A DNA stretch of 64,000 bases from an uncultured Clostridia bacterium (lineage in GTDB: Bacteria; Bacillota; Clostridia; Oscillospirales; Acutalibacteraceae), in NCBI GenBank assembly GCA_945863885.1, contig CAMAZY010000009.1, forward strand, positions 1-64,000, given 5' to 3'. The notes beneath the pieces were generated by a model that was given only the letters and a program-made list of their open reading frames with translations, had not been told where the DNA came from and made no database searches. A program made the translations under genes and the position numbers. Within the stretch, counting starts at the first letter, position 1; every line of letters begins with the position of its first letter. This document shows positions 1 to 64,000 of the stretch, one piece after another.

Positions 1-13
1 AACCGAGTTGACC

Positions 14-56
14 CGCGACCACAACTATTCATTATTCACTATTCATTATTCATTAC
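14..56. repeat. end of a dispersed composite repeat (ATTCATT tract)
   Basis: A CGCGACCACAA block is followed by a short tandem ATTCATT/ATTCACT tract. The same pairing of block and tract recurs near 13387-13433, 36488-36528 and 56525-56570, where it forms the end of the large composite repeat described there. Here only this end lies inside the window. Confidence 0.6.
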
Positions 57-63
57 AATCTCA

Positions 64-148
64 CGGCTCGGGCTTTCTGTCTTTCAACCAAGTACCGTGT
101 ACCCCCGGCATTGGTGTCGCTATGCGACTAAACCAAAAATTCTCCGTC
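64..148 (+). repeat. dispersed GGCTCGGGC repeat, single copy
   Basis: The segment begins GGCTCGGGC, continues with TTTCAACCAAGTACCGTG, then CCCCGGCATTGG and GTCG-N5-CGAC. The same order of blocks appears on the opposite strand in the tandem array at 54258-54596. CGGG can pair with CCCG, and GTCG with CGAC, which suggests two stem-loops. The stop codon of the neighbouring leftward gene lies inside this repeat. Confidence 0.55.
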
Positions 149-829
149 AGAAGCAGGCGGGAATACATCGCTCAGCCCGACATGAACACACGAAAATTCA
201 TCGGTTAAAATATCCGGAAACTGCGGCACTTCGATTTTTCCCGTCGGCTTTAAATACAGCGAAAGCGACAGCACGGCGGCAACGCTTTCCGACGAAGCGC
301 AAAGGAAAAGAGACCCCTTGTGAAGCCTTGCGGCACTCCGGGCGGCGGCAAGTCCCTTCCGGAAGCTGTCCTTTTCAAAATCAAAGTGTCCCCGGTTCCG
401 GACGGTTATGACAGCCTGCCCGCTTTCTTCTTTCAGGGAAACATCGATCTGACCGTCGGGCGAAAACTTTGCGGCGTTCGACAGCAGGTTTAAAAAACCG
501 GTTGCTAAGGTCTTCGGACAGGCGGCGGTCGTGATTTCTTCGGTTTCGCAGAAAATCCGCAATCCGGTGTGCCCGAGCAGAATGTCCGAGCACAGACATA
601 AACTTCTTAAAAATTCGGAAAGATCAAAGTGGGCATATTTGACCGTTTTCAGCCGTATCAGCTTTTCGTTTTCTAATTTTCTGAACGTCTGAAGACAGAG
701 GCTTCTGGCCTCTTCGCTTTTGTCCTTGGCAAGAATACGGCAGGCAAGCTCCCGGATTTCTTCCTCGTGCTCGGGAGTCGCTTCGATTTTTTTGAGACTT
801 TCTGTCGGTGATAAGACGGTTTTTTTCAT
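128..829 (-). CDS. degenerate sensor histidine kinase-like ATPase-domain protein
   Basis: This 233-residue soluble protein has a GHKL-type ATP-binding half. The N-box NLLSNAAKF lies near residue 115, followed by the beta strand QAVITVRNRG. The usual DxGxG (G1) motif is missing, and the G2 loop is only faintly seen as RKGLAAARSAARLHKG. No membrane segment, sensor domain or clear phospho-accepting histidine box is visible in the first 100 residues. It may bind ATP poorly or act as a regulator or anti-sigma-like partner; the family assignment is from the N-box and overall order of blocks. The start has AGGAG eight bases upstream. Its C-terminus and stop run into a dispersed repeat, so the original 3' end may have been replaced. 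Confidence 0.55.
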   Translation of the reverse strand: MKKTVLSPTESLKKIEATPEHEEEIRELACRILAKDKSEEARSLCLQTFRKLENEKLIRLKTVKYAHFDLSEFLRSLCLCSDILLGHTGLRIFCETEEITTAACPKTLATGFLNLLSNAAKFSPDGQIDVSLKEESGQAVITVRNRGHFDFEKDSFRKGLAAARSAARLHKGSLFLCASSESVAAVLSLSLYLKPTGKIEVPQFPDILTDEFSCVHVGLSDVFPPASDGEFLV

Positions 830-951
830 CGGTTTTGCTCCTGTCGGGTATGATTTTTTCGTCAGTATTATGCCCTTTTTCCCCGTGAAAAGAATAATTT
901 TGTTGAGATTACCAAAAATTCAGAAATCAGGAAAAAAATATTGGTTTTCGG

Positions 952-980
952 TTGCAAAAATTGAAAGAATCGGGTAATAT
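952..980 (+). promoter_or_regulatory. promoter of gap
   Basis: TTGCAA at 952-957 and TAATAT at 975-980 are separated by 17 bases. This gives a leader of about 37 bases before the gap start codon, with GGAGG close to the ATG. Confidence 0.6.
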
Positions 981-1023
981 ATATAAGCAAAAAAATGAAA
1001 ATGTTTTTTCGGAGGTAATTATT

Positions 1024-2061
1024 ATGTCAGTTAAAGTTGCAATCAACGGCTTTGGCCGTATCGGTCGTCTTGCTTTCAGACAGATGTTCGGCGCAGAAGG
1101 CTACGAAGTAGTTGCTATCAACGACCTTACCAAGCCCTCAATGCTTGCTCATCTTCTCAAGTACGATACCGCACAGGGCGGTTACTGCGGAAAAATCGGC
1201 GAAGCCCTTCACACGGTTGAGGCTGACGACGAAGCAGGTACCATCACTGTTGACGGTAAGGTTCTTACCATTTATGCGAAAGCTAACGCTGCTGAGCTTC
1301 CCTGGGGCGAAATCGGCGTAGACGTTGTTCTTGAGTGCACAGGCTTCTACTGCTCCAAGGAAAAGAGCATGGCTCACATCAACGCAGGCGCCAAGAAGGT
1401 TGTTATTTCCGCTCCCGCCGGCAACGACCTTAAGACCATCGTTTACTCGGTAAACAACGACACGCTTACCGCTGACGATCAGATCATTTCTGCCGCTTCC
1501 TGCACCACCAACTGCCTTGCTCCCATGGCAAAGGCTCTTAACGATTATGCAGCTATCCAGAGCGGTATCATGAGCACCATTCACGCTTACACCGGCGATC
1601 AGATGATCCTTGACGGTCCTCACAGAAAGGGCGACCTCAGAAGAGCCCGTGCAGGTGCTGCTAACATCGTTCCCAACTCCACCGGCGCTGCTAAGGCTAT
1701 CGGCCTTGTAATTCCGGAACTCAACGGCAAGCTTATCGGTTCTGCTCAGCGTGTTCCCGTTCCCACCGGTTCTACCACAATCCTTACCGCTGTTGTTAAG
1801 GGCGACAACGTAACCAAGGAAGGCATCAACGCTGCTATGAAGGCTGCTGCTTCCGAGTCCTTCGGCTACAACGAGGATCCCATCGTTTCCTCCGACGTTA
1901 TCGGCATGAAGTTCGGCTCCCTCTTCGATGCGACTCAGACCATGGTTTCCGACCTCGGTGACGGTCTGTATCAGGTACAGGTTGTTTCCTGGTATGACAA
2001 CGAGAACTCCTACACGTCTCAGATGGTTCGTACTATCAAGTACTTCGCTGAGCTTGCGTAA
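1024..2061 (+). CDS. gap: glyceraldehyde-3-phosphate dehydrogenase
   Basis: This is the glycolytic enzyme that oxidises and phosphorylates glyceraldehyde 3-phosphate with NAD+. The 345 residues match the usual family length. The Rossmann start [14 protein letters not shown], the catalytic cysteine in [12 protein letters not shown] and the C-terminal [12 protein letters not shown] are all present. The start was chosen at the ATG preceded by GGAGG at 1012-1016; the frame is open further upstream but without homology. Codon use is strongly biased toward a few codons, as in highly expressed genes. It stands alone with its own promoter and terminator. Confidence 0.97.
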
Positions 2062-2078
2062 GAGAACAAAAAAGTTTA

Positions 2079-2109
2079 CCGCCTGTTGTGTTTCAACGGG
2101 CGGTTTTTT
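2079..2109 (+). terminator. terminator of gap
   Basis: The stem CCGCCTGTTG pairs with CAACGGGCGG around a five-base loop and is followed by six T. It lies 17 bases after the gap stop codon. Confidence 0.85.
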
Positions 2110-2111
2110 CT

Positions 2112-2289
2112 TAGGGAACCTCTGATTAAATCACAGCATACACTTTGATGCACAGCTTACTTGCAAATTTTCCGCCATATCGCACAAAACCTGCTTGAAA
2201 TCCGTCAGGATTCCTGCGCAGTTTTTGCACAATCTGACAAAAAATTTGGCGGCGTAATCTGCACATCAGATTTAATCAGAGGTTCCTTA
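2112..2289. mobile_element. 178-bp MITE-like element, GGAACCTCTGATTAAAT ends
   Basis: The two ends are inverted repeats of about 20 bases with one mismatch: GGAACCTCTGATTAAATC on the left and its complement on the right, flanked by TA. The arms also pair loosely inside (CAAATTTTCCGCC against ATTTGGCGG). No open frame of note lies within, so this looks like a non-autonomous miniature element inserted just behind the gap terminator. Confidence 0.7.
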
Positions 2290-2371
2290 GCTTTTTTTGA
2301 ATTTTTCGGCTGTAATTTATGCATAAAGATTACATTAAGAATGAATGAAATTGTATAAAGACCATATAAAG

Positions 2372-2404
2372 AAGGCTTCCGGAAAACCTCGGAAGCCTTT
2401 ATTT
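2372..2404 (+). terminator. rho-independent terminator
   Basis: AAGGCTTCCG pairs perfectly with CGGAAGCCTT and is followed by TTTATTTAT. No gene is visible just before it, so it may be the original second terminator of gap, now separated from it by the inserted miniature element. The remaining bases up to 2585 are AT-rich with nothing else recognised. Confidence 0.6.
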
Positions 2405-2585
2405 ATGGGCGTTTATCGCTTCGTCGAAGGAAAAACAAAGAAATAATAAAAAAACGTAGTATGTAAAAAAATGTCAGTCTTTCGACAAAACCCGACGTAT
2501 TTCATTTAGAATACCGGTATAATACTATCAGGAAAAGCGCAAAAGCTGTGACCGGTATAAAAAAGATTATGAAGGGTGCGAAAAT

Positions 2586-2849
2586 ATGCAGAGTGTAATT
2601 GATTTTAATAACATTGTATCAACAGCGAATCCGTGGTTGTCGGAGCAGGATGCGAAGCTTGCGAGTATCCGGACAAACATTATCTTACTTTCGGGATACA
2701 TATCGGTTGTGAATGCAGCAGCTGTCAAGCTTATTTCCAACAATCTTCTTGAAAACAGCCAGATTTTGAAAATTGATGAGCATCTGTTTTCAAAGCGAAG
2801 AGAACTTGAACAATTGATAAAGCAGGCAATCAAAGAAGTCTATTTCTGA
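2586..2849 (+). CDS. small hypothetical protein
   Basis: This 87-residue, probably helical soluble protein is not recognised. It begins MQSVIDFNNIVSTANPWLSE and has a charged C-terminal helix (KRRELEQLIKQAIKEV). It has no cysteine. GAAGGGTG lies seven bases before the ATG, and a strong terminator follows 65 bases after the stop, so a real short transcript is likely. The opposite-strand frame over the same bases has no ribosome site and was discarded. Confidence 0.5.
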   Translation: MQSVIDFNNIVSTANPWLSEQDAKLASIRTNIILLSGYISVVNAAAVKLISNNLLENSQILKIDEHLFSKRRELEQLIKQAIKEVYF

Positions 2850-2913
2850 ACAGATGAAAAGACGGGTCACGCTTTTCCGCATTCCTGAACGGTACCTGCG
2901 TCTGACGACAAAA

Positions 2914-2951
2914 CCGAACCGCTGACAAGCAGTCGGCGGTTCGGCCTTTTT
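2914..2951 (+). terminator. terminator
   Basis: CCGAACCGC pairs with GCGGTTCGG around a 13-base loop, followed by CCTTTTTAT. It ends the short gene before it and faces the leftward membrane-protein gene after it. Confidence 0.75.
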
Positions 2952-2968
2952 ATAGGTTGCCTATTGAT

Positions 2969-3712
2969 TTATTTTTGTGTATCGATTTTTTTCCTGCGTG
3001 ACCGCAGCACAAGATACATGATAACCGTGGCGATTGCCGTTGTGATCGCTGCGTCAAACATATCGAACATTGTGTCCCAAAGCGGATACTGCTCGGCGCC
3101 GGCGGCGTTAAATCGGTTGAAGACAATATACCAGAATTCGTCATTTGACGGTGTACAGTTGTAGCCCTGGTTGGTTGATCCGAAAAGAAGATCGCCGAAA
3201 AATTCCATGAATTCCCAAAGACAGATGACTATGAATGAGAATCCGCAGCAAAACAGAGAGGCCGTTCTCGGTTCGAGGACGATTTTGCGCTGTTCTTCGG
3301 TTTTGCAACAAGCCTTCAATATGTAATAGCCGGCGATTACAACGAGCGGTCCGGAAGCGACATGAAGAATCCGGTCGAAGTTGTCAATATATTTTCCGAC
3401 ATTTAAAAAGTTGTGCAAAAATGTGCCGAGAAATTCAATGATGTTGATAATATGCTGACAGCGAAAGCTGATTCTTGAAGCAAAGCCGTCCTTGCTTGCT
3501 AAAAAACGCAGCAGGCTCATAGCGAATAAAGCGAGAAAATTGATAGAAATCATGATTTTTTCGCTTTGCGGACAGGCGATGATCGCCCAGATCAGAAGAA
3601 CTCTTACCACCCACCAGGAGATGTATTCCGCAACGGAGATCTCCTTAAAAATACTGTTGAAGGTGTATTTGATTTTAGAAATTATACGATTCACTTCATC
3701 ACCCTTTCCCAA
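2969..3712 (-). CDS. integral membrane protein, DUF2238/YjdF-like
   Basis: This 247-residue protein has about six hydrophobic segments. In the second half it carries an ordered set of polar motifs inside membrane stretches: DRILHVASG near residue 115, WEFMEFFGDLLFG near 165 and DTMFDMFDAA near 215. This order (RxxH, WExxEF, DTxxDM) resembles the YjdF/DUF2238 membrane family; the assignment is from memory of those motifs. The start lies behind GGGAAAGGGTGATG, whose upstream ribosome site is weak. Function unknown; it is transcribed in the same direction as, and after, glgP. Confidence 0.6.
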   Translation of the reverse strand: MGKGDEVNRIISKIKYTFNSIFKEISVAEYISWWVVRVLLIWAIIACPQSEKIMISINFLALFAMSLLRFLASKDGFASRISFRCQHIINIIEFLGTFLHNFLNVGKYIDNFDRILHVASGPLVVIAGYYILKACCKTEEQRKIVLEPRTASLFCCGFSFIVICLWEFMEFFGDLLFGSTNQGYNCTPSNDEFWYIVFNRFNAAGAEQYPLWDTMFDMFDAAITTAIATVIMYLVLRSRRKKIDTQK

Positions 3713-3759
3713 TTTTTTTACTTCTTTGTTTTACAGGTTGTCTGAAGACAGAAACGAAA

Positions 3760-3792
3760 CCAAAACGGCGTTCGGAAAAAACACCGTTTTGG
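3760..3792 (-). terminator. hairpin after glgP
   Basis: CCAAAACGG pairs with CCGTTTTGG around a 15-base loop. It lies 28 bases beyond the glgP stop in the leftward direction. The following tract (TTTCGTTTC) is only moderately T-rich, so termination may be partial. Confidence 0.45.
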
Positions 3793-3820
3793 TATTCAGC
3801 TTATGGTTTTTACAGTTGTC

Positions 3821-6226
3821 TCATTTGACCGGCTTTGTGTGCCAGATATCCCTTGCGTAGTCGTTGATGGCTCTGTCGGCGGCAAATCTTCCGGCGCCGG
3901 CAATATTCATCAGTGACATACGGTTCCAGTTTTCTCTGTCCGCCCAAAGGGTGTCAATCTTCTTTTGGGCGTTGCGGTAATCGGCGAAGTCGGCGAGCAC
4001 CATGTACGGGTCGTGGTGGATAATGGTGTTTCCGATTTCGGGGAAGTCCTTGTCCTCGATGCCGTGCTGGATAAACTCGATGACACGGCGAAGCTCGGCG
4101 TTGTTGTTGAAGTAGTTCATCGGCTGATAGCCGGCTCTTTCAAGCTCCCGGACTTCGTTTGTCGTCATGCCGAACAGAATCATGTTCTCGTCGCCGACGG
4201 CCTCGTGAATTTCAACGTTCGCTCCGTCAAGTGTGCCGAGGGTAATGGCACCGTTGAGCATCAGCTTCATGTTGCCCGTACCGCTCGCTTCCGTTCCGGC
4301 AAGCGAGATCTGCTCGCTGATGTCGGCGGCGGGCATCAGTCTTTCCGCCATGGTGACGTTGTAGTCTTCGAGATAAACGACCTTCAGGTACTTGTTGACC
4401 TCGGGGTCGTTGTTGATCATCTGGCTCATCGCATAGATGAAGCTGATGATTTTCTTGGCCATGAAGTAGCCCGAAGCCGCTTTCGCACCGAAAATATAGG
4501 TATGCGGCGTATAGTTTCCGTTCGGGTTGTCCTTGATTTCAAGGTACTTGGCAAGAATCTGGAAAGCGTTGAGGTGCTGTCTCTTGTATTCGTGAAGGCG
4601 CTTGACCTGAACATCGAAGATCGAGTCGGGGTCGAGAATGATTCCCGTTTCTTTTTTGACGTGCTGAGCGAAGATTTTTTTGTTTTCGTGCTTGATTTTG
4701 TCAAGCTGAAAAAGAACCTCTTTGTCGTCGGCGTACTTGGCAAGTTTTGTCAGCTCGTCAGCTTTAAGAATAAAGCCTTTGCCAATCAGCTTTGTAATAG
4801 CATCGGTCAAAAGCGGATTCGACTGACAAAGCCAGCGTCTGTGGGCGATGCCGTTGGTGACGTTTTTGAACTTCTGCGGCGTGAGCTGATAATAATCCTT
4901 GAAAAGGGTGTCCTTGAGAATCTGACTGTGAAGAGCGGAAACACCGTTGACGCTGTGGCAGGTCGCAACACAAAGGTTCGCCATACGGATAACGCCGTTT
5001 GCGATAACGGCAAGCTCATGAACCTTGCCGGCGTCGCCGGTTGCGCTCCAGATATAAGCACGATAGCGGTTGTCGATTTCCTTGATAATCTGATAAATTC
5101 TCGGAAGAAGCGTTCTGAAAAGATCCTCGGACCAGCATTCAAGCGCTTCTTTCATGACCGTGTGGTTGGTGTATGCCATCGTTTCGGTGACGATCTTCCA
5201 GGCGTCGTCCCATTCGTAGCCGCACTCGTCAAGTAAAATACGCATCAGCTCCGGAATGGAAAGCGTGGGGTGCGTATCGTTGATGTGAACGGCGTTCTTC
5301 TCGGCGAAGTTTGCCATGGTGGAGAAGTGGCGCAGATGACGCTTGACGATGTCCTGAATCGAAGCGGAAACAAGGAAATACTGCTGCTTTAAGCGAAGGC
5401 TCTTACCCTCGGGGTGATTGTCGGACGGGTAAAGAATCTTGCTGATGACCTCCGCCATAGCTGCCCTTTCCATCGCCTTCATGTACTGACCCTGATCGAA
5501 CAGGTGCATATCAAGCGAAGGTGCTTCGGACTTCCAGAGCCGTAAAATGCTGTACCCCTTGCCGTCCTTGCCGCTGACGAACATGTCGTAGGGAACGGCG
5601 TTGATTTTGGTGTCGTTTACGTTTTCAACCGAGTGGTACTGATTGTCCCAGCTTTCCTGAATGGTTCCGCCGAAGCTTACCTGAACGGTTTCCTGATCCC
5701 GTCTTGTCAGCCATACCTCGCCGCCGGGAAGCCAGAAGTCGGGAAGCTCGGTCTGCCAGCCGTCAACAAGCTTTTGTTTGAAGATGCCGCATTCGTACAT
5801 AATCGAGTAGCCCATGCCGACATAGCCCTGCGTGGCAAGGCCGTCAAGATAGCAGGCGGCAAGACGGCCGAGACCGCCGTTTCCGAGACCGGCGTCCGGT
5901 TCGCAGTCATAAAGCTTTTCGATGCTGATACCGAAGTCCTTTAAAGCGGAAGTAAAGGTCTTTGTCAGATTGAGATTGTAAAGATTGTTCTTGAGCGAAC
6001 GACCCATGAGAAATTCCATGCTTAAATAGTAAATTCTCTTTGAGTCGCTTTCGTCCGCTTTTTTGCGGCTTTCCCGAAGACCGTCGTGCATGAGATCTTT
6101 TACGATGAGCGCAACCGCCTTGTAATATTGTTCGTCGGTCGCTTCCTCGGGTGAAACGCCGAAGAAATGGGAAAGCTTGGCGCTGATGAGTTCTTTTGCC
6201 TGCGCCTTGGTAAGGGAATAATTCAT
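3821..6226 (-). CDS. glgP: glycogen/starch phosphorylase
   Basis: This cytoplasmic enzyme releases glucose 1-phosphate from alpha-1,4-glucans with pyridoxal phosphate. It has 801 residues, the family norm. Visible blocks are the N-terminal YYLSMEFLMGRSL, the GLGNGGLGRLAACYLDGLAT active-site region, the histidine block NDTHPTLSIPEL, and the PLP-lysine region EASGTGNMKLMLNGA with TLDGANVEI after it. The ATG at 6226 has GGAGG eight bases upstream; a longer frame start at 6256 lacks one. A promoter is visible at 6282-6310. No other glycogen genes are adjacent. Confidence 0.97.
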   Translation of the reverse strand: MNYSLTKAQAKELISAKLSHFFGVSPEEATDEQYYKAVALIVKDLMHDGLRESRKKADESDSKRIYYLSMEFLMGRSLKNNLYNLNLTKTFTSALKDFGISIEKLYDCEPDAGLGNGGLGRLAACYLDGLATQGYVGMGYSIMYECGIFKQKLVDGWQTELPDFWLPGGEVWLTRRDQETVQVSFGGTIQESWDNQYHSVENVNDTKINAVPYDMFVSGKDGKGYSILRLWKSEAPSLDMHLFDQGQYMKAMERAAMAEVISKILYPSDNHPEGKSLRLKQQYFLVSASIQDIVKRHLRHFSTMANFAEKNAVHINDTHPTLSIPELMRILLDECGYEWDDAWKIVTETMAYTNHTVMKEALECWSEDLFRTLLPRIYQIIKEIDNRYRAYIWSATGDAGKVHELAVIANGVIRMANLCVATCHSVNGVSALHSQILKDTLFKDYYQLTPQKFKNVTNGIAHRRWLCQSNPLLTDAITKLIGKGFILKADELTKLAKYADDKEVLFQLDKIKHENKKIFAQHVKKETGIILDPDSIFDVQVKRLHEYKRQHLNAFQILAKYLEIKDNPNGNYTPHTYIFGAKAASGYFMAKKIISFIYAMSQMINNDPEVNKYLKVVYLEDYNVTMAERLMPAADISEQISLAGTEASGTGNMKLMLNGAITLGTLDGANVEIHEAVGDENMILFGMTTNEVRELERAGYQPMNYFNNNAELRRVIEFIQHGIEDKDFPEIGNTIIHHDPYMVLADFADYRNAQKKIDTLWADRENWNRMSLMNIAGAGRFAADRAINDYARDIWHTKPVK

Positions 6227-6281
6227 ATAAAACCTCCAAATTTTATAAAAAAACAATCGTTTATTTTTTGTTTATATGTGT

Positions 6282-6310
6282 ATTTTACACTAAAATTATG
6301 CCGAATTCAA
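6282..6310 (-). promoter_or_regulatory. promoter of glgP
   Basis: Read leftward, TTGAAT and TAAAAT are separated by 17 bases, giving a leader of about 50 bases rich in A and T before the glgP start. Confidence 0.5.
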
Positions 6311-6395
6311 GACCCAACAAGTTTTTTGTTACAAATGTGAATTCTTTCCGTCAATGCACACAAAATGATGGTAAAAATAACAACGATTGCTTGTT

Positions 6396-7262
6396 TCATT
6401 CAAAATCAATGCTCTTTAAAAACTGAACGGCGTCGTTGATCCAGCCCTCGGCGACCGTTCCGACCCCGAGACCGATTCCGTGACCGCCGTGCGGATAACG
6501 GCTGAACCAATGCCTGACACCGACCTCGGTGAGCCGTTCGTCAAGCATTTCGCTGTTTTTGATGGGCACGGTTTCATCGCCCTCACAGTGCCAGAAGAAG
6601 GTCGGCGGAAAATCTGAGTCGGCAATCAGCTCGACCGAGGTTGCGTTTCTCTTTTTTTCGGTGCTGTGCAGTCCCAAAAGCAGCGTCCTCGAAAGCTCAT
6701 GGGTATAGTCGCCCATGGTGATAACGGGATACGACAGAACAAGCCCCGTCGGTTTGAGATTATAGCTTTTCCCGCAGTATTCGTTCGGGAAGTCTTTGTA
6801 TTTTGCACTGAAACAGGCGGCAAGATGTCCGCCGGCGGACGAGCCGAAAAGATAAAGCGTGTCGGCGTTGATACCGTAGGCTTTTGCGTTGTGCTTGACA
6901 AAGCAGATTGCCCGTGCGAGATCCTCCATCGGGAACGGAAATCTTGCGTTATAGCCGACCCGGTACGAAAGCATGAAAGCATTGTAGCCCCGCTTATTCA
7001 ACGCTTTCGCATATTCTGCGCCCTCGTTGTTGTAGGAGATGAACTGATAGGCTCCGCCGGGACAGATGATGGCTGTCGGTGCATTGGCGCCGATTATGAA
7101 CGGAATGATTTTTGCGTGCACCCGGGACGGCTCCTGCTTGATTTCGTCTTTGGAATAAAGATGGATGATCGGCTTTTCGCCCTTCAGGCGGCGCAGAAAA
7201 ATATGACGCTCGAAAATCACCCGACGTCTTGCGTTGTGAAGCTTATTTTCTACGGATATCAT
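6396..7262 (-). CDS. alpha/beta hydrolase, BD-FAE/acetyl-esterase-like
   Basis: This 288-residue esterase of the alpha/beta hydrolase fold probably acts on small acyl esters, perhaps O-acetylated sugars. It shows the oxyanion block CPGGAYQFISYNNEG near residue 78, the nucleophile elbow GSSAGGHLAAC near 150, the acid in CEGDETVPI near 230 and the histidine in YPHGGHGIG near 260. No signal peptide is seen, so it acts in the cytoplasm. The ATG at 7262 follows AAGAGGTG; a longer frame reaches 7430, but that extension is read entirely from a miniature element and is rejected. Substrate not predictable. Confidence 0.85.
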   Translation of the reverse strand: MISVENKLHNARRRVIFERHIFLRRLKGEKPIIHLYSKDEIKQEPSRVHAKIIPFIIGANAPTAIICPGGAYQFISYNNEGAEYAKALNKRGYNAFMLSYRVGYNARFPFPMEDLARAICFVKHNAKAYGINADTLYLFGSSAGGHLAACFSAKYKDFPNEYCGKSYNLKPTGLVLSYPVITMGDYTHELSRTLLLGLHSTEKKRNATSVELIADSDFPPTFFWHCEGDETVPIKNSEMLDERLTEVGVRHWFSRYPHGGHGIGLGVGTVAEGWINDAVQFLKSIDFE

Positions 7263-7309
7263 GTGTTTCACCTCTTGTAAATTTGGCAGTTTCCTGTTAT
7301 TATATACTA

Positions 7310-7471
7310 GGCAATCTCTAAAAACATCCCGACATTCGGCATAATGCCCAACTAATGCCGTCTTTGTCGTTAAAAAACCTTGAAATACATAAAGTATTCC
7401 TGCGGTTTTTTGCCTAAAATTCGACATCATTTGGACACTATGCCAAACGCCTTGAGTTTTTAGAGGTTGCC
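7310..7471. mobile_element. 162-bp MITE-like element, GGCAACCTCTAAAAAC ends
   Basis: The left end GGCAATCTCTAAAAAC is matched by the right end GTTTTTAGAGGTTGCC in inverted form. A close second copy lies at 30432-30592 and an internally deleted copy at 62704-62778. Leftward the interior carries an open frame beginning MMSNFRQK, which lengthens the neighbouring hydrolase frame artificially. It lies between the divergently transcribed esterase and trmB. Confidence 0.75.
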
Positions 7472-7506
7472 ATTAGTTAATGAAATAGAGAGGAATTGTA
7501 AATTCT

Positions 7507-8181
7507 ATGAGAATGAGAAGAAAAAAGAACCTGCAGTCAAGGCTTGATAACTGCCGTGACTATGCGGTTGATATTGTCTGGGAAACGCTCGAGTACGGAA
7601 AGACGCCCGAAAAGCACATAATAAACTATGAAGATATATTTTCGAACGAAAATCCGGTTGAGCTTGAGATCGGCTGCGGAAAAGGGCAGTTCGCCGTTGA
7701 GATTGCCAAAAGAAACCCCGACAAAAATTTTCTTGCCGTTGAGATAAACGAGAATGTCATCGTACAGGCGATGGAAAAAGCGAAAAAAGAGGGGCTTTCC
7801 AATCTTAAATTTATGAGGGTCGGAGCGGAAAAGCTTGATCTTTATCTTCCCGAAAATTCGATTGAAAGAATTTATCTCAATTTCTCCTGTCCGTTTCCGA
7901 AAAAAAGGCAGGCCAAGCACAGGCTGACGCATGAAAGCTTTCTTGAAATTTATAAGAAAATTTTAGTTTCGGGGGGCAGAATTATACAAAAGACGGACAA
8001 CAGAATTCTTTTTGAATCCTCAATCGAACAGTTTTCCAAGTGCGGCTTCGTTCTTGAAAACGTGTCGCTTGACCTTCATAACAGCGGAGACACCAAGGAC
8101 AATATCATGACAGAATACGAGTCCAAGTTTGTTGCCCTCGGTCAGCCGATTTACCGGCTTGAAGCTTTTGTCAGACCGTAA
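7507..8181 (+). CDS. trmB: tRNA (guanine-N7-)-methyltransferase
   Basis: This SAM-dependent enzyme makes m7G at position 46 of tRNA. Its 224 residues fit the family. The SAM motif VELEIGCGKGQFAVEIA lies near residue 54, LAVEINENVI near 77, and the TrmB signature is seen as IYLNFSCPFPKKRQAKHRL near 120. The block ending MTEYESKFVALGQPIYRLE matches the family C-terminus. It starts 36 bases after a miniature element, with GAGAGG before the ATG, and is followed by repeats, so it is probably monocistronic. Confidence 0.95.
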   Translation: MRMRRKKNLQSRLDNCRDYAVDIVWETLEYGKTPEKHIINYEDIFSNENPVELEIGCGKGQFAVEIAKRNPDKNFLAVEINENVIVQAMEKAKKEGLSNLKFMRVGAEKLDLYLPENSIERIYLNFSCPFPKKRQAKHRLTHESFLEIYKKILVSGGRIIQKTDNRILFESSIEQFSKCGFVLENVSLDLHNSGDTKDNIMTEYESKFVALGQPIYRLEAFVRP

Positions 8182-8383
8182 GTGAGTCGATAAAATCATA
8201 ACACAGCGGCGACTTAAAATCAATCAAAATATTTCTGTTTGTTGATTTTGGCGGGGAAGTCTAAGTGTAGAGGGCAGAAGTCAGACGGTGTGATGGTTGG
8301 TTGATTTCTTATTGACAGCTTGTTTTCCGAACATTTTTGCCAACAGGCAAATAAACCCAAGGGAGAAGCCAAACAAGCCGTCC

Positions 8384-8582
8384 CCTTTGGGGAAGGTGGC
8401 GGCGAAGCCGACGGAAGGGGCAAGCTAAGCAGAATTTAACTGGGTACTGACGGTGAGCGGGGACTCCCTCAGTCACTGCGTGACAGCTCCCTCAAAGAGG
8501 GAGCTAATTATCATCGACCTGAAAGAAAAGTAATTTAGCCTCCCTCGTGAGGGAGGTGGCGGCGAAGCCGTCGGAGGGAGTA
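8384..8582. repeat. three short palindromic repeats (GAGGGAG / GTCACTGCGTGAC type)
   Basis: The stretch holds CCCCTTTGGGGAAGGTGG with GGCGAAGCC and GACGGAAGGGG (8380-8418), CTCCCTCAGTCACTGCGTGACAG with CTCCCTCAAAGAGGGAG (8465-8504) and CCTCCCTCGTGAGGGAGG with GGCGAAGCC (8541-8582). Each can fold into two consecutive hairpins. The second has a near copy at 54627-54668. The preceding bases 8182-8383 hold an imperfect hairpin near 8212-8253 (AAAATCAATCAAA against TTTGTTGATTTT) that may end trmB transcription. Confidence 0.6.
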
Positions 8583-8586
8583 AGCC

Positions 8587-8803
8587 AAGGCGGCCGGGTG
8601 CGGCGAAGCCGCACGTTTTGCGTGCCGTCGGCACGCAAAACACAAAGCCGTCAGGCTTTGTCGGCCGCCGTCCCGCCTCCGGCTGTATTTTCCCCGAAGC
8701 CGCTCAGGTTCCCGTCACTTATAATCTACAAGCTTCCCGTTACGCAACTGCCGTTTCTGCGGGCAGAAGCTTCCTTTTTTGCGCAAAGGTAATCCGCGAC
8801 CAC
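8587..8803 (+). repeat. composite structured repeat, copy 1
   Basis: The core at 8589-8669 has an outer stem GGCGGCCG / CGGCCGCC enclosing three hairpins: GTGCGGC-gaa-GCCGCAC, GTTTTGCGTGCC-gtc-GGCACGCAAAAC, and ACAAAGCC-gtca-GGCTTTGT. A conserved tail follows with CACTTATAATCTACAAGCTT, a CCGTTTCTGCGG block and CGCGACCAC. After that come the short repeats of the type AACATCCAACATC up to about 8836. Full copies lie at 13414-13638, 36281-36492 and 56562-56773. Confidence 0.8.
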
Positions 8804-8879
8804 TTCTAACATCCAACATCTAAAATCCAACATCTTTATGCCCGAAAGAAAAAATCAACCGCTACCATAGGAGGGAACC

Positions 8880-9767
8880 ATGGATCTTATTATCAGTATT
8901 TCAAGAATCGTTTTGCCGATTCTGACCGTTATCATTGTAACAAAATGTATGCTTTCTCTCCTGCTCGGCCATCCGTCCGAAAAAATCTACGGCTATATCG
9001 TCGATATGGCGGACGGGGAGCGTCATGCGCTCGGCATGTGGGAAACGTCCATAGGCAGAAGCAATCTTTGCGATATTGTTTTGGGTTATAATACCGTTTC
9101 AAGAGCGCACGCCGTCATCAGCCGAAGAATTGACGGGTGGTATATTTTCGACCTGATGTCGAAGTCGGGAATCCAGATAAACGGCAAGAAGCTTGAAAAA
9201 AGCGCAACGATTCAAAGCGGCGATGTTCTGACGATCGGTTCGGCAAGCTTTAAGTTTCTTGTTTCAAACGATCCCGTTCAGGCAGCGGGCAGAAAGACCG
9301 GGAAGAACGGCGGAAAAAAACAGGCTTCTGCAAGGCAGCAGCCGCAAAGACCGCAAAATCAGCCTTTGTCAGGCGGATATACCCACCCTGACGCAGGAAA
9401 TGCGAATCCGTATATGGCGGGCGGACAGCCGTATAAGCAAAACAGCGTTCCCCGTACGGGAAAGACGGGTGACCCGGCAATCGTGAATCCGAAAACGGGA
9501 GAAATTGTTGTCCTTCGCGGCAATCTTGTTTCGGTCGGAAGAGGTAACACCTGTGACCTGAGGCTTTCCGACCCGAGCGTATCAAGAAAGCACGCTTCGC
9601 TTGTTCTTTATGAGGACGGTTGGGCGATTGAGGATTCCGGTTCCGCTTCCGGTACGTTCCTGAACGGACAGAAGGTCACGTCGCCGCAGCTTCTTTTTGA
9701 CGGTGACATCATAACCTTAGGCGCAACAAGACTCAGCTTCCGGGTGCTTTCCCGCACATATGACTGA
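8880..9767 (+). CDS. membrane-anchored protein with two FHA domains
   Basis: This 295-residue protein has one N-terminal membrane helix (about residues 4-26, LIISISRIVLPILTVIIV) and two forkhead-associated phosphothreonine-binding domains on the cytoplasmic side. The first spans about 45-120 (SIGRSNLCDIVLG, VSRAHAVISR) and the second about 200-290 (SVGRGNTCDLRLS, VSRKHASLVL). The linker is rich in Gln, Pro and Gly. It is followed 17 bases later by an FtsW/RodA gene and then a class B PBP. This resembles the FhaB-RodA-PbpA order known from mycobacteria, so it probably recruits phosphorylated partners to the wall machinery. GGAGGG lies just before the ATG. No kinase is in the window. Confidence 0.88.
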   Translation: MDLIISISRIVLPILTVIIVTKCMLSLLLGHPSEKIYGYIVDMADGERHALGMWETSIGRSNLCDIVLGYNTVSRAHAVISRRIDGWYIFDLMSKSGIQINGKKLEKSATIQSGDVLTIGSASFKFLVSNDPVQAAGRKTGKNGGKKQASARQQPQRPQNQPLSGGYTHPDAGNANPYMAGGQPYKQNSVPRTGKTGDPAIVNPKTGEIVVLRGNLVSVGRGNTCDLRLSDPSVSRKHASLVLYEDGWAIEDSGSASGTFLNGQKVTSPQLLFDGDIITLGATRLSFRVLSRTYD

Positions 9768-9784
9768 AGGAAAGGAGAGACAGC

Positions 9785-11068
9785 ATGAACAACGATAAGA
9801 AACCGGCATACCGTGAACGACTTCGCCGGAAATATAAATATGTTGACCGGGCATTCATTTTGTTTTTGCTTTCCATTTTTCAGTTCTTTACCTATATACC
9901 CGTAATTTTTCATGACGAAAAGGTCTTTCCGTTACAGGCGTTGATGCTTGTAGGCTATACGCTTTTTGAATGGCTTTACGTTTTCGTTATGCACGTCTTT
10001 TTCAAAAAGGTAAATTTTGAATTGGAATTTATTGCGTTCTTCCTTTGCGGAATCGGACTGTGTGTCACCACAAGCGTCAACCCGACCACGATTGTAACGC
10101 AGCTTGCTTCCGTTATTTTGGGCATTATCGTATACGATATTCTTCTTTGGTTTCTTCAGGACGTCAACCGGGTGATGAAAGTCCGTTTGCCGCTTGCGGT
10201 GTTTACGCTCTTGTTTTTTGCGGCGTGCTTTTTATATATCCGTGTTGCGGTCGGGGTAAAAAACGGCGCATATAACTGGCTTTATATCGGCGGTGTTTCC
10301 ATTCAGCCGGCGGAGCTTGTGAAAATCGCCTTTGTCTTTGTCGGTGCGGCGTCGCTCGATAAGCTTCTTACAGCCAAAAACAACTATTTATACATAGTGT
10401 TCGCTTTGGGCTGTATCGGAATTCCCGTCTTGATGCGGGATATGGGAACGGCGCTGATTTTCTTTTTCACGTTTATCGTTATTGCGTTCATGCGTTCGGG
10501 TGATATCCGGTCGATTTTGTTTATCTGTGCGATTGCCGTTGTCGGCGCCGTTATCGTAATCGCTTTGAAGCCCTATGTTGCCAATCGGTTTATGGCGTAC
10601 CGTCATGTCTGGGAAAATACGGACAACAGCGGCGGCTATCAGCAGGTAAGAACCCTTATCTACTGCGTCAGCGGCGGTCTTTTCGGCTTGGGTCTCGGAA
10701 ACGGGAAGCTCAGGGACATTTTTGCTTCGACGACCGACCTTGTTTTCGGCGTTGTCTGTGAGGAGCTGGGCATGATCGTGGCTTTCTGCATCGTGATCTG
10801 CTTTGCGGTTATTGCCATCTATGCCGTTGTCAATTCCAGATCCGCTCCGTCAACCTTTTATTCGATTGCGGCGTGTGCGGCGGCGGCGATGCTTCTTTTT
10901 CAGACGAGTCTGAACATTTTCGGAATCACGGATCTTTTGCCGCTGACGGGTGTTACGCTCCCGTTTGTCAGCCAGGGCGGTTCGAGCATGATCTGTTCGT
11001 GGGCACTTTTCGCTTTTATCAAAGCGGCGGACGTCAGAGCCTACCCGAAAGTATTCAAAAACAGTTAA
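9785..11068 (+). CDS. FtsW/RodA/SpoVE family peptidoglycan glycosyltransferase
   Basis: This SEDS-family membrane enzyme polymerises lipid II into glycan strands. It has 427 residues and about ten membrane segments. Family blocks are YNWLYIGGVSIQPAELVKIA near residue 160, RDMGTALIFF near 220, YQQVRTLIYCVSGG near 285, and a final LTGVTLPFVSQGGSSM near 390. The first 25 residues are basic (RERLRRKYKY) and longer than usual. It sits between the FHA protein and a class B PBP with 17- and 12-base gaps, so the three are almost certainly one operon and one complex. Whether it serves elongation or division cannot be told. Confidence 0.95.
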   Translation: MNNDKKPAYRERLRRKYKYVDRAFILFLLSIFQFFTYIPVIFHDEKVFPLQALMLVGYTLFEWLYVFVMHVFFKKVNFELEFIAFFLCGIGLCVTTSVNPTTIVTQLASVILGIIVYDILLWFLQDVNRVMKVRLPLAVFTLLFFAACFLYIRVAVGVKNGAYNWLYIGGVSIQPAELVKIAFVFVGAASLDKLLTAKNNYLYIVFALGCIGIPVLMRDMGTALIFFFTFIVIAFMRSGDIRSILFICAIAVVGAVIVIALKPYVANRFMAYRHVWENTDNSGGYQQVRTLIYCVSGGLFGLGLGNGKLRDIFASTTDLVFGVVCEELGMIVAFCIVICFAVIAIYAVVNSRSAPSTFYSIAACAAAAMLLFQTSLNIFGITDLLPLTGVTLPFVSQGGSSMICSWALFAFIKAADVRAYPKVFKNS

Positions 11069-11080
11069 GGAGGCGGTGAG

Positions 11081-12451
11081 ATGAAAAATATTACGAAACG
11101 TGCTTATGTGATTTACGCCCTGATCTGCGCTTTCTTTATCGGATTGGGAATTCTGATGTATTCATTTATTGCGCACGGCGGCGAGTGGGCCTCCAACCGT
11201 ATCAACCGCCATGTTTTTTCAAACCGTCAGCTTACCAATGCGGGGACGATTTACGACCGCAATATGAAAGTGCTTGCCCAAACCAAAAACGGAGAACGGA
11301 TATTCAGCGACGACTATTATACCCGTGTTTCGACTTTGCACGTCGTCGGGGACTCCCAAGGCTATATTGCCACGGGGCTTCAGACGCTTTACCGGCCGAA
11401 TCTGATCGGCTACAATTTTGTTGACGGTGTTTACAATTCCGTCAAAGCTAACGACAAAAGCGATATTGTGCTGACAATCGACGCCGAGGTGTCAAAGACC
11501 GCATGGCAGGCGATGAACGGCAACAAAGGAACGATCTGTGCCTATAACTATAAAACAGGCGAGGTCATCTGCATGGTTTCTTCGCCGTCCTATGACCCGG
11601 AGAACAAGCCGTCGGATATTGACACCGACACCACGGGCAAATATAACGGAATCTATATCAACCGCTTTCTTACCGGTGTGTTTACGCCCGGTTCGACGTT
11701 CAAGGTCGTTACGGCAATCTGTGCGCTCGACAATATTCCGGATGTGACGAGCAGAACCTTTACCTGTACGGGCAAATACAAAATCGGTAACGACTATGTA
11801 ACCTGCAACAACCGCTCCGGACACGGGAAGCTTACCTTTGAAGAAGCGCTCAACGTCTCGTGCAACAGCGTATTCGCCGAGCTTGCGGTTGAGCTCGGAA
11901 ACGACAAGCTCACCGAGACTGTCAGACAGCTCGGCTTCGGCTCGTCCGTCACCGTCAGCAAGGCGCAGACCGTAAAAAGCACCTTTGACCTTTCCAATGC
12001 CGCCGCCATCGACAGAGGCTGGGCGGGAATCGGTCAGTACACAACGCTTGTCAATCCCTGTCAGATGCTGATGCTTATGGGCGCCATCGCCAACAACGGA
12101 CAGGCGATGATCCCGTATGTTGTGGACGAATCATCCGAGATTGTTGACGAAAAAGGAAAGGTCAACAAAAACATCAGCATAAACGAAAGTACACTGAAAA
12201 CAATAAGAAAAATGCTTCGCTCGAATGTTGTGAATTATTACGGCGATTCGAAGTTCCCGGGCCTTGAGTTTTGCGGAAAGACCGGCTCGGCGGAGGTTTC
12301 AAACGGAAAAAGCCACGCATGGTTTTACGGCTTTTCGATGCGCAACGATTTCCCGTATGCGATAGTCGTCTGTTTGGAAAACGGCGGTATCGGCTATAAT
12401 GATGCAATACCGGCGGCCAACAAGGTGCTTCAGGCAATCGCCGCCCGATAA
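11081..12451 (+). CDS. class B penicillin-binding protein (PbpA-like transpeptidase)
   Basis: This 456-residue transpeptidase has one N-terminal membrane helix (about 10-32) and an extracytoplasmic domain. The active-site serine lies in TPGSTFKVV near residue 210, the SxN motif in VSCNSVFAEL near 262 and the KTG motif in FCGKTGSAEV near 392. The short pedestal domain (GTIYDRNMKVLAQT) and total length fit the PbpA group rather than the larger PBP2/SpoVD forms. It pairs functionally with the SEDS protein encoded 12 bases upstream; AGGAGG precedes the ATG. The SDR gene follows after 32 bases. Confidence 0.95.
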   Translation: MKNITKRAYVIYALICAFFIGLGILMYSFIAHGGEWASNRINRHVFSNRQLTNAGTIYDRNMKVLAQTKNGERIFSDDYYTRVSTLHVVGDSQGYIATGLQTLYRPNLIGYNFVDGVYNSVKANDKSDIVLTIDAEVSKTAWQAMNGNKGTICAYNYKTGEVICMVSSPSYDPENKPSDIDTDTTGKYNGIYINRFLTGVFTPGSTFKVVTAICALDNIPDVTSRTFTCTGKYKIGNDYVTCNNRSGHGKLTFEEALNVSCNSVFAELAVELGNDKLTETVRQLGFGSSVTVSKAQTVKSTFDLSNAAAIDRGWAGIGQYTTLVNPCQMLMLMGAIANNGQAMIPYVVDESSEIVDEKGKVNKNISINESTLKTIRKMLRSNVVNYYGDSKFPGLEFCGKTGSAEVSNGKSHAWFYGFSMRNDFPYAIVVCLENGGIGYNDAIPAANKVLQAIAAR

Positions 12452-12483
12452 TAATACAATTTATTACGAAAGGATATGAACCT

Positions 12484-13335
12484 ATGTTTAACCATGAAAA
12501 TCTCAAAGGAAGAGTTGCTGTTGTCACAGGAGGCGGCGGTGTATTATGCGCCGCATTCGCCAAGACGCTCGCAAAGCAGGGCGTAAAGGTTGCCGTGCTT
12601 GACCTAAACGAAGAAGCGGCGAAAAAGGTCGCTGACGAAATCAACGCCGACGGCGGAACAGCGATTGCCGTCGCCTGCAACGTACTTGAACCCGAAAGCA
12701 TGAAAGCGGCAAGAGAAACGGTCAACGAAGCCTTAGGCACCTGCGACATTCTTTTAAACGGCGCCGGCGGCAACAATCCGAAGGGCACCACCACAAAAGA
12801 AACGCTTGAAAAAATCGACCTTGTGAATAAGGATGACAGCATCAAGACCTTTTTCGATCTTGATCCGCAGGGAATTTCCTTTGTTTTCAACCTCAATTTC
12901 CTCGGAACGCTGATTCCGACGCAGGTTTTTGCCCGTGACATGGCCGAAAAGGAAAACTCCTGCATCGTGATGATTACCTCCATGAACGCTTACCGTCCGC
13001 TGACCAAGATACCGGCGTATTCGGCGGCTAAGGCGGCGGTGCAGAACTTTACGCAGTTTATGGCGGTACATTTCGCCGAGGTCGGAATCCGAGTCAACGC
13101 CATCGCTCCGGGCTTCTTCTCAACCAATCAGAACAAGGCCCTTTTATGGAACGAGGACGGCACACCGACCGCAAGAACGGGCAAGATTCTTGCCGCAACG
13201 CCGATGAACCGGTTCGGCGAACCCGAAGAGCTGGAAGGAGCGCTTTTGTTCCTTTGCGACGAGGCGTATTCTTCGTTTATCACCGGCACGACGATTGCTG
13301 TTGACGGCGGCTTTAATGCGTACTCGGGAGTGTGA
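12484..13335 (+). CDS. SDR family oxidoreductase, D-mannonate oxidoreductase-like
   Basis: This NAD(P)-dependent short-chain dehydrogenase has 283 residues. The cofactor motif is VVTGGGGVLCAAFAKTLAK near residue 14, the NxAG block is LLNGAGGNNPKG, the catalytic Ser is in VMITSMNAY and YxxxK is in AYSAAKAAV near 180. The insertion after the NxAG block (LEKIDLVNKDDSIKTFFDLD) and the ending AVDGGFNAYSGV are typical of the fructuronate/mannonate oxidoreductase subgroup of SDRs, recalled from family knowledge. No uronate genes adjoin it, so the substrate is uncertain. It may be co-transcribed with the wall genes (32-base gap, AAAGGA before the ATG). The stop codon falls within a 23-bp tandem repeat. 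Confidence 0.82.
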   Translation: MFNHENLKGRVAVVTGGGGVLCAAFAKTLAKQGVKVAVLDLNEEAAKKVADEINADGGTAIAVACNVLEPESMKAARETVNEALGTCDILLNGAGGNNPKGTTTKETLEKIDLVNKDDSIKTFFDLDPQGISFVFNLNFLGTLIPTQVFARDMAEKENSCIVMITSMNAYRPLTKIPAYSAAKAAVQNFTQFMAVHFAEVGIRVNAIAPGFFSTNQNKALLWNEDGTPTARTGKILAATPMNRFGEPEELEGALLFLCDEAYSSFITGTTIAVDGGFNAYSGV

Positions 13336-13377
13336 TGCGGTGCGGAGCACCTATGTGATGCGGTGCGGAGCACCTAA
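13332..13377. repeat. 23-bp direct repeat, two units
   Basis: Two units beginning GTGATGCGGTGCGGAGCACC lie back to back, at 13332-13354 and 13355-13377. Each can form a small hairpin (GGTGCGGAGCACC). The first unit contains the stop codon of the SDR gene. Similar short hairpin modules stand at the edge of the composite repeat near 35940-35990. Confidence 0.7.
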
Positions 13378-13386
13378 ATGAATAAT

Positions 13387-13638
13387 GAATAATGAATAGT
13401 GAATAATGAATAATTGTGGTCGCGGGTTTACCCTGTACCAAAGGAAAGCTCCCTCCCGCAGAGGTGGTTTGTTCGCTGAGGGAAGTTTGCAGATTATAAG
13501 CGCTGGGAAGTTGGGCTGCCTTCGGGTGAGCTTCTTCCAAAGGCGGGACGGCGGCCGACAAAACCCTTTTTGGGGTTTTGTTTTTGTCGCTGCCGCAGGC
13601 AGCGGCAAATGTGCGGCTTCGCCGCACCCGGCCGCCTT
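13387..13638 (-). repeat. composite structured repeat, copy 2
   Basis: Read leftward, the core at 13550-13636 has the GGCGGCCG / CGGCCGCC outer stem and hairpins GTGCGGC-gaa-GCCGCAC, CGCTGCC-tgc-GGCAGCG with flanking TTTG/CAAA-type pairing, and ACAAAACCC-caaaaa-GGGTTTTGT. The tail with TTATAATCTGCAAACTTCCC, CCCGCGACCACAA and the ATTCATT tract ends at 13387. Confidence 0.8.
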
Positions 13639-13639
13639 G

Positions 13640-13803
13640 CTTCCCCGTCGGAACCGGGGGCGGTGAGATTGCCGGCTCCCCGGCACTTATCATCAGCGGT
13701 TTTCCCGATTCGGAAAATCCGCTTGTGCGGGGACAGCTTTCCTCCGCAACGGCGTCAGGACGCGACCTTTTCTAACATCTGACATCTAAAATCCAACATC
13801 TAA
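13640..13803 (+). repeat. partial diverged copy of the composite repeat tail
   Basis: A second, rightward tail is recognisable: CACTTATCATCAGCGG, a hairpin GCGGTTTTCC-cgattc-GGAAAATCCGC, then GACGCGACC and TAACATCTGACATC/TAAAATCCAACATC. It lacks the three-hairpin core. It ends just before the ribosome site of the next gene. Confidence 0.5.
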
Positions 13804-13822
13804 TAAAGGAAGTCTTAAACCC

Positions 13823-14467
13823 ATGTACAAAGCTGTAATTTTTGACCTTGACGGAACACTGCTGAACACACTTGACGATCTTGCGGCAAGTGTCAATTTT
13901 GCTCTGAAAGACTGCGGATATCCCGAAAGAACGATCGAGGAGGTTCGTGCCTTTATCGGCAACGGCGTCATTAAATTGATGCAGCGGGCTACCCCCGACG
14001 GAATCGGTCAGGCGGATTTTGACCGCTGCTTTGAAAGCTTCCGGACGCATTATCTCAAGCATATGTTTGACACCACAAAGCCCTACGACGGAATTTTGAC
14101 GCTGCTTGATACGCTCAAAGCCGCCGGAATCAAAACCGCCGTCGTTTCCAATAAACTGCATTCGGGCGTTGTCGGGCTTTGCAAGGACTTTTTCGGCGAC
14201 CGGCTGACCTGCGCTTTCGGCGTCCTTGACGAAAGCGAGCGCAAACCTGCCCCGGCGAACGTGTTCAAGGCGATCAAAGAAATGCGGGTCGAAGCCGCAG
14301 ACTGCGTTTACGTCGGCGACAGTGAGGTTGATGTTCAGACCGCAAACAATGCCGGGCTTGACTGTATCGCCGTTACATGGGGCTACCGGGATCCCGATGT
14401 TTTAAAAATGAACAGCCCGAAATATATGATTGAGAAACCGGAAGAAATTCTTCCGATCGTCAGATAA
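13823..14467 (+). CDS. HAD-family phosphatase, phosphoglycolate phosphatase-like
   Basis: This soluble hydrolase has 214 residues. HAD motif I is FDLDGTLLNTLDDLAAS at residue 6, motif II is AVVSNKLH near 108, the motif III lysine is in RKPAPANVF near 143 and motif IV is YVGDSEVDVQTANNAGLD near 162. The alpha-helical cap places it in the Gph/PGMB subfamily, so it probably removes phosphate from a small sugar or glycolate phosphate. AAGGAAG lies upstream of the ATG and a terminator follows, so it is monocistronic. Confidence 0.9.
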   Translation: MYKAVIFDLDGTLLNTLDDLAASVNFALKDCGYPERTIEEVRAFIGNGVIKLMQRATPDGIGQADFDRCFESFRTHYLKHMFDTTKPYDGILTLLDTLKAAGIKTAVVSNKLHSGVVGLCKDFFGDRLTCAFGVLDESERKPAPANVFKAIKEMRVEAADCVYVGDSEVDVQTANNAGLDCIAVTWGYRDPDVLKMNSPKYMIEKPEEILPIVR

Positions 14468-14469
14468 AA

Positions 14470-14508
14470 AATCCGCCGTGTACAGTGAAAATGAAACACG
14501 GCGGATTC
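14470..14508 (+). terminator. terminator of the HAD phosphatase gene
   Basis: ATCCGCCGTGT pairs with ACACGGCGGAT around a 15-base loop, followed by TCTTTTG, three bases after the stop codon. The next 170 bases up to the following gene are AT-rich leader. Confidence 0.85.
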
Positions 14509-14679
14509 TTTTGTGATAATTTTTACTGTCAGATTTGCAAAGCTCTGCGATTTTGTCACAATTTCGTCGGATTTTACACTTTTTGTTGATTTTTTGTGAA
14601 CTTTGTGATAAAATCAATTAAGAAACGGCGACAATGTTTTATATTTCGTAGCCGAAAAATAAGGCAAGGGGCGGTAAAA

Positions 14680-16221
14680 ATGCTTGAATGCGGTACCTGC
14701 AGTGAAAACGGCATCAATCCGAAAGCGGTTTATGATTTTGTAAAAAGATGTGAAGAAGAGGAACTCGGCGTCAACAGTATGATGCTTCTCAAAAACGGAA
14801 AGGTGGTCGCCCAAGGCTGTCATACGCCGTACAGCAACACAACGAAGCATATCATGTATTCGCTTTCGAAGTCCGTCACGGCGACAGCACTCGGCTTTGC
14901 GGTTGACGAAGGCAAAATCAGCCTTGACGACTCGATATGCAAGTTCTTTCCCGAATATGACAAGAGAGGGAAAAATGCCGGCATCACCGTCCGCCACCTT
15001 GTTACGATGACTTCGGGAAAGCTTATCGGAATGGCGAAGGCAAGGCACGACAAGGATTGGGTGAAAATCTTTTTTGATTCACCGTCCGTGGCAAAGCCCG
15101 GCAAGGTTTTTATGTACCTGAACGACAATTTCTATATGCTTTCCGCTATCATCAGCCGTGTTTACGGCGAAACGCTTGTTGATTTTCTGTATCCGAGACT
15201 GTTTGAGCCGCTCGGAATTGAAAAGCCCGTCTGGGAAACCGACAAATTCGGTTACGCCGCCGGCGGCTGGGGACTTTATTTAAGCGTCGAGGACGTTTCG
15301 AAAATCATGCTTTGCTATGCGCAAAACGGAAAATGGAACGGAAAACAGCTGCTGAGCGAAAAATGGGTAGAGGAAGCGACTTCTTATCAGGTGCCGACCG
15401 TCAAGCGGGGGCACATTGACAACACCATGGGCTACGGCTACAGCTTCTGGCGAACCTCGCTCCCCGACACCTACCGAGCCTACGGTCTTCACGGTCAGTT
15501 CGGCTATGTTTTCAAGGGCAGGGATACGGTGCTGACGCTTGCAAGCGGGATTTCGAAGGACGAACACCTTTCGGACGCAATTAACGAGATGACCGAAACC
15601 CTTTGGGACGAGCCGGAAGCCGAATATGAAGAAAAGCTTAAGGAGCTTCTCTCATCTCTCGGCGACAAGGACGATCTGCCCGAAATGCCGAGGAATACCG
15701 AGCTTGAGCAGTATCAGAGCCACCGGGTGCTGAAAACAAGCTCCTCCTCTTTTGCGTCGATGCTTCATGCGACCGTGACGACGGTTATGGACGAGGCAAT
15801 CGGACATATTGACCGGTTCTCCCTGAGTCTCAAGGGCGACGATTTATACCTGACGTGGAACGAGGGACTGTACATAAACACCATCAAGCTCGGAATGCAC
15901 AATCAGTATGAATATTCCGATGTGACCCTTGCGGGGCTTCATTATACCGCCTGCTCGAAAGCGGCGTGGACAAAGGAAACGGAGCTTACCGTGCTTGTAA
16001 GACTCGAACAGACCTGCCATGTCCGCCGGCTGATTTTCGATTTTTCCGACAAGAAGAAAGTCAGAATCAAAAACGACTCGTTCCCCGACATGCCGAACCT
16101 TGCGGCGCACTATATGGACTTTTCCGGTTTCCCGCTTCCGCCGAGAATCGAAAAGCTGCTTGTCAAGTACGTTGCACCGGGCGTTCTGCTTTTGGGCGAG
16201 CCGAATTTCAAGGTGTCCTGA
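14680..16221 (+). CDS. serine hydrolase of the class C beta-lactamase/penicillin-binding family
   Basis: This 513-residue cytoplasmic or membrane-free hydrolase has a beta-lactamase-fold domain in its first 310 residues. The SxxK serine lies in YSLSKSVTATAL near residue 61, YxN in MYLNDNFYML near 150 and the HxG-type motif in GLHGQFGYV near 270. A C-terminal beta-rich domain of about 190 residues follows. No signal peptide is seen, which is unusual for a resistance enzyme and suggests an esterase or peptidase role. The ATG at 14680 was preferred because GGGGCGG precedes it; an upstream in-frame ATG at 14596 has none. It is bounded by terminators. Confidence 0.85.
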   Translation: MLECGTCSENGINPKAVYDFVKRCEEEELGVNSMMLLKNGKVVAQGCHTPYSNTTKHIMYSLSKSVTATALGFAVDEGKISLDDSICKFFPEYDKRGKNAGITVRHLVTMTSGKLIGMAKARHDKDWVKIFFDSPSVAKPGKVFMYLNDNFYMLSAIISRVYGETLVDFLYPRLFEPLGIEKPVWETDKFGYAAGGWGLYLSVEDVSKIMLCYAQNGKWNGKQLLSEKWVEEATSYQVPTVKRGHIDNTMGYGYSFWRTSLPDTYRAYGLHGQFGYVFKGRDTVLTLASGISKDEHLSDAINEMTETLWDEPEAEYEEKLKELLSSLGDKDDLPEMPRNTELEQYQSHRVLKTSSSSFASMLHATVTTVMDEAIGHIDRFSLSLKGDDLYLTWNEGLYINTIKLGMHNQYEYSDVTLAGLHYTACSKAAWTKETELTVLVRLEQTCHVRRLIFDFSDKKKVRIKNDSFPDMPNLAAHYMDFSGFPLPPRIEKLLVKYVAPGVLLLGEPNFKVS

Positions 16222-16276
16222 ACAGAGTACAGATGTGAGAAATCAGATGTCAGATAGTGCCTGATTTGCCCATGAT

Positions 16277-16310
16277 AAAAGCCGACTGCTTTTTGCAATC
16301 GGCTTTTGTT
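16277..16310. terminator. bidirectional terminator between convergent genes
   Basis: AAAAGCCGA pairs with TCGGCTTTT. T-runs follow in both directions, so it can serve the rightward hydrolase gene and the leftward ABC operon, whose last gene ends two bases on. Confidence 0.8.
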
Positions 16311-16311
16311 G

Positions 16312-17058
16312 TTATTGGCTGAGCCGGAGCGACTCAATGATTCTTTTTTTATAGGCGATAAATTCCGGTGTCAGCGTAAAGTCGTTTGTTCTCGGCTTCT
16401 TTTCGTCAATCGTGATTTCGTCGCTGATGACGCCCGGCACGCCCGACAGAATATAAATCCTGTCTGAAATCAGAATCGCCTCGTCGATGTCGTGCGTGAT
16501 AAAGAGGGTAGACAGCTTGATTTTCTGCATGATGTCGAGATACCATTCATGAATCGCACTTTTCGTAATCGTGTCAAGTGCGCTGAACGGCTCGTCAAGA
16601 AGCGCCACGCCGTCCGAGCAAAGGTAAGTCCGAAGAAGCGCCGCACGCTGTCTCATGCCGCCCGAAAGCTCGGCAGGATAGTGGTTTTCCGTACCCCCGA
16701 GTCCGAATTCGGCAAACAGCGGCCGTGCCTTCTCTCTTGCCTGCTTCTTTTTCATGCCCTTGATGACAAGCGGCAGGGCGACATTGTCAAGCACCGTATA
16801 ATACGGCAACAGCAGATCCTTTTGCAGCATATAGCTGATTTTTCCGGGTTTGCCTGTTATGTCCTCGCCGTTTAACAGCACCCGTCCGCTGTCGGGCTTG
16901 TACAGACCCGAAATGCAGTTGAAAAGCGTTGTTTTTCCGCTTCCGCTTACGCCTAAAAGACTGACAAGCTCGCCCTCGTCAAGGCGGATGCTGATATTTT
17001 CGATTACCTTTTTATCGCCGAAGCTTTTTGTTACGCCTTCGGTTTTTAAAAATCCCAT
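16312..17058 (-). CDS. thiZ: ABC transporter ATP-binding protein, pyrimidine/thiamine precursor uptake
   Basis: This 248-residue ATPase energises the transporter of the TPP-riboswitch operon. Walker A is LLGVSGSGKTTLF near residue 36, the Q-loop lies in YMLQKDLLLPYY, the signature is LSGGMRQRAALLRT near 130, Walker B is VALLDEPFSALD near 152 and the switch histidine is in FITHDIDEAI. Sequence style matches the nitrate/sulfonate/NMT1-linked ATPases. It is the last gene of a four-gene leftward operon, 13 bases after the binding-protein gene. Confidence 0.9.
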   Translation of the reverse strand: MGFLKTEGVTKSFGDKKVIENISIRLDEGELVSLLGVSGSGKTTLFNCISGLYKPDSGRVLLNGEDITGKPGKISYMLQKDLLLPYYTVLDNVALPLVIKGMKKKQAREKARPLFAEFGLGGTENHYPAELSGGMRQRAALLRTYLCSDGVALLDEPFSALDTITKSAIHEWYLDIMQKIKLSTLFITHDIDEAILISDRIYILSGVPGVISDEITIDEKKPRTNDFTLTPEFIAYKKRIIESLRLSQ

Positions 17059-17071
17059 CGGCTGTCAGTCC

Positions 17072-18136
17072 TTACTGAATGAAATCGTTTGTAAAGCCGG
17101 TGCCTTTTTCAAGTCTCTTTTCAACAAGGTTGTTGTCCGAAAGCCACTTGTAGAAGTTGTCCCAGCGGTTTGCGTCAAATACGCCCCACTCGTCGGCGTC
17201 GGCCTTGTACTGCTTCGAAATCCACTTCTGACTTGCGGTGACAAGCTCCTCGGAGCCCTTGAGAGAACCGGTGGTGTCGCCGTCGATGAGAATCTGTGCG
17301 CTCTCTTCGGGGTTTTCGATTGCGAATTCATAGCCCTTCTTTGTTGCGGCAAGGAAAGCCTTGGCGGTTTCGGGGTCATTCTTGAGAAAATCGTTGTTGG
17401 CGATAATCATCGGGGTGTAGTAGTCAAACACGTTGTCGATGCTGATGAAATCGAAATAGTCGAAGTCAAGGCCCTGAAGCTCAGCGTTGATGCCAGCCCA
17501 GCCGTAGTAAATCCAGATGGCGTCGGTGTCCTTATTCTTGAGTGCGGAAGCCTCGTCGGTTACGGTCGAGGGGATCAGCGTAAGCTTCGAGAAGTCTCCG
17601 CCGTCCTTTTCCATTGCGTATTTAATCATAGCTTTTTCAATCGGGCTGTCCCATGTTGAATAGGTCTTGCCCTCAAGTCCCTTCGGGCGGTCGGCACCTT
17701 CACCCTTTCTCGTGATAATACCCGAGGTATTGTGCTGTAAAATAGCGGCAACGGCGGTAACACCGATCGGGCTGTCGCTGGCAAAGGAAGCGGCAATGGT
17801 GTCCTGGAACGAGATAGCAAACTGAGCCTGACCGGCGGCGCACATCAGTTCGGCACCGTCCTCGGGCGGCTGAACAATTCTGATCTTAAGGCCGGCGTCC
17901 TTGTAGTAGCCCTTGGCGTCGGCTACATAAAAACCGGTGTGGTTGGTGTTCGGCGTCCAGTCAAGGCAAAGGGTAATTTCCTTAAGACCGTCTTTGTCGG
18001 TTTTGAGTGTTTCGCCTGCGGCGGTGGTTTCCGAGCCGTCGGCGGCAGTTGTGGTTTCGTTATTGTCGCTCTTTGCACAGGCGAAAAGCGACAGTGCAAG
18101 TACGAGCGCTAACAGTACGCTGATAACTTTTTTCAT
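17072..18136 (-). CDS. thiY: ABC transporter substrate-binding lipoprotein, NMT1/THI5-like
   Basis: This 354-residue secreted lipoprotein captures a thiamine precursor, probably a hydroxymethyl- or formylaminopyrimidine. The lipobox is LSLFACAKSDN with the cysteine near residue 19. A Thr/Ala-rich linker and then the NMT1 block LCLDWTPNTNHTGFYVADA follow near 55, with AAGQAQFAISFQDTIA near 105. These are typical of ThiY-type proteins. The gene lies behind a TPP riboswitch with a thiamine-binding protein and permease, which supports the substrate call. Confidence 0.9.
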   Translation of the reverse strand: MKKVISVLLALVLALSLFACAKSDNNETTTAADGSETTAAGETLKTDKDGLKEITLCLDWTPNTNHTGFYVADAKGYYKDAGLKIRIVQPPEDGAELMCAAGQAQFAISFQDTIAASFASDSPIGVTAVAAILQHNTSGIITRKGEGADRPKGLEGKTYSTWDSPIEKAMIKYAMEKDGGDFSKLTLIPSTVTDEASALKNKDTDAIWIYYGWAGINAELQGLDFDYFDFISIDNVFDYYTPMIIANNDFLKNDPETAKAFLAATKKGYEFAIENPEESAQILIDGDTTGSLKGSEELVTASQKWISKQYKADADEWGVFDANRWDNFYKWLSDNNLVEKRLEKGTGFTNDFIQ

Positions 18137-18164
18137 GTTGGTTACTCCTTTTGTTATTCAAATT

Positions 18165-18950
18165 TTACTCTGTTTGTGACCGTTCGTCTTTGATTCTTTC
18201 CCACGGGGTGCACAGCCTTTTGATCACGGCAATAAGAAGCATTAAAAGCAGGCTTATCACCGAAATAAAGATGATGACCGAAAACATTTTGTCAAAGGCA
18301 TACGCTTTTTTAACTCGTGTCATGTAAACGCCCAAGCCCTTGAAGCCGCCGAGCCATTCGGAAATAACGGCACCGACAACGGCGTAGGAGGCGGACACCT
18401 TCAGTCCCGAAAAAAACTGCGTTAAAGCGCCGGGCAGCTTGATATAGCGGAAAATCTGAATCCGCTTCGCTCCCATGCTTCGCATGAGACTGACGGCGTC
18501 GGCATCAACGCTCCGGTAGCCGTCAAGAAGCGACACGGTAATCGGAAAAAAGGTGGTTACCACGACAAGGGTAATTTTCGGCGCCATCGAAAAGCCCATC
18601 CACAGCACCAAAAGCGGCGCAATGGCGATGGTGGGTATGGTCTGCGAGATAACAAGAAGCGGATAGACCGCCTTGTAAAGAAACGGAAACCTGTCCATCA
18701 GTGTGGCAATCACAAATGCCAGCACGATTCCGAGCAAAAGACCGTAAATCGCCTCCTGCAAGGTGACGGCGGCGTGCTGCATGAGAATCGGAAAGTCGTT
18801 TACGAATGCTTTCCCGACCGCTATGGGTGACGGCAGCATATACGCCGGGACAACTTCTCCCTCGCAAAGCGCAAACCATAAAAGCAGTACCGAAAAAATC
18901 GAGACGACCGGTGCAAGCTTACTTGTGATGTTTTGATACTTTCTGGTCAA
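18165..18950 (-). CDS. thiX: ABC transporter permease, thiamine precursor uptake
   Basis: This 261-residue inner-membrane permease has about six helices. The EAA loop that docks the ATPase is recognisable as LMRSMGAKRIQIFRYIKLPG near residue 145. It belongs to the BPD-type permeases of the nitrate/taurine group. Its start overlaps the end of the thiamine-binding gene by 32 bases, which suggests translational coupling, and the binding-protein gene follows after 28 bases. Confidence 0.9.
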   Translation of the reverse strand: MTRKYQNITSKLAPVVSIFSVLLLWFALCEGEVVPAYMLPSPIAVGKAFVNDFPILMQHAAVTLQEAIYGLLLGIVLAFVIATLMDRFPFLYKAVYPLLVISQTIPTIAIAPLLVLWMGFSMAPKITLVVVTTFFPITVSLLDGYRSVDADAVSLMRSMGAKRIQIFRYIKLPGALTQFFSGLKVSASYAVVGAVISEWLGGFKGLGVYMTRVKKAYAFDKMFSVIIFISVISLLLMLLIAVIKRLCTPWERIKDERSQTE

Positions 18951-19218
18951 TGGTCAACACACCGCCCTCCGGCTTATAGGTGATTTTCACATAAGCGGAA
19001 ACGGACGGACAGCCCGCCTTGATGGCAACCTTCTGACACTCTTTTACGATGTCTAAAAGCTGATCGTAGTCGTCGCCCTCGATCGTCGTCTCAAAGGGTC
19101 CGACATAATAGTTGAGCCCCGTGCTTTTGATGTAGTCGATGACTTCGTCAACGATACGCACAAGCTCCTCGGTGTTTTCCGCCTGCGGCAGAACCTGAAT
19201 GGCTACACTTGCTGTCAT
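18919..19218 (-). CDS. thiamine-binding protein, MTH1187/YkoF-like
   Basis: This 99-residue ferredoxin-fold protein begins MTASVAIQVLPQAENTEELV, has the central GPFETTIEGDDYDQLLDIVK, and ends with a beta strand plus a short basic tail. The family (DUF77, MTH1187/YkoF) binds thiamine or related pyrimidines. Being the first gene after the TPP riboswitch fits that role. AAAGGAG precedes the ATG. Its 3' end overlaps the permease gene. Confidence 0.88.
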   Translation of the reverse strand: MTASVAIQVLPQAENTEELVRIVDEVIDYIKSTGLNYYVGPFETTIEGDDYDQLLDIVKECQKVAIKAGCPSVSAYVKITYKPEGGVLTIDQKVSKHHK

Positions 19219-19259
19219 TTTTTACAGCTCCTTTCGAAATAGTTTCAATCAAACAGAAA

Positions 19260-19281
19260 CGCCACGGATAACTCCCGTGGC
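19260..19281 (-). terminator. expression-platform hairpin or attenuator after the TPP riboswitch
   Basis: GCCACGG pairs with CCGTGGC around eight bases, and read leftward it is followed by GTTTCTGTTT. It sits between the aptamer and the first gene's ribosome site, so it may act as a ligand-controlled terminator. The pairing partner of an antiterminator was not worked out. Confidence 0.5.
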
Positions 19282-19298
19282 GAAAAAAGCGTTAAAAC

Positions 19299-19382
19299 TT
19301 CCTACGTCGGCATTATCCGCATCAGGTTAAGGGTCAAAGACTTTGGTCTTTATCTCAGCCGAGCTACATCAGCACCCCTGTT
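19299..19382 (-). promoter_or_regulatory. TPP (THI-box) riboswitch
   Basis: Read leftward, the aptamer contains GGGGTGCTGATGTAGC, GGCTGAGATAAAGACC, then GACCCTTAACCTGATGC and GGATAATGCCGACGTAGG. These are the conserved CUGAGA, ACCUGA and GGAUAAUGCC-G-AGG elements of the thiamine pyrophosphate riboswitch. It lies upstream of the thiamine-binding/permease/binding-protein/ATPase operon and should switch it off when TPP is plentiful. Confidence 0.97.
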
Positions 19383-19394
19383 TGATTTGATTTT

Positions 19395-19423
19395 ATCTTA
19401 GCACCCTGAACGCAAAATGTCAA
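19395..19423 (-). promoter_or_regulatory. promoter of the riboswitch-controlled operon
   Basis: Read leftward, TTGACA (19418-19423) and TAAGAT (19395-19400) are 17 bases apart, placing the transcript start about a dozen bases before the aptamer. The toxin promoter begins only 31 bases away in the other direction. Confidence 0.75.
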
Positions 19424-19453
19424 GAGGAACCGGAATATTTGCTCTGCCTGCCG

Positions 19454-19483
19454 TTGACACAGGTGTATTGCTCATGCTATAAT
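19454..19483 (+). promoter_or_regulatory. promoter of the holin-like toxin
   Basis: TTGACA at 19454-19459 and TATAAT at 19478-19483 are separated by 18 bases. Both hexamers are consensus, so this should be a strong promoter for so short a gene. Confidence 0.8.
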
Positions 19484-19554
19484 TCTTCCGGCTTAAATGC
19501 CCACAGGGATACTACATAATCGGTAGGCGGTCTCCCGAAAGGGAGGTGATAACG

Positions 19555-19650
19555 ATGGTAACATTTTCCGAACTAATTTTGTTCGTCACAATGCTTACAG
19601 CAGTTGTCGCCCTTTGTTATGAGATTTTTTCAAATAACAATAGGTCTTAA
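19555..19650 (+). CDS. putative holin-like toxin (type I toxin-antitoxin)
   Basis: This 31-residue peptide reads MVTFSELILFVTMLTAVVAL and then CYEIFSNNNRS. It is a single hydrophobic helix with a short polar tail, as in the small holin-like toxin family of Firmicutes that inserts in the cell membrane. The leader is characteristic: GGTAGGCGGTCTCCCGAAAG leads straight into GGAGGTGAT four bases before the ATG, and the ribosome site can be hidden in the hairpin TCTCCC-gaaa-GGGAGG. A strong promoter lies upstream and a converging consensus promoter downstream, as expected for regulation by an antisense RNA. Confidence 0.8.
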   Translation: MVTFSELILFVTMLTAVVALCYEIFSNNNRS

Positions 19651-19663
19651 TTTTTAACATAAA

Positions 19664-19706
19664 TTAAGAAACACCGCCCTACGCCAAAGGTTGCGGTGTT
19701 TCTTAA
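19664..19706. terminator. hairpin at the 3' end of the toxin gene
   Basis: TTAAGAAACACCGC pairs perfectly with GCGGTGTTTCTTAA around a 15-base loop, 13 bases after the toxin stop codon. It lies in the region where toxin mRNA and the predicted antisense RNA overlap, and could serve as terminator and as the first contact site. Confidence 0.75.
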
Positions 19707-19748
19707 TACTTCAACCAATGGAAGACCGCTTGTCGCAGTACTCCCTGT
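19664..19748 (-). ncRNA. predicted antisense antitoxin RNA
   Basis: A leftward promoter at 19755-19783 would start a transcript near 19748 that runs into the 3' end of the toxin gene. No open frame of note lies on it. Minimal extent is to the hairpin at 19664; it may extend further over the coding region. The RNA itself is inferred from the promoter and from the known type I arrangement. Confidence 0.55.
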
Positions 19749-19754
19749 GTTTTT

Positions 19755-19783
19755 ATTATATGCGGATTGCTTGCGTTTGTCAA
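19755..19783 (-). promoter_or_regulatory. consensus promoter facing the toxin gene
   Basis: Read leftward, TTGACA (19778-19783), 17 bases, then TATAAT (19755-19760). Both hexamers and the spacing are perfect consensus. Nothing but the toxin gene lies ahead, so it is the likely antitoxin RNA promoter. Confidence 0.8.
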
Positions 19784-19830
19784 GTCAAGTCTATCTTTTT
19801 TCAGTCCATCGGCCGGTGAAAAACCGACCG

Positions 19831-21267
19831 TTATTTTTTCATTTTCAGTCTCATGTGGTCGGTCATCTGGGAAATAAAGCCTTTGATTTGTTCAAACTGT
19901 TCGCCGAAGTCGCCCGACTCCTCGGTACGAAGATTCATTTCTCTCGGGAAATAGCGGTACTTGGTGTCAATCAGCATCGGCGCTTCGCCGTCGATTCCGA
20001 GTATCGGAAGATCGATAATATCGGAAAATGCAATCGCGCCCAGCGGCGAGAAATGCATACAATCCGTTGTAAACGGCCGGTAAAGTCGTGTGATATCGTT
20101 CGGGTCGGCAAGCTCATCGGTATCGATAAAGCCGTCACAGACGTCGTTATGTTCAATCCAGCGGTTGACCTCGCAGCAATAATCGTACTGATCCTTTGTC
20201 CAGGTCAGATCTCCCTTTTTGCCGAGAATTTCTCGTTCATAGCCGTTCCACGGGGCAATCTTTGAAAGATAGACCTTAATTCCTTTTTCGTGCGCCCTTT
20301 CGGCAAGAAGCGTGTAACCGTCCGTTATCTGCTTTGCGGTAACAGTCGGCACCTTGCCTTTCATGCTGAGAATATTCGGGTGCGTGATATCGTTGATGCC
20401 CAATTTTATAATAACGGTTTTTACGCCCGCCTGATTGAGAACATCTCTTTCAAATCGGCTGATGGCGCTGTCGCCGTAGAAATTGCCGATCAGTCCGCCG
20501 CCCTGATGCAAAAGCTTATTGCCGGAAATGGATTTGTTTACCACGCTGATGTCGGTATGTCCCGCCGAAAGGATTCGCTCGGTCAGATGAATAAAGGCAT
20601 CGTTACAAAACGTCGAATCGCCGAACATCACGATACTGTATGCGTTTTCACTTTCGCTTAACACGTCGATGCCGCAAAGAAACGGAATAAAATTACACGC
20701 CATCGTACCCGAGGAAAGACAAAGCTTTTTCGGCGAGCGAAGAGAGGATTTGTTGATCTGAGAGTATTTCACCTTTTTCGAGGTGTAGGTGACCGCACTG
20801 TAAAGACCGCTTGTGTTGACCACCGTCTGATTTTCGAAAAACATCGAAACGCTCAGCTTTTCAAGTGCGCTTGTCGGAAACTCGATTTCGTCTGACACTA
20901 CCGTTTTGCCCGCCGGAATGGTAAGCGATGTCTTGCCGCCGTCAAAGGTGACGTTTTGCGCCGTTCCGCCGATAATACAGGCAGGTTCGACCGGCTCGGT
21001 TCTTGCAATACTGACCGCATCAATGGTGACGGGCGTTTTTCCGTATTCGTTCGAGAAATACAGCCGGATCATTTTTCCGCTTGCCGTAACGGTGAACTCG
21101 GTTCTTGTTGTCGTCCCCGCTTTCAGTACATTAAAAAGGCTGACGTCCTTTTTCAGATAGTCCTTCAGGGAAATATAAAAATCAACGGGGCTCGTGCCCC
21201 AGCCGGCAATCCATTTTCCGTCCTTGTTTGTCGATTTTTCTGCCATAGCATGATTTTTGATATACAT
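19831..21267 (-). CDS. SGNH/GDSL hydrolase
   Basis: This 478-residue protein is a two-domain esterase. Residues 1-190 form a beta-rich region (MIRLYFSNEYGKTPVTIDAV, then ENQTVVNTSGLYSAVTYTS). After it comes a GDSL-type catalytic domain with block I IVMFGDSTFCND near residue 218, the GIND block III in IKLGINDITHP near 292, and block V DCMHFSPLGAIAFSD near 425. This arrangement resembles bacterial SGNH hydrolases acting on carbohydrate esters; the substrate is unknown. No signal peptide is seen. The ATG at 21267 follows AGGAGG by seven bases. Promoter at 21288-21315. Confidence 0.88.
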   Translation of the reverse strand: MYIKNHAMAEKSTNKDGKWIAGWGTSPVDFYISLKDYLKKDVSLFNVLKAGTTTRTEFTVTASGKMIRLYFSNEYGKTPVTIDAVSIARTEPVEPACIIGGTAQNVTFDGGKTSLTIPAGKTVVSDEIEFPTSALEKLSVSMFFENQTVVNTSGLYSAVTYTSKKVKYSQINKSSLRSPKKLCLSSGTMACNFIPFLCGIDVLSESENAYSIVMFGDSTFCNDAFIHLTERILSAGHTDISVVNKSISGNKLLHQGGGLIGNFYGDSAISRFERDVLNQAGVKTVIIKLGINDITHPNILSMKGKVPTVTAKQITDGYTLLAERAHEKGIKVYLSKIAPWNGYEREILGKKGDLTWTKDQYDYCCEVNRWIEHNDVCDGFIDTDELADPNDITRLYRPFTTDCMHFSPLGAIAFSDIIDLPILGIDGEAPMLIDTKYRYFPREMNLRTEESGDFGEQFEQIKGFISQMTDHMRLKMKK

Positions 21268-21287
21268 TTTCACTCCTCCTTAACACT

Positions 21288-21315
21288 TTTATAGCACAAA
21301 ACCGACAAATGTCAA
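21288..21315 (-). promoter_or_regulatory. promoter of the SGNH hydrolase gene
   Basis: Read leftward, TTGACA (21310-21315) and TATAAA (21288-21293) are 16 bases apart, just upstream of AAGGAGG. Confidence 0.65.
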
Positions 21316-21432
21316 TAGGATTATTAAAAATTTTTAACATTTTACAAAAAAAATTATGAATATTTGACAATACAATTTTGCTTCTTTGTTGCTTGCTGTT
21401 AAGCATACCGGAGAAATGTCGTTTATGATAAC

Positions 21433-21468
21433 AAAAGCCGCCCGAACCGTGCAGTTTTGCGGCTTTTT
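21433..21468 (-). terminator. terminator of the following leftward gene
   Basis: AAAAGCCGC pairs with GCGGCTTTT. It lies about 60 bases beyond the stop of the secreted-protein gene at 21529; a short T-rich run follows leftward. Confidence 0.65.
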
Positions 21469-21528
21469 CATGCTATGCTTTGTGAAAGACTAAAGGCGGC
21501 TGGAACACAGAGTTTTCTTGATTTGTTG

Positions 21529-21960
21529 TCATTCGGTCACCGTGAACACGGCACAGTAGTCTTTTTGGTTGAGCTGCTTTGTAATCCTGTACTCACCGGC
21601 ATCAAGGAAGTGACCGAACATGGATAAAACGTCGATCACTTGCGTATAGGTGCCGAGGGGAGAAAGCTTGATTCCGATCTCATGAAACCCTGCGTGTTCG
21701 GCAAATGCAACCTGAACCCACTCGTCGCCTTCGTTTTTCTCAAGAACGAAAACCTCGTCAAAGTTAAGAGCCTTTCCGCTGTAATTTCTCACTTCCATGA
21801 CAATCTGTTCGCTCGTGACCGTAACAGGCTGTGTGACCTCCAGTTCGATTCGACCCGTTTTTCCGCCCGAAATCATTGCAACAAGAGCGAGAAAAGCAGC
21901 GATCAAACGGGCAAAATAGCTTTTCATAACCGTTATGATATTGGTGTTTGTTGATGACAT
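21529..21960 (-). CDS. secreted protein with immunoglobulin-like fold, function unknown
   Basis: This 143-residue protein has an N-terminal membrane or signal segment (YFARLIAAFLALVAMISGG, about residues 14-32) and then about 100 residues of alternating strands: IELEVTQPVTVTS, IVMEVRNYSGKAL, FVLEKNEGDEWVQV and a final YCAVFTVTE. The pattern of an unequal-strand sandwich with GxYRI before the end resembles Ig-like domains of clostridial surface proteins. The ATG at 21960 follows GGAGG by eight bases; a longer open frame to 22095 has no ribosome site. A 17-spaced TTGACA/TATCAT promoter lies upstream. Confidence 0.6.
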   Translation of the reverse strand: MSSTNTNIITVMKSYFARLIAAFLALVAMISGGKTGRIELEVTQPVTVTSEQIVMEVRNYSGKALNFDEVFVLEKNEGDEWVQVAFAEHAGFHEIGIKLSPLGTYTQVIDVLSMFGHFLDAGEYRITKQLNQKDYCAVFTVTE

Positions 21961-22047
21961 TCTTGATTCCTCCTTCGATATAATAGAATGTAACATTTCG
22001 GTACGTTCCACCTTTTGCGTCGGCACAGTGCACCCATGGACAACTAT

Positions 22048-22076
22048 ATGATACACCGAAGAACAGCTTTTGTCAA
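22048..22076 (-). promoter_or_regulatory. promoter of the secreted-protein gene
   Basis: Read leftward, TTGACA (22071-22076), 17 bases, TATCAT (22048-22053). The divergent PadR promoter begins 43 bases away. Confidence 0.7.
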
Positions 22077-22119
22077 CATATATTTTGTAACACAAGATAT
22101 AAAGTTTAGCAAAATCCCT

Positions 22120-22148
22120 TTGACTTCCCGCACTTTCTGTGCTACAAT
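22120..22148 (+). promoter_or_regulatory. promoter of the padR operon
   Basis: TTGACT (22120-22125), 17 bases, TACAAT (22143-22148), about 60 bases before the PadR-family TTG start codon. Confidence 0.65.
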
Positions 22149-22217
22149 AAAGACAAATAAAAAGAAAGGATACGGCTTTCGGGCTTCCCGACAGGAAATC
22201 CGGCCGGGGGGACGCTT

Positions 22218-22565
22218 TTGCTCAATACAGACAGCTTTAAAAGAGGCACCGTTGACCTTGCGGTTTTAAGTGTGCTCGGGGAAAAAGATATGTACGGCTA
22301 TGAAATCGTAAAAGCCGTATTTGAAAAAAGCGGCGGTCAGTTCGAACTGCCGCTCGGGACGCTATACCCTGTTTTATACCGGTTTGTTGAAAACGGGTAT
22401 TTGTCGGACCGGGATGAAATCGTCAACAAACGGCTTCGCAAGTATTATCATCTTGAAGACAGCGGAAAGGAATACTTTTTAGCGCTTTTGGACGAATACA
22501 AAAAGATTTCAGCCGGAATCAATCAACTTTTAGGGACGGTGAACCGTGATGAAGAAAACGAATGA
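22218..22565 (+). CDS. PadR-family transcriptional regulator
   Basis: This 115-residue winged-helix repressor begins LNTDSFKRGTVDLAVLSVLG and has the PadR recognition segment DMYGYEIVKAVFEKSGG near residue 25, LPLGTLYPVLYRF near 42 and a C-terminal dimer helix. It starts with TTG at 22218 behind CGGGGGGAC; there is no ATG in frame. It overlaps the next gene by 17 bases. PadR proteins paired with a HAAS-domain membrane protein are a common unit in Firmicutes, usually sensing envelope-active compounds; that role is inference here. Confidence 0.9.
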   Translation: MLNTDSFKRGTVDLAVLSVLGEKDMYGYEIVKAVFEKSGGQFELPLGTLYPVLYRFVENGYLSDRDEIVNKRLRKYYHLEDSGKEYFLALLDEYKKISAGINQLLGTVNRDEENE

Positions 22566-22950
22566 CAGCGAATTGAAGGCGTATTACGCCCGGATTTCGG
22601 CCTGCGTACTTTGTAACCGTAAGCAAAAGAAAGCCTTTCTCAAGGAGCTTCAAAGCAACATCGAAGAATTCAGGCTCAACAATCCGCAAGCATCGGCTTC
22701 GGATATCGAAGCGTTTTTCGGCTCACCTGAGCAGATTGCGGCAAGCTTTACGGACAACACCGACAGCGTGAAGCTGAAAAAGAAGCTTTCTGTCAAAAGG
22801 ATTGTTCTTCTTGCCGTTATTCTCGCCCTGCTTGTCTATGTTGCGTTTGTCGTCATCAGCCTGATTGACGTTCACACGGAAGCGCACGGCTATTTTGAAG
22901 AACAGCTTCTGACCGTTTTCGGTGTTTTGAAGGGAACGAGTGCCGTATGA
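22549..22950 (+). CDS. HAAS-domain (DUF1700-like) membrane protein
   Basis: This 133-residue protein has an N-terminal helical domain with AYYARISACVLCNRKQKKAF and SDIEAFFGSPEQIAASF, the pattern of the HAAS signalling domain linked to PadR regulators. One membrane helix follows at about residues 84-106 and a short outside tail ends it. A GTG three bases upstream is an alternative start. Coding overlaps with both neighbours (the next start codon lies in its last codons) suggest tight translational coupling. Confidence 0.8.
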   Translation: MKKTNDSELKAYYARISACVLCNRKQKKAFLKELQSNIEEFRLNNPQASASDIEAFFGSPEQIAASFTDNTDSVKLKKKLSVKRIVLLAVILALLVYVAFVVISLIDVHTEAHGYFEEQLLTVFGVLKGTSAV

Positions 22951-23492
22951 AAAAGATACTTTCGCTGATTTTATGCGCCGTGTTGCTGTTGGTACCGCTC
23001 GCTCCCTGCGTTTCTGCCGCAACCGAAGCGGACACCGGCTTTGGCCCGAAAGACGGAATCGAGTATTTTGAGGACGGCTCCTTTTTGGTCGTCGGTATTC
23101 CGGAAGAAATGGAGAGTACCGTTTCTCTTTCCTTTTTGCTGAAGCTTCTGAATCTGATGAAACGGCTCTTCGCCTTGCTTTTTCCCGATCGGCCGTTGAC
23201 GGTGTCCAAAACCAAATCTGCCGAATATTTCGATGCCAACGGAAAAGGCTTGTGGATGATTTCTCTTACTGCCGATTTTACCTATAACGGCAAAACGTCC
23301 GCTTGCACAAACGCAAGAGTTACTTATAAAATTTACGATTCCGACTGGAAAAACATTTCGTCCTCCTGCTCGAAAAGCGCAGCGACCGCAACCGGTACAT
23401 TTTCAATGCGGCAGTATAAATTAGGCGTACCGCTTAAGCTGATTGAAAAAACGCTGACGCTGACCTGCGATGCAAACGGAAAGGTTTCGTAA
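22947..23492 (+). CDS. secreted protein of unknown function, paralogue A
   Basis: This 181-residue exported protein has a signal peptide (KKILSLILCAVLLLVPLAPC, cut near residue 25), an acidic segment with GIEYFEDGSFLVVGIPEE, a basic helix (LLKLLNLMKRLFALLF) and a C-terminal beta domain (SAEYFDANGKGLWMISLTA onward). The last 73 codons are identical in DNA to those of the next gene. The start overlaps the preceding stop (ATGA). The beta domain, with NGKTSACTNA and YKIYDSDW, resembles a secreted domain common in gut Clostridia, but no function is known. Confidence 0.75.
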   Translation: MKKILSLILCAVLLLVPLAPCVSAATEADTGFGPKDGIEYFEDGSFLVVGIPEEMESTVSLSFLLKLLNLMKRLFALLFPDRPLTVSKTKSAEYFDANGKGLWMISLTADFTYNGKTSACTNARVTYKIYDSDWKNISSSCSKSAATATGTFSMRQYKLGVPLKLIEKTLTLTCDANGKVS

Positions 23493-23494
23493 TG
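23271..23494 (+). repeat. 224-bp perfect direct repeat, first copy
   Basis: Bases 23271-23494 are identical to 23867-24090 (offset 596). The repeat covers the 3' end of both paralogous genes up to and including the stop codon plus one base; upstream parts of the two genes differ clearly. Confidence 0.95.
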
Positions 23495-23545
23495 ATTCCG
23501 TTTTTTACGATCCTGTTGTCAACACAAGGAAAGGAGGGTCTTCTT

Positions 23546-24088
23546 ATGACCCGTACGAAAAGAATCATTTCCATGCTTTTGTGTGCCGTTCTGCTGTTGG
23601 TTCCTTTTGCGCCCTTCGTTTCAGCTGAAAACGGGGTCAAACCGGGAGCGGGAGTCGAGTATTTCGAGGACGGTTCCTATCTGGTGTTCGATATTCTTGA
23701 AGAAGAAGCGTACACCTCGGCGACCTTTTTGCAAAAGCTTCTGAACCTGTTAAAAAAGATTTTCGCTTTTTTGCGTCCCGAACCGGCGCAACAGACCGTG
23801 TCGAAAACCAAATATGCCGAATATAACGACGCAAACGGAAAACGCCTGTGGAGTATTTCGCTTTCCGCCGATTTTACCTATAACGGCAAAACGTCCGCTT
23901 GCACAAACGCAAGAGTTACTTATAAAATTTACGATTCCGACTGGAAAAACATTTCGTCCTCCTGCTCGAAAAGCGCAGCGACCGCAACCGGTACATTTTC
24001 AATGCGGCAGTATAAATTAGGCGTACCGCTTAAGCTGATTGAAAAAACGCTGACGCTGACCTGCGATGCAAACGGAAAGGTTTCGTAA
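23546..24088 (+). CDS. secreted protein of unknown function, paralogue B
   Basis: This 180-residue exported protein has the same plan as the previous one: signal peptide (MLLCAVLLLVPFAPFVSA), the GVEYFEDGSYLVFDILEE segment, a basic helix (LLNLLKKIFAFL) and the C-terminal beta domain. The C-terminal DNA is identical to that of paralogue A, while the first 105 residues have diverged. The ATG at 23546 follows AAAGGAGGG; the frame opens further upstream, but that part lies in the spacer after gene A. Confidence 0.75.
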   Translation: MTRTKRIISMLLCAVLLLVPFAPFVSAENGVKPGAGVEYFEDGSYLVFDILEEEAYTSATFLQKLLNLLKKIFAFLRPEPAQQTVSKTKYAEYNDANGKRLWSISLSADFTYNGKTSACTNARVTYKIYDSDWKNISSSCSKSAATATGTFSMRQYKLGVPLKLIEKTLTLTCDANGKVS

Positions 24089-24090
24089 TG
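23867..24090 (+). repeat. 224-bp perfect direct repeat, second copy
   Basis: Identical to 23271-23494. The sharp change from diverged to identical sequence inside both genes points to recent gene conversion or unequal exchange. Confidence 0.95.
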
Positions 24091-24109
24091 GAAAAGGGAG
24101 ACGACCGCT

Positions 24110-24763
24110 TTGAAGAATTATCAGAAAGAGCTTGATAAGCTGATTGAAAAAAACAAAAAGGAGGGCATCACGCCCTCCCTGCTTCTTCACGCCTGCTGTG
24201 CGCCGTGCAGCAGCTACTGTTTAGAATATCTTGCCGAATATTTCAAAATTACGGTCTTTTATTATAACCCGAACATTTATCCCGAAAGCGAATATGCCCA
24301 TCGGGTCGCCGAAGAAAAACGGCTGATTGCGTCTTTACCGGTCAAGAACAAAATCGATTTCATCGAGGGTCGCTTTGACCCGTCGGAGTTTTACGACGCC
24401 GTAAAGGGACTCGAAACCGCCAAAGAGGGCGGCGAGCGGTGTTTTACTTGCTATGAACTGCGGCTTCGGGAAACGGCAAGGCTTGCCAAAGAACGGGGCT
24501 TCGATTATTTCACGACGACGCTTACGATAAGCCCCCTGAAAAATGCGGCGAAGCTCAACGAAATCGGGGAGGCGCTTGCCGAGGAATACGGCGTTTTGCA
24601 CCTGCTGTCCGACTTCAAAAAGAAAGAGGGCTATAAGCGCTCAATTGAGCTGTCACGACAGTATTCGCTTTACCGGCAGAATTACTGCGGATGTGTTTTT
24701 TCACGCCGTGAAAGAGAAGAAGGAGCTGTCGCATTTAGCGCAGAACAAAAAGAAAAATGCTAA
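24110..24763 (+). CDS. queH: epoxyqueuosine reductase QueH
   Basis: This enzyme makes the last step to queuosine in tRNA, reducing epoxyqueuosine. Its 217 residues show the cysteine pair in LLHACCAPCSSY near residue 26, YYNPNIYPESEY near 49, the second cysteine block GERCFTCYELRL near 107, TTTLTISPLKN near 138 and a last cysteine in YCGCVFSRRE near 195. These fit the QueH (DUF208) iron-sulfur family. The start is TTG with GGGAG eight bases upstream, and it lies 21 bases after paralogue B. No other queuosine genes adjoin. Confidence 0.93.
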   Translation: MKNYQKELDKLIEKNKKEGITPSLLLHACCAPCSSYCLEYLAEYFKITVFYYNPNIYPESEYAHRVAEEKRLIASLPVKNKIDFIEGRFDPSEFYDAVKGLETAKEGGERCFTCYELRLRETARLAKERGFDYFTTTLTISPLKNAAKLNEIGEALAEEYGVLHLLSDFKKKEGYKRSIELSRQYSLYRQNYCGCVFSRREREEGAVAFSAEQKEKC

Positions 24764-24796
24764 AATTAAAAATGATTGGTTGCATTTTTCTTTTTT
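24751..24796 (+). terminator. terminator of the queH operon
   Basis: AGAAAAATGC pairs with GCATTTTTCT around a 21-base loop, followed by TTTTT. It overlaps the last codons of queH. Confidence 0.55.
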
Positions 24797-24900
24797 AACC
24801 GTTTTTTCACCCGCTCGCGGTATCTATATACTTTTTCGGGGTGAAGAAAACGGTTTCTGCATCTAAATGCGACAGCCCCTTTTTAGCGGTTGCCTCTTGG

Positions 24901-25260
24901 TTATTCAATCGTTTTTCCGAACGGAGCCAGAGAAAGCTTCGCCAGCTTGAAAAATTGCTTTCCGAACGGAATTCCGACAATTGTGATACAAAGGATAAGT
25001 CCGAACACTGCGTTCTCGATTGCCATCGGAAGCCCCGTGAAAATGATCCAGAAGATGTTGGCAATTGTACTCACGGCGGAGCCTTCGTCCTTGATTTCCT
25101 TGCCGAACGGAGCAAGCGAAAGCTTCGCAAACTTGAAGCACTGTTTGCCGAGCGGAATCCCGACAATGGTAATGCACCAAAGAATTCCGGCAAAAGCCCA
25201 GCTCAGGCAGCTGACAAGTCCGCCGCAGAGTATCCACAGTATATTTCCCATCGTTTTCAT
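24901..25260 (-). CDS. YccF-family membrane protein (two DUF307 repeats)
   Basis: This 119-residue membrane protein consists of two similar halves. Each has a hydrophobic stretch and then the same signature: ILWCITIVGIPLGKQCFKFA near residue 26 and LILCITIVGIPFGKQFFKLA near 88, each followed by KLSLAPFGK. This is the YccF/DUF307 family, normal in length. Its role is not established. A GGAG lies twelve bases before the start. Confidence 0.88.
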   Translation of the reverse strand: MKTMGNILWILCGGLVSCLSWAFAGILWCITIVGIPLGKQCFKFAKLSLAPFGKEIKDEGSAVSTIANIFWIIFTGLPMAIENAVFGLILCITIVGIPFGKQFFKLAKLSLAPFGKTIE

Positions 25261-25292
25261 TTTTTATATACTCCTATCATTTAAGAAAATTG

Positions 25293-25320
25293 AGGCGGTT
25301 CCGTCTTTTGGGAACCGCCT
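25293..25320. terminator. terminator between hppA and the yccF-like gene
   Basis: AGGCGGTTCC pairs perfectly with GGAACCGCCT around eight bases. It lies about 50 bases past the hppA stop; T-rich stretches follow in both directions. Confidence 0.75.
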
Positions 25321-25368
25321 TTATTTTATCACTTATTTTGTCTGTGTCAAGATCGGCTGTTCCAAAAA

Positions 25369-27399
25369 TCAGCCGATGACCCCGGCACCGTTGTTGATCA
25401 GTTCAAACATCGGCGCAAACACAAGCGAAACGATTGTCATCAGCTTGATTAAAATGTTGATCGACGGACCCGAGGTATCCTTGAACGGGTCGCCGACCGT
25501 ATCGCCGACAACGGCCGCCTTGTGCGCCGGACTGCCTTTTCCGCCGTGGTTTCCGCTTTCGATAAATTTCTTGGCGTTGTCCCAGGCACCGCCTGCGTTG
25601 GACATGAAGATGGCAAGCAGAACACCCGTAACCAGCGCACCGGCTAAAAGACCGCCCAATGCGTCAACACCCAGCAGTGAGCCGATGAAAATCGGAACAA
25701 CGACGGCGAGAAGACCGGGTACGATCATTTCCCGAAGCGATGCATTCGTCGAAATCGCAACGCAGGATTTATAGTCGGGCTTCGCTTTGCCCTCAAGAAG
25801 ACCGGGTATGGTTCTGAACTGACGACGAACCTCTTCAATCATCTGGTTGGCCGCCTTGCTGACCGACTGCATGGTCAGAGCGGAGAACACGAACGGCAGC
25901 ATACCGCCGATAAGAAGACCGATAACAACGTTGCAGTTTAAGATATCAATCGTTGTAATATTGACCGCTTCTTTATATGAGAAGAACAGCGCAAGAGCCG
26001 TTAAAGCCGCTGAACCGATGGCAAAGCCTTTGCCCATAGCGGCGGTTGTGTTGCCGACGGAGTCAAGCTTGTCGGTGATTTTCCGGACGGATTTATCAAG
26101 GCCTGCCATTTCGGCGATTCCGCCTGCGTTATCGGCAATCGGGCCATAGGCGTCAACGGCAACCGTGATGCCCGTTGTCGAAAGCATACCGACGGCGGCA
26201 AGAGCGATTCCGTAAATTCCGCCGCCCTCTCCGCATTTGTTGCCGAAATAGAAAGCGACAAAAACGCCGATGCAGATAAAGACGATGGTGACCGCCGTGG
26301 ACTGGAAGCCGACGGCGATACCCGAAATGATATTGGTCGCCGTTCCCGTTTCAGATTGCTTGGCAATCTTTTTAACCGGATGGTAGCTGTCCGAGGTATA
26401 GACTTCGGTAAAATAGCCGATCAGCGAACCGACGGCAAGACCGGCGATAATCGTTGCCGCAAAATGGAACGAGCCAAAGAAAACCTTGCTCAGTACGACC
26501 GCACCGATGAGTACCAATACGCTTGCTATGTAAGTGCCGATTTTTAAGGATTTTGACGGATTCTTTTCGCCCCGAACAAAAATACTGCCGAAAATCGAAG
26601 CCAAAAGACCCACAGCCGCAACGGCAAGCGGATAAAGCGCACCGAACAGCACCTTGTCGGGCATGGCTGTCTTGCAAAACAGCAGACCCAAGGTGATAGC
26701 GGAAATGATAGCGCCGCTGTAGCTTTCGAAAAGATCGGCACCCATACCGGCAACATCGCCTACGTTGTCGCCGACATTGTCCGCAATAACGGCAGGGTTT
26801 CTCGGGTCGTCCTCGGGAATGCCGGCTTCTACCTTACCGACAAGGTCAGCGCCGACATCGGCCGCTTTTGTATAAATACCGCCGCCGACACGGGCGAACA
26901 GAGCAATTGACGAGGCACCGAGACCGAAGCCGAAAAGAATATCGGCGTTCTTGGTGATTGCGTAGACAACGGAAATTCCGAGAAGACCGAAGCCGGCAAC
27001 GCAAAGACCCATAACCGAACCGCCCGAAAAAGCAACGGAAAGCGCCTTGCCCATACCTTTATCACGGGCCGCTTCTGCGGTTCTGACGTTAGCAAGCGTC
27101 GCAACGCTCATGCCGCAGTAACCGGCGGCAACGGAAAACGCCGCACCGATCAGGAAACAGACCGCTTCCGCCCAGTTTCCGATCAAAACACCGATGGCGA
27201 GAAAAACAACCGCAACGAACATGATAATGATGCGGTATTCCGAATACAGGAACGCCGTTGCACCGTCGTGGATCGAGCCGGCAAGCTCCTGCATCCGTTC
27301 ATTCCCCGGGCTTTGTTTTTTTACCCTGAAAGCAAGAAGCAGGGCGACAAAAAGCCCGATGACGCTGACAAGAGGAATAAAGTATACAATTTTTTCCAT
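25369..27399 (-). CDS. hppA: membrane-bound ion-pumping pyrophosphatase
   Basis: This pump uses the hydrolysis of pyrophosphate to move H+ or Na+ out of the cytoplasm. It has 676 residues and about 16 membrane helices. The substrate-binding block [20 protein letters not shown] and the following [20 protein letters not shown] lie near residues 180-215, and the C-terminal [16 protein letters not shown] near 645. The segment [18 protein letters not shown] carries Ala where K+-independent enzymes have Lys, so it should be of the K+-dependent class. The ATG at 27399 follows AGGAG by six bases. Promoter at 27486-27514. Confidence 0.96.
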
Positions 27400-27485
27400 A
27401 CTTATCTCCTTTCCATGAAACAAAAAGCGGCGAAAAGCCGCCACATCGTAACGAGAACGGAGCAAAGACCCGTTCTTATTGTTCA

Positions 27486-27514
27486 ATAATATACCGAAAA
27501 TGGTCTATTGTCAA
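27486..27514 (-). promoter_or_regulatory. promoter of hppA
   Basis: Read leftward, TTGACA (27509-27514), 17 bases, TATTAT (27486-27491). The leader contains a small hairpin GCGGC-gaaaa-GCCGC near 27427. Confidence 0.6.
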
Positions 27515-27630
27515 CAGAAAGCGTGTATTTTGCATAGTTTTTATAAATTGTTTCATGATTTTTTATATGCTTTGCTAAAATTTTGTCACAATTCAACGGG
27601 AGCCAACCGATTGGCGGCGCTAACCGATAC

Positions 27631-27661
27631 AAAAAAATGCCGCTCTTTTGAAAGCGGCATT
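27631..27661 (-). terminator. terminator of rfbB
   Basis: Read leftward, AATGCCGCT pairs with AGCGGCATT around eight bases and is followed by seven T. It lies 14 bases after the rfbB stop. Confidence 0.9.
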
Positions 27662-27674
27662 ACAAGGGCATATA

Positions 27675-28697
27675 TTATCTGTTTTTGTACATTTTTTCGT
27701 AGTACTCGGTGTACTCGCCGCTTTTGATCTTTTCCCACCAGCTGCGGTTTTCAAGATACCACCGGACGGTTTTTTCGATTCCGGTGTCAAAGTCGGTTTC
27801 GGGGAACCAGCCAAGCTCGTTTTTGATTTTCGTCGGGTCGATGGCGTACCGTCTGTCGTGGCCGGGTCTGTCCTTGACGAACTTTATGAGGCTTTCGGGC
27901 TTTTCAAGCTTTCTAAGAACGGTCTTGACAACCTCAAGGTTTGTTTTTTCGTTGTGGCCGCCGATGTTGTATATTTCGCCGATTTTGCCGTTTTCAACGA
28001 TTTGGTCGATCGCCTTGCAGTGATCTTCGACATACAGCCAGTCCCGGATGTTTGACCCGTCACCGTAAACGGGCAGTTCCTTATCGGTTAGCGCATTGGT
28101 AATCATCAGCGGAATCAGCTTTTCGGGAAAGTGGTACGGTCCGTAGTTATTCGAACAGCGGCTGATTGTCACCGCCGAGCCGTAGGTTCTGTGGTAAGCC
28201 GTGACAAGAAGATCCGCCGAAGCCTTGCTCGCAGAGTAGGGGGAGGACGTGTGGATCGGTGTACTTTCCGTAAAGAAAAGGTCGGGTCTGTCAAGCGGTA
28301 AATCGCCGTAAACCTCGTCGGTCGAAACCTGATGAAAGCGGATATTGCCGTATTTCCGGCAGGCATCGAGCAAAACCTGTGTCCCTAAGATGTTCGTTTT
28401 CAAAAAGATCTCCGGCTCGTCGATCGAACGGTCAACGTGCGACTCGGCGGCAAAGTTGATAACGGTATCGAAGTGCTCTTCTTCGAAAAGCGCAAAAACG
28501 GCCTTGCGGTCGGTGATGTCGCCTTTGACAAAACGGAAGTCCGGATTTTTCATCGCCTCTTCAAGCGTTTCGAGATTTCCGGCGTAGGTCAGCTTGTCAA
28601 GACAGACGATTCTTGTGCCCGGGTGCTCTTTGAGCATATAGTAAACGAAGTTGGAACCGATGAAGCCGGCGCCGCCGGTAACAAGACAGGTTTTCAT
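27675..28697 (-). CDS. rfbB: dTDP-glucose 4,6-dehydratase
   Basis: This NAD-dependent enzyme converts dTDP-glucose to the 4-keto-6-deoxy sugar, the entry to dTDP-rhamnose and other deoxysugars for surface glycans. Its 340 residues fit. The Rossmann motif is VTGGAGFIGSNFVYYML, followed by the FAAESHVDRSID block near residue 80, the catalytic VSTDEVYGDL near 124 and YSASKASADLL near 158. It stands alone here: no rfbA, C or D is adjacent. Start at the ATG behind AAGGAGAAG. Confidence 0.96.
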   Translation of the reverse strand: MKTCLVTGGAGFIGSNFVYYMLKEHPGTRIVCLDKLTYAGNLETLEEAMKNPDFRFVKGDITDRKAVFALFEEEHFDTVINFAAESHVDRSIDEPEIFLKTNILGTQVLLDACRKYGNIRFHQVSTDEVYGDLPLDRPDLFFTESTPIHTSSPYSASKASADLLVTAYHRTYGSAVTISRCSNNYGPYHFPEKLIPLMITNALTDKELPVYGDGSNIRDWLYVEDHCKAIDQIVENGKIGEIYNIGGHNEKTNLEVVKTVLRKLEKPESLIKFVKDRPGHDRRYAIDPTKIKNELGWFPETDFDTGIEKTVRWYLENRSWWEKIKSGEYTEYYEKMYKNR

Positions 28698-28724
28698 GTT
28701 CGCTTCTCCTTTGAATTTTTTACT

Positions 28725-28762
28725 ATTATATAACAAACCCGCCGATTTTACAAGCCGGCGGG
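28725..28762 (-). promoter_or_regulatory. promoter of rfbB overlapping an upstream terminator
   Basis: Read leftward, the hairpin CCCGCCG / CGGCGGG (28738-28762) ends the preceding zinc-ribbon gene with TTTGTT after it. Within it lie TTGTAA (28748-28753), and after 17 bases TATAAT (28725-28730), the likely rfbB promoter. Confidence 0.55.
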
Positions 28763-28768
28763 GGAATG

Positions 28769-29161
28769 TCATGTTTTCTTTTTAAACTTGCGGTTGCAGA
28801 ACGGGCAGGTGATTTCGATTTTGCCCTTGCCCTTCGGCACCCGTAAGGTGTGCTTGCATTCGGGACACTTGAAATACCGGTGCTCTTTATCCTTCGAGTG
28901 CTTGTATTTGACGGAAAAGAAGCCGTAAATGGGAAGCCAGAGCTTCATGAACCGCTCGTTTTCCTTTTGGCGGGCGTCGATATTGGTCGACAACGTCCGG
29001 AACAGGACAAAGAGATAGGGGATCAGACCGATAAGCCTATAAGAATAGTGCCTTGAAAAAAAAGAAAGAATAAAGGTCAGAACGCAGCCGAGGACGATCA
29101 GAAAGATATTGAGCGGATCAAGCCCGTAACGACCCCGCATAAACTCACGCAATCTGTACAT
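28769..29161 (-). CDS. membrane protein with C-terminal zinc ribbon
   Basis: This 130-residue protein has two membrane helices (about residues 18-37 and 41-57), a basic stretch and a zinc-ribbon end with FKCPECKHTLRVPKGKGK and then ITCPFCNRKFKKK: two CPxC pairs about 20 residues apart. The family is widespread in Clostridia but without known function. The start codon is uncertain: this ATG has GGAAG thirteen bases upstream, while an in-frame ATG at 29185 has none. Confidence 0.65.
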   Translation of the reverse strand: MYRLREFMRGRYGLDPLNIFLIVLGCVLTFILSFFSRHYSYRLIGLIPYLFVLFRTLSTNIDARQKENERFMKLWLPIYGFFSVKYKHSKDKEHRYFKCPECKHTLRVPKGKGKIEITCPFCNRKFKKKT

Positions 29162-29272
29162 AATTGCAATGACGCTTCCTTTCATTTTGGTGATAATAAC
29201 GACAATTATAAATAGCCTACTTTAATCATAAATAAATTGATACCGTGACTTGGCAAAATTTCCGGAAAAATA

Positions 29273-29301
29273 TTGATTTTATCGACACGGCGGTTTATAA
29301 T
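29273..29301 (+). promoter_or_regulatory. promoter of the EIIC gene
   Basis: TTGATT (29273-29278), 17 bases, TATAAT (29296-29301). A 90-base leader with short GC-rich inverted repeats (GCCGGC, TTACCGGA/TTACCGGT) follows before the start codon. Confidence 0.65.
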
Positions 29302-29395
29302 GTTAAAAATTTCGGACTGCCGGCGGCGTTGCCGGAAGGCTTACCGGAATAAAAGGATTACCGGTTTCGTTGCGAAGCCGAGAGGAGAGTCAAAA

Positions 29396-30415
29396 ATGAA
29401 AACCGTAAAAAAATACCTCAAACGTTACTTTGTCGATGCGATGAGTGCGATGGCGCTCGGTCTTTTTTCTTCGCTGATTGTCGGCCTTATCATCAGCCAG
29501 ATCGCCAAAATTCCGCATCTTGATTTTCTTGCCCCGATGACGGAGGTGTTAGCCGCTTCGTCCCCCGTTGTCGGCGCCGCCATCGGTGCGGCCATCGCCC
29601 ACGGACTCGGCGCAAAGCCGCTTGTTATTTTCTCGTGTATCGCCGTCGGTGCGTACGGCTACGCCGCCGGAGGTGCAGGTCCGGTCGGTGCTTTCGCCGC
29701 CGCCGTTGTGGCCAATGAGATCGGCTCGCTTGTTGCCGGAAAGACAAAGGTTGATATCGTCATCACCCCGATTGTGACGATCGTTTCCGGCGGCCTTATT
29801 GCGATGCTTGCCGGTCCGTATCTTTCGCAGTTCATGACGTGGCTCGGCTCGGTTATCAACGCCGCAACCCAGCTTCATCCGTTCCCGATGGGTATCACCG
29901 TTTCCGTACTTGTCGGTCTGATTCTGACCGCTCCGATAAGCTCCGCCGCCCTTTGTATCATGCTCGGAATCGACGGAATCGCCGCCGGTGCGGCCGCTGT
30001 CGGCTGTGCGGCGCAGATGATCGGCTTCGCCGTTACAAGCTATAAGGAAAACGGAGTCGGCGGACTTCTTTCTCAGGGACTTGGCACGAGTATGCTTCAG
30101 TTCGGCAACATCATGCGCCATCCGCAGATTGCGCTTGCTCCGACGCTTGCCGCCGCCGTGCTCGGCCCGATTTCCACCTGTGTGCTCAAAATGACGAATA
30201 CGGCAACCGGTGCCGGAATGGGCACGAGCGGTCTTGTCGGTCAGTTCGGCGCTTATTCGGCGATGAGCGAAAGCTTCGGCAGTGCAAAAACAATTATCCT
30301 GATTGTGGTTATGCATGTTATTGCTCCGGCTGTGTTATCCTTATTATTCCACTTTATCTTCAAGAAAATCGGTCTTGTAAAAGATGAATACTTAAGGCTT
30401 GCAAAACCCGAATAA
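29396..30415 (+). CDS. PTS-type EIIC membrane protein, PfoR-like
   Basis: This 339-residue, very hydrophobic protein has about nine helices rich in Ala and Gly. It matches the EIIC_2 group (PfoR superfamily) with SSPVVGAAIGAAIAHGLGAK near residue 55, HPFPMGITVSVLVGLILTAP near 165, a PISSAALCIML block, and GTSGLVGQFGAYSAM near 285. No EIIA or EIIB domain or gene is present, so sugar phosphorylation by this locus alone is unlikely; transport or sensing of an unknown solute is inferred. The ATG at 29396 follows GAGGAGAG. Confidence 0.82.
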   Translation: MKTVKKYLKRYFVDAMSAMALGLFSSLIVGLIISQIAKIPHLDFLAPMTEVLAASSPVVGAAIGAAIAHGLGAKPLVIFSCIAVGAYGYAAGGAGPVGAFAAAVVANEIGSLVAGKTKVDIVITPIVTIVSGGLIAMLAGPYLSQFMTWLGSVINAATQLHPFPMGITVSVLVGLILTAPISSAALCIMLGIDGIAAGAAAVGCAAQMIGFAVTSYKENGVGGLLSQGLGTSMLQFGNIMRHPQIALAPTLAAAVLGPISTCVLKMTNTATGAGMGTSGLVGQFGAYSAMSESFGSAKTIILIVVMHVIAPAVLSLLFHFIFKKIGLVKDEYLRLAKPE

Positions 30416-30431
30416 TGCTGTATAATATAGA

Positions 30432-30592
30432 GGCAACCTCTAAAAACATCCCGACATTCGTCATAATGCCCAACTAATGCCGTCTTTGTCGCCCCAAATC
30501 CTTGAAATACACAAAGTATGTCTACGGATTTTTGCCTAAAATCCGACATCATTTGTGCATTATGCCAAACGCCGTGCGTTTTTGAGTTTGCC
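30432..30592. mobile_element. 161-bp MITE-like element, GGCAACCTCTAAAAAC ends
   Basis: This is a second copy of the element at 7310-7471, with the same order of internal blocks (ACATCCCGACATTCG, AATGCCCAACTAATGCCG, GCCTAAAATCCGACATC). Its right end is decayed (GTTTTTGAGTTTGCC) and is followed by a direct repeat of TTTGCCTATATAA. Leftward it also carries an open frame beginning MMSDFRQK. Confidence 0.75.
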
Positions 30593-30648
30593 TATATAAT
30601 TTGCCTATATAAATAGAAAGGAAGCGGACGGTTCCGCCGGTGACGGAT

Positions 30649-31221
30649 ATGAATGCCTACGATTTTGACGAAACGATTTATGACGGGGAAAGCTCGGTGC
30701 AGTTCATTTTAGCTTATTTAAAAAACGACCCGAAGATCGTCAGCTTTCTTCCCGCCGTCGTGAAGGTCATGCATAAGTACAACAGAGGTCAGATCACACT
30801 TGAGGATTTTTCGACGAAATACGCCGCACAGCTCAAGGAGTATTTCCGTGACAATGACGTCGACCTGATGAGCCTTGTCAACGACTTCTGGGACAAGCAC
30901 GAAAAGAACATCAAGCCGTTTTATAAAAACATTCAGCGGGAGGACGACATCATCATCACCGCTTCGCCGGACTTTATGATGCGTGAAATCTGTGACCGCC
31001 TCGGAATCAAAAATCTTGTGGCCTCTCATTTTGATATCGAGACCGGCGACATCAGAAGAGCCTGCTTCCGGGAGGGCAAGATCGACTGTCTGCGAGAGGA
31101 TTTTCCCGATGCTGTCATTGACGATTTTTATACCGATTCAATGAATGACAGCTTCCTTTTCCCGTTCGCCAAACGGGTGTTCATGGTGAAAGGAAACAAA
31201 ATCAAAAAAATCAAGGGCTGA
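30649..31221 (+). CDS. HAD-IB family phosphatase (phosphoserine phosphatase-like)
   Basis: This 190-residue hydrolase has motif I in YDFDETIYDGESS at the very N-terminus, motif II in IITASPDFMM near residue 103, and motif IV in FYTDSMNDSF near 160, with REGKIDCL supplying the motif III lysine. It belongs to the HAD-IB group that includes phosphoserine phosphatase and related enzymes; substrate unknown. The start may instead be the GTG at 30640. A weak hairpin lies near 31237-31275 after the stop. Confidence 0.82.
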   Translation: MNAYDFDETIYDGESSVQFILAYLKNDPKIVSFLPAVVKVMHKYNRGQITLEDFSTKYAAQLKEYFRDNDVDLMSLVNDFWDKHEKNIKPFYKNIQREDDIIITASPDFMMREICDRLGIKNLVASHFDIETGDIRRACFREGKIDCLREDFPDAVIDDFYTDSMNDSFLFPFAKRVFMVKGNKIKKIKG

Positions 31222-31307
31222 AAAACAGCCTGACAAAAACCGCGGCCTGTGTATTGCAGACTGCGGCTTTTGGTTTCCGGGTTCCGGAACGAACCGGATG
31301 CGTGTTC

Positions 31308-31523
31308 TCACTTTCCGGTGTTTTCTTTTGGTTGGTTGATGTCGTAAATGTCTTCGTAGCTTTCCCGTTCTTCCTCTGTCTGCGGTTCAGAGGGGATTAG
31401 TCCCGTGCATTCCGTTGCGGACATCACGGTAAAGCGGTCATAAAGAAAATCGCTGATGTCGCCGAGGTTGTACGGGTCGTTTTCATCGTTTCGCTTGTTC
31501 CGGTGCTTTTTGTTTTGCTCCAA
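31308..31523 (-). CDS. small hypothetical acidic protein
   Basis: This 71-residue, highly charged soluble protein begins EQNKKHRNKRNDENDPYNLG and ends acidic (EEERESYEDIYD). It starts with TTG at 31523 behind GGGAAG. It is not recognised and has no membrane segment. It lies downstream of the M56 sensor gene in another direction-compatible unit, 97 bases after it. Moderate chance of being a real gene. Confidence 0.4.
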   Translation of the reverse strand: MEQNKKHRNKRNDENDPYNLGDISDFLYDRFTVMSATECTGLIPSEPQTEEERESYEDIYDINQPKENTGK

Positions 31524-31620
31524 AAAATCACTTCCCGATCGGATTTCAGAAGCCGTGGCAAAACGACGGCTTCATTTTTATTGTTCCCGAAAAGAAGCGA
31601 AAAACTGCGGAAAATGTTGT

Positions 31621-34452
31621 TTATTTTAAAATATCGTTTGCGAAAGCGTTCAGCTTTTCGAGTGTTTCTTCGTTCGCAAGATAGCCCACCGAATCGATAA
31701 CAGCGAGCGGTGTCAACACGTTAAGCTGTACAGCGGTTCCGTCCTTTTTTGCGATGAAAAAGCTGACCGTCTGTCCGTCCATGGACGAAAAGCTGTTGTC
31801 GAACTGAAAAATTTCAAGGTCAGAAAGAAGCGTTACCGCCCTTTTTACCTGTTCGGCGGAAAGCTCGGCGTCTGCTCCGTCCGGGGACGCACTGACGGTG
31901 ATTTCTTCGATGTCACTTTCCGTTAAATCGGCAAACGGCTTTTTCGTATCCGTTTTGGCGGAGAACACCGCACCGTCTTTGATTTCGTTTGCGATTTTGG
32001 TGTCGGTCACCTTAACGGGTGACGACGATTTTTTATCGAAAACAAGTGTGGCTTCGTCCGTGACTTTGAAAACATACCGGTACTGTCCGTCGTCAGTCTT
32101 GCAGATGATTTGACCGTTCTTGCGCTCGTATTTGCCGTAGCTTAAATAGGAGCTTAACGGGTCAAAGGTGAACGAAAAGCTGTTGTCCTTACGGTTCAGC
32201 GTCAGCGTCGGCACGGTTTTTCCGCTTTCGGCGTCGGTCATGCGGTATTCGGTGCCTGTCCAGACGTTCGTTTCGGCAGGTGAGTTTTGCACAGCCAGCT
32301 CATAAACGCCCCGGATATCCTTATCGGTGATTGATCCGAGAGCGAGATATCGTTCGCCGTCATTTTGCACAAATACATAATAGCTTTCAAACAAGCCTGT
32401 GCCGGCTTTCAGATACAGGATCTCCCGATTATTTTCAAAAAGCTCTCCGACCGTCATATAGTCGCACCACTGTGAAGCATTGACGTACTTTTGAAATTCC
32501 TCCTGCGTAACAGCGCTGTCCGACAGCGTACCGAGAGAAATCCAATGACCGCCGTCTTGTGCGTTTGAATCTTCAATATACGTCAGAAGCTCTCCGTCGC
32601 TTGTCAGGAAAACTCTGATATTCGACGGAACCAAGGAAGAATAAACGCCCTTTGTCCATGTAACCTCACCGTAATATCCGCCGGCAACTGACGTTGTATT
32701 CGTTAGCTTATAAACCGCACGGAAAGACTTGTCGTCAAACGCAGTCGCAAGATAGAGGTCACCGTTTTTCTGCCTGAGAAGATAATAGTCGGTGTAGGTG
32801 GCGGTGTCGGATTTCAGGTGTAATATTTCCTCGTTCTCCTCAAAAAGCTGTTCGGGTGTAACAGCGTAGCTCCACTCAAGTGAGGAAGTAAAGGATTTGA
32901 ACTTTTCAAGTGTCAGATCGCTTTTTGTCAGCGTTCCCAAGGACGCCCACCGGCTTTCATACGGTTCAAGGGATTCGTCAACATTCGTCAGCAGCTCTCC
33001 GTCGTCCGTAATCCAATACTGCATCCCCGTTGCGGCAAGAGAGGAAAAATAGCCGTTTTCCCAGATCGCTTCCGACGCAATATAGGTCGTGTTCTGTGCT
33101 TTGGACGGCATATCGTCCGTAAGTCCGAAGCTGAGAGATACCTTGTATTCCTTTTCGTCCCCGTCTATGGTAAACGGAATTGAAAACGTATATCTGCCCT
33201 TTTCGCTCAGGTCATAGCCTTCCAGCGTATAGGTATGGTCACATTCTTCCCCGGGCTTGACCGCATATCCGATGGTATGGAAAATCCGATCACCTTGCGC
33301 AATACTTTTTTCGCTGTCATCTTTTGTAAGATAGAACTGCTCGCCGAAAAGAAGCTCCTTGTCTGTTCCGTTTTTGAGTCTGACCGCAAAATACGGCGAT
33401 TCGCTTCTGACGGACGCTTCTATGAGTGTCAGGGTCACATCTCCGTCATAGTCGGTTTGGCTTTCATAAACGGTCACGCTGTCAAAATCAGACGAGCCGA
33501 CCGTATCTTCGTCCTTTTTCGGATTCGTCAAAAAGCATACCGACGTAATGATGATTGCCGCAACCGTGATGATAATTACCCAGAATGCGGGCTTTTTGTA
33601 ATTCATCACGCCCTTGATTCTCGTCTTGACGCCGACCTCGCCGAACGCTAAGGGGCAGGCGGCGATGCTCTTTCTTTTTACGGCGCAGTCAAGAAGCGAC
33701 TTTGCGTAAACCTTGCGGCTGTCCTCGGAAAGATCTCTGATTACCTTTTCGTCGCACGCAAGCTCGATATCCCGGCACAACAGCACATACGAAACCAACA
33801 CAAGGGGATTGAACCAATACACCGCAAGAAGCAGGAACGCAAGGGGCTTGATGATATGGTCTTTTCTTTTAATATGCGCCGTTTCGTGCGCAATCACGTT
33901 TTCACGGTCAGTATCCGAAAGTGAAAACGGAAGATAGATTTTCGGTCTATAAAAGCCTAAAATAAACGGAGACTCCGCCTTTTCGCTTTGGAAGATATTG
34001 CCGGACAGCAAGACGGCGTCCGCCATTTTTCTTTTCAGTCTTACATAGGAGATCAGTCCGTATAAACAAACGGCAAGCACACCGACGATCCACACCCATG
34101 CGCCGACCTCGGTCAGTACCTGCATGGGGCGTACGCTTTGTTCGGTCGCCGGGGCAAAGGTTCCCGATAAGACCGGGTTGACAACAGAATTGACAGTCGC
34201 AAAACCGCTTGCAATCTGTGGAGCAGGGGAGGACACAATCTCCGGCGGCACGGTTTCGGCGGACGGAATCAGGCTCAGCACGCTTTCAAGCGAAACCGGA
34301 CACACGAGCCGCAGACCGACCAAAGCCCACAGCGCACAAATCAGCTTTTTCGGCGCTTTCTTGCGGAATATCAGCCGAAGAAGCACGACCGCCGCTATGA
34401 CATAGCTTGCCGTTATGCTGAGGTTCAGGATTTTTAAAAACAGTGCGGACAT
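31621..34452 (-). CDS. M56-family (BlaR1/MecR1-like) sensor metalloprotease
   Basis: This 943-residue membrane protease probably inactivates the BlaI-type repressor encoded directly upstream. Four helices lie in the first 310 residues, and the zinc site HETAHIKRKDH near residue 188 comes with ELACDEKV near 225. A final helix near 290-310 leads to a large outside region instead of a penicillin-binding domain. That region contains two similar units of about 130 residues (about 450-580 and 590-725), each with a YFSSL/VYSSL start, a W.SLGTL block, an LFE.N.EILYL block and a RAVYEL-like end. After that comes a pair of smaller strand-rich parts. It begins one base after the repressor stop. Confidence 0.88.
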   Translation of the reverse strand: MSALFLKILNLSITASYVIAAVVLLRLIFRKKAPKKLICALWALVGLRLVCPVSLESVLSLIPSAETVPPEIVSSPAPQIASGFATVNSVVNPVLSGTFAPATEQSVRPMQVLTEVGAWVWIVGVLAVCLYGLISYVRLKRKMADAVLLSGNIFQSEKAESPFILGFYRPKIYLPFSLSDTDRENVIAHETAHIKRKDHIIKPLAFLLLAVYWFNPLVLVSYVLLCRDIELACDEKVIRDLSEDSRKVYAKSLLDCAVKRKSIAACPLAFGEVGVKTRIKGVMNYKKPAFWVIIITVAAIIITSVCFLTNPKKDEDTVGSSDFDSVTVYESQTDYDGDVTLTLIEASVRSESPYFAVRLKNGTDKELLFGEQFYLTKDDSEKSIAQGDRIFHTIGYAVKPGEECDHTYTLEGYDLSEKGRYTFSIPFTIDGDEKEYKVSLSFGLTDDMPSKAQNTTYIASEAIWENGYFSSLAATGMQYWITDDGELLTNVDESLEPYESRWASLGTLTKSDLTLEKFKSFTSSLEWSYAVTPEQLFEENEEILHLKSDTATYTDYYLLRQKNGDLYLATAFDDKSFRAVYKLTNTTSVAGGYYGEVTWTKGVYSSLVPSNIRVFLTSDGELLTYIEDSNAQDGGHWISLGTLSDSAVTQEEFQKYVNASQWCDYMTVGELFENNREILYLKAGTGLFESYYVFVQNDGERYLALGSITDKDIRGVYELAVQNSPAETNVWTGTEYRMTDAESGKTVPTLTLNRKDNSFSFTFDPLSSYLSYGKYERKNGQIICKTDDGQYRYVFKVTDEATLVFDKKSSSPVKVTDTKIANEIKDGAVFSAKTDTKKPFADLTESDIEEITVSASPDGADAELSAEQVKRAVTLLSDLEIFQFDNSFSSMDGQTVSFFIAKKDGTAVQLNVLTPLAVIDSVGYLANEETLEKLNAFANDILK

Positions 34453-34812
34453 TTATTGGCCCCCTTTTTCGATGATTCGTTCAATCTCTTCGATTTCCTC
34501 CCGGGAAAGCTTCTGACGCTTGGCAAAGGCGGCGATAAAAGCCGGAAGCGAGCCTTCGAACTTCTTTTCGACAAGCTCGTCGATTTCGGCTCTCTGCGCT
34601 TCGTCCTTGGAGACGAGCGAGGTGACGACTGCGTTTTCGTTTTTCACGACGCCCCGGTCGGAAAGCCGCTTGATGACGGTGTAGGTCGTCGTTTTTGACC
34701 AGCCGAGTTTTTCTTTGCAAAGCTCGGAAAGAGCCCGGCTTGAAATCGGCTCGTTTTCCCAAAGAATCAGACAGAAACGGTATTCACTTTCAAAAATTTT
34801 CGGTGTTGGCAT
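34453..34812 (-). CDS. BlaI/MecI-family transcriptional repressor
   Basis: This 119-residue winged-helix repressor begins MPTPKIFESEYRFCLILWEN, with the recognition helix in KTTTYTVIKRLSDRGVVKN near residue 40 and a C-terminal dimer helix with a site for cleavage by the M56 protease. The ATG follows CGGAG by eight bases. It is the first gene of a two-gene operon, and its own promoter carries two palindromes that are probable operators. Confidence 0.93.
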   Translation of the reverse strand: MPTPKIFESEYRFCLILWENEPISSRALSELCKEKLGWSKTTTYTVIKRLSDRGVVKNENAVVTSLVSKDEAQRAEIDELVEKKFEGSLPAFIAAFAKRQKLSREEIEEIERIIEKGGQ

Positions 34813-34833
34813 GATAATCACTCCGTTACAGTT

Positions 34834-34886
34834 ATTCTAATGCATTAGTATGAACTTATTCTAACCTGTTAGAACGGATTTGTCAA
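34834..34886 (-). promoter_or_regulatory. promoter and twin operators of the BlaI/M56 operon
   Basis: Read leftward, TTGACA (34881-34886), 17 bases, TAGAAT (34858-34863). Two palindromes overlap it: TTCTAAC-CT-GTTAGAA (34859-34874), covering the -10 and spacer, and CTAATGCATTAG (34837-34848), covering the start point. Their centres are 24 bases apart, which would put two repressor dimers on similar DNA faces. Confidence 0.75.
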
Positions 34887-34949
34887 GGCTTTTTTTGCTT
34901 TTTCTTCGTCAAAAAGTAAAAAATCTGTCTGAATGTTACCCAAATCTTA

Positions 34950-34978
34950 TTGAATTTTGAAAATTGTTTTGCTATACT
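34950..34978 (+). promoter_or_regulatory. promoter of the phosphoesterase gene
   Basis: TTGAAT (34950-34955), 17 bases, TATACT (34973-34978), about 35 bases before AGGAGG. Confidence 0.6.
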
Positions 34979-35024
34979 AAAGCCAAACAGCAACCGAAAA
35001 CGGCTGAAAAAGGAGGATTTCTCT

Positions 35025-35924
35025 ATGTATTTTGCTAAAATCCAAAAGCTTATCGCCCTGATCCTTGCAACCTTTTTTTTGATCGGTGTACCGATTCCGA
35101 CCGATTCCTATGATGTCAAGGACAAGGACAGCTGTCTGATGAACTTTGCGGTTTTATCGGATGCTCACGTCGAAATGAACAACAACAACACCCGCAAGAG
35201 ATTTGTCAGCGCTCTTTACGACGTCAAAAACTGCGCCACCGAAAATGATGCGCTTGTTTTCCTCGGCGACAACACCATGAGCGGACAGGTTGTCGAAAAT
35301 CTGCTTTTTAACGGTCTGATTGATGTCATCAAGCCCGCTTCTTCCGTCTATACCGCCATGGGCAACCACGACACCGGCAACGGCGCCGGCGAAACGGTAT
35401 TCGAAAAGCGTGCGGCGTATTTCTGGGACTGCTTCAACAGCTTTAACGGCACAAACGTGGAAGCACCCTATTATTACAGTCAGGAATTTGAACATGCCGT
35501 CTTTGCGTTTATGGCTTCCGAAGCCGACAATTCCGATATGCCGACAATTTCGGCTAAACAGGTTGAATGGCTTGACGGTGTGCTGACAAAGGCGGACGAA
35601 AAGGGTGTTCCCGCTTTCGTATTCTGCCACCATCCGCTTGACTTCATCGACGAAAACGGCGCAGAGCTTCTCTACGTTCTGATGCAGCATCACGATGTCT
35701 TCTTCATCAACGGTCACACCCACACCAACGAGATTGAAACAAGGCAGTGGGGAGACGACACCTATAAGATCATTATTCCGAAGTGCACGGATTTACCGGC
35801 CGACGGAACACAGGACGACACCGGCGCAGGCTTACAGATTGAGGTTTACGAAAATGAAGTCGTCGTCAGAGCAAGACGCTTTGCCACTTCCGAGTGGCTC
35901 GGCGAATACCGCTTCCCGGTCTGA
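35025..35924 (+). CDS. secreted metallophosphoesterase
   Basis: This 299-residue exported calcineurin-like phosphoesterase has an N-terminal signal segment (about residues 9-24, IALILATFFLIGVPIPT). Metal-binding blocks are FAVLSDAHVEMN near residue 42, FLGDNTM near 80, TAMGNHDTGNG near 107, FVFCHHPLDF near 200 and NGHTHTNE near 231. The substrate is probably a cyclic nucleotide or phosphodiester outside the cell. AGGAGG lies eight bases before the ATG. Confidence 0.9.
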   Translation: MYFAKIQKLIALILATFFLIGVPIPTDSYDVKDKDSCLMNFAVLSDAHVEMNNNNTRKRFVSALYDVKNCATENDALVFLGDNTMSGQVVENLLFNGLIDVIKPASSVYTAMGNHDTGNGAGETVFEKRAAYFWDCFNSFNGTNVEAPYYYSQEFEHAVFAFMASEADNSDMPTISAKQVEWLDGVLTKADEKGVPAFVFCHHPLDFIDENGAELLYVLMQHHDVFFINGHTHTNEIETRQWGDDTYKIIIPKCTDLPADGTQDDTGAGLQIEVYENEVVVRARRFATSEWLGEYRFPV

Positions 35925-35935
35925 CGAAAAATGAA

Positions 35936-36160
35936 GCACACCTTCGGTGCATGAAGCGGCGCAGAGCGCCATGAAGCGTGCCCGGTGAGATATCAGACAT
36001 CAGAAGTCAGAGGTCAGAAATCGGGCCGGTTTATGACGGCAAAATGAAGCGTGGGGACATTGCGGTCGCGGCGCACCGATTCATGAAGCAATAATTTTTA
36101 CCCGCAGAGGAAGCGTTCCCCTGCGGGTAGTTTGTTGATGATAAGTGACGGAAAGTGTTA
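35936..36160. repeat. short hairpin modules and degenerate composite-repeat tail
   Basis: The stretch holds small hairpins (GCACACCTTCGGTGC, GGCGCAGAGCGCC), each preceded by ATGAAGC, short CAGACATCAGAAGTCAG direct repeats, and ACCCGCAGAGGAAG/CCTGCGGGTA, which resembles the tail of the composite repeat read leftward. No gene is seen. Confidence 0.45.
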
Positions 36161-36161
36161 G

Positions 36162-36279
36162 ACCCCTCTGTCGCCCTGCGACATCTCCCCTTTCAGGGGA
36201 GAATCATTATACAACTAACTTGATGAAAAATTTTTCTCCCCTGAAAGGGGAGATGTCAGCTTTGCTGACAGAAGGGTTC
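36162..36279. repeat. two-armed palindromic repeat (CTCCCCTTTCAGGGGAG type)
   Basis: The left arm reads ACCCCTCTGTCGCCCTGCG then ACATCTCCCCTTTCAGGGGAGA. The right arm is its near-complement, TCTCCCCTGAAAGGGGAGA then TGTCAGC...CTGACAGAAGGGT. The spacer is about 38 bases and contains AACTTGATGAAAAA. A second complete copy lies at 56776-56894 and single arms at 54780-54836 and 55340-55402. Confidence 0.7.
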
Positions 36280-36280
36280 C

Positions 36281-36526
36281 AAGGCGGCCGGGTGCGGCGC
36301 AGCCGCACATCAGCCGTTGCCGTTGGCAACGGCTGATACAAAACCGTAGGTTTTGCCGGCCGCCGTCCGGCCGTAGGCAGAGGCCTGCCCGAAGCCACCC
36401 GACTTTCCGACACTTATGATCTACAAGCTTCCCGACACAAAAAAGCCGTTTCTGCGGCCGACGGCTTCCCTTTAGCACCGTGTCCCCCGCGACCACAATT
36501 TTTCATTTTTCATTCTTCATTTTTCA
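36281..36526 (+). repeat. composite structured repeat, copy 3
   Basis: The core at 36283-36364 has the GGCGGCCG / CGGCCGCC outer stem and the hairpins GTGCGGC-gca-GCCGCAC, ATCAGCCGTTGCC-gtt-GGCAACGGCTGAT and ACAAAACC-gta-GGTTTTG. The tail has ACACTTATGATCTACAAGCT, GCCGTTTCTGCGGCC, CCCGCGACCACAA and a TTTTTCATT tract, which ends by the terminator of the ACP operon. Confidence 0.8.
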
Positions 36527-36533
36527 TTAAAAA

Positions 36534-36565
36534 AAGCCGCTCCTGTCGGAACAGCCTTTTGTTGT
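36534..36565 (-). terminator. terminator of the ligase-condensation-ACP operon
   Basis: Read leftward, AAAAG plus CTGTTCC pairs with GGAGCGG plus CTTTT (wobble pairs and one bulge) and is followed by TTTTTT. It lies just after the ACP stop. Confidence 0.6.
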
Positions 36566-36573
36566 TGCCTTTT

Positions 36574-36789
36574 TTATTTCCGGCTTTCGATATACTCTGC
36601 CATTTCGCCGACAGTCTTGTACTTGACAAAGTCGGCAGGTTCAAGCTTGACGCCGAGCTCGGTTTTGATTTCGTCAATCATGCAGACCGTGTCAAAGGAG
36701 CTGAGGCCTAAGTCCTTTTTAAAGCTCGTCTTTGCGGTGATTTCGTCCGCTTCAACGTAATTTTCGATAATTGCAATAAGTTCCTGCAT
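36574..36789 (-). CDS. acyl/peptidyl carrier protein
   Basis: This 71-residue carrier begins MQELIAIIENYVEADEITAK and has the phosphopantetheine serine in LGLSSFDTVCMIDE near residue 31 (the family GxDSL is here GLSSF). Total length and helical pattern fit ACP/PCP domains. It is the last gene of a four-gene leftward operon with two acyl ligases and a condensation enzyme; its start overlaps the preceding stop by one base. It most likely carries the acyl group between ligase and condensation enzyme. Confidence 0.9.
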   Translation of the reverse strand: MQELIAIIENYVEADEITAKTSFKKDLGLSSFDTVCMIDEIKTELGVKLEPADFVKYKTVGEMAEYIESRK

Positions 36790-38234
36790 TATTTTCCGTT
36801 CCTTTCTTCGTCTGTAATGGCCGCCTTGTCAAGAATATCGCCGACTTTCATTTCGGGGTTCTCTGTTCCGAGTAACAGTGCGTCACGCAGAACACGGAAG
36901 AATACCGTAAGGTCGTACGTCGGGTCGGGCGTCTTCCGGTATTCAAAGACAAACTCGAGTCCGCCGTCCTCGGCTCTGTGGCGTGCGGTGATGTAAAGCG
37001 GAATCATCGAAGCGCCGTTGTTGTACCATACGCCCTTTGCCGTTCTTGCGGTTTCTTCGTCAAGATTCGGGATAATCATCAGCGGCTGATAGGAGAAGCC
37101 GACGCTGTCATAGGTCGAATCGGGAAGCGCCGTTTTCGGCATCGACTGATGACGAAGGGCAAGCATTTCCCAGAAGCCTAAGCTGCAATGAGAATAGATC
37201 TCGTTTTGTACTTCCTCGATTTCTTCGATTGCCGCCTTGAACGACGTTTCGGGAGAAACAATGCTTCTCATCGGGAAGAAGTTGATGCGGATACCGCCGG
37301 ATTTCTTTTCATTGAGGTTGCCGCGGCGGTTGACGATCATCTTGAACGATACGTCCTGCTCATTGTCGTTGAAAACGGAAAGAGCGGTACGAAGAGCCAT
37401 CGAAAGCGTAGCGCAGACGGAAAGCCCGTTCTTTTCGCACATATCGAAAATCTTCTGCGTCTCTTCAGCCGTCAGGTCGAAAATTTCAAGTCCCGCTTCG
37501 GGGGAGCCGGAGTGAATATCGCAGTAACGGCGGTCGGGATAGGTTTCTCTTTGCTTTTTCAGACGGTTATCCAAAAGATAGTCGGTGAAAATCGGCTCCG
37601 TCGTCGTCGCAAGAGAATCGTACCAGTATTTTTTATCCGCTTCGTACTGCTCGGACTTCATGTAGGCAAGCTCTTTCATAAGTGCCGGAACATACGGACG
37701 CATCGGCTTCGGATATGCCGTGCCCTTTACATAATGAAGATAGATTTCCATGATGTCCTTGAGGAAAATCTTCGTCGAATATGCGTCCATCGCAAGATGC
37801 TGAAGCTTGAACAGCAGTCCGTTGTAGCCGTCGGCGAGCTTGACAAGCCAGATTTTGTGAAGCTCACAATAGAACATCGGCACGGGACCGTGCGTGATTT
37901 CCTTAAGTTTTTCGTGCGCTTCTTTAAGGGAGACGCCGCTCATATCGAGCGTTTCGATTTCCATTTCGGTCTCCGGGGTGATGTACTGAAGCACCTTGTA
38001 GGTTTCGTCCGGCGCAAAACGCATTCTCATTGTGTCGCAGCGGCCGATCGCTTCATAAACGGACTTTTTCATGATGTCAAAGTCCATTTCGCCTTTCCAG
38101 TAATAGCCGGAGCCGATGTTGTTGACAAGGGCGTCCTGACCGTACTGTATCGAGCAGGCAAACATAAACTGCTGCGGAATGGAGATCGGGTAAGCGGTTA
38201 CGGTTTCACCGTTCGGTAACGTTTTCTGAATCAT
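36789..38234 (-). CDS. free-standing NRPS-type condensation enzyme
   Basis: This 481-residue enzyme has the two-lobed condensation-domain fold. The active-site motif is seen as LQHLAMDAYSTK near residue 140: the usual HHxxxD appears as QHLAMD, keeping the second His and the Asp. Later blocks are MIVNRRGNLNEKKSGGIR near 300 and FSYQPLM near 385. Such enzymes join a carrier-bound acyl group to an amine or alcohol. It overlaps the second ligase gene by four bases and the carrier gene by one, so all are co-translated. The acceptor cannot be read from the sequence. Confidence 0.85.
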   Translation of the reverse strand: MIQKTLPNGETVTAYPISIPQQFMFACSIQYGQDALVNNIGSGYYWKGEMDFDIMKKSVYEAIGRCDTMRMRFAPDETYKVLQYITPETEMEIETLDMSGVSLKEAHEKLKEITHGPVPMFYCELHKIWLVKLADGYNGLLFKLQHLAMDAYSTKIFLKDIMEIYLHYVKGTAYPKPMRPYVPALMKELAYMKSEQYEADKKYWYDSLATTTEPIFTDYLLDNRLKKQRETYPDRRYCDIHSGSPEAGLEIFDLTAEETQKIFDMCEKNGLSVCATLSMALRTALSVFNDNEQDVSFKMIVNRRGNLNEKKSGGIRINFFPMRSIVSPETSFKAAIEEIEEVQNEIYSHCSLGFWEMLALRHQSMPKTALPDSTYDSVGFSYQPLMIIPNLDEETARTAKGVWYNNGASMIPLYITARHRAEDGGLEFVFEYRKTPDPTYDLTVFFRVLRDALLLGTENPEMKVGDILDKAAITDEERNGK

Positions 38235-39784
38235 TTCTTTCCCTCGTTTCTGAAATAAAATTCTGTTCTCTTGATTTTTCCCGATGATGTTCTTGCAAAA
38301 GGCTTCGGACTGATCCGGAACGTGCTGATCTGCTCATCGGAGGGGGATTCAACGTTGACACGGTCAACGATTTTTTCGATTTCACCCTCGATGTCCTCGA
38401 TTTCGTGCGCCTTTGCAAATTCATGGTCGGGATAGATTTCGGCGATGATATTGTCGTTTTCGGCGTAGACAACGATTTCCTTGATAACGCCGTCGTCCAC
38501 GAAGCGGTTTTCGATTCGTTCGGGCGGAATGTTTTCGCCGTTGGAAAGCACCATCAGGTTTTTCTTCCGTCCGACAAGATAGATGTGGTCGTCCTCAAGA
38601 TAGCCGAGGTCGCCCGTATGAAGCCAGCCGTCCTCGGTAAAGGCTTCCTTGGTCGCTTCGGGCTTTTTATAATAGCCGAGCATAACGGACGGACCTTTGA
38701 CCTGAATTTCACCGTCAACCGTCCGCACCTCGTCAACGCCCAAAAGCTTACCGTTCGAATACTTGCAGACGTCGGAGAAGTCCGAGGTCGAAACACGGGG
38801 ACTGCATTCGCTCATGCCGTAGCCCTGACGGGCGGTGATGCCGTACTTTTCGAATTCGTCAATCAGCGCACCGCTTAAAAAGGCGCTTCCGGCAATCATT
38901 CTCCGGAATTTCTTGCCGACAATCAGCTCTGCGGCCTCTCGCTTGGAAAGCTCAGGGTGATTTCTTTCGGCAATCTTTATCTTGGTAAGAATCGATTTGC
39001 AGATAGCCGGAACGATTCGCATAATCGTCGGCTGATACGCCAAGAAATTCTTATACATATTCGGGAGTGCACCGTTGAGACACAGCGTTCCGCCGTCATA
39101 AAGCGTTTTTAAAACGTCGCACGCATAGCAGAAAACGTGATGCATCGGGAGGATCGAGAAGCTGACATCATCGTCGTCCATGTTGTATGCTTTGTATGAG
39201 CTGTTGGCGGCAAGGTTGTGGTTCGAGAGCATAACGCCCTTGCGGACGCCCGTTGTGCCCGAAGTATAGATGATCAGCGCCATTTTGTCGGGATCAATCT
39301 CTACATCGGAAAGCGAAGCATATTCGGAAGCGGAGTTGTACTTTTCAAATACCTCATCGAACCATTTCCAATTACCGAGAGAAACAACCTGTTTAAGACC
39401 CTTGTACTGTTTTTTGATTTCTTCGGCTCTTTCGGAAAAGTCGTCCTCGCAAAACAGCATTTCGATATCGGCGTCGTCGAACAGCTCGCAGGCCTCCTTG
39501 ACGGTGATGTCCGGCGCAAAGGGAACAACGACGTTTCCGCTGAAAATCATGCCGGTCAGGCATGCGATGTATTCGTAGCTGGTTTTGCCGATAAAGGCGA
39601 TGTGCATTCTTCTCGGGTCAACCGAACGGATATAGCGGCAAACGGCAAGGCAGTCCTCGTAAAACCCGGTGTACGATTTTTCAAAATACTGCTCACCGCG
39701 AAAAAAACGGCAAAACGGCTTGTTGTTGAATTTTCCAGCAGCGTAGGAAGCAAGCTGCCTTACTGTCAGAATCTCTTCACTCAT
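38231..39784 (-). CDS. AMP-dependent acyl ligase (second of the operon)
   Basis: This 517-residue adenylate-forming enzyme activates a carboxylic acid and probably loads it on the carrier protein. The P-loop is IIYTSGTTGVRKGVMLSN near residue 180, A5 is RQGYGMSECSP near 320, A7 is LHTGDLGYLEDD near 395, A8 is LVGRKKNLMVLSNGENI near 412 and the catalytic Lys is in ARTSSGKIKR near the end. Its style is that of fatty acyl ligases rather than amino-acid adenylation domains. The start overlaps the upstream ligase by four bases (ATGA). Confidence 0.88.
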   Translation of the reverse strand: MSEEILTVRQLASYAAGKFNNKPFCRFFRGEQYFEKSYTGFYEDCLAVCRYIRSVDPRRMHIAFIGKTSYEYIACLTGMIFSGNVVVPFAPDITVKEACELFDDADIEMLFCEDDFSERAEEIKKQYKGLKQVVSLGNWKWFDEVFEKYNSASEYASLSDVEIDPDKMALIIYTSGTTGVRKGVMLSNHNLAANSSYKAYNMDDDDVSFSILPMHHVFCYACDVLKTLYDGGTLCLNGALPNMYKNFLAYQPTIMRIVPAICKSILTKIKIAERNHPELSKREAAELIVGKKFRRMIAGSAFLSGALIDEFEKYGITARQGYGMSECSPRVSTSDFSDVCKYSNGKLLGVDEVRTVDGEIQVKGPSVMLGYYKKPEATKEAFTEDGWLHTGDLGYLEDDHIYLVGRKKNLMVLSNGENIPPERIENRFVDDGVIKEIVVYAENDNIIAEIYPDHEFAKAHEIEDIEGEIEKIVDRVNVESPSDEQISTFRISPKPFARTSSGKIKRTEFYFRNEGKK

Positions 39785-41442
39785 GCCTTTACCTCGTCCT
39801 TATACTCTCTCTTGATTTTCAACGTTGTCGTCTTCGGGAATTCGGTGTCTCTTGTCTTAATGCTGTGAATCCGTTTGTAGACCGGGAAGGTCTTGTTGAC
39901 CTCGGCAACGTCCTTTTTAATCTGTTCCTTTGCGTTTTCGCAAAGCGTTTCGTCAAGGAAGAATTCGGCGGTCAGCAGGTCGTTTTCGCCGTAGACCAGA
40001 ACCTCCTTGACATATTCAATCTTGCCGAGCTGATCCTCAAGCTCTTCAGGGGAGACGTTTTTGCCGTTGGAAAGAACAATCAGGTTCTTCTTTCTTCCGA
40101 CAAAGAAGAGGTAGCCGTCCTCGTCCATGTAGCCGAAGTCGCCCGTCTTGAACCAGTCGCCGTCAAAGACGGAAGCGGTCGCTTCGGGATCCTCGTAGTA
40201 GCCCATCATGACGTTTTCGCCGCGGACATAGATTTCGCCGACGCCGTCCTCGTCCGGGTCGTTGATTTTCACTTCACAGCAGCTCATCGGTCTGCCGCAG
40301 GAGCCGAACTTGTGGTTGAGCTGAGTGTTGAAGGTAACACCCGGGGAGCATTCGGTCGTTCCGTAAGCGCCGAGAATATCAACGCCGAGATCGGTCAGAC
40401 CCTTTTCATATTTCGGGTCGAGGTAGGCACCGCCGCATACGATGTATTCCAGTTCGCCGCCCATACCGGCGATAACCTCCTTGAACAGCTTGCGTCTGAC
40501 ATCAATGCCGTGCTTGTAAAGGAAGTTGCTGATTTTAAGACCTTTCTTGAGCTTATCGGCTCTTCCGCTCTTTTCGGCGGTACGCCATACCGTCTTATAA
40601 ATGGTTTCAACAAGAAGCGGAACACCTGCCATATTCTGCGGATGATACTTTTTCATATCGGTCGGGATATCCTTGAGACTGCGGCAGATGTAGCCCCAGC
40701 AGTGAATGGTTTCGGTATGGAAAACATTGATAAGAAGAAGTGCGCTTGCCCAGGCAAAAAGGTGATTCATCGGCAAAAATCCGATGGCGTGCGTGCCCTG
40801 AATTTCTTTTGCGGAAGCGATGGCGGACGCCATGATGTTCTTGTGGCTTAACATAACGCCCTTGCTTCTGCCCGTTGTACCGGAGGTGAATACGATCGTT
40901 GCAAGATCCTCGGGCTTCGGGGCGTGTTCAAGATAGCACGGGTTGCCGCTGTCGATATCGGCGTGACCCTCCTTGATAATCTCGTCAAAATCGCTGATTT
41001 TTATGTAATGGGTAATCACAACGCCGTCCGCCTTTTTCATCTTTTCAACGGTTTCGGCAAAATCGTCCGAATAGTAAACAGCGTCGCATTTGCTTCGTCT
41101 CATGATGTCAATTAAATCATCGTCGGTGAGCTTCGGGTCAAGAGGAATCGTGACATACCGGCCCGACATCAGCGAATAGAAGCAGGCGATCCAGTAATAG
41201 CTGTTTTCGCTTAAGATCGCAACCTTTTTCCCGTCAAGACCGTTTTTGTAAAGATACTGACCTAAGCCCACGGTGTCGTACCAGACCTCGTTAAAGGTTT
41301 TGGTTCTTTCCTTGGTACGGGTTTCCAGGTAAACATACTGCTTGTTGTCGCCGCCGTGCTCATGACCGTATTCGATCAGTTCACGGACGGTTTTCAGGTC
41401 GGGCACTTCTTTGAATATGTACTTCGATTTCTTGTCAGCCAT
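39781..41442 (-). CDS. AMP-dependent acyl ligase (first of the operon)
   Basis: This 553-residue adenylate-forming enzyme has the P-loop VFTSGTTGRSKGVMLSHKN near residue 190, A5 GAYGTTECSPG near 360, A7 FKTGDFGYMDED near 430, A8 FVGRKKNLIVLSNGKNV and an end (FPKTTTLKIKREY) with a lysine where A10 is expected. It resembles long-chain acyl-CoA or acyl-ACP synthetases. Two ligases of the same general kind in one operon suggest that both the acyl donor and another acid (perhaps the acceptor) are activated. The ATG at 41442 follows AAGGAG by seven bases. Promoter at 41544-41572. Confidence 0.88.
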   Translation of the reverse strand: MADKKSKYIFKEVPDLKTVRELIEYGHEHGGDNKQYVYLETRTKERTKTFNEVWYDTVGLGQYLYKNGLDGKKVAILSENSYYWIACFYSLMSGRYVTIPLDPKLTDDDLIDIMRRSKCDAVYYSDDFAETVEKMKKADGVVITHYIKISDFDEIIKEGHADIDSGNPCYLEHAPKPEDLATIVFTSGTTGRSKGVMLSHKNIMASAIASAKEIQGTHAIGFLPMNHLFAWASALLLINVFHTETIHCWGYICRSLKDIPTDMKKYHPQNMAGVPLLVETIYKTVWRTAEKSGRADKLKKGLKISNFLYKHGIDVRRKLFKEVIAGMGGELEYIVCGGAYLDPKYEKGLTDLGVDILGAYGTTECSPGVTFNTQLNHKFGSCGRPMSCCEVKINDPDEDGVGEIYVRGENVMMGYYEDPEATASVFDGDWFKTGDFGYMDEDGYLFFVGRKKNLIVLSNGKNVSPEELEDQLGKIEYVKEVLVYGENDLLTAEFFLDETLCENAKEQIKKDVAEVNKTFPVYKRIHSIKTRDTEFPKTTTLKIKREYKDEVKA

Positions 41443-41543
41443 AACAGAGCTCCTTTTCATTCAATCAAAATTCCGCCGGACAAAGTTCGAAACGAAGCGC
41501 AAACTCCATCTTGCTTCTTCGTTCCGGCTCGGCTTTTTCTATT

Positions 41544-41572
41544 ATTATACTAACTTTTTCGTCCGCCGTCAA
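41544..41572 (-). promoter_or_regulatory. promoter of the ligase operon
   Basis: Read leftward, TTGACG (41567-41572), 17 bases, TATAAT (41544-41549), about 100 bases before the first ligase start. Confidence 0.7.
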
Positions 41573-41713
41573 CCGCTTTCCGACAGAAAATTAACAAATT
41601 GTAACCCGTTCATAATATATTCATAAAAAACGAACGTTTCCGCATACAAAATCTAAAATAGTGTTAGTCTCAGTCAAAATACTGTTACACTTCAAGGACA
41701 ATTGTACTAAATC

Positions 41714-41740
41714 AATTCATAAAAAATTAACAAATGAATT
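41714..41740. promoter_or_regulatory. candidate LysR binding site
   Basis: AATTCAT (41714-41720) and ATGAATT (41734-41740) form an inverted repeat with a 13-base spacer between the two divergent promoters. LysR-family proteins usually bind such sites near the divergent start they control. Assignment by position only. Confidence 0.4.
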
Positions 41741-41788
41741 CGTCAATGCCTGTTCTTTATATACAATTTTGTTTCTTTTGTATACGAA

Positions 41789-41817
41789 TTGACAATCCGG
41801 GTCGGAAAGACTATACT
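41789..41817 (+). promoter_or_regulatory. promoter of the lysR-type gene
   Basis: TTGACA (41789-41794), 17 bases, TATACT (41812-41817). This puts the transcript start about 30 bases before the proposed ACG start codon. Confidence 0.75.
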
Positions 41818-41854
41818 GTAAGCACAATCCGCAGAGAAGAAAGGGGCGATTCCC

Positions 41855-42739
41855 ACGGATACAAAGAAGCTTGAAGTGCTGATAAACGCCGTGGATCTCG
41901 GAAGCATCACCAAAACGGCTAAAGTGATGGGCTTTACCCAATCGGGTATCACAAAAATGATAAGCTCACTGGAAAAGGAATTCGGCTTTCCGCTTTTGAA
42001 AAGAAGCCGGAACGGAGTTGTGCCCTCGGCCGAGGGGGAACGGATCCTTCCGACAATTCGGGCGATGCTCGTGCACGCCGATAAGCTTGAAAAAGAGATC
42101 TCACTCATCAGACAGAAAAAGAACAGCTCCATCCGGGTCTGTGCGTATACGAGTATGCTGATGCACTGGCTTCCGTTTATCGTGAAAAAGTTCCATGAAA
42201 AGCTTCCCGATGTTGCAATCGAGATGAGCTCGTGTACGCTTGAGGGCGCCTATGAAAAGGTGGAAAGCGGAGAAGTCGATTTAGCCTTTGCGAGCCGGCA
42301 GGACTATCAGGGCTTTGAATTTATCCATCTGCGGGACGATCCGCTTCTTGCGATTTTGCCGGACAGTCCGGAATTTGCCGGCCTTACGGCGTTTCCGATA
42401 AAAAATTACGACAACCGGGATTTCATCATGCCGTATTACGGCTTTGATAAAGATATTGTCCGCTTCTTTGAACGCGAAAATGTCAGACCGAACATCGAGC
42501 CGGCCTATGTCGACGACCCGACGGTTGTTTTTATGGTTGAACACGGGATGGGTATCAGTATGCTGTCCGAGCTTGTTATGCACGGAAACCGGAACGACGT
42601 CATCAGTCTTCCGCTTGTTCCGGCGGCACACCGGGAGCTTGTTATCTGTCTCAAGTCGTTCAAAAATGCTCCTCCGGCCGTGAAGGTCTTTGTGTCTTCG
42701 GCGGTGGAAGCAATCGGAGAAATATATGCCGATTCATGA
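41855..42739 (+). CDS. LysR-family transcriptional regulator, probable ACG start
   Basis: This regulator would have 294 residues. The N-terminal helix-turn-helix includes LINAVDLGSITKTAKVMGFT and QSGITKMISSLEKEFG, and the effector domain follows. A usual LysR start has about seven residues before LEVLINAVD, but no ATG, GTG or TTG lies there. The ACG at 41855 gives (M)DTKKLEVLINAVD and is eight bases after AAGGGG, so it is the best start; a GTG at 41876 would cut helix 1. It is divergent from the ligase operon and upstream of livJ, either of which it may control. Confidence 0.85.
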   Translation, partial: TDTKKLEVLINAVDLGSITKTAKVMGFTQSGITKMISSLEKEFGFPLLKRSRNGVVPSAEGERILPTIRAMLVHADKLEKEISLIRQKKNSSIRVCAYTSMLMHWLPFIVKKFHEKLPDVAIEMSSCTLEGAYEKVESGEVDLAFASRQDYQGFEFIHLRDDPLLAILPDSPEFAGLTAFPIKNYDNRDFIMPYYGFDKDIVRFFERENVRPNIEPAYVDDPTVVFMVEHGMGISMLSELVMHGNRNDVISLPLVPAAHRELVICLKSFKNAPPAVKVFVSSAVEAIGEIYADS

Positions 42740-42904
42740 GTGTTATATGACAAAACGTCATGGAATTTTCCGGCAGATTTTTATCCGGCGAACAAAAAGA
42801 CGGCGCTCTTTTGCGAAAATATGACAAATTCCTTGTTGATTTTGTATAATTTTACCTGATAATTTTGTCAAACTTGTGCAGTCCTATAAAAAATCATTTT
42901 GTTG

Positions 42905-42933
42905 TTGACAATAACAAAATGTAATGCTATAAT
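42905..42933 (+). promoter_or_regulatory. promoter of the liv operon
   Basis: TTGACA (42905-42910), 17 bases, TATAAT (42928-42933): perfect consensus, about 80 bases before livJ. Confidence 0.85.
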
Positions 42934-43012
42934 TCTTTCAACATATTCGGAGACGATCGGTTCTCCTCAATATGAAAAAACAAATCTTTTAAAAAGAAAG
43001 GTTATGATTCCA

Positions 43013-44263
43013 ATGAGAAACATCAAAAAAGTTCTCGCTCTTGTGCTCGTAGCTGTTCTTTGCCTGTCCTGCTTCGCCGCTTGCAGCAAGTCGGGAAACA
43101 CCGACGCAACAACCGCAGCAGATGACAAGACAACAGTTGCCGACGAAACAACGGCCGCTGACAAAACAACCGCAGCCGGCGAGGAAACTCCCGCCGCATC
43201 GGGTACGTTCAAGATCGGTTCGATCGGACCGCTCACCGGCGAGGCCGCTATTTACGGTCAGGCTGTTATGAACGGCGCTCAGATCGCAGTTGAAGAGATC
43301 AACGCTAAGGGCGGCATCCAGCTCGAATTCCAGTCTCAGGACGACGTTTCCGACGCTGAAACTTCCGTAAACGCTTACAACAAGCTTGTTGACTGGGGTA
43401 TGCAGGTACTGATGGGCACCGTTACAACGACTCCCTGTATCGCAGTCGGCGCTCAGACCAACAAGGATCGTGTATTCACACTGACTCCGTCCGCTTCTTC
43501 CACTGACGTCATTGACGGCAAGGACAATGTTTTCCAGGTTTGCTTCACCGATCCGAACCAGGGTGTTGCTTCTGCTGATTACATCAGTGAAAATATTGCC
43601 GGTAAGAAGGTTGCCATCATCTATCGTAACGACGATGCTTATTCACAGGGCATTCATGACACCTTTGTTGCCGAAGCAAAAGAAAAGAACGTTGAAGTTG
43701 TTTATGAAGGCACCTTCACCAAGGATACCGCAACAGACTTCTCCGCTCAGCTTACCGGTGCTCAGTCTGCCGGTGCAGAAATCGTCTTCCTTCCGATTTA
43801 TTATCAACCCGCTTCTGTTATCCTGAAGCAGGCCGCTGATATGAACTACGCTCCGATCTTCTTCGGTGTTGACGGTATGGACGGTATTCTTACCATGGAA
43901 GGCTTTGACACAAAGCTTGCTGAAGGCGTTATGCTTCTGACTCCGTTCTCGGCTGACGCTGAAGACGAAGCAACTCAGAACTTTGTTGCCAAGTATAAAG
44001 AAAAGTATAAAGAGACTCCGAACCAGTTCGCCGCTGACGCTTACGATGCCATTTACATCATCGCTGAAGCACTCAACAAGGCCGGCTGCACAAGCGATAT
44101 GTCTGCTGCCGATATCTGTGAAAAGCTTGTTTCCGTTATGCCGACGATCACCTTTGACGGTATCACCGGTGCCGGCATGACATGGCAGGCAACAGGCGAG
44201 GTTTCCAAGGGACCGAGAGCTGTTGTTATTGAAAACGGCGTATATGTAACTCCGGGTAAATAA
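43013..44263 (+). CDS. livJ: branched-chain amino acid ABC transporter substrate-binding lipoprotein
   Basis: This 416-residue lipoprotein captures a branched-chain or similar amino acid outside the cell. The lipobox is LCLSCFAACSKSG with the cysteine near residue 24. A Thr/Ala linker follows, then the periplasmic-binding type I fold starting FKIGSIGPLTGEAAIYGQAV near 65, and FFGVDGMDGIL near 280. The ATG at 43013 and one at 43004 are both possible. Codon bias is strong, as in highly expressed genes. It leads a complete livJHMGF set. Confidence 0.95.
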   Translation: MRNIKKVLALVLVAVLCLSCFAACSKSGNTDATTAADDKTTVADETTAADKTTAAGEETPAASGTFKIGSIGPLTGEAAIYGQAVMNGAQIAVEEINAKGGIQLEFQSQDDVSDAETSVNAYNKLVDWGMQVLMGTVTTTPCIAVGAQTNKDRVFTLTPSASSTDVIDGKDNVFQVCFTDPNQGVASADYISENIAGKKVAIIYRNDDAYSQGIHDTFVAEAKEKNVEVVYEGTFTKDTATDFSAQLTGAQSAGAEIVFLPIYYQPASVILKQAADMNYAPIFFGVDGMDGILTMEGFDTKLAEGVMLLTPFSADAEDEATQNFVAKYKEKYKETPNQFAADAYDAIYIIAEALNKAGCTSDMSAADICEKLVSVMPTITFDGITGAGMTWQATGEVSKGPRAVVIENGVYVTPGK

Positions 44264-44286
44264 TTTTTCAGTCCTAAAATTATTAT

Positions 44287-44316
44287 CGGCTGTCGCAGCA
44301 TAGGTTACGACAGCCG
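44287..44316 (+). promoter_or_regulatory. intercistronic hairpin between livJ and livH
   Basis: CGGCTGTCG pairs perfectly with CGACAGCCG around twelve bases; no T-run follows. Such stems between a binding-protein gene and the membrane genes often stabilise the upstream message, so that more binding protein is made. Confidence 0.5.
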
Positions 44317-44403
44317 AAATCATTTCATCAGCGGATTCTTCGGTGCCGGCGATACGCTTTGCGGCACCGGAAATCCCGAAACAGAACAAGAGAGGTATCG
44401 TGT

Positions 44404-45276
44404 ATGGAATTTCTTTCCTATCTTATCAATGGTATCAGTCTCGGAAGTGTATATGCAATTATTGCCCTGGGCTACACAATGGTTTACGGTATAGCCAAAA
44501 TGCTGAACTTTGCGCACGGTGATGTCATCATGGTCGGCGGTTATATTTCTTTCAGCGTGATGTCCTATCTGAATCTTCCGGGCTGGCTCTCGGTTATCAT
44601 TTCCGTTGTTGTCTGTACGATACTCGGTATCGTAATCGAAGGCCTTGCATATAAACCGCTTCGTACGGCGGGCTCGCTTGCGGTATTGATAACCGCTATC
44701 GGCGTTTCGTATTTTCTTCAGAATGCCGCCCTTCTTATCTGGGGCGCAACGCCGAAGGTATATCGGTCGCTCGTCAGCGGCACGATGAAAATCGGCAGTC
44801 TTTCTATTTCTTATATTTCAATTATTACTATTATCACCTGCCTTATTGTGATGGTGGGTCTGACGCTCTTTACGTCAAAAAGCAAAACCGGAAAAGCGAT
44901 GCGTGCCTGCTCGGAGGATAAGGGCGCCGCACAGCTGATGGGCATCAATGTCAACAGAACGATTTCCATCACCTTCGCCATCGGTTCGGCTTTGGCGGCA
45001 ATCGCCGGTGTTCTTCTTTGCTCGGCGTATCCGACGCTGACACCGACAACGGGCGCTATGCCGGGTATCAAGGCGTTCACGGCGGCGGTATTCGGCGGTA
45101 TCGGTTCGATTCCGGGCGCTCTGATCGGCGGTCTGCTTCTCGGTATCATCGAGCTGTTTGCCAAAGCGTACATTTCGACGCAGCTTTCCAACTCCATTGT
45201 TTTTGCGGTGCTGATTATCGTACTGCTTGTTCGTCCTGCCGGACTTTTGGGCAAGAATGTTCAGGAAAAGGTGTGA
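44404..45276 (+). CDS. livH: branched-chain amino acid ABC transporter permease LivH
   Basis: This 290-residue inner-membrane permease has about eight helices. Family blocks are INGISLGSVYAIIALGYTMVY near the start, MLNFAHGDVIMVGGY near 37, MRACSEDKGAAQLMGIN near 170 (contact with the ATPase) and GGIGSIPGALIGGLLLGI near 240. The ATG at 44404 follows AGAGAGG. livM follows after nine bases. Confidence 0.95.
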   Translation: MEFLSYLINGISLGSVYAIIALGYTMVYGIAKMLNFAHGDVIMVGGYISFSVMSYLNLPGWLSVIISVVVCTILGIVIEGLAYKPLRTAGSLAVLITAIGVSYFLQNAALLIWGATPKVYRSLVSGTMKIGSLSISYISIITIITCLIVMVGLTLFTSKSKTGKAMRACSEDKGAAQLMGINVNRTISITFAIGSALAAIAGVLLCSAYPTLTPTTGAMPGIKAFTAAVFGGIGSIPGALIGGLLLGIIELFAKAYISTQLSNSIVFAVLIIVLLVRPAGLLGKNVQEKV

Positions 45277-45285
45277 GGTGAGCGT

Positions 45286-46365
45286 ATGAAAAAGTTAAGT
45301 TCCATAAAAGGCACCACAAAGAAAAACGGATTCACCTATGCCTTGGTTATCGTAGCCTTTGCGGTTGTTTCTCTGCTCAATGCCAACGGCGTGCTCAGCC
45401 GTTCGGCTCAGGGTCTTCTCGTTCCCGCCTGCTGTTATATCGTCATGGCGCTTTCGTTGAATCTGACCGTCGGTGTGCTGGGCGACCTGAGCCTCGGTCA
45501 TGCCGGCTTTATGAGCGTCGGCGCTTTCTCGGGCATTGTCGCTTCCATGAGTCTGGCAGACGCAATTCCCAATACGGTTGTCCGTATGGCTTTGGCAATT
45601 GTGGTCGGCGCCTTGTTTGCGGCTGTTGCCGGCTTTCTTATCGGTATCCCCGTTTTACGGCTTCGCGGTGACTATCTTGCGATCGTCACGCTGGCTTTCG
45701 GTGAAATCATTAAGGATATTATCACTTGCCTGATCGTCGGTCACGACAAAAACGGGATCCACATTCTCTTTAATGTCAAAGGCAATAAAAGCGTTGCCGA
45801 TCTGAACCTTGCCGAGGGCGGTCAGGTTATTATCAAAGGTGCACAGGGAGCAACCGGCACCCAGACAATTGCCACGTTCACAGCCGGCTTTGTTCTTATT
45901 ATTATAACCCTTTTCATTATTCTGAATCTTGTCAACAGCCGTACCGGACGTGCGGTGCTTGCTGTCCGGGATAACCGGATCGCCGCCGAGTCGGTCGGTA
46001 TCAATGTTACAAAATACAAGATGATCGTCTTTGTCATCTCCTCCGCTCTTGCCGGTGCGGCCGGTGCGTTATACGGCATGAATTATTCAAGCCTTGTTGC
46101 GTCCAAGTTTGACTTCAATACGTCGATTCTCGTCCTCGTATTCGTTGTTCTCGGCGGACTCGGAAATATGACCGGTTCGATCATTGCGGCCACCATTCTT
46201 TATGTTCTTCCGGAAGCACTGCGTGAATTTTCGGATTACCGTATGCTGATTTACGCAATCGTTCTGATTCTGGTTATGGTGGCGACGAACGACCCGAAAA
46301 TCAAGGCTCTCTTCGGGAAGATCCTTCCCCACCGTAAGAAGAAAGGAGGCGCCGTAAATGAGTAA
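45286..46365 (+). CDS. livM: branched-chain amino acid ABC transporter permease LivM
   Basis: This 359-residue permease has about ten helices. Typical blocks are NLTVGVLGDLSLGHAGFMSV near residue 60, LRGDYLAIVTLAFGEI near 125, VRDNRIAAESVGINVTKYK near 225 and LGGLGNMTGSIIAATILYVL near 285. It has a slightly longer central insertion than short LivM proteins. Its end overlaps livG by eight bases. Confidence 0.95.
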   Translation: MKKLSSIKGTTKKNGFTYALVIVAFAVVSLLNANGVLSRSAQGLLVPACCYIVMALSLNLTVGVLGDLSLGHAGFMSVGAFSGIVASMSLADAIPNTVVRMALAIVVGALFAAVAGFLIGIPVLRLRGDYLAIVTLAFGEIIKDIITCLIVGHDKNGIHILFNVKGNKSVADLNLAEGGQVIIKGAQGATGTQTIATFTAGFVLIIITLFIILNLVNSRTGRAVLAVRDNRIAAESVGINVTKYKMIVFVISSALAGAAGALYGMNYSSLVASKFDFNTSILVLVFVVLGGLGNMTGSIIAATILYVLPEALREFSDYRMLIYAIVLILVMVATNDPKIKALFGKILPHRKKKGGAVNE

Positions 46366-47212
46366 ACATCAAAAGGACAAAATGGTTCCCCTTCCGAGCG
46401 ACGCCATTATCCCCGAGCGGGATATCGATTCGATGCCCGTTCTCGAATGCCGCCACCTTGGGATTGAATTCGGCGGTTTAAAAGCGGTTGACGATCTGAA
46501 CTTTACTATCGGAAAGACCGAAATCGCCGGCCTTATCGGCCCGAACGGCGCCGGAAAAACAACGGTGTTCAACCTTCTGACCAAGGTTTATACGCCCACG
46601 ACCGGTACCATTCTTCTCAACGGTGTCGACACATCGGGCAAAAACACCGTCCAGATCAATAAAATGGGCATTGCCCGTACGTTCCAGAATATCCGTCTTT
46701 TTTCAAGCCTGAGCGTGGAGGACAACGTAAAAATCGGCCTGCACAATCATGAGCGCTACTCGACGGCTTCGGGCATTTTGCGCCTGCCGTCCTATTGGAA
46801 GAAAGAAAAGGCCGCTCATGAGCGTGCCCTCGAGCTGCTTTCGCTTTTCGATATGCAGGATATGGCGGACTACAAGGCCGGTTCCTTGCCCTACGGTGCG
46901 CAAAGACGGCTCGAAATTGTCCGTGCGCTTGCGACCGACCCGCGTCTGTTGCTGCTTGATGAGCCGGCGGCGGGCATGAATCCGGCGGAAACGGAAGAGC
47001 TGATGGAAAACATCGTAAAAATCCGGGATACGTTCCATATCGCCGTGCTTCTGATTGAGCACGATATGAATCTTGTTATGGGTATTTGCGAGGGTATCTG
47101 CGTTCTCAACTTCGGAAAAATCATTGCGAAAGGTACACCGGAAGAAATCCAGGCCAATCCTGCGGTTATTGAGGCGTATCTTGGCAACAAGAAGGAGGAC
47201 AAAGATGCTTAA
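46358..47212 (+). CDS. livG: branched-chain amino acid ABC transporter ATPase LivG
   Basis: This 284-residue ATPase has Walker A LIGPNGAGKTTVFN near residue 62, the LivG-specific GIARTFQNIRLFSSLS near 105, a signature loop reading LPYGAQRRLEIVRALA near 182, Walker B LLLLDEPAAGMNP and LLIEHDMNLVM with the switch histidine. About 25 extra residues precede the usual start. The signature LSGG is replaced by LPYG, which is common in LivG. Confidence 0.95.
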   Translation: MSKHQKDKMVPLPSDAIIPERDIDSMPVLECRHLGIEFGGLKAVDDLNFTIGKTEIAGLIGPNGAGKTTVFNLLTKVYTPTTGTILLNGVDTSGKNTVQINKMGIARTFQNIRLFSSLSVEDNVKIGLHNHERYSTASGILRLPSYWKKEKAAHERALELLSLFDMQDMADYKAGSLPYGAQRRLEIVRALATDPRLLLLDEPAAGMNPAETEELMENIVKIRDTFHIAVLLIEHDMNLVMGICEGICVLNFGKIIAKGTPEEIQANPAVIEAYLGNKKEDKDA

Positions 47213-47906
47213 GGTAGAAAATATCAATGTTTACTACGGCAGCATTCATGCCGTCAAGGACATTTCGTTTGAAGTCAATGAGGGCGAAATCGTAACGCTT
47301 ATCGGTGCGAACGGCGCCGGCAAAAGCACAACGCTTCAGACGGTTTCGGGTCTGCTTCGCTCCAAGACCGGCTCCATCAAATTCCTCGGCGAAGAAATCA
47401 GTGCTGTTTTACCGCACAAAATTGTCACAAAAGGCATTGCCCAGGTTCCGGAGGGCAGACGGGTGTTTTTACAGATGACCGTCGAAGAAAATCTTCAGAT
47501 GGGGGCGTATACCCGCCCGTCTTCGGAATACGCCGACAGTATCGCCGATGTTTATGAGCGCTTCCCGAGGCTTTCGGAACGTCGTAAGCAGGTAGCCGGT
47601 ACGCTGTCCGGCGGTGAACAGCAGATGCTTGCCATGGGGCGTGCACTGATGTCAAAGCCCAGACTGCTGATGCTTGACGAGCCGTCAATGGGTCTTGCTC
47701 CGATTTTAGTTGAGCAGATTTTTGAAATCATCGAAGAGCTTCACAAGGCCGGCACGACGATTCTCCTTGTTGAACAGAACGCACAGATGGCCTTATCCAT
47801 CGCCGACCGTGCCTACGTTCTCGAAAACGGCAAGATCTCGCTGACCGGAACGGGCGCGGAGCTGATGCAAAGCGAAGACATCAAGAAAGCTTACCTCGGC
47901 GGCTGA
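47205..47906 (+). CDS. livF: branched-chain amino acid ABC transporter ATPase LivF
   Basis: This 233-residue ATPase has Walker A LIGANGAGKSTTLQ near residue 33, the LivF block QVPEGRRVFLQMTVEENLQM near 85, the signature LSGGEQQMLAMGRALM near 135 and Walker B LLMLDEPSMGLAP. The ATG lies behind AAGGAGG and overlaps the livG end by eight bases. It is the last gene of the operon. Confidence 0.96.
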   Translation: MLKVENINVYYGSIHAVKDISFEVNEGEIVTLIGANGAGKSTTLQTVSGLLRSKTGSIKFLGEEISAVLPHKIVTKGIAQVPEGRRVFLQMTVEENLQMGAYTRPSSEYADSIADVYERFPRLSERRKQVAGTLSGGEQQMLAMGRALMSKPRLLMLDEPSMGLAPILVEQIFEIIEELHKAGTTILLVEQNAQMALSIADRAYVLENGKISLTGTGAELMQSEDIKKAYLGG

Positions 47907-47927
47907 TAACCGGAACAATTCAAAATT

Positions 47928-47972
47928 AAGGCTTGCTTCTTACGGGTCAACCGGGGAGGCAGGCCTTTTTTC
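47928..47972 (+). terminator. terminator of the liv operon
   Basis: AAGGCTTGCTTC pairs with GAGGCAGGCCTT (12 pairs, two wobble) and is followed by TTTT. It lies 21 bases after the livF stop. Confidence 0.8.
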
Positions 47973-48119
47973 GGTTTGTGTACCGGGCAAGGCGTGTTCC
48001 GATACGGAAATAAGGAAAAATTACCAACTTTTTTTGACAAAGAAATCAATATTTTCGCTATTTGTATATTTACAACTTGCCTTTCAAGTGTTAAAATATA
48101 AAATGTTGGTTTGTGTAAT

Positions 48120-48395
48120 TAGGGTGATCCATATAATCCGAATCCGCCTGAAAGAGCGTATTTCCAAGTCTTTTCGGCGATTCAGACTTGAAAGACGGCA
48201 GTCTGTCTGCGTCTTCATCATCCGAAAATCCAATGGAAATACGCTCTTTCAGGTCAAAGATTTTTTATCCGGCGGATTTTTGTTCAGTCAAGGCACAAAG
48301 CGCAGGGAATCCTTTCGGATTTCCGAGCATTTTAACGATGAATGAGCGAAAATCCGCCAAATAAAAAACGGGTTCGGATTATATGGCTCACCCTA
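48120..48395. mobile_element. 276-bp miniature inverted-repeat element before the PFOR gene
   Basis: The ends are TAGGGTGATCCATATAATCC on the left and the complement of GTAGGGTGAGCCATATAATC on the right: 23 bases with one or two differences, flanked by TA, as for TA-targeting elements of the mariner/IS630 kind. Inside is a second inverted pair: CCTGAAAGAGCGTATTTCCA (48147-48166) and TGGAAATACGCTCTTTCAGG. No transposase frame is present. It ends 28 bases before the start codon of the next gene. Confidence 0.75.
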
Positions 48396-48423
48396 CACTC
48401 AAAAATACAAGGAGGATCATCCA

Positions 48424-51400
48424 ATGGCAAGAAAAACCAAAACCATGGACGGTAACAACGCCGCCGCGCATGTATCCTATGCGTTTACGGAAGTTGCTGC
48501 CATCTATCCCATCACTCCCTCGTCCGTCATGGCTGAGGTCACCGATGTTATGTCCGCAAAAGACACCAAGAACCTTTTCGGTCAGAACGTAAAGGTTACC
48601 GAAATGCAGTCCGAGGCCGGCGCCGCAGGTGCTGTTCACGGCTCACTTGCAGCCGGTGCGCTTACGACGACCTACACCGCTTCTCAGGGTCTTCTTCTTA
48701 TGATCCCGAATATGTACAAAATCGCCGGTGAGCTTCTTCCGAACGTTATTCACGTTTCCGCCCGCTGCGTATCGAGCCACGCTCTGAACATTTTCGGTGA
48801 CCATTCCGATATTTACGCCTGCCGTCAGACCGGTTATGCGATGCTTTGCTCAAGCAACGTTCAGGAGGTTATGGACCTCGGTGCTGTTGCTCACCTTTCC
48901 ACCATCAAGGGTCGTGTTCCGTTCCTGCACTTCTTCGACGGCTTCCGTACTTCCCACGAAATCCAGAAGATTCAGGTCTGGGATTATAAAGACCTTGCCG
49001 ATATGCTTGACTGGGACGCAGTCAACGCTTACCGCCGCCGTTCGCTCAACCCTGAGCACCCGGTACTCAGAGGCTCGGCGCAGAACCCCGACATCTTCTT
49101 CCAGGCTCGTGAGGCCTGCAACAAGTATTATGACGATATCGTCGGCATCACCGAGGACTACATGAATCAGGTCAATGCCAAGATCGGTACCGACTACAAG
49201 CTCTTCAACTACTACGGCGCTCCCGATGCCGAAAAGGTTATCGTTGCCATGGGCTCTGTCTGCGACACGATCGAAGAGACCATCGACTATCTTGCTTCAA
49301 AGGGCGAAAAGGTCGGTCTTATCAAGGTTCGTCTTTACAGACCCTTCTCCGTCAAGCATCTTCTTGACGTGATGCCGGATACCGTGAAGAGCATTTCTGT
49401 TCTTGACAGAACCAAGGAGCCCGGCTCTCTCGGCGAGCCTCTCTTCCTTGACGTTGTTGCCGCTCTTCGTGATTCGAAGTTTGCGAATGTACCCGTTTAC
49501 GGCGGACGCTACGGTCTCGGCTCAAAGGACACCAACCCCTCTCACATTATCTCTGTATACCGCAACATGGAGTCTGCTTCTCCGAAGAAGACCTTCACCG
49601 TTGCCATCGAGGACGACGTAACCGGACTTTCTCTTCCTGTTTCGGAAGTTCCGAACACCACCCCGGCCGGCACACACTGCTGTAAGTTCTGGGGTCTCGG
49701 CGCTGACGGTACGGTAGGTGCCAACAAGAACTCCATCAAGATCATCGGCGACAACACCGATATGTACGCACAGGGCTACTTCTCCTACGACTCGAAGAAG
49801 TCCGGCGGTATCACCGTTTCTCACCTTCGTTTCGGTGAAACCCCGATCAAGTCCACTTACCTGATCAATAAGGCAAACTTCGTCGCTTGCCACAATCCCT
49901 CCTATGTCAACAAATATCCGATGGTTCAGGACCTTGTTCCGGGCGGTACGTTCCTTCTCAACTGCTCCTGGGATCTTGCAGGTCTTGAAGAAAATCTTCC
50001 CGGCTCGATGAAAAAGTACATCGCCGAGAACGATATCCAGCTTTATACCATCGACGCTACCCACATCGCAAAAGAGCTCGGACTCGGCGGTCGTGTCAAC
50101 ACGATTCTTCAGTCCGCTTTCTTCGGTCTTTCGAAGATCATTCCGGCTGACAAGGCAGTTGAGCTGATGAAAGAAGCTGCAACCAAGTCTTACAGCAAGA
50201 AGGGTATGGACATCGTTGAGCTTAACCACAGAGCCATCGAAAAAGGTATCGACGGCGTTGTCAAGGTTGACGTTCCGGCTTCGTGGAAAGACGCTGAAAT
50301 TGAAACCAAGGTTGTTGAAGTCAAGACAAACAGACCCGAAATGAAGAAGTTCGTTGAAGAAATCCTTGAACCGACTTCGGCTCAGCTCGGTGACACGCTT
50401 CCGGTTTCCACCTTTGTCGAGGGTGCCGACGGTACCTTCCCGCAGGGCTCGGCTGCTTTCGAAAAGAGAGGCATCGCCGTTGACGTTCCGACCTGGCTTC
50501 CCGAAAACTGCATTCAGTGCGGTATCTGCTCTTATGTCTGCCCGCACGCTGTTATCCGTCCGTTCGCTCTGACCGATGACGAGCTTGCCGCCGCTCCCGA
50601 GGGCACAAAGGCTGCCCCGATGACCGGCATGCCGGGCTACAACTTCGCTATGGGCATCTCCGTCATGGACTGCACAGGCTGTAAGTCCTGCGTCAATGTC
50701 TGCCCGGGCAAGAAGGGCAACAAGGCTCTTGTTCCCAACGAGCTTGCTACGCAGAAAGCCGAACAGGCGAAATTCGACTATCTCTACTCTCTTGACGAGA
50801 AGCCCGAGGTTCTTGAAAAATTCAAGGATTCAACCGTAAAGGGCTCTCAGTTCAGAGTTCCGCTTCTTGAGTTCTCCGGTGCCTGCGCAGGCTGCGGTGA
50901 AACGCCGTATGCAAAGCTTGCCACACAGCTGTTCGGCGACAGAATGTATATCGCCAACGCTACCGGTTGTTCGTCCATCTGGGGCGGCAGCGCACCGAGC
51001 ACACCGTACACCATCAATAAGAAGGGTCACGGCCCGGCTTGGTCGAACTCTCTGTTCGAGGACAACGCTGAGTTCGGTTACGGCATGCTGTTAGCTCAGA
51101 TCGCTATCCGTGACAGACTCGCTGAAAAGGTTCAGCTTATTGCCGACAACTGCCCGGACGAAGCAGTCGCTTCTGCCGCAAAGGCATGGCTTGACACCAA
51201 GGAGAACGGCGCAGAAAACGGTAAGGCTTCCGAAGAGCTTATCGCTGTTCTTAAGGCGAATGAACTGAACTGCTGTGAAGCAGGAGCAGCCGCAAGAAAA
51301 GAAATTCTTGAGGACGCCGACTACCTTGCCAAGAAGTCACAGTGGATTCTCGGCGGTGACGGCTGGGCATACGACATCGGCTTCGGCGGTCTTGACCACG

Positions 51401-51999
51401 TTTTAGCTTCTCATCAGAACGTAAACGTTCTTGTCTTCGACACCGAGGTTTACTCCAACACTGGCGGACAGGCTTCGAAGTCCACTCCGACCGGTGCAGT
51501 TGCGCAGTTCGCAGCCGCCGGTAAGGAAGTCAAGAAGAAGGATCTTGCTCAGATTGCCATGAGCTACGGCTATGTATACGTCGCTCAGGTTGCGATGGGT
51601 GCCGACTATAACCAGTGCCTCAAGGCGTTCAAGGAAGCCGAAAGCTATGACGGTCCGTCCATCATTATCGCTTACGCTCCGTGTATCAACCACGGCATCA
51701 AGGGCGGTATGGGTATCAGCATGACCGAAGAAAAGAAGGCGGTTGCCTGCGGTTACTGGTACAACTTCCGCTTCGATCCGAGACTTGAAAAAGAGGGTAA
51801 GAATCCGTTCACCCTTGACAGCAAGGAGCCGACCGAGGAATACCTTGCCTTCATCAAGAACGAAGCCCGTTATTCAAGACTTATGCGTGAGTTCCCCGAC
51901 AGAGCCGAAAAGCTCTACGCAGAAAGCGCACAGTTCGCCAAGGAGAAGTACGAGCACCTCAAGAAGCTTCAGTCAATGTACGCTCCCGACGCTGAATAA
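48424..51999 (+). CDS. nifJ: pyruvate:ferredoxin (flavodoxin) oxidoreductase
   Basis: This central enzyme of anaerobic metabolism oxidises pyruvate to acetyl-CoA and CO2 and reduces ferredoxin. It is a single-chain homodimer form of 1191 residues. It starts with the pyrimidine domain (NNAAAHVSYAFTEVAAIYPI), then two 4Fe-4S clusters in CIQCGICSYVCPHA near residue 698 and CTGCKSCVNVCPG near 754. The TPP-binding end has GACAGCGETPYAKL near 820, GGDGWAYDIGFGGLDH near 976 and DTEVYSNTGGQASKS. AAGGAGG precedes the ATG. Strong codon bias indicates high expression. A possible TTGCCT-16-TAAAAT promoter lies at 48077-48104, before the miniature element. Confidence 0.97.
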   Translation: MARKTKTMDGNNAAAHVSYAFTEVAAIYPITPSSVMAEVTDVMSAKDTKNLFGQNVKVTEMQSEAGAAGAVHGSLAAGALTTTYTASQGLLLMIPNMYKIAGELLPNVIHVSARCVSSHALNIFGDHSDIYACRQTGYAMLCSSNVQEVMDLGAVAHLSTIKGRVPFLHFFDGFRTSHEIQKIQVWDYKDLADMLDWDAVNAYRRRSLNPEHPVLRGSAQNPDIFFQAREACNKYYDDIVGITEDYMNQVNAKIGTDYKLFNYYGAPDAEKVIVAMGSVCDTIEETIDYLASKGEKVGLIKVRLYRPFSVKHLLDVMPDTVKSISVLDRTKEPGSLGEPLFLDVVAALRDSKFANVPVYGGRYGLGSKDTNPSHIISVYRNMESASPKKTFTVAIEDDVTGLSLPVSEVPNTTPAGTHCCKFWGLGADGTVGANKNSIKIIGDNTDMYAQGYFSYDSKKSGGITVSHLRFGETPIKSTYLINKANFVACHNPSYVNKYPMVQDLVPGGTFLLNCSWDLAGLEENLPGSMKKYIAENDIQLYTIDATHIAKELGLGGRVNTILQSAFFGLSKIIPADKAVELMKEAATKSYSKKGMDIVELNHRAIEKGIDGVVKVDVPASWKDAEIETKVVEVKTNRPEMKKFVEEILEPTSAQLGDTLPVSTFVEGADGTFPQGSAAFEKRGIAVDVPTWLPENCIQCGICSYVCPHAVIRPFALTDDELAAAPEGTKAAPMTGMPGYNFAMGISVMDCTGCKSCVNVCPGKKGNKALVPNELATQKAEQAKFDYLYSLDEKPEVLEKFKDSTVKGSQFRVPLLEFSGACAGCGETPYAKLATQLFGDRMYIANATGCSSIWGGSAPSTPYTINKKGHGPAWSNSLFEDNAEFGYGMLLAQIAIRDRLAEKVQLIADNCPDEAVASAAKAWLDTKENGAENGKASEELIAVLKANELNCCEAGAAARKEILEDADYLAKKSQWILGGDGWAYDIGFGGLDHVLASHQNVNVLVFDTEVYSNTGGQASKSTPTGAVAQFAAAGKEVKKKDLAQIAMSYGYVYVAQVAMGADYNQCLKAFKEAESYDGPSIIIAYAPCINHGIKGGMGISMTEEKKAVACGYWYNFRFDPRLEKEGKNPFTLDSKEPTEEYLAFIKNEARYSRLMREFPDRAEKLYAESAQFAKEKYEHLKKLQSMYAPDAE

Positions 52000-52030
52000 T
52001 TTAAAAGTTTCCGCTTGACGGATCAACAAA

Positions 52031-52064
52031 GCCGCCGCAGACAGTAGTCTGCGGCGGCAGTTTA
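52031..52064 (+). terminator. terminator of nifJ
   Basis: GCCGCCGCAGAC pairs perfectly with GTCTGCGGCGGC around AGTA, followed by AGTTTATT, 31 bases after the stop codon. Confidence 0.85.
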
Positions 52065-52132
52065 TTGTGTAAAAAGGTTTTCTCATTAAAAGGGATTACG
52101 TCTCTTACGCAGGATTTCAGCTTTTTCTGCGG

Positions 52133-52348
52133 CTATTCTCCGATATACTCAAAGCGCCGAAAGCTTTTTCCGTCCCGTTCAACCGTCTCGTTCCACATGG
52201 AAGCCGGACGCACCCAAAGTCCGCCCTCACCGTAAAGCGCACGGTAGACAACATATTCTTCCAATGTTTCGCTGTGTTTTCCGACACCTATGACTTCATA
52301 TTCGCCGCCCTTGAAGTGGCGGTATTTTCCAGGCTTAATGTTTGGCAT
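52133..52348 (-). CDS. DUF1653 domain protein
   Basis: This 71-residue protein has the DUF1653 pattern: IKPGKYRHFKGGEYEVIG at the start, LEEYVVYRALYGEGGLWVRP in the middle and a last RFEYIGE. It folds as a small beta barrel; the function is unknown. AAAGGA lies ten bases before the ATG at 52348; the frame opens nine codons further up, but without a ribosome site. Confidence 0.85.
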   Translation of the reverse strand: MPNIKPGKYRHFKGGEYEVIGVGKHSETLEEYVVYRALYGEGGLWVRPASMWNETVERDGKSFRRFEYIGE

Positions 52349-52502
52349 GGCTTGACCGTCCTTTCCGAAAACCAAAGAAAATCATGAACCGACATACGGG
52401 GCGTGCCCTCGGTAAATTTTCTGTATTGTTTTCATTCGTGTTTTTTATCGAAAGCTGTTTACCGACTTTTCTTTGCCTCAAAGGTAAAAAACGACGCTTT
52501 TG

Positions 52503-52841
52503 TTATTTCTTCTCTTTCTTTTTTCGCTTGCGTGCCCTGTCGACAGCCTTCCTTTTCATCTTTTCCTGCGCTTTTCTGTCTTTTTCCAACGCTTTGAGTT
52601 TGTCCGTGGTTTGTTTGCTTTTACCCGTCTGACCGACAAGCTCCGAAAGAGTGATCCCGTATATCTCGGAAACAGAAAAAAGGACAAACGCGTCGGGCAC
52701 ACCCTCTCCCCGTTCCCATTTTGAAACAGATTTGTTCGAATAGCGGATAAGCTCGGCAAGCTCTGCCTGCGTCAGACCGTGTAATTTTCGGTATTTTGCA
52801 AGGTTTTCGGCAACCCTTTGATTAAATTCATGCTCGTTCAT
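52503..52841 (-). CDS. XRE-family DNA-binding regulator
   Basis: This 112-residue protein has an N-terminal Cro/C1-type helix-turn-helix (LAKYRKLHGLTQAELAELIR and YSNKSVSKWERGEGVPD) and a long basic tail (KDRKAQEKMKRKAVDRARKR onward) that may be a coiled coil or bind nucleic acid. GAGGAG precedes the ATG. Two palindromes lie between it and the divergent haemolysin III gene. Confidence 0.88.
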   Translation of the reverse strand: MNEHEFNQRVAENLAKYRKLHGLTQAELAELIRYSNKSVSKWERGEGVPDAFVLFSVSEIYGITLSELVGQTGKSKQTTDKLKALEKDRKAQEKMKRKAVDRARKRKKKEKK

Positions 52842-52868
52842 TGCTTTCTCCTCGGCTTTTATAAATCA

Positions 52869-52932
52869 ATTCTACTATGAATAGAATCCGATGTCAAGTA
52901 TAAATCTACTTACCGTAGACAATAATCTACGG
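52869..52932. promoter_or_regulatory. inverted repeats between divergent genes
   Basis: ATTCTA-N7-TAGAAT (52869-52887) and CCGTAGA-N6-TCTACGG (52913-52932) lie in the 159-base gap between the XRE gene and the haemolysin III-like gene. They are candidate operators for the XRE protein. Confidence 0.4.
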
Positions 52933-53000
52933 ATAGGGGGTTTACCTGAAAGAAAGACGGATTTATACTTCCTGCAACACGAAAGGAGCGCGAAACTATT

Positions 53001-53705
53001 ATGAATGAAGCTTGTCTGAACCGAAAAGTCAACACCAATCTCAGCCGCAGCTTGCCCGATTATACGAAAAACGAAGAAACCGCAAACATGATAACGCATA
53101 TTTTCGGCGGTGTTTTTGCTTTGTTTACTCTTTTGATGTGTACGGTATTTGCGGCGTGGAACAAGAACGTATCGGGCGTGATCTCCGGCATCTTTTACGG
53201 TATTTCGATGATGGTTGTCTATGTTATTTCAAGCGTCTATCACGGACTTGATCCCGAAAGAGCGTACAAAGAAAAGGTGACGCTTCGGGTCGTTGACCAT
53301 TGCGATATTTACGGATTGATTGTCGGGACCTTTGCCCCGATAGCCATGACGGGCTTACGGGAGGTCAGTCCCGTTACCGCATGGGTTTCGTTCGGTCTTG
53401 TTTGTCTTACGGCTGTTGTCGGCGTTGTTTTCACGGCGATTGATTTTTCAAAATTTAAGGTGATATCCTACGGAGCCTATTTTGTTGCCGGGTGGAGCGT
53501 TATTTTTACGCTGAAACATCTTCTTGACGCCTTTCCGAAAGAATTCATTATTCTTCTTATCGTCGGCGGTGCGGTGTATACGCTCGGGATGATCTTTTAT
53601 GCCCTTGAAAAGAAAGGGGTTCACTATGCCCACAGTGTTTTTCATCTGTTTATTCTTGCCGGCTCGGTCATTCATTTTATCGCGGTATTCAAATATTGTA
53701 TTTAA
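53001..53705 (+). CDS. haemolysin III family (PAQR-like) membrane protein
   Basis: This 234-residue protein has seven membrane helices. The family signs are the start ANMITHIFGGVFALF near residue 30, SSVYHGL with His near 80, VDHCDIYGLIVGTFAP near 98 and the C-terminal HSVFHLFILAGSVIHF with the HxxxH metal site near 213. Family members (TrhA) affect membrane fluidity or energetics; the haemolysin name is historical. AAGGAG lies upstream of the ATG at some distance. Confidence 0.9.
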   Translation: MNEACLNRKVNTNLSRSLPDYTKNEETANMITHIFGGVFALFTLLMCTVFAAWNKNVSGVISGIFYGISMMVVYVISSVYHGLDPERAYKEKVTLRVVDHCDIYGLIVGTFAPIAMTGLREVSPVTAWVSFGLVCLTAVVGVVFTAIDFSKFKVISYGAYFVAGWSVIFTLKHLLDAFPKEFIILLIVGGAVYTLGMIFYALEKKGVHYAHSVFHLFILAGSVIHFIAVFKYCI

Positions 53706-53729
53706 TTAGTCCAAACGCAGGCACGGTTT

Positions 53730-53762
53730 ACCCGCTCAAGGCAAAACGCTTTGAGCGGGTTT
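53730..53762. terminator. terminator between convergent genes
   Basis: ACCCGCTCAA pairs with TTGAGCGGGT around eleven bases; TTTCTGTT follows. It lies between the converging haemolysin III-like and DUF2383-like genes. Confidence 0.7.
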
Positions 53763-53769
53763 CTGTTGA

Positions 53770-54201
53770 TTAAAGATACTGCCGAAGCTTTTCACAAAGC
53801 GTAGTCTCTTCTTGAATCAGCTTTTCGGCTGTTTTCTGTGCGTCCTTATCCGCCGTCGGATATTTGTTTTTATAAATCCCGAGTTGTTTTACGCCCATAT
53901 TGCACCCGTCGGTCATAAGCGAAGCCACCGTTTTATCGCTGTCGTCGCCTAAAAGGCTCAGATTGATTTTTGCCCAGGCGGAAATTCTTGCCGCGCCCGA
54001 CGGATCTTTTCCTTTTTCACCAAGCTCAGAAAGTCGGGAATGAAGCTCATCTCCGATTGCTTCGTGGGCTTTAAGCGAATCCGAAAGCAGAGACAAAAGC
54101 TGTGGGTCTTTCACACTGTCAAGCACCTGGCGAATTGAGTTGACGGCGGTTTTTGTGCCGCTGTCACATTCTTTTAAAAGATGTATGGTATCGTCTGTCA
54201 T
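53770..54201 (-). CDS. DUF2383/ferritin-like four-helix protein
   Basis: This 143-residue all-helical protein begins MTDDTIHLLKECDSGTKTAV and contains SDSLKAHEAIGDELHSRLSE near residue 42 and a last helix TAEKLIQEETTLCEKLRQYL. Acidic and His residues recur in the helices (KAHEAIGDELH), as in ferritin-like DUF2383 bundles, but the full metal set was not established. AGGAGG lies seven bases before the ATG. Confidence 0.65.
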   Translation of the reverse strand: MTDDTIHLLKECDSGTKTAVNSIRQVLDSVKDPQLLSLLSDSLKAHEAIGDELHSRLSELGEKGKDPSGAARISAWAKINLSLLGDDSDKTVASLMTDGCNMGVKQLGIYKNKYPTADKDAQKTAEKLIQEETTLCEKLRQYL

Positions 54202-54257
54202 GAAAAATCCTCCTGTGTGGAATAATAGATTTAAAGAGAGAAATATAGGTGGATAAA

Positions 54258-54596
54258 AAGACTTGTAAAAGTTTTAGTTTGTCGGTCGCGTGGCGACTCC
54301 AATGCCGGGGTGCACGGTACTTGATTGAAAGTTGAGTGCCCGAGCCGGTCGCAGGGCTACACCAATCCCGGGATACATCGTACTTAATTGAAAGTTGACT
54401 GCCCGAGCAATTAGATGAGTTGTAAATTTTAGTTTGTCGGTCGTGTGACGACTCCAAATTCCGGGTCAGTCGGTGCTATGTTTTTGCCTGACTGCCCGAG
54501 CCGTTAGATGAGTTGTAAATTTTAGTTTGTCGGTCGTGTGACGACTCCAAATTCCGGGTCAGTCGGTGCTATGTTTTTACCTGACTGCCCGAGCCG
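54258..54596 (-). repeat. tandem array of a structured repeat (93-bp period)
   Basis: Four units lie head to tail: diverged units at 54258-54346 and 54347-54410, then two 93-bp units at 54411-54503 and 54504-54596 that differ at one position. Read leftward each has GCTCGGGC, a variable middle, CCCGG-ATTGG and then GTCG-N5-CGAC with AAACTAAAA. CGGG/CCCG and GTCG/CGAC can pair in most units. A fifth copy lies at 64-148. No convincing gene is present. Confidence 0.75.
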
Positions 54597-54626
54597 TTAG
54601 ATGAGCGGTAAAATATAGCTTGGCAA

Positions 54627-54668
54627 CACTCCCTCAGTCACTTCGTGACAGCTCCCTCAGAGAGGGAG
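54627..54668. repeat. short palindromic repeat (GTCACTTCGTGAC / GAGGGAG)
   Basis: CTCCCTCAGTCACTTCGTG then ACAGCTCCCTCAGAGAGGGAG forms two adjacent hairpins and is a near copy of 8465-8504. Confidence 0.65.
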
Positions 54669-54779
54669 CCAAATCAGGATATCAAGTTGTTACATTTTCG
54701 CTATTGCTGGAAAGCCGCATATCGCCGCCGGAAAAAGGCAACGCAGGAGAGGAACCGGGCGGCAGAGGGAAGGGAGAAA

Positions 54780-54836
54780 CCCCTCTGTCGCCCTGCGACA
54801 TCTCCCCTTTCAGAGGAGAAAAATATTTCATCAAGT
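54780..54836. repeat. single arm of the CTCCCCTTTCAGGGGAG-type repeat
   Basis: CCCCTCTGTCGCCCTGCGAC followed by ATCTCCCCTTTCAGAGGAGA and ATATTTCATCAAG repeats the left arm found at 36162-36205. Confidence 0.65.
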
Positions 54837-54894
54837 GGAAATGTCAAGAAAAGTACAGTCGGAAAATCCCCTAAAACTGTCAGGTGCGGGAAAA

Positions 54895-54947
54895 CGATTC
54901 ATTCAGAACGAAGTGGAGCGTAGCGGAACGGAGTTCTGAATGAATCG
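54895..54947. repeat. 15-bp inverted repeat beside the transposase remnant
   Basis: CGATTCATTCAGAAC and GTTCTGAATGAATCG are perfect complements with a 23-base spacer (GAAGTGGAGCG...). It lies just past the transposase stop, where orfB would be expected; it may be a terminator or a deletion joint. Confidence 0.5.
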
Positions 54948-54971
54948 GCGCGGCTTATCTCTCAGAAGCTT

Positions 54972-55253
54972 TTACTTCTTCCGGTCTTTTGCGAAAAAAC
55001 CTAATGCGTCCTTCAGAATGTCATTTGCACGCCGCAGTTCCTCGTTTTCACGTTCCAGTTCGAGAATTCGGATGTCCTGCTGCGTTAAAGTTTTTCCGGG
55101 CTCCGTCGAGGTTCCTTCTATGATATTTCTTGTTCGATTTCGCCAATCAGCCAGTGTGTAGTACGGCAGTCCCAACTGTAACGCTGCCTTCTTCACTCCT
55201 ATTTCATCTGACAGCTTTAAAGCTTCTTTCTTGAATTCATTACTGTACTTCAT
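54972..55253 (-). CDS. IS3-family transposase OrfA, orphan
   Basis: This 93-residue protein begins MKYSNEFKKEALKLSDEIGV, has a helix-turn-helix (KKAALQLGLPYYTLADWRN) and ends with the leucine-zipper region LELERENEELRRANDILKDA of IS3 OrfA proteins. The integrase partner OrfB should follow immediately, but bases 54202-54971 contain only repeats, so the element is deleted and should be immobile on its own. The OrfA frame itself is intact. The bases upstream to 55330 are AT-rich and may include the old left end. Confidence 0.88.
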   Translation of the reverse strand: MKYSNEFKKEALKLSDEIGVKKAALQLGLPYYTLADWRNRTRNIIEGTSTEPGKTLTQQDIRILELERENEELRRANDILKDALGFFAKDRKK

Positions 55254-55339
55254 TTTATCCCTCTTTCTGTTTTTCTTTATTCTAACAGATTTTTGGGTCT
55301 TTTTCGACTCTATTTTTAGTATACTACTCCAAAGCTTCT

Positions 55340-55402
55340 TATATAAGGATTCTCCCCTTTTGGGGAGATGTCACGAAGTGACAGAGGGGTCACAAGGCGG
55401 AA
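55340..55402. repeat. single arm of the CTCCCCTTTTGGGGAG-type repeat
   Basis: AAGCTTCTTATATAAGG, then TTCTCCCCTTTTGGGGAGA, TGTCACGAAGTGACA and GAGGGGTCACAAGGCGG. It is a near-exact half of the two-armed copy at 56776-56894. The flanking CAAGGCGG resembles the start of a composite-repeat core that has been lost. Confidence 0.7.
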
Positions 55403-55475
55403 AATCGGCTTGGCTCACGCCCTGCGACGGCCATTAAAGCTTTCTTTGTGAACACGCACCCGACCGTCGTATGTT

Positions 55476-56078
55476 TCACCCGATTTTCTCTTTCAGCTTT
55501 TCAAGCTTTTCCACTATCCAGAACCGCACCTCGTATTTCGGGTCGCTTTGCGTCAACTCCAGCTCGTCCGGATTCAGCACGTCCGAAAGGTCGGTCTGCT
55601 TTTTCGCCGCCGGAAGACAAAGCGGCGGAAACATCACGCACCACCAGTTTTTGCCCTCTCCGCTTCCGATAATCACCCGGACTGCGTTGTACTGCCCGGC
55701 CGGCAAGGTCACGTTGTCATAGGTTCGGGTGGGAAAGTCGGTTTTCCCCAGCTCGACTGTCACCGGATAGGAATAACCGTTCTTTTTGATTTCCTCTTCG
55801 GCGGCGGCACGAAGCGTGTCAAGATTGTTGGCGAGCTTGCGCTGTGCCGTGTCCTTTTGCGTTTCCTCCGCAAGAATCGCCTGCGCACTTGTCAGCACGC
55901 TGTCACGTACCCTGAGCTTTAGCTGCTGCTCCTTTTCGCTGTCGGAAGCGGCTAAAACATGAAGCCGCAGCACCTTATCGCTGATTGTTTTACATTCGCC
56001 TTCAAAGCCGCAAAAGCTGATAATCACGGCGAGAAGAAAAGCAAACAAAAACGACAATTCGATCTGATTCTTTTTCAT
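55476..56078 (-). CDS. spoIIR: stage II sporulation protein R
   Basis: This signal protein is made in the forespore and secreted to trigger the SpoIIGA protease and so sigma-E in the mother cell. It has 200 residues: a signal segment (LSFLFAFLLAVIISFCGFE), then the family core LRLHVLAASDSEKEQQLKLR near residue 40, GQYNAVRVIIGSGEGKNWWC near 130, VMFPPLCLP, and an acidic end. The ATG at 56078 follows GAGGTG. The membrane-protein gene before it ends 13 bases upstream. Confidence 0.95.
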   Translation of the reverse strand: MKKNQIELSFLFAFLLAVIISFCGFEGECKTISDKVLRLHVLAASDSEKEQQLKLRVRDSVLTSAQAILAEETQKDTAQRKLANNLDTLRAAAEEEIKKNGYSYPVTVELGKTDFPTRTYDNVTLPAGQYNAVRVIIGSGEGKNWWCVMFPPLCLPAAKKQTDLSDVLNPDELELTQSDPKYEVRFWIVEKLEKLKEKIG

Positions 56079-56091
56079 ATGTAACTTCACC

Positions 56092-56508
56092 TCAACCGAA
56101 GTCTTGGCAAAGCCGCAGCCGTTTATTCAACTGCCAATACAAAAAAACCGAAAGATACACGCTTGCGATTGTCAGAAAAAACCAGGCAACGCTGAACGAC
56201 GGACAGATCTGTCCGAGAATATTTCCCAGCTGACCCGAATAATCCCACACCTTAAGGTTATACTTTCGGTTGACGAGCAGCCCCACAAGAAACTCGGCGG
56301 CGGTGATAACGGCACAGCCGATCAGTCCCCGTATAAGTATACTCCGGGTCTTTAAAGACAGATTGATATAATAAAGAAGCGTGAACAGTGCGCCCCCGAG
56401 AAGAAACATTGTCCAATGTGTCCGGCCTCGATAAATGACTTCAATAAGACCGTACAAAAAGCCGCCGATTCCGAAAATGATGAGAAACTGCGCTGTTTTT
56501 TCTTTCAT
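56092..56508 (-). CDS. membrane protein, putative ABC-transporter type IV (CmpB-like)
   Basis: This 138-residue protein has about four helices. FGIGGFLYGLIEVIYRGRTH near residue 11 and HWTMFLLGGALFTLLYYINL after it match the small CmpB-like membrane family (PF06541), with WDYSGQLGNILGQICPSFS near 90. Function unknown. The ATG at 56508 follows GGTGG; the frame extends to 56799, but that part translates the composite repeat and is rejected. It probably shares a transcript with spoIIR. Confidence 0.78.
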   Translation of the reverse strand: MKEKTAQFLIIFGIGGFLYGLIEVIYRGRTHWTMFLLGGALFTLLYYINLSLKTRSILIRGLIGCAVITAAEFLVGLLVNRKYNLKVWDYSGQLGNILGQICPSFSVAWFFLTIASVYLSVFLYWQLNKRLRLCQDFG

Positions 56509-56524
56509 ATACCTACCACCTTTT

Positions 56525-56773
56525 TGAATGAAAAATGAAGAATGAAAAATGAAAAATTGTGGTCGCGGGGGAGACGGTGCGAAAGGATAGTCGGCGGCCG
56601 CAGAAACGGCTTTTTTCCGGCGGGAAGCTTGTAGATTATAAGTGACGGGAACCTGAGCGGCTTCGGGGGAAGATTCAGCCGGAGGCGGGACGGCGGCCGA
56701 CAAAACCTGCGGTTTTGTATTTGCCGTGCCTGCGGCACGGCAAACGTGCGGCTTCGCCGCACCCGGCCGCCTT
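56525..56773 (-). repeat. composite structured repeat, copy 4
   Basis: Read leftward, the core at 56692-56771 has the GGCGGCCG / CGGCCGCC outer stem and hairpins GTGCGGC-gaa-GCCGCAC, TTTGCCGTGCC-gca-GGCACGGCAAA and ACAAAACC-gca-GGTTTTGT. The tail has CACTTATAATCTACAAGCTT, GCCGTTTCTGCGGCC, CGCGACCACAA and a TTTTTCATT tract. Confidence 0.8.
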
Positions 56774-56775
56774 GT

Positions 56776-56894
56776 GACCCCTCTGTCACTTCGTGACATC
56801 TCCCCAAAAGGGGAGAACCCTTATATAAGAAGCTTGATGAAATATTTTTCTCCCCTTTTGGGGAGATGGCGGCATCAGCCGTCAGAGGGGTTTC
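56776..56894. repeat. two-armed palindromic repeat (CTCCCCTTTTGGGGAG type)
   Basis: ACCCCTCTGTCACTTCGTGAC and ATCTCCCCAAAAGGGGAGA on the left face TCTCCCCTTTTGGGGAGA, TGGCGGCATCAGCCGTC and AGAGGGGT on the right. TATAAGAAGCTTGATG lies in the spacer. The remaining bases to 57090 hold another TTTTTCATT tract near 56973 and nothing else recognised. Confidence 0.7.
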
Positions 56895-57097
56895 TCGATG
56901 ACCGTCAGAATAAAACTATATTTCTGATTAGCTTGCCCCTCCCGTCAGACTGTGTTTGTCACCTTAATTTTTCATTTTTCATTTTTCATTTTATCTGTCC
57001 TAAAGTTATTTTAAGCCTATCCGATAGAATTATAAAAGGAATATAGTGCAGGAGGCGGGAATATCTTTCAGTGAATTGAAAAATTTTTGTTATACTA

Positions 57098-57126
57098 TTG
57101 ACAAAGACAGGCATAATGAATAATAT
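57098..57126 (+). promoter_or_regulatory. promoter of the second acyl carrier gene
   Basis: TTGACA (57098-57103), 17 bases, TAATAT (57121-57126), about 35 bases before the TTG start codon. Confidence 0.65.
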
Positions 57127-57161
57127 CTACTTATACCATCAGCGGAAAGGGGTGTCATGAT

Positions 57162-57389
57162 TTGTATACATTTGAAACGGTATGCACAATTGTGAACGAA
57201 AAATTTGAAATCAGCGATGTCAAGCTTACGGAAGACACAACATGGGACGAAATAGGCGCCGACAGTATTGACCTGGTTGACCTGATTTCGGAAATTGAAA
57301 GCGATCTCGATATTTCGATTCCTGATGAGGCGATCGAGGACTTTAAAACCATCGGCGACCTTGTCCGGTATCTTGAAGAAAACGCATAA
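57162..57389 (+). CDS. acyl carrier protein (second copy)
   Basis: This 75-residue carrier has the phosphopantetheine serine in the canonical motif IGADSIDLVDLISEIES near residue 35, with acidic helices II and III as in fatty-acid ACPs. It starts with TTG behind AAGGGG; no ATG is in frame. It converges on the GH3-type gene, with a shared terminator between. It is distinct from the carrier at 36574-36789, whose motif is GLSSF. Confidence 0.9.
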   Translation: MYTFETVCTIVNEKFEISDVKLTEDTTWDEIGADSIDLVDLISEIESDLDISIPDEAIEDFKTIGDLVRYLEENA

Positions 57390-57409
57390 GCATATCTGAC
57401 TAAAAAAAC

Positions 57410-57442
57410 AAGCACCGCCCTTTTGAGCGGTGCTTACCTTTT
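57410..57442. terminator. bidirectional terminator
   Basis: AAGCACCGC pairs with GCGGTGCTT around eight bases, with a run of A before and seven T after, between the convergent carrier and GH3-type genes. Confidence 0.9.
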
Positions 57443-57448
57443 TTTGCG

Positions 57449-59143
57449 TTATACCTTGGCGCCGTCCATGGTGCGGGCGAAGAAGAATTCCTTTCTTTCC
57501 GGCGTGTTGATAACCGTGACGGGCTTGATCTGGTTGAGGACTCTGCCCTGAGAGACGAGCATCTTCTTGTATTCGTCGTAGGTGCCTGTCTGAAGTCTTA
57601 CGATACGGGGATCGCCGAGCATGCCCCAACGTCTGTACTTTTCGTACTTTTCGTTGCTTTCCCGGAAAAGCTCGTCCATATCGTGAACCATTTCTTCGGG
57701 AATATCGTTTTCGGTGTCAACGAGCATGACATAATACGGAAGCTGACCGGCTTCGGTGTCGGCCTGACCGTAGAAGCTGTAACCGTTGAAATTGATGTCG
57801 TACTTCTTGCAAAGATTGTCGGCAACGAAGTCGAGCATCTGTGTGGTCGTCTTTTCGTTTGCAAGATTCAGACCCATGTTCGAACGGTACAGGAACTCAA
57901 CCTTCGGAGCGTTGTTGTACATTCCCGTAACGTGAACGATATCAAGAATCCGGTACCGGTACAGACCGGAGAAGTTCGTGACGATGATTTCGTAATCCTT
58001 GCCGACCTCAAGCTCGCCGAGGGTAAGCGGACGCATATTTTCGTCGGCATCAACAGGCAGGAATTCATAAACAAGGCTTCTCGGAAGAAGAACGTAGTCC
58101 GTTGCGTTCAGCTCAACCGGCATTGCCATAAAGCCCTCGGAGGCGGCATAGCCCATGTTGTGAAGCGGAAGATCGCCGACGTAGCGACGAAGCTTCTGAA
58201 CATAAACGGAAAGGGTAGAGCCGATCATGCCGTAGCCCCAGCAAAGCTTCGGCCAGATTCTCTTGGCAATCGGCACTTCGGTATCAAAGCCCTTTTCGAA
58301 CTCCTTGCGAAGCTCGGCGGCTCTTTCGGGCATGGGCTTGAGATGACCGTACTTCTTGCGAAGCGACTCGGGACATTTGACGCTCGGGTCAAGGGTGCCC
58401 TTTTCGATGTCGTTGCAGACCATTTCCCAGTTTTCTTCCATGTATTCGAGCATCGTGGTCAGAAGCGTGATAACCATCGAGCCGAGATAGGTGACATTTC
58501 TTTCCATCAGTGCAAAACGAAGCTGGAAATACTGAATGTTGGTGTTTTCCTCGTCTTCGGGATAAAGAATATCAAGAGGCGTGGTGGTGATATACTTGAG
58601 AAGCGGCGTGATGTAGGTGAACGGAACCTGACCGGCACCGTTACAGCGCATTCCGTTCGGAAGCGGATGGCCGTTGAGCGAAATCAGAAGCGGACCCTTC
58701 TGACCGGGGAGTTTTTTCGCAATTCCATGCTCCTTGAAATACTTAGCCGCACAGGCGGGGGTAGCCGCAAAGCCCATGCACTGCATATTCCAGATGTCTC
58801 TTGCGGTTTTCGGCTGAAGCTTGGGCTTGCCGACGGAACCGGACGAAGAGCAGTAACGGATAACCTTGCTTGAGGTGATGATGTTCGACTCGTTGTTTTC
58901 AACCATACGGTCGATCATCGGCGCATAATCCTCAAAGGTCGAAAGAGGAACCTTGTCCTGATACTCACGAATGGAGTGAATGTTGGCAAAATCGTACTTC
59001 TTGCCGTATTCGCAGTTCTTGTTCTTCTTCATAATTTTCAGAAGAGTTTCTTCCTGCGTTTTTACTGCTTCCGTGGTGAAATGCTCGAAGCCTTTAAAAA
59101 CCATGTTTCCGAGAAAGACACCGTAATCTGTAAGGAAAGACAT
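57449..59143 (-). CDS. GH3-family acyl-adenylating enzyme
   Basis: This 564-residue enzyme of the GH3 superfamily (firefly-luciferase fold) activates a carboxylic acid as the acyl-AMP and typically joins it to an amino acid or other amine. The ATP-binding motif is YCSSSGSVGKPKLQP near residue 97. YTGAS-like YAASEGFMAMP lies near 335, FSGLYRYRILD near 394 and VEFLYRSNMGLNLANEKTT near 420. Plant GH3 enzymes conjugate hormones; bacterial roles are little known. Here it faces an acyl carrier gene and is followed upstream by a secreted hydrolase. Start behind AGGAGG-containing leader; promoter at 59197-59225. Confidence 0.88.
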   Translation of the reverse strand: MSFLTDYGVFLGNMVFKGFEHFTTEAVKTQEETLLKIMKKNKNCEYGKKYDFANIHSIREYQDKVPLSTFEDYAPMIDRMVENNESNIITSSKVIRYCSSSGSVGKPKLQPKTARDIWNMQCMGFAATPACAAKYFKEHGIAKKLPGQKGPLLISLNGHPLPNGMRCNGAGQVPFTYITPLLKYITTTPLDILYPEDEENTNIQYFQLRFALMERNVTYLGSMVITLLTTMLEYMEENWEMVCNDIEKGTLDPSVKCPESLRKKYGHLKPMPERAAELRKEFEKGFDTEVPIAKRIWPKLCWGYGMIGSTLSVYVQKLRRYVGDLPLHNMGYAASEGFMAMPVELNATDYVLLPRSLVYEFLPVDADENMRPLTLGELEVGKDYEIIVTNFSGLYRYRILDIVHVTGMYNNAPKVEFLYRSNMGLNLANEKTTTQMLDFVADNLCKKYDINFNGYSFYGQADTEAGQLPYYVMLVDTENDIPEEMVHDMDELFRESNEKYEKYRRWGMLGDPRIVRLQTGTYDEYKKMLVSQGRVLNQIKPVTVINTPERKEFFFARTMDGAKV

Positions 59144-59196
59144 ATTTACCTCCTGATGCTTTTTTTATTTTTTCAGGCAACGTGAACCTGTTTATT

Positions 59197-59225
59197 ACTA
59201 TACCATACTATAACACGATTTTCAA
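59197..59225 (-). promoter_or_regulatory. promoter of the GH3-type gene
   Basis: Read leftward, TTGAAA (59220-59225), 17 bases, TATAGT (59197-59202). The bases 59226-59469 up to the next terminator hold nothing else recognised. Confidence 0.55.
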
Positions 59226-59469
59226 GATAAAAATGAACAACATTGAATAATTTATGAACAAATCGTCTTTTCCTTTTTGTTTTATTCATTATACACCCGT
59301 AAATCTACTTTTTCAATAGGTTTTATCGGCTTTTTGACAAAAAAATCCGGCAACCTTTCGTCACCGGATAAAGAGTCACGGCTCACGGACTTGTTCTTGC
59401 TGAGTGAGAGCCCCCACGCTGAAAGAGGGATTTTCACCGCAGAATTTTCGATCACTTCGATTGAAAAAA

Positions 59470-59499
59470 GACTGCCGCAAGAGGAAAAATGCGGCAGTC
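59470..59499 (-). terminator. terminator of the secreted hydrolase gene
   Basis: Read leftward, GACTGCCGCA pairs perfectly with TGCGGCAGTC around ten bases and is followed by TTTTTT. Confidence 0.88.
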
Positions 59500-59517
59500 G
59501 TAATGTTTTTCTTTTGT

Positions 59518-61098
59518 TTACTTGCTGATTGCCTTGACCAGCACTCTTAACAACGCAGTCAAAAGGCGGAAAACAGACTGGAGGAAATTGTTTGTCCAGA
59601 TCTTGTCCTGTGTGCTGTTGCCGGTGACCGGAGAGATGGCGCCGGTGTCGGGGTTGTAGTCAAGATACTGCGGATAGCTCTCGTTATCCCAAACGGTCGC
59701 CTGACCCGGGTGCTTTAAGCAAAACAGAATCAGCTGGTCAACGCTCTGCGGGAAGTCCCCATGCGCAAGGTTCCGGACAAACCAGGTGCTGTCCGGGAAA
59801 AGGCAGGTGGAAGCGTCGATTTTTCTGTCGGCGGAGATGTATTTGTCGGTTCCGTTTTCCTTGGCCTTTTCGATGTAGCTTGAAGAAAGCTTGGTATGCA
59901 TCAGCGAGCAGGTCGCACCGAAGGAAAGCGAAGAGGTTTCGATTCTTCCGTCGCCGAGTGCGTCACAGCCCTTGTTGACGGGGAGAAGATTGCCGCCGTA
60001 TTTGGCGATGACGGAGATGTTCATGCCGTTGTTGTGCAGTCTTGTCAGGGTCTGCTGATAGTTTTGCTGAACGTTGTAATGATAGTTGTCGATCTTGGCG
60101 ATGTAGTTTTTATAGGTTTCCCGGTCGGCACTGCCCTCTTCACCGAAAACAAAGGTTTTTGCGTCCTCGTAATAGGTGTCGTCAATCATCGACCAGTAGG
60201 TCGGGAAGAAGAACAGATTCCGGACAAGCCGCTTAACGAGATTGTCTTTGATCTTCGAGAAAACATAGTTGAGCGTATCGGCGCCGTAGCCCATGACCTT
60301 CGCCTGCGTCAGAAAGGCGCAAACTGCCGTAATAAGCTGAGCGGTTTCGTCGTCTCCGTCAAGGAAGCGGTGACCGGTGTCGTTCATGTAATACGCAACA
60401 TAGTGGTCAAGAGAACCGGCGTTGAATTTGACCTGACCGGAGAAAAGAGCCCCGATTGTCATAGAGCCGGCTGTTGTCGGAACATGGAAAACGACGTTTG
60501 CGACCTTGCCGTTATCGCCGTATTTTTCAAGGTAAGCGCTGACGATGCTTGAGCCTAAGCAGCGGCCGACAATTTCGACCTGCGAAGCGCCCGTTGCGGC
60601 GAGAACCTTATCAATATAAACAGCCAACTCGTCGGCAAGCAGGCACGGATCGATTCGCCAGTCATACTGGAACTGATAATCGAACAGCTGGAAATTGCTT
60701 GTCTTTCTTTTCGGTTCGGGATACATGGCAATTTTGGTGCCCGGCTCGGGATCGGCATTTTCGTCAAGCTGAATCTGCTCAAAAAGGGGCGCGATGAGGT
60801 TATAGACCGTGTCGCTGTACGAATCCCAGTCGTCGGTTATCATGCTTGTGCCTAAAGCCTTTAAAATGTCGGGAATGATCGACTTGGTATATTCAACCTC
60901 GTCAAAACCCGGCTCGATGGTTTCGCTTCTCGGATAGATACACGTTCCGTCCGGGGCGTAGATTCTTGCGCTTCTTCCGGCGATATAAACAATCGGAAGA
61001 TCGGTTTTCTCTTCGGCGGCAAACGCAACGGTGCAAAGCGAGAAAACCATCAGAACCGAAAGAAACAGACTGATAATTTTTTTGATTCTTGTTTTCAT
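59518..61098 (-). CDS. secreted alpha/beta hydrolase (lipase-like) with Cys in the nucleophile elbow
   Basis: This 526-residue protein is exported: the signal peptide is IISLFLSVLMVFSLCTVAFA, cut near residue 27. The body has an alpha/beta hydrolase order: PIVYIAGRSARIYAPDGTCI near the start, and the elbow VEIVGRCLGSSIVSAYLEKY near 175. There a Cys stands where GxSxG lipases have Ser (GRCLG). A His-containing end (LAHGDFPQSVDQLILF) near 460 may supply the general base. A short C-terminal helix (LLTALLRVLVKAIS) may attach it to the membrane. Substrate unknown. TTGATT-17-TAATAT promoter at 61131-61159. Confidence 0.7.
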   Translation of the reverse strand: MKTRIKKIISLFLSVLMVFSLCTVAFAAEEKTDLPIVYIAGRSARIYAPDGTCIYPRSETIEPGFDEVEYTKSIIPDILKALGTSMITDDWDSYSDTVYNLIAPLFEQIQLDENADPEPGTKIAMYPEPKRKTSNFQLFDYQFQYDWRIDPCLLADELAVYIDKVLAATGASQVEIVGRCLGSSIVSAYLEKYGDNGKVANVVFHVPTTAGSMTIGALFSGQVKFNAGSLDHYVAYYMNDTGHRFLDGDDETAQLITAVCAFLTQAKVMGYGADTLNYVFSKIKDNLVKRLVRNLFFFPTYWSMIDDTYYEDAKTFVFGEEGSADRETYKNYIAKIDNYHYNVQQNYQQTLTRLHNNGMNISVIAKYGGNLLPVNKGCDALGDGRIETSSLSFGATCSLMHTKLSSSYIEKAKENGTDKYISADRKIDASTCLFPDSTWFVRNLAHGDFPQSVDQLILFCLKHPGQATVWDNESYPQYLDYNPDTGAISPVTGNSTQDKIWTNNFLQSVFRLLTALLRVLVKAISK

Positions 61099-61130
61099 TA
61101 TCCGAATCCTCCTATCAATTAACTAACAGA

Positions 61131-61159
61131 ATATTATCACTATGTTAACAAAAAATCAA
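61131..61159 (-). promoter_or_regulatory. promoter of the secreted hydrolase gene
   Basis: Read leftward, TTGATT (61154-61159), 17 bases, TAATAT (61131-61136), with AGGAGG close to the start codon. Confidence 0.5.
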
Positions 61160-61256
61160 TATGATACAAAAAAATAAATGAAAAAACTGCCGACAAGAGC
61201 CGGCACCCGTGATATAAAAAACGACCGGGACGACCCGGATCGTTCCGACCGTTATG

Positions 61257-61535
61257 CTACTCTTTGTTCAGGTAATCCATTAAATTTCTGATAAAAGTCC
61301 TTGCTTTCTCAAGAGTCTGCTTTTTCATGACGATTTTTTTGTCCGGAAGGCGGATTCCGATTTCGTCCTCCGAGTCGACAAACGAACAGACCGGAGCACT
61401 TTTTCCGGTGTTGATTTCCTGTGCCCGCTGTCTGACGGTTGCCGTCCCCGCAAGAATAAAAAACACGGCACAGACCGCCGTTGTCCGAAGCAAAAACCGG
61501 TTGACGGTTCTGACAATTGGGTTTTGCGATTTCAT
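61257..61535 (-). CDS. small membrane-anchored hypothetical protein
   Basis: This 92-residue protein has one N-terminal helix (FLLRTTAVCAVFFILAGTAT, about residues 13-32) and a charged outside part with IGIRLPDKKIVMKKQTLEKA. It is not recognised. It follows spoIIP by 24 bases in the same direction, so a part in sporulation is possible but only by position. The ATG at 61535 has AAAGGA close upstream; one at 61550 has none. Confidence 0.55.
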   Translation of the reverse strand: MKSQNPIVRTVNRFLLRTTAVCAVFFILAGTATVRQRAQEINTGKSAPVCSFVDSEDEIGIRLPDKKIVMKKQTLEKARTFIRNLMDYLNKE

Positions 61536-61559
61536 CGTTTTCCTTTCCATAGCGTTCTG

Positions 61560-62681
61560 TTATTCTGTATAGTCTTTCAAAAGCTCTGACAGCGCCTTGC
61601 CGATCATCTTCCCCGAAAGCGCCGCTTCCTGTAAGGTGTTTGCATCGCTTCCGACTTCAATCAGAAGCGAATTTCTCGTCAGATTCATATTGTACCGCCT
61701 CGGCGAAAAGAAAATCGGGCGGGTGAGGCCGGGAAACAGGGTCTCCATTTTATTTTGTAGATTTACGGCGAATACAAGATTGTACCGCCAGTCGGGAAAG
61801 TTTTCGACCGGGTTGCCCTCCTCCTGACAGCCGCTGATGATCATGACCTGCGCCGCCTTACGGCCGTTTATTGTTGCGGTCGGCTTGATTTTCGTTCCGT
61901 CGGACTGCTCGATGGCGTCCCGGTGAATGTCAAGCGTAACGGAGATGGACGGATATTTCTTGAGCGTTTCGATGACCGCCTTTCTCGAATGGTCATAGGC
62001 ACCCGTGTATTTTACATCGTGGATTTCGGTGTCGTGAATACAGGAAAAGCCGTTTTTTTCAAGCTCCTTTACGATTTCGTCGCCGACTCTTACCATGTTG
62101 AAGCTTTTGTCCTTGCTTCTTGCGGTGTACCCTTGGGCGTAAAAATCCCGGTCAAGAAGCTGATACGCCTCGGTCGTGTGCGTATGGTAAATCAGGACGG
62201 ACGGCTTGCCGGCCTGCACGCTGAGGTCTGCCTTTTCCTGTAAGAGTTTTTCGACGCTGACCTTTGTCTTGTTGAGATTTTTCAGCCGGACATTCCCGGA
62301 AGAGTCGGTGACGCCCTCGTTTTTGTACTGCTTTTCAAAAATCGTTCCGTCCTTTTTGTCCTTGTCCGCCGTCTTGCTTGCCTTATCGATAAGCTTTTTG
62401 ATATCGTCGGGCACGGCGTAAAAATCGTCCTCACCGGCGGACACCGGTTCAGTGACAGGGTCGGTTTCAGCTTCGCTTTGTTCCGTCTTGTCCCGTTTGG
62501 TATTGGCGGTGATGTCTCTTGCGGTTTCGATTGCCGCCGACGGAAGCAGTCTTGCTGCGCTGACCACAGCGGCTTTTGCAAAAACAAACGAGATTTCTTT
62601 CATAAAATTAAATCCAATCAAAGCCGCAAGACAGGTGCCGAGAACCGCAGCCGCGAGTTTGATGTTCCTTGCGCTTTTCAT
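61560..62681 (-). CDS. spoIIP: stage II sporulation protein P
   Basis: This mother-cell peptidoglycan amidase/endopeptidase works with SpoIID and SpoIIM in engulfment. It has 373 residues, one N-terminal helix (about 10-40) and the amidase domain beginning SVLIYHTHTTEAYQLL near residue 160. Further blocks are VTLDIHRDAI near 250, MIISGCQEEGNP near 278 and SLLIEVGSDANTLQEA near 345. Only gpr is upstream, separated by a short decayed miniature element, in the order seen in Bacillus and clostridia. Confidence 0.95.
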   Translation of the reverse strand: MKSARNIKLAAAVLGTCLAALIGFNFMKEISFVFAKAAVVSAARLLPSAAIETARDITANTKRDKTEQSEAETDPVTEPVSAGEDDFYAVPDDIKKLIDKASKTADKDKKDGTIFEKQYKNEGVTDSSGNVRLKNLNKTKVSVEKLLQEKADLSVQAGKPSVLIYHTHTTEAYQLLDRDFYAQGYTARSKDKSFNMVRVGDEIVKELEKNGFSCIHDTEIHDVKYTGAYDHSRKAVIETLKKYPSISVTLDIHRDAIEQSDGTKIKPTATINGRKAAQVMIISGCQEEGNPVENFPDWRYNLVFAVNLQNKMETLFPGLTRPIFFSPRRYNMNLTRNSLLIEVGSDANTLQEAALSGKMIGKALSELLKDYTE

Positions 62682-62703
62682 AAGACATCAGTCCTTTTCC
62701 ATA

Positions 62704-62778
62704 GGCACACTAAAAACATCCCGGTATTCGTCCTGATGCCCAACCAATGCCGAACACCTTGCGTTTTCAGCGATTGCC
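62704..62778. mobile_element. 75-bp decayed copy of the GGCAACCTCTAAAAAC element
   Basis: The left end AGGCACACTAAAAACATCCC and the right end ACCTTGCGTTTTCAGCGATTGCC match the ends of the copies at 7310 and 30432; the middle is missing. It lies in the 161-base gap between gpr and spoIIP. Confidence 0.6.
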
Positions 62779-62842
62779 CGTATATTTCGCCGGGGAAGCC
62801 CGACAACAATACATATGAAAAAGCGACGCCCCGAATGACAGG

Positions 62843-63733
62843 TCAGCCGACGATTTCTAAGATTTCCTCGGCTTCAAGCTGCGGCTGAAGCGCAAGATTG
62901 ATGCCCATGGCGATAAATTTTGCCGCCCGTTCAATCACAAGGTCAATCTCCTTGGGCGTGACCATCATTTTCCCTTGCTCAGAGTTGACTATTTTTTTCT
63001 TTGTCTGCTCGGACAGGCCGCCGTCGTCCTCAAGAATATCCATCGCCATCGTCGCCGCATCGACGACCGTCGGCACCCCTATGGCAATCACCGGAACACC
63101 GAGACTGTTTTTGTCGATCGCAGACCGCCGGTTTCCGATTCCCGATCCGGGCGAAATGCCGCTGTCGGAAAGCTGAACGGTTGCCCCGAGCCGCGCGAGC
63201 CTGCGGGAAGCCAGCGAATCGACGGCGATGACCGCAGAGGGCTGAATCTGTCTGACGGTGCCCTCAATGATTTCCGACGTTTCGATTCCCGTTTTTCCGA
63301 GCACGCCCGGCACGATCGCCGCAACGCTCCGAAGCCCTTCGAGTCCGATTTTTCCGGCAAGATCCGTATCGATGTGGCGGGAGGCGAGAATATAGTCGAT
63401 GCATTTCGGCCCTAATGCGTCGGGGGTGATTTTGTCGTTGCCGAGTCCGGCGACAAGCACCGTTCCGTATTTCGGCAACAGCTTTTTAAGCTCTTTGCTT
63501 AACACTCTGGCCGCACTGCCGCTAAGCCGGGTATAGCCGGTAAACGGCGGGATTTCGAGGGTGATGTACGTTCCCTGCGGTTTTTCCAACAGCCTTTCGC
63601 CGTTTTCGTCGAGGATTTCGATGCGTGTCACCTTGACGCCGTCCGTGTGCTCGTAGGTGCTCACGACGCCGTCTATCGTTTTGGTTTTGATGTATTCCCG
63701 TCTTTCAACGGCAAGATCCGTTCTGAAATTCAT
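62843..63733 (-). CDS. gpr: GPR endopeptidase (spore protease)
   Basis: This protease degrades small acid-soluble proteins when the spore germinates. Its 296 residues match the family: an N-terminal propeptide region (FRTDLAVERREYI), LVAGLGNDKITPDALGPKCI near residue 95, ETSEIIEGTVRQIQPSAVIA near 150, AVDSLASRRLARLGATVQLS near 175 and GIGNRRSAIDKNSLGVPVIA near 200. It is divergent from rpsT and upstream of spoIIP, a conserved order. Confidence 0.96.
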   Translation of the reverse strand: MNFRTDLAVERREYIKTKTIDGVVSTYEHTDGVKVTRIEILDENGERLLEKPQGTYITLEIPPFTGYTRLSGSAARVLSKELKKLLPKYGTVLVAGLGNDKITPDALGPKCIDYILASRHIDTDLAGKIGLEGLRSVAAIVPGVLGKTGIETSEIIEGTVRQIQPSAVIAVDSLASRRLARLGATVQLSDSGISPGSGIGNRRSAIDKNSLGVPVIAIGVPTVVDAATMAMDILEDDGGLSEQTKKKIVNSEQGKMMVTPKEIDLVIERAAKFIAMGINLALQPQLEAEEILEIVG

Positions 63734-63868
63734 AGCCTGAACGCCGCTTTTGCGGCTCTCCTTTATAAAATTTTTTTGAAATATCGCCCAAACCCTTGCA
63801 ATTGCCGCTCTTTTATAGTATTATTGTTGACACTTGTGAAAAAGTATATCCGAAATTCAAGAAATTAC

Positions 63869-63897
63869 TTGCTTTTTTTTTTGAAAGATGATATGAT
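63869..63897 (+). promoter_or_regulatory. promoter of rpsT
   Basis: TTGCTT (63869-63874), 17 bases, TATGAT (63892-63897). AAGGAGG lies close before the start codon. Confidence 0.6.
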
Positions 63898-63927
63898 ATA
63901 TTGACGCTATAAGGAGGTGTAATTGAA

Positions 63928-64000
63928 ATGCCGAACATTAAATCAGCAAAGAAGCGTGTTCTTGTTAACGCAACAAAGCAGGCTCGTAATAAGTCCGCCA
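63928..64000 (+). CDS. rpsT: 30S ribosomal protein S20 (partial, 5' end)
   Basis: The visible 24 residues MPNIKSAKKRVLVNATKQAR and NKSA match the start of ribosomal protein S20, which binds 16S rRNA early in 30S assembly. The gene runs off the right edge. AAGGAGGTG lies nine bases upstream. Its place next to gpr is conserved in Firmicutes. Confidence 0.95.
   Translation, partial: MPNIKSAKKRVLVNATKQARNKSA

Follow-up and report, generated by a model that had tools for sequence, protein, structure and literature searches.

In the window, a stretch of 64,000 nucleotides from the genome of an uncultured Clostridia bacterium (G000; assembly 97.97% complete), an intergenic element occurs in four copies. 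Each consists of a cloverleaf core, a conserved tail of about 120 nt after the core and a tandem array with a period of seven nucleotides; three of the four are in addition flanked 5' by an inverted array. Of ten ORFs near the copies that were scanned against Pfam, nine matched ordinary families and one matched none; no mobility gene was among them. The features are as follows:

2–55, plus strand: terminal module with an array (CCCGCGACCACAACTATTCATT...) at the start of the window
8587–8669, plus strand: cloverleaf core of copy 1 (outer stem 8589–8596/8662–8669; hairpins 8598–8614, 8615–8641 and 8642–8661)
8670–8803, plus strand: conserved tail of copy 1, ending in CGCGACCAC
8804–8835, plus strand: period-7 array of copy 1, TCTAACA type
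13375–13415, minus strand: period-7 array of copy 2, TATTCAT type
13416–13549, minus strand: conserved tail of copy 2
13550–13638, minus strand: cloverleaf core of copy 2
13639–13801, plus strand: opposite inverted terminal module of copy 2, with CGCGACC at 13761 and a different type of period-7 array
35985–36145, minus strand: opposite inverted terminal module of copy 3, with a period-7 stretch, GCGGTCGC near 36062 and GATGATAAG
36281–36364, plus strand: cloverleaf core of copy 3
36365–36496, plus strand: conserved tail of copy 3
36497–36529, plus strand: period-7 array of copy 3, TTTTCAT type
56526–56558, minus strand: period-7 array of copy 4
56559–56691, minus strand: conserved tail of copy 4
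56692–56773, minus strand: cloverleaf core of copy 4
56963–56994, plus strand: opposite inverted period-7 array of copy 4

The core is a four-way junction, in which an outer stem of 8 bp encloses three hairpins, most of them with loops of 3–4 nt. An earlier, sequence-only reading had placed all four copies correctly, with their strands, and had put the core at 80–87 bp, which agrees with the 81, 87, 82 and 80 bp measured from outer stem to outer stem. Its observation that hairpins 2 and 3 vary in sequence among these copies and keep their pairing was also confirmed. Folded as DNA, each of the four copies gave a three-hairpin cloverleaf of −39 to −44 kcal/mol, with z-scores of −7.9 to −10.2 against dinucleotide shuffles, and none of the 200 shuffles per copy equalled it. 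The end coordinates originally proposed had to be revised, as the repeat runs on into the period-7 array and in three of four copies has an inverted array 5' as well. The core, taken at first for a stand-alone unit, turned out to be a module within a longer repeat of mobile appearance.

Several other repeats lie in the same window. Palindromic repeats of the CTCCCTCAGTCAC / CCCCTCTGTCAC kind were found at 8381–8589, 36150–36203, 54628–54820 and 56776–56820, several of them abutting the 5' end of a cloverleaf. A dispersed repeat of about 170 bp is present at 7309–7461 and 30431–30583 (88% alike), with more copies in contigs C26, C6 and C11 of the same genome (92–94%) and in G020, a sister species (89–92%). 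A direct repeat of 297 bp (95% identical, spacing 596 bp) occupies 23198–23494 and 23794–24090, and the stretch 54269–54581 consists of tandem-like units, each about 93 bp long, with AATTTTAGTTTGTCGGTCG.

A covariance model was built from 15 copies, as the sequence-only reading had proposed, and run on related genomes. In G000 it gave at least 44 matches among the 150 of 2666 first-look candidates that were scored, many of which simply fall on the opposite strand of another match. Instead of the four copies first counted, this genome contains at least 25 strong copies (57 bits or more, sense strand), a lower bound because 150 of the 2666 candidates were scored. At E ≤1e-10, 39 sense copies were retained over 33 stretches, at least 25 in G000 and at least 14 in G020, with a few weaker copies below this line. 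Under stricter filters and with 73 candidates scored per genome, six of 59 genomes had a match at E ≤0.001, strong copies being confined to G000 and G020 and none being found in the other 32 genomes of the genus. Weak look-alikes of the core appeared in G004, G018, G024 and G033.

The tail was said to follow the core always and in conserved form. Its motif CACTTATAATCTAC is exact in just two of the four window copies, but GCGACC or GCAACC is present in 38 of the 39 copies, 111–118 nt beyond the 92-nt core match, and the tail is also found elsewhere on its own, with no core. In 28 of the 39 copies a period-7 array starts 122–148 nt after the core match, and in about 9 of the 39, judged by eye, the 5' side too carries an inverted array. 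The TATTCAT, TTTTCAT, TATTATC, TTACGCA and TCTAACA types of array are common to various copies, yet differ between some orthologs, and the units on the two sides of a copy are unlike in some cases (13375 versus 13768). Among arrays with periods of 4 to 12, period 7 was commonest in samples of G000, G033, G018, G004 and G028; the samples of G016 and G031 contained few period-7 arrays and that of G043 none. GGTCGC or GGTTGC was found within 22 nt of the array end at 8 of 30 ends in G000 and 3 of 40 in G033 (two ends per array), and at 1/34 in G018, 1/18 in G004, 1/28 in G028, 0/6 in G016 and 0/4 in G031. A role of the arrays as all-frame stop cassettes on the gene strand was considered and rejected: it fits TAATGAA, GATAATA and TAATGCG but fails for units like GGGAACA or TGCAAAA in sister species.

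The outer stem had been called invariant. It reads GGCGGCCG/CGGCCGCC in all four window copies but varies across the family: at the outer-stem pair 9/100, 28 of the 38 distinct rows have C-G and 10 have U-A, loci L027 and L101 have GGCGCTCC/GGAGCGCC, and in two ortholog pairs GGCGGCCG/CGGCCGCC of G000 stands against GGCGGCTG/CAGCCGCC of G020.

Covariation was assessed on an alignment of the 39 copies (38 distinct rows), which was fitted to the model and is hence biased towards structure. In this alignment 94.1% of paired cells were able to pair, compared to 85.7% in shuffles; 98 cells were changed on both sides (shuffles 23.4) and 21 pairs showed two-sided change (shuffles 9.6), and none of 500 shuffles matched any of these three values. 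When the partner was shifted by one to three columns, only 3 to 18 two-sided cells were left. Since related rows inflate two-sided counts, a tree-based null was used in which column changes were re-evolved on the tree, a home-made version of the R-scape idea put forward in the sequence-only reading. Nine of 35 structural pairs reached E <0.05 over the structure; when all column pairs were considered, significance was reached by three structural pairs but by none of the 3832 others, and the eight top-scoring column pairs were all structural.

Seven copies lie at the same place in G000 and G020, the tail-side flank confirming all seven and both flanks five. Between these orthologs, two-sided changes left 11 base pairs still paired and 6 broken, and one-sided changes left 3 still paired and 14 broken. 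Very tight constraint is disfavoured because of the broken pairs, which partly reflect alignment register in hairpin 2. The inference first drawn from compensatory change, selection on a folded nucleic acid, stands insofar as the covariation is real in the larger alignment, but covariation does not separate RNA from DNA.

The fold was also searched for with a letter-blind descriptor, in its strict form requiring an outer stem of at least 7 bp, hairpin stems of at least 6 bp and gaps of up to 3. It matched four times in the window, once in G000 (400 kb), five times in G033 (400 kb), four times in G018 (200 kb) and twice in G004 (100 kb), and not at all in G043 (200 kb, another family) or in G016, G031 and G028 (100 kb each). 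The G033, G018 and G004 samples were not blind, as weak model matches were seen there beforehand; five of their 11 cloverleafs are these matches and six are new. Every strict match has exactly three hairpins, and three shuffles of each sample yielded one two-hairpin match and no three-hairpin match. When the thresholds were lowered to 6 and 5 bp, there were 14 three-hairpin, 8 two-hairpin and one four-hairpin matches (three shuffles: 1, 16 and 1), so that the rule of exactly three blurs at this setting.

The cloverleaf fold recurs in three sister species with largely different letters. Outer stems are GGGCGAAG or GGGCGAGG in G033 and CGGCGGCGAAA or CCGGGCGAGC in G018, and the hairpin TGCGGC-GAA-GCCGCA is present in all five G033 cloverleafs and in one of the four from G018. 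In G033 the cloverleafs of different sequence lie at L127, L128, L133, L135 and L140. Three of these five (L133, L135 and L140) are units of 112–124 bp inside TGCAGGAG...CTCCTGCA inverted ends. Several cloverleafs of the sister species lie, by eye, just beyond a terminator-like hairpin.

Presence and absence of the element were followed at the L033 site, where the span between two aligned gene flanks was read in 15 relatives. G020 has the cloverleaf element as in G000. The site is without insert in G007 (10 bp), G016 (16 bp) and both G014 and G023 (22 bp). Two relatives have array-edged inserts of other kinds: that of G002 is 248 bp with AAATGCAAAGTGCAAAATGC...TTGTGGTCGCGG and TTCTGCATTCTGCATT, and that of G030 is 323 bp with GAGGAAT-type arrays and GCGACC. 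Other sequence of 48 to 171 bp fills the site in G008, G003, G013, G031, G006 and G027, and in G025 and G033 a single flank was found. Elsewhere, a 160-bp array-edged element of G020 corresponds to 7 bp in G000, and downstream of the gene at 12484–13335 no element was seen in the 250 bp read in six relatives. The region of copy 1 (8165–8869) measures 703 bp between aligned flanks in G000 versus 96 bp in G020, but this block is composed of several different repeats. Empty sites in relatives, a hallmark of miniature elements of the MITE kind, were found for both the cloverleaf element and the array-edged element, and several species of the genus have array-edged insertions with empty sites. Inspection of the aligned empty sites by eye revealed no recognisable target-site duplication. 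The seven copies common to G000 and G020 indicate that mobility is not recent everywhere.

Copies tend to lie at the ends of genes. By a crude longest-ORF caller, 35 copies were scored and four went unscored; in 26 of the 35, the nearest ORF of at least 150 aa on the tail side has its 3' end towards the element (p = 0.006); at 200 aa or more the count was 24 of 33. In two of the unscored copies, the orthologous L033 and L077, the gene start faces the tail, and with these counted the ratio is 26 to 11.

The sequence-only reading had not recognised the element as a named RNA, and no Rfam family spans the core. Over the whole window at the gathering threshold, the sole match was a TPP riboswitch, located at 19282–19389 on the minus strand. 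Among copies at other loci, Gut-1 alone reached its gathering score, beside two copies and not on the core, and at E up to 1 (six loci and one stretch) the core was overlapped solely by sub-threshold eukaryotic or unrelated families. Gut-1 (RF01706) lies just past the GCGACC end on the opposite strand at L035 (1730–1803) and L065 (1291–1364), in G000 and G020; in at least two copies the plain array is replaced by Gut-1 hairpins with 7-nt linkers. According to excerpts of PMC2864571, this RNA was reported in 2010 solely from human gut environmental sequences. The resemblance to the element lies in this gut origin and in the place that Gut-1 takes after the GCGACC end in at least two copies; it differs in being three tandem hairpins with 7-nt linkers on the other strand and not a closed cloverleaf.

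A match to the Y1/IS200-type transposase (PF01797) or to a reverse transcriptase (PF00078) was found nowhere in the 97.97%-complete assembly of G000, which makes both the REP/RAYT and the retro-element route unlikely in this genome. Membership of the RAYT-driven REP/REPIN repeats was rejected on the first of these results, and derivation from a group II intron, retron or DGR on the second. An origin from phage or plasmid was discarded after one copy, used as query, gave no match in phage or plasmid records; exact patterns of the element had no match in viral contigs. REP sites contain one or two hairpins. The cloverleaf element shares with REP/REPIN and RAYT systems its nature as a hairpin-bearing intergenic repeat at gene 3' ends, but has three hairpins and a host genome without a Y1 transposase match.

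MITEs and other small mobile intergenic repeats of bacteria are outlined in PMC10969869, PMC2759123 and PMC2229807. As they are outlined there, the element is like them short, non-coding, dispersed and intergenic, with empty sites and, in some copies, what look like inverted ends. Unlike them it is edged by period-7 tandem arrays rather than one inverted repeat, shows no duplication that could be seen, has no parent transposase among the families sought (PF01797 and PF00078) and keeps a four-way junction more in shape than in letters. Arrays of the heptamer TAACTGA, as summarised in PMC4679880, are likewise intergenic with 7-letter units; there, one fixed unit is found mostly near start codons, and the abstract and outline make no mention of array pairing around an insert.

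Array-edged inserts in this genus are linked to a second gene family. An array-edged insert in G028 contains a four-helix-bundle ORF (TIGR02436, E 5.9e-30), for which one solved chain, 2rld, was matched. The corresponding Pfam family, PF05635, has 109 matches in 32 of the 34 genus genomes. A non-random set of 50 of these 109 was surveyed (the top match from each of 30 genomes and 20 chosen in addition), and period-7 arrays within 260 bp of the IVP gene were found on both sides in 33, on one side in 5 and on neither in 12, the last including five loci from G033 and two from G006. The four IVP genes of G000 had arrays on both sides once (L243), on one side twice and on neither side once. The arrays that flank a gene are inverted copies of each other, with a mean identity of 0.85 (at least 0.8 in 28 of 33), compared with 0.545 between loci and 0.52 when taken in direct orientation. 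Of 4000 random intervals, 6 were flanked by arrays on both sides. These figures show that inverted arrays and IVP genes are associated but do not establish a mechanism, and no IVP gene was observed within a cloverleaf element. At L243 (G000, contig C22, 29600–31100) the IVP gene lies just beyond the tmRNA gene, between two copies of a unit of about 120 bp, which has inverted period-7 arrays within it; the IVP genes of L240 and L245 in the same genome follow tRNA genes.

Intervening sequences of 23S rRNA with an S23p/IVP ORF have mutually complementary ends and are termed a selfish element in excerpts of PMC4990558. Compared with what is described there, complementary ends are a shared trait, many IVP genes of the genus lying between inverted period-7 arrays; the cloverleaf element differs in lying outside rRNA and in showing no IVP-like ORF in its copies. 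In the titles and opening lines of abstracts of the papers found on intergenic repeats, hairpin and cruciform DNA, and IVP/IVS, neither the element nor the link between arrays and IVP genes is described.

The element is repeated and dispersed, is present or absent at orthologous sites and has a covarying fold, and its edges are like those of other insertions in the genus. We consider it probable that the element, which is about 240–480 bp long, is intergenic, non-coding, mobile and non-autonomous, and acts as folded DNA. It seems to belong with a class of small insertions that have 7-letter repeats at their edges and have been little described.

A structured RNA, transcribed most likely from the bottom strand as the 3' UTR of the neighbouring gene and serving as 3'-end protector, processing site or sRNA, is a rather unlikely alternative, although it would account for the compensatory base pairs. 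Folding as RNA is strong and gave the cloverleaf on the top strand of all four window copies and on the bottom strand of both copies tried, the tail side meets a gene 3' end in the 26 of 35 scored copies given above, and at L035 and L065 the bottom strand carries Gut-1, a catalogued RNA, directly past the tail. In a fold selected as RNA, G-U is expected to exceed A-C on the working strand. The G-T and A-C mismatches numbered 10 and 7 without hairpin-end pairs (p = 0.63) and 16 and 14 with them; being about equal, they carry no strand signature of the kind an RNA would leave. The 114 hairpin loops, read on the top strand, comprise 60 GNA, 13 GNNA, 2 TNC and 39 others. The GNA loops do not lie on the strand of the facing gene, which again argues against RNA. 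GNA loops and GCGAAGC are unusually stable in DNA, and one study of mini-hairpin DNA reportedly includes the GCGAAGC motif in its text; GCAA and GTAA loops suit RNA too. In addition, several copies are located, by eye, beyond a terminator-like hairpin, where poor transcription is therefore expected, and presence or absence across species at one site also counts against an RNA. The loops and the G-T and A-C counts are too small in number to serve as proof of DNA, and the evidence leans towards a cloverleaf that acts as folded DNA rather than RNA.

The same mismatches, having no RNA-like bias, would suit a neutral upkeep of palindromes, in which template switching or quasipalindrome correction copies one arm to the other and maintains a shape without function or selection. 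Arm-length changes matched on both sides point the same way. This account is unlikely, as it explains neither the loop bias nor the presence of exactly three hairpins within the outer stem in all strict matches of G000, G018, G033 and G004.

REP/BIME sites have been proposed to bind gyrase or IHF. That the cloverleaf element is such a chromosome-organisation or transcription-boundary element, maintained because it serves the host and not through its own spread, would agree with its intergenic position near gene ends and with the seven copies at the same place in two species, but is very unlikely given that this sequence form occurs in 2 of 34 genus genomes (73 candidates scored per genome) and that other inserts occupy the same site in other species.

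For the mobile element acting as folded DNA, movement in trans with the folded strand as mark is the likeliest mechanism. The cloverleaf belongs to a unit whose 3' edge, and in some copies both edges, are formed by a period-7 array beside GCGACC/GGTCGC. The top strand, bearing the GNA loops, may fold when exposed in replication or when extruded as a cruciform, and the folded strand could then be a mark bound by a protein supplied in trans, which would move or copy the element. The four-helix-bundle IVP protein is one candidate for this role. Placement near gene 3' ends may reflect the positions where harm is least.

A wider proposal, which we regard as tentative and rather doubtful, is that of a new kind of mobile element defined by inverted 7-letter arrays with a GGTCGC-type motif. 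Its full-length members would carry the IVP gene as mobiliser or end-binder, the cloverleafs would be non-autonomous passengers recognised by their shape, and the 7-letter unit would vary freely between genomes, even between orthologs.

Outside named RNAs, it is rare for a fold to persist across species although most of its letters have been replaced, and here such a fold occurs in small DNA insertions that have empty sites. Should a protein read this shape, the element would represent a mobility system that recognises shape and has no known transposase. Through the link between arrays and IVP genes, the function of the four-helix-bundle IVP family of 23S rRNA, an old question, becomes directly testable, and if the IVP reading is true, this orphan family would gain a job as mobiliser or end-binding protein.
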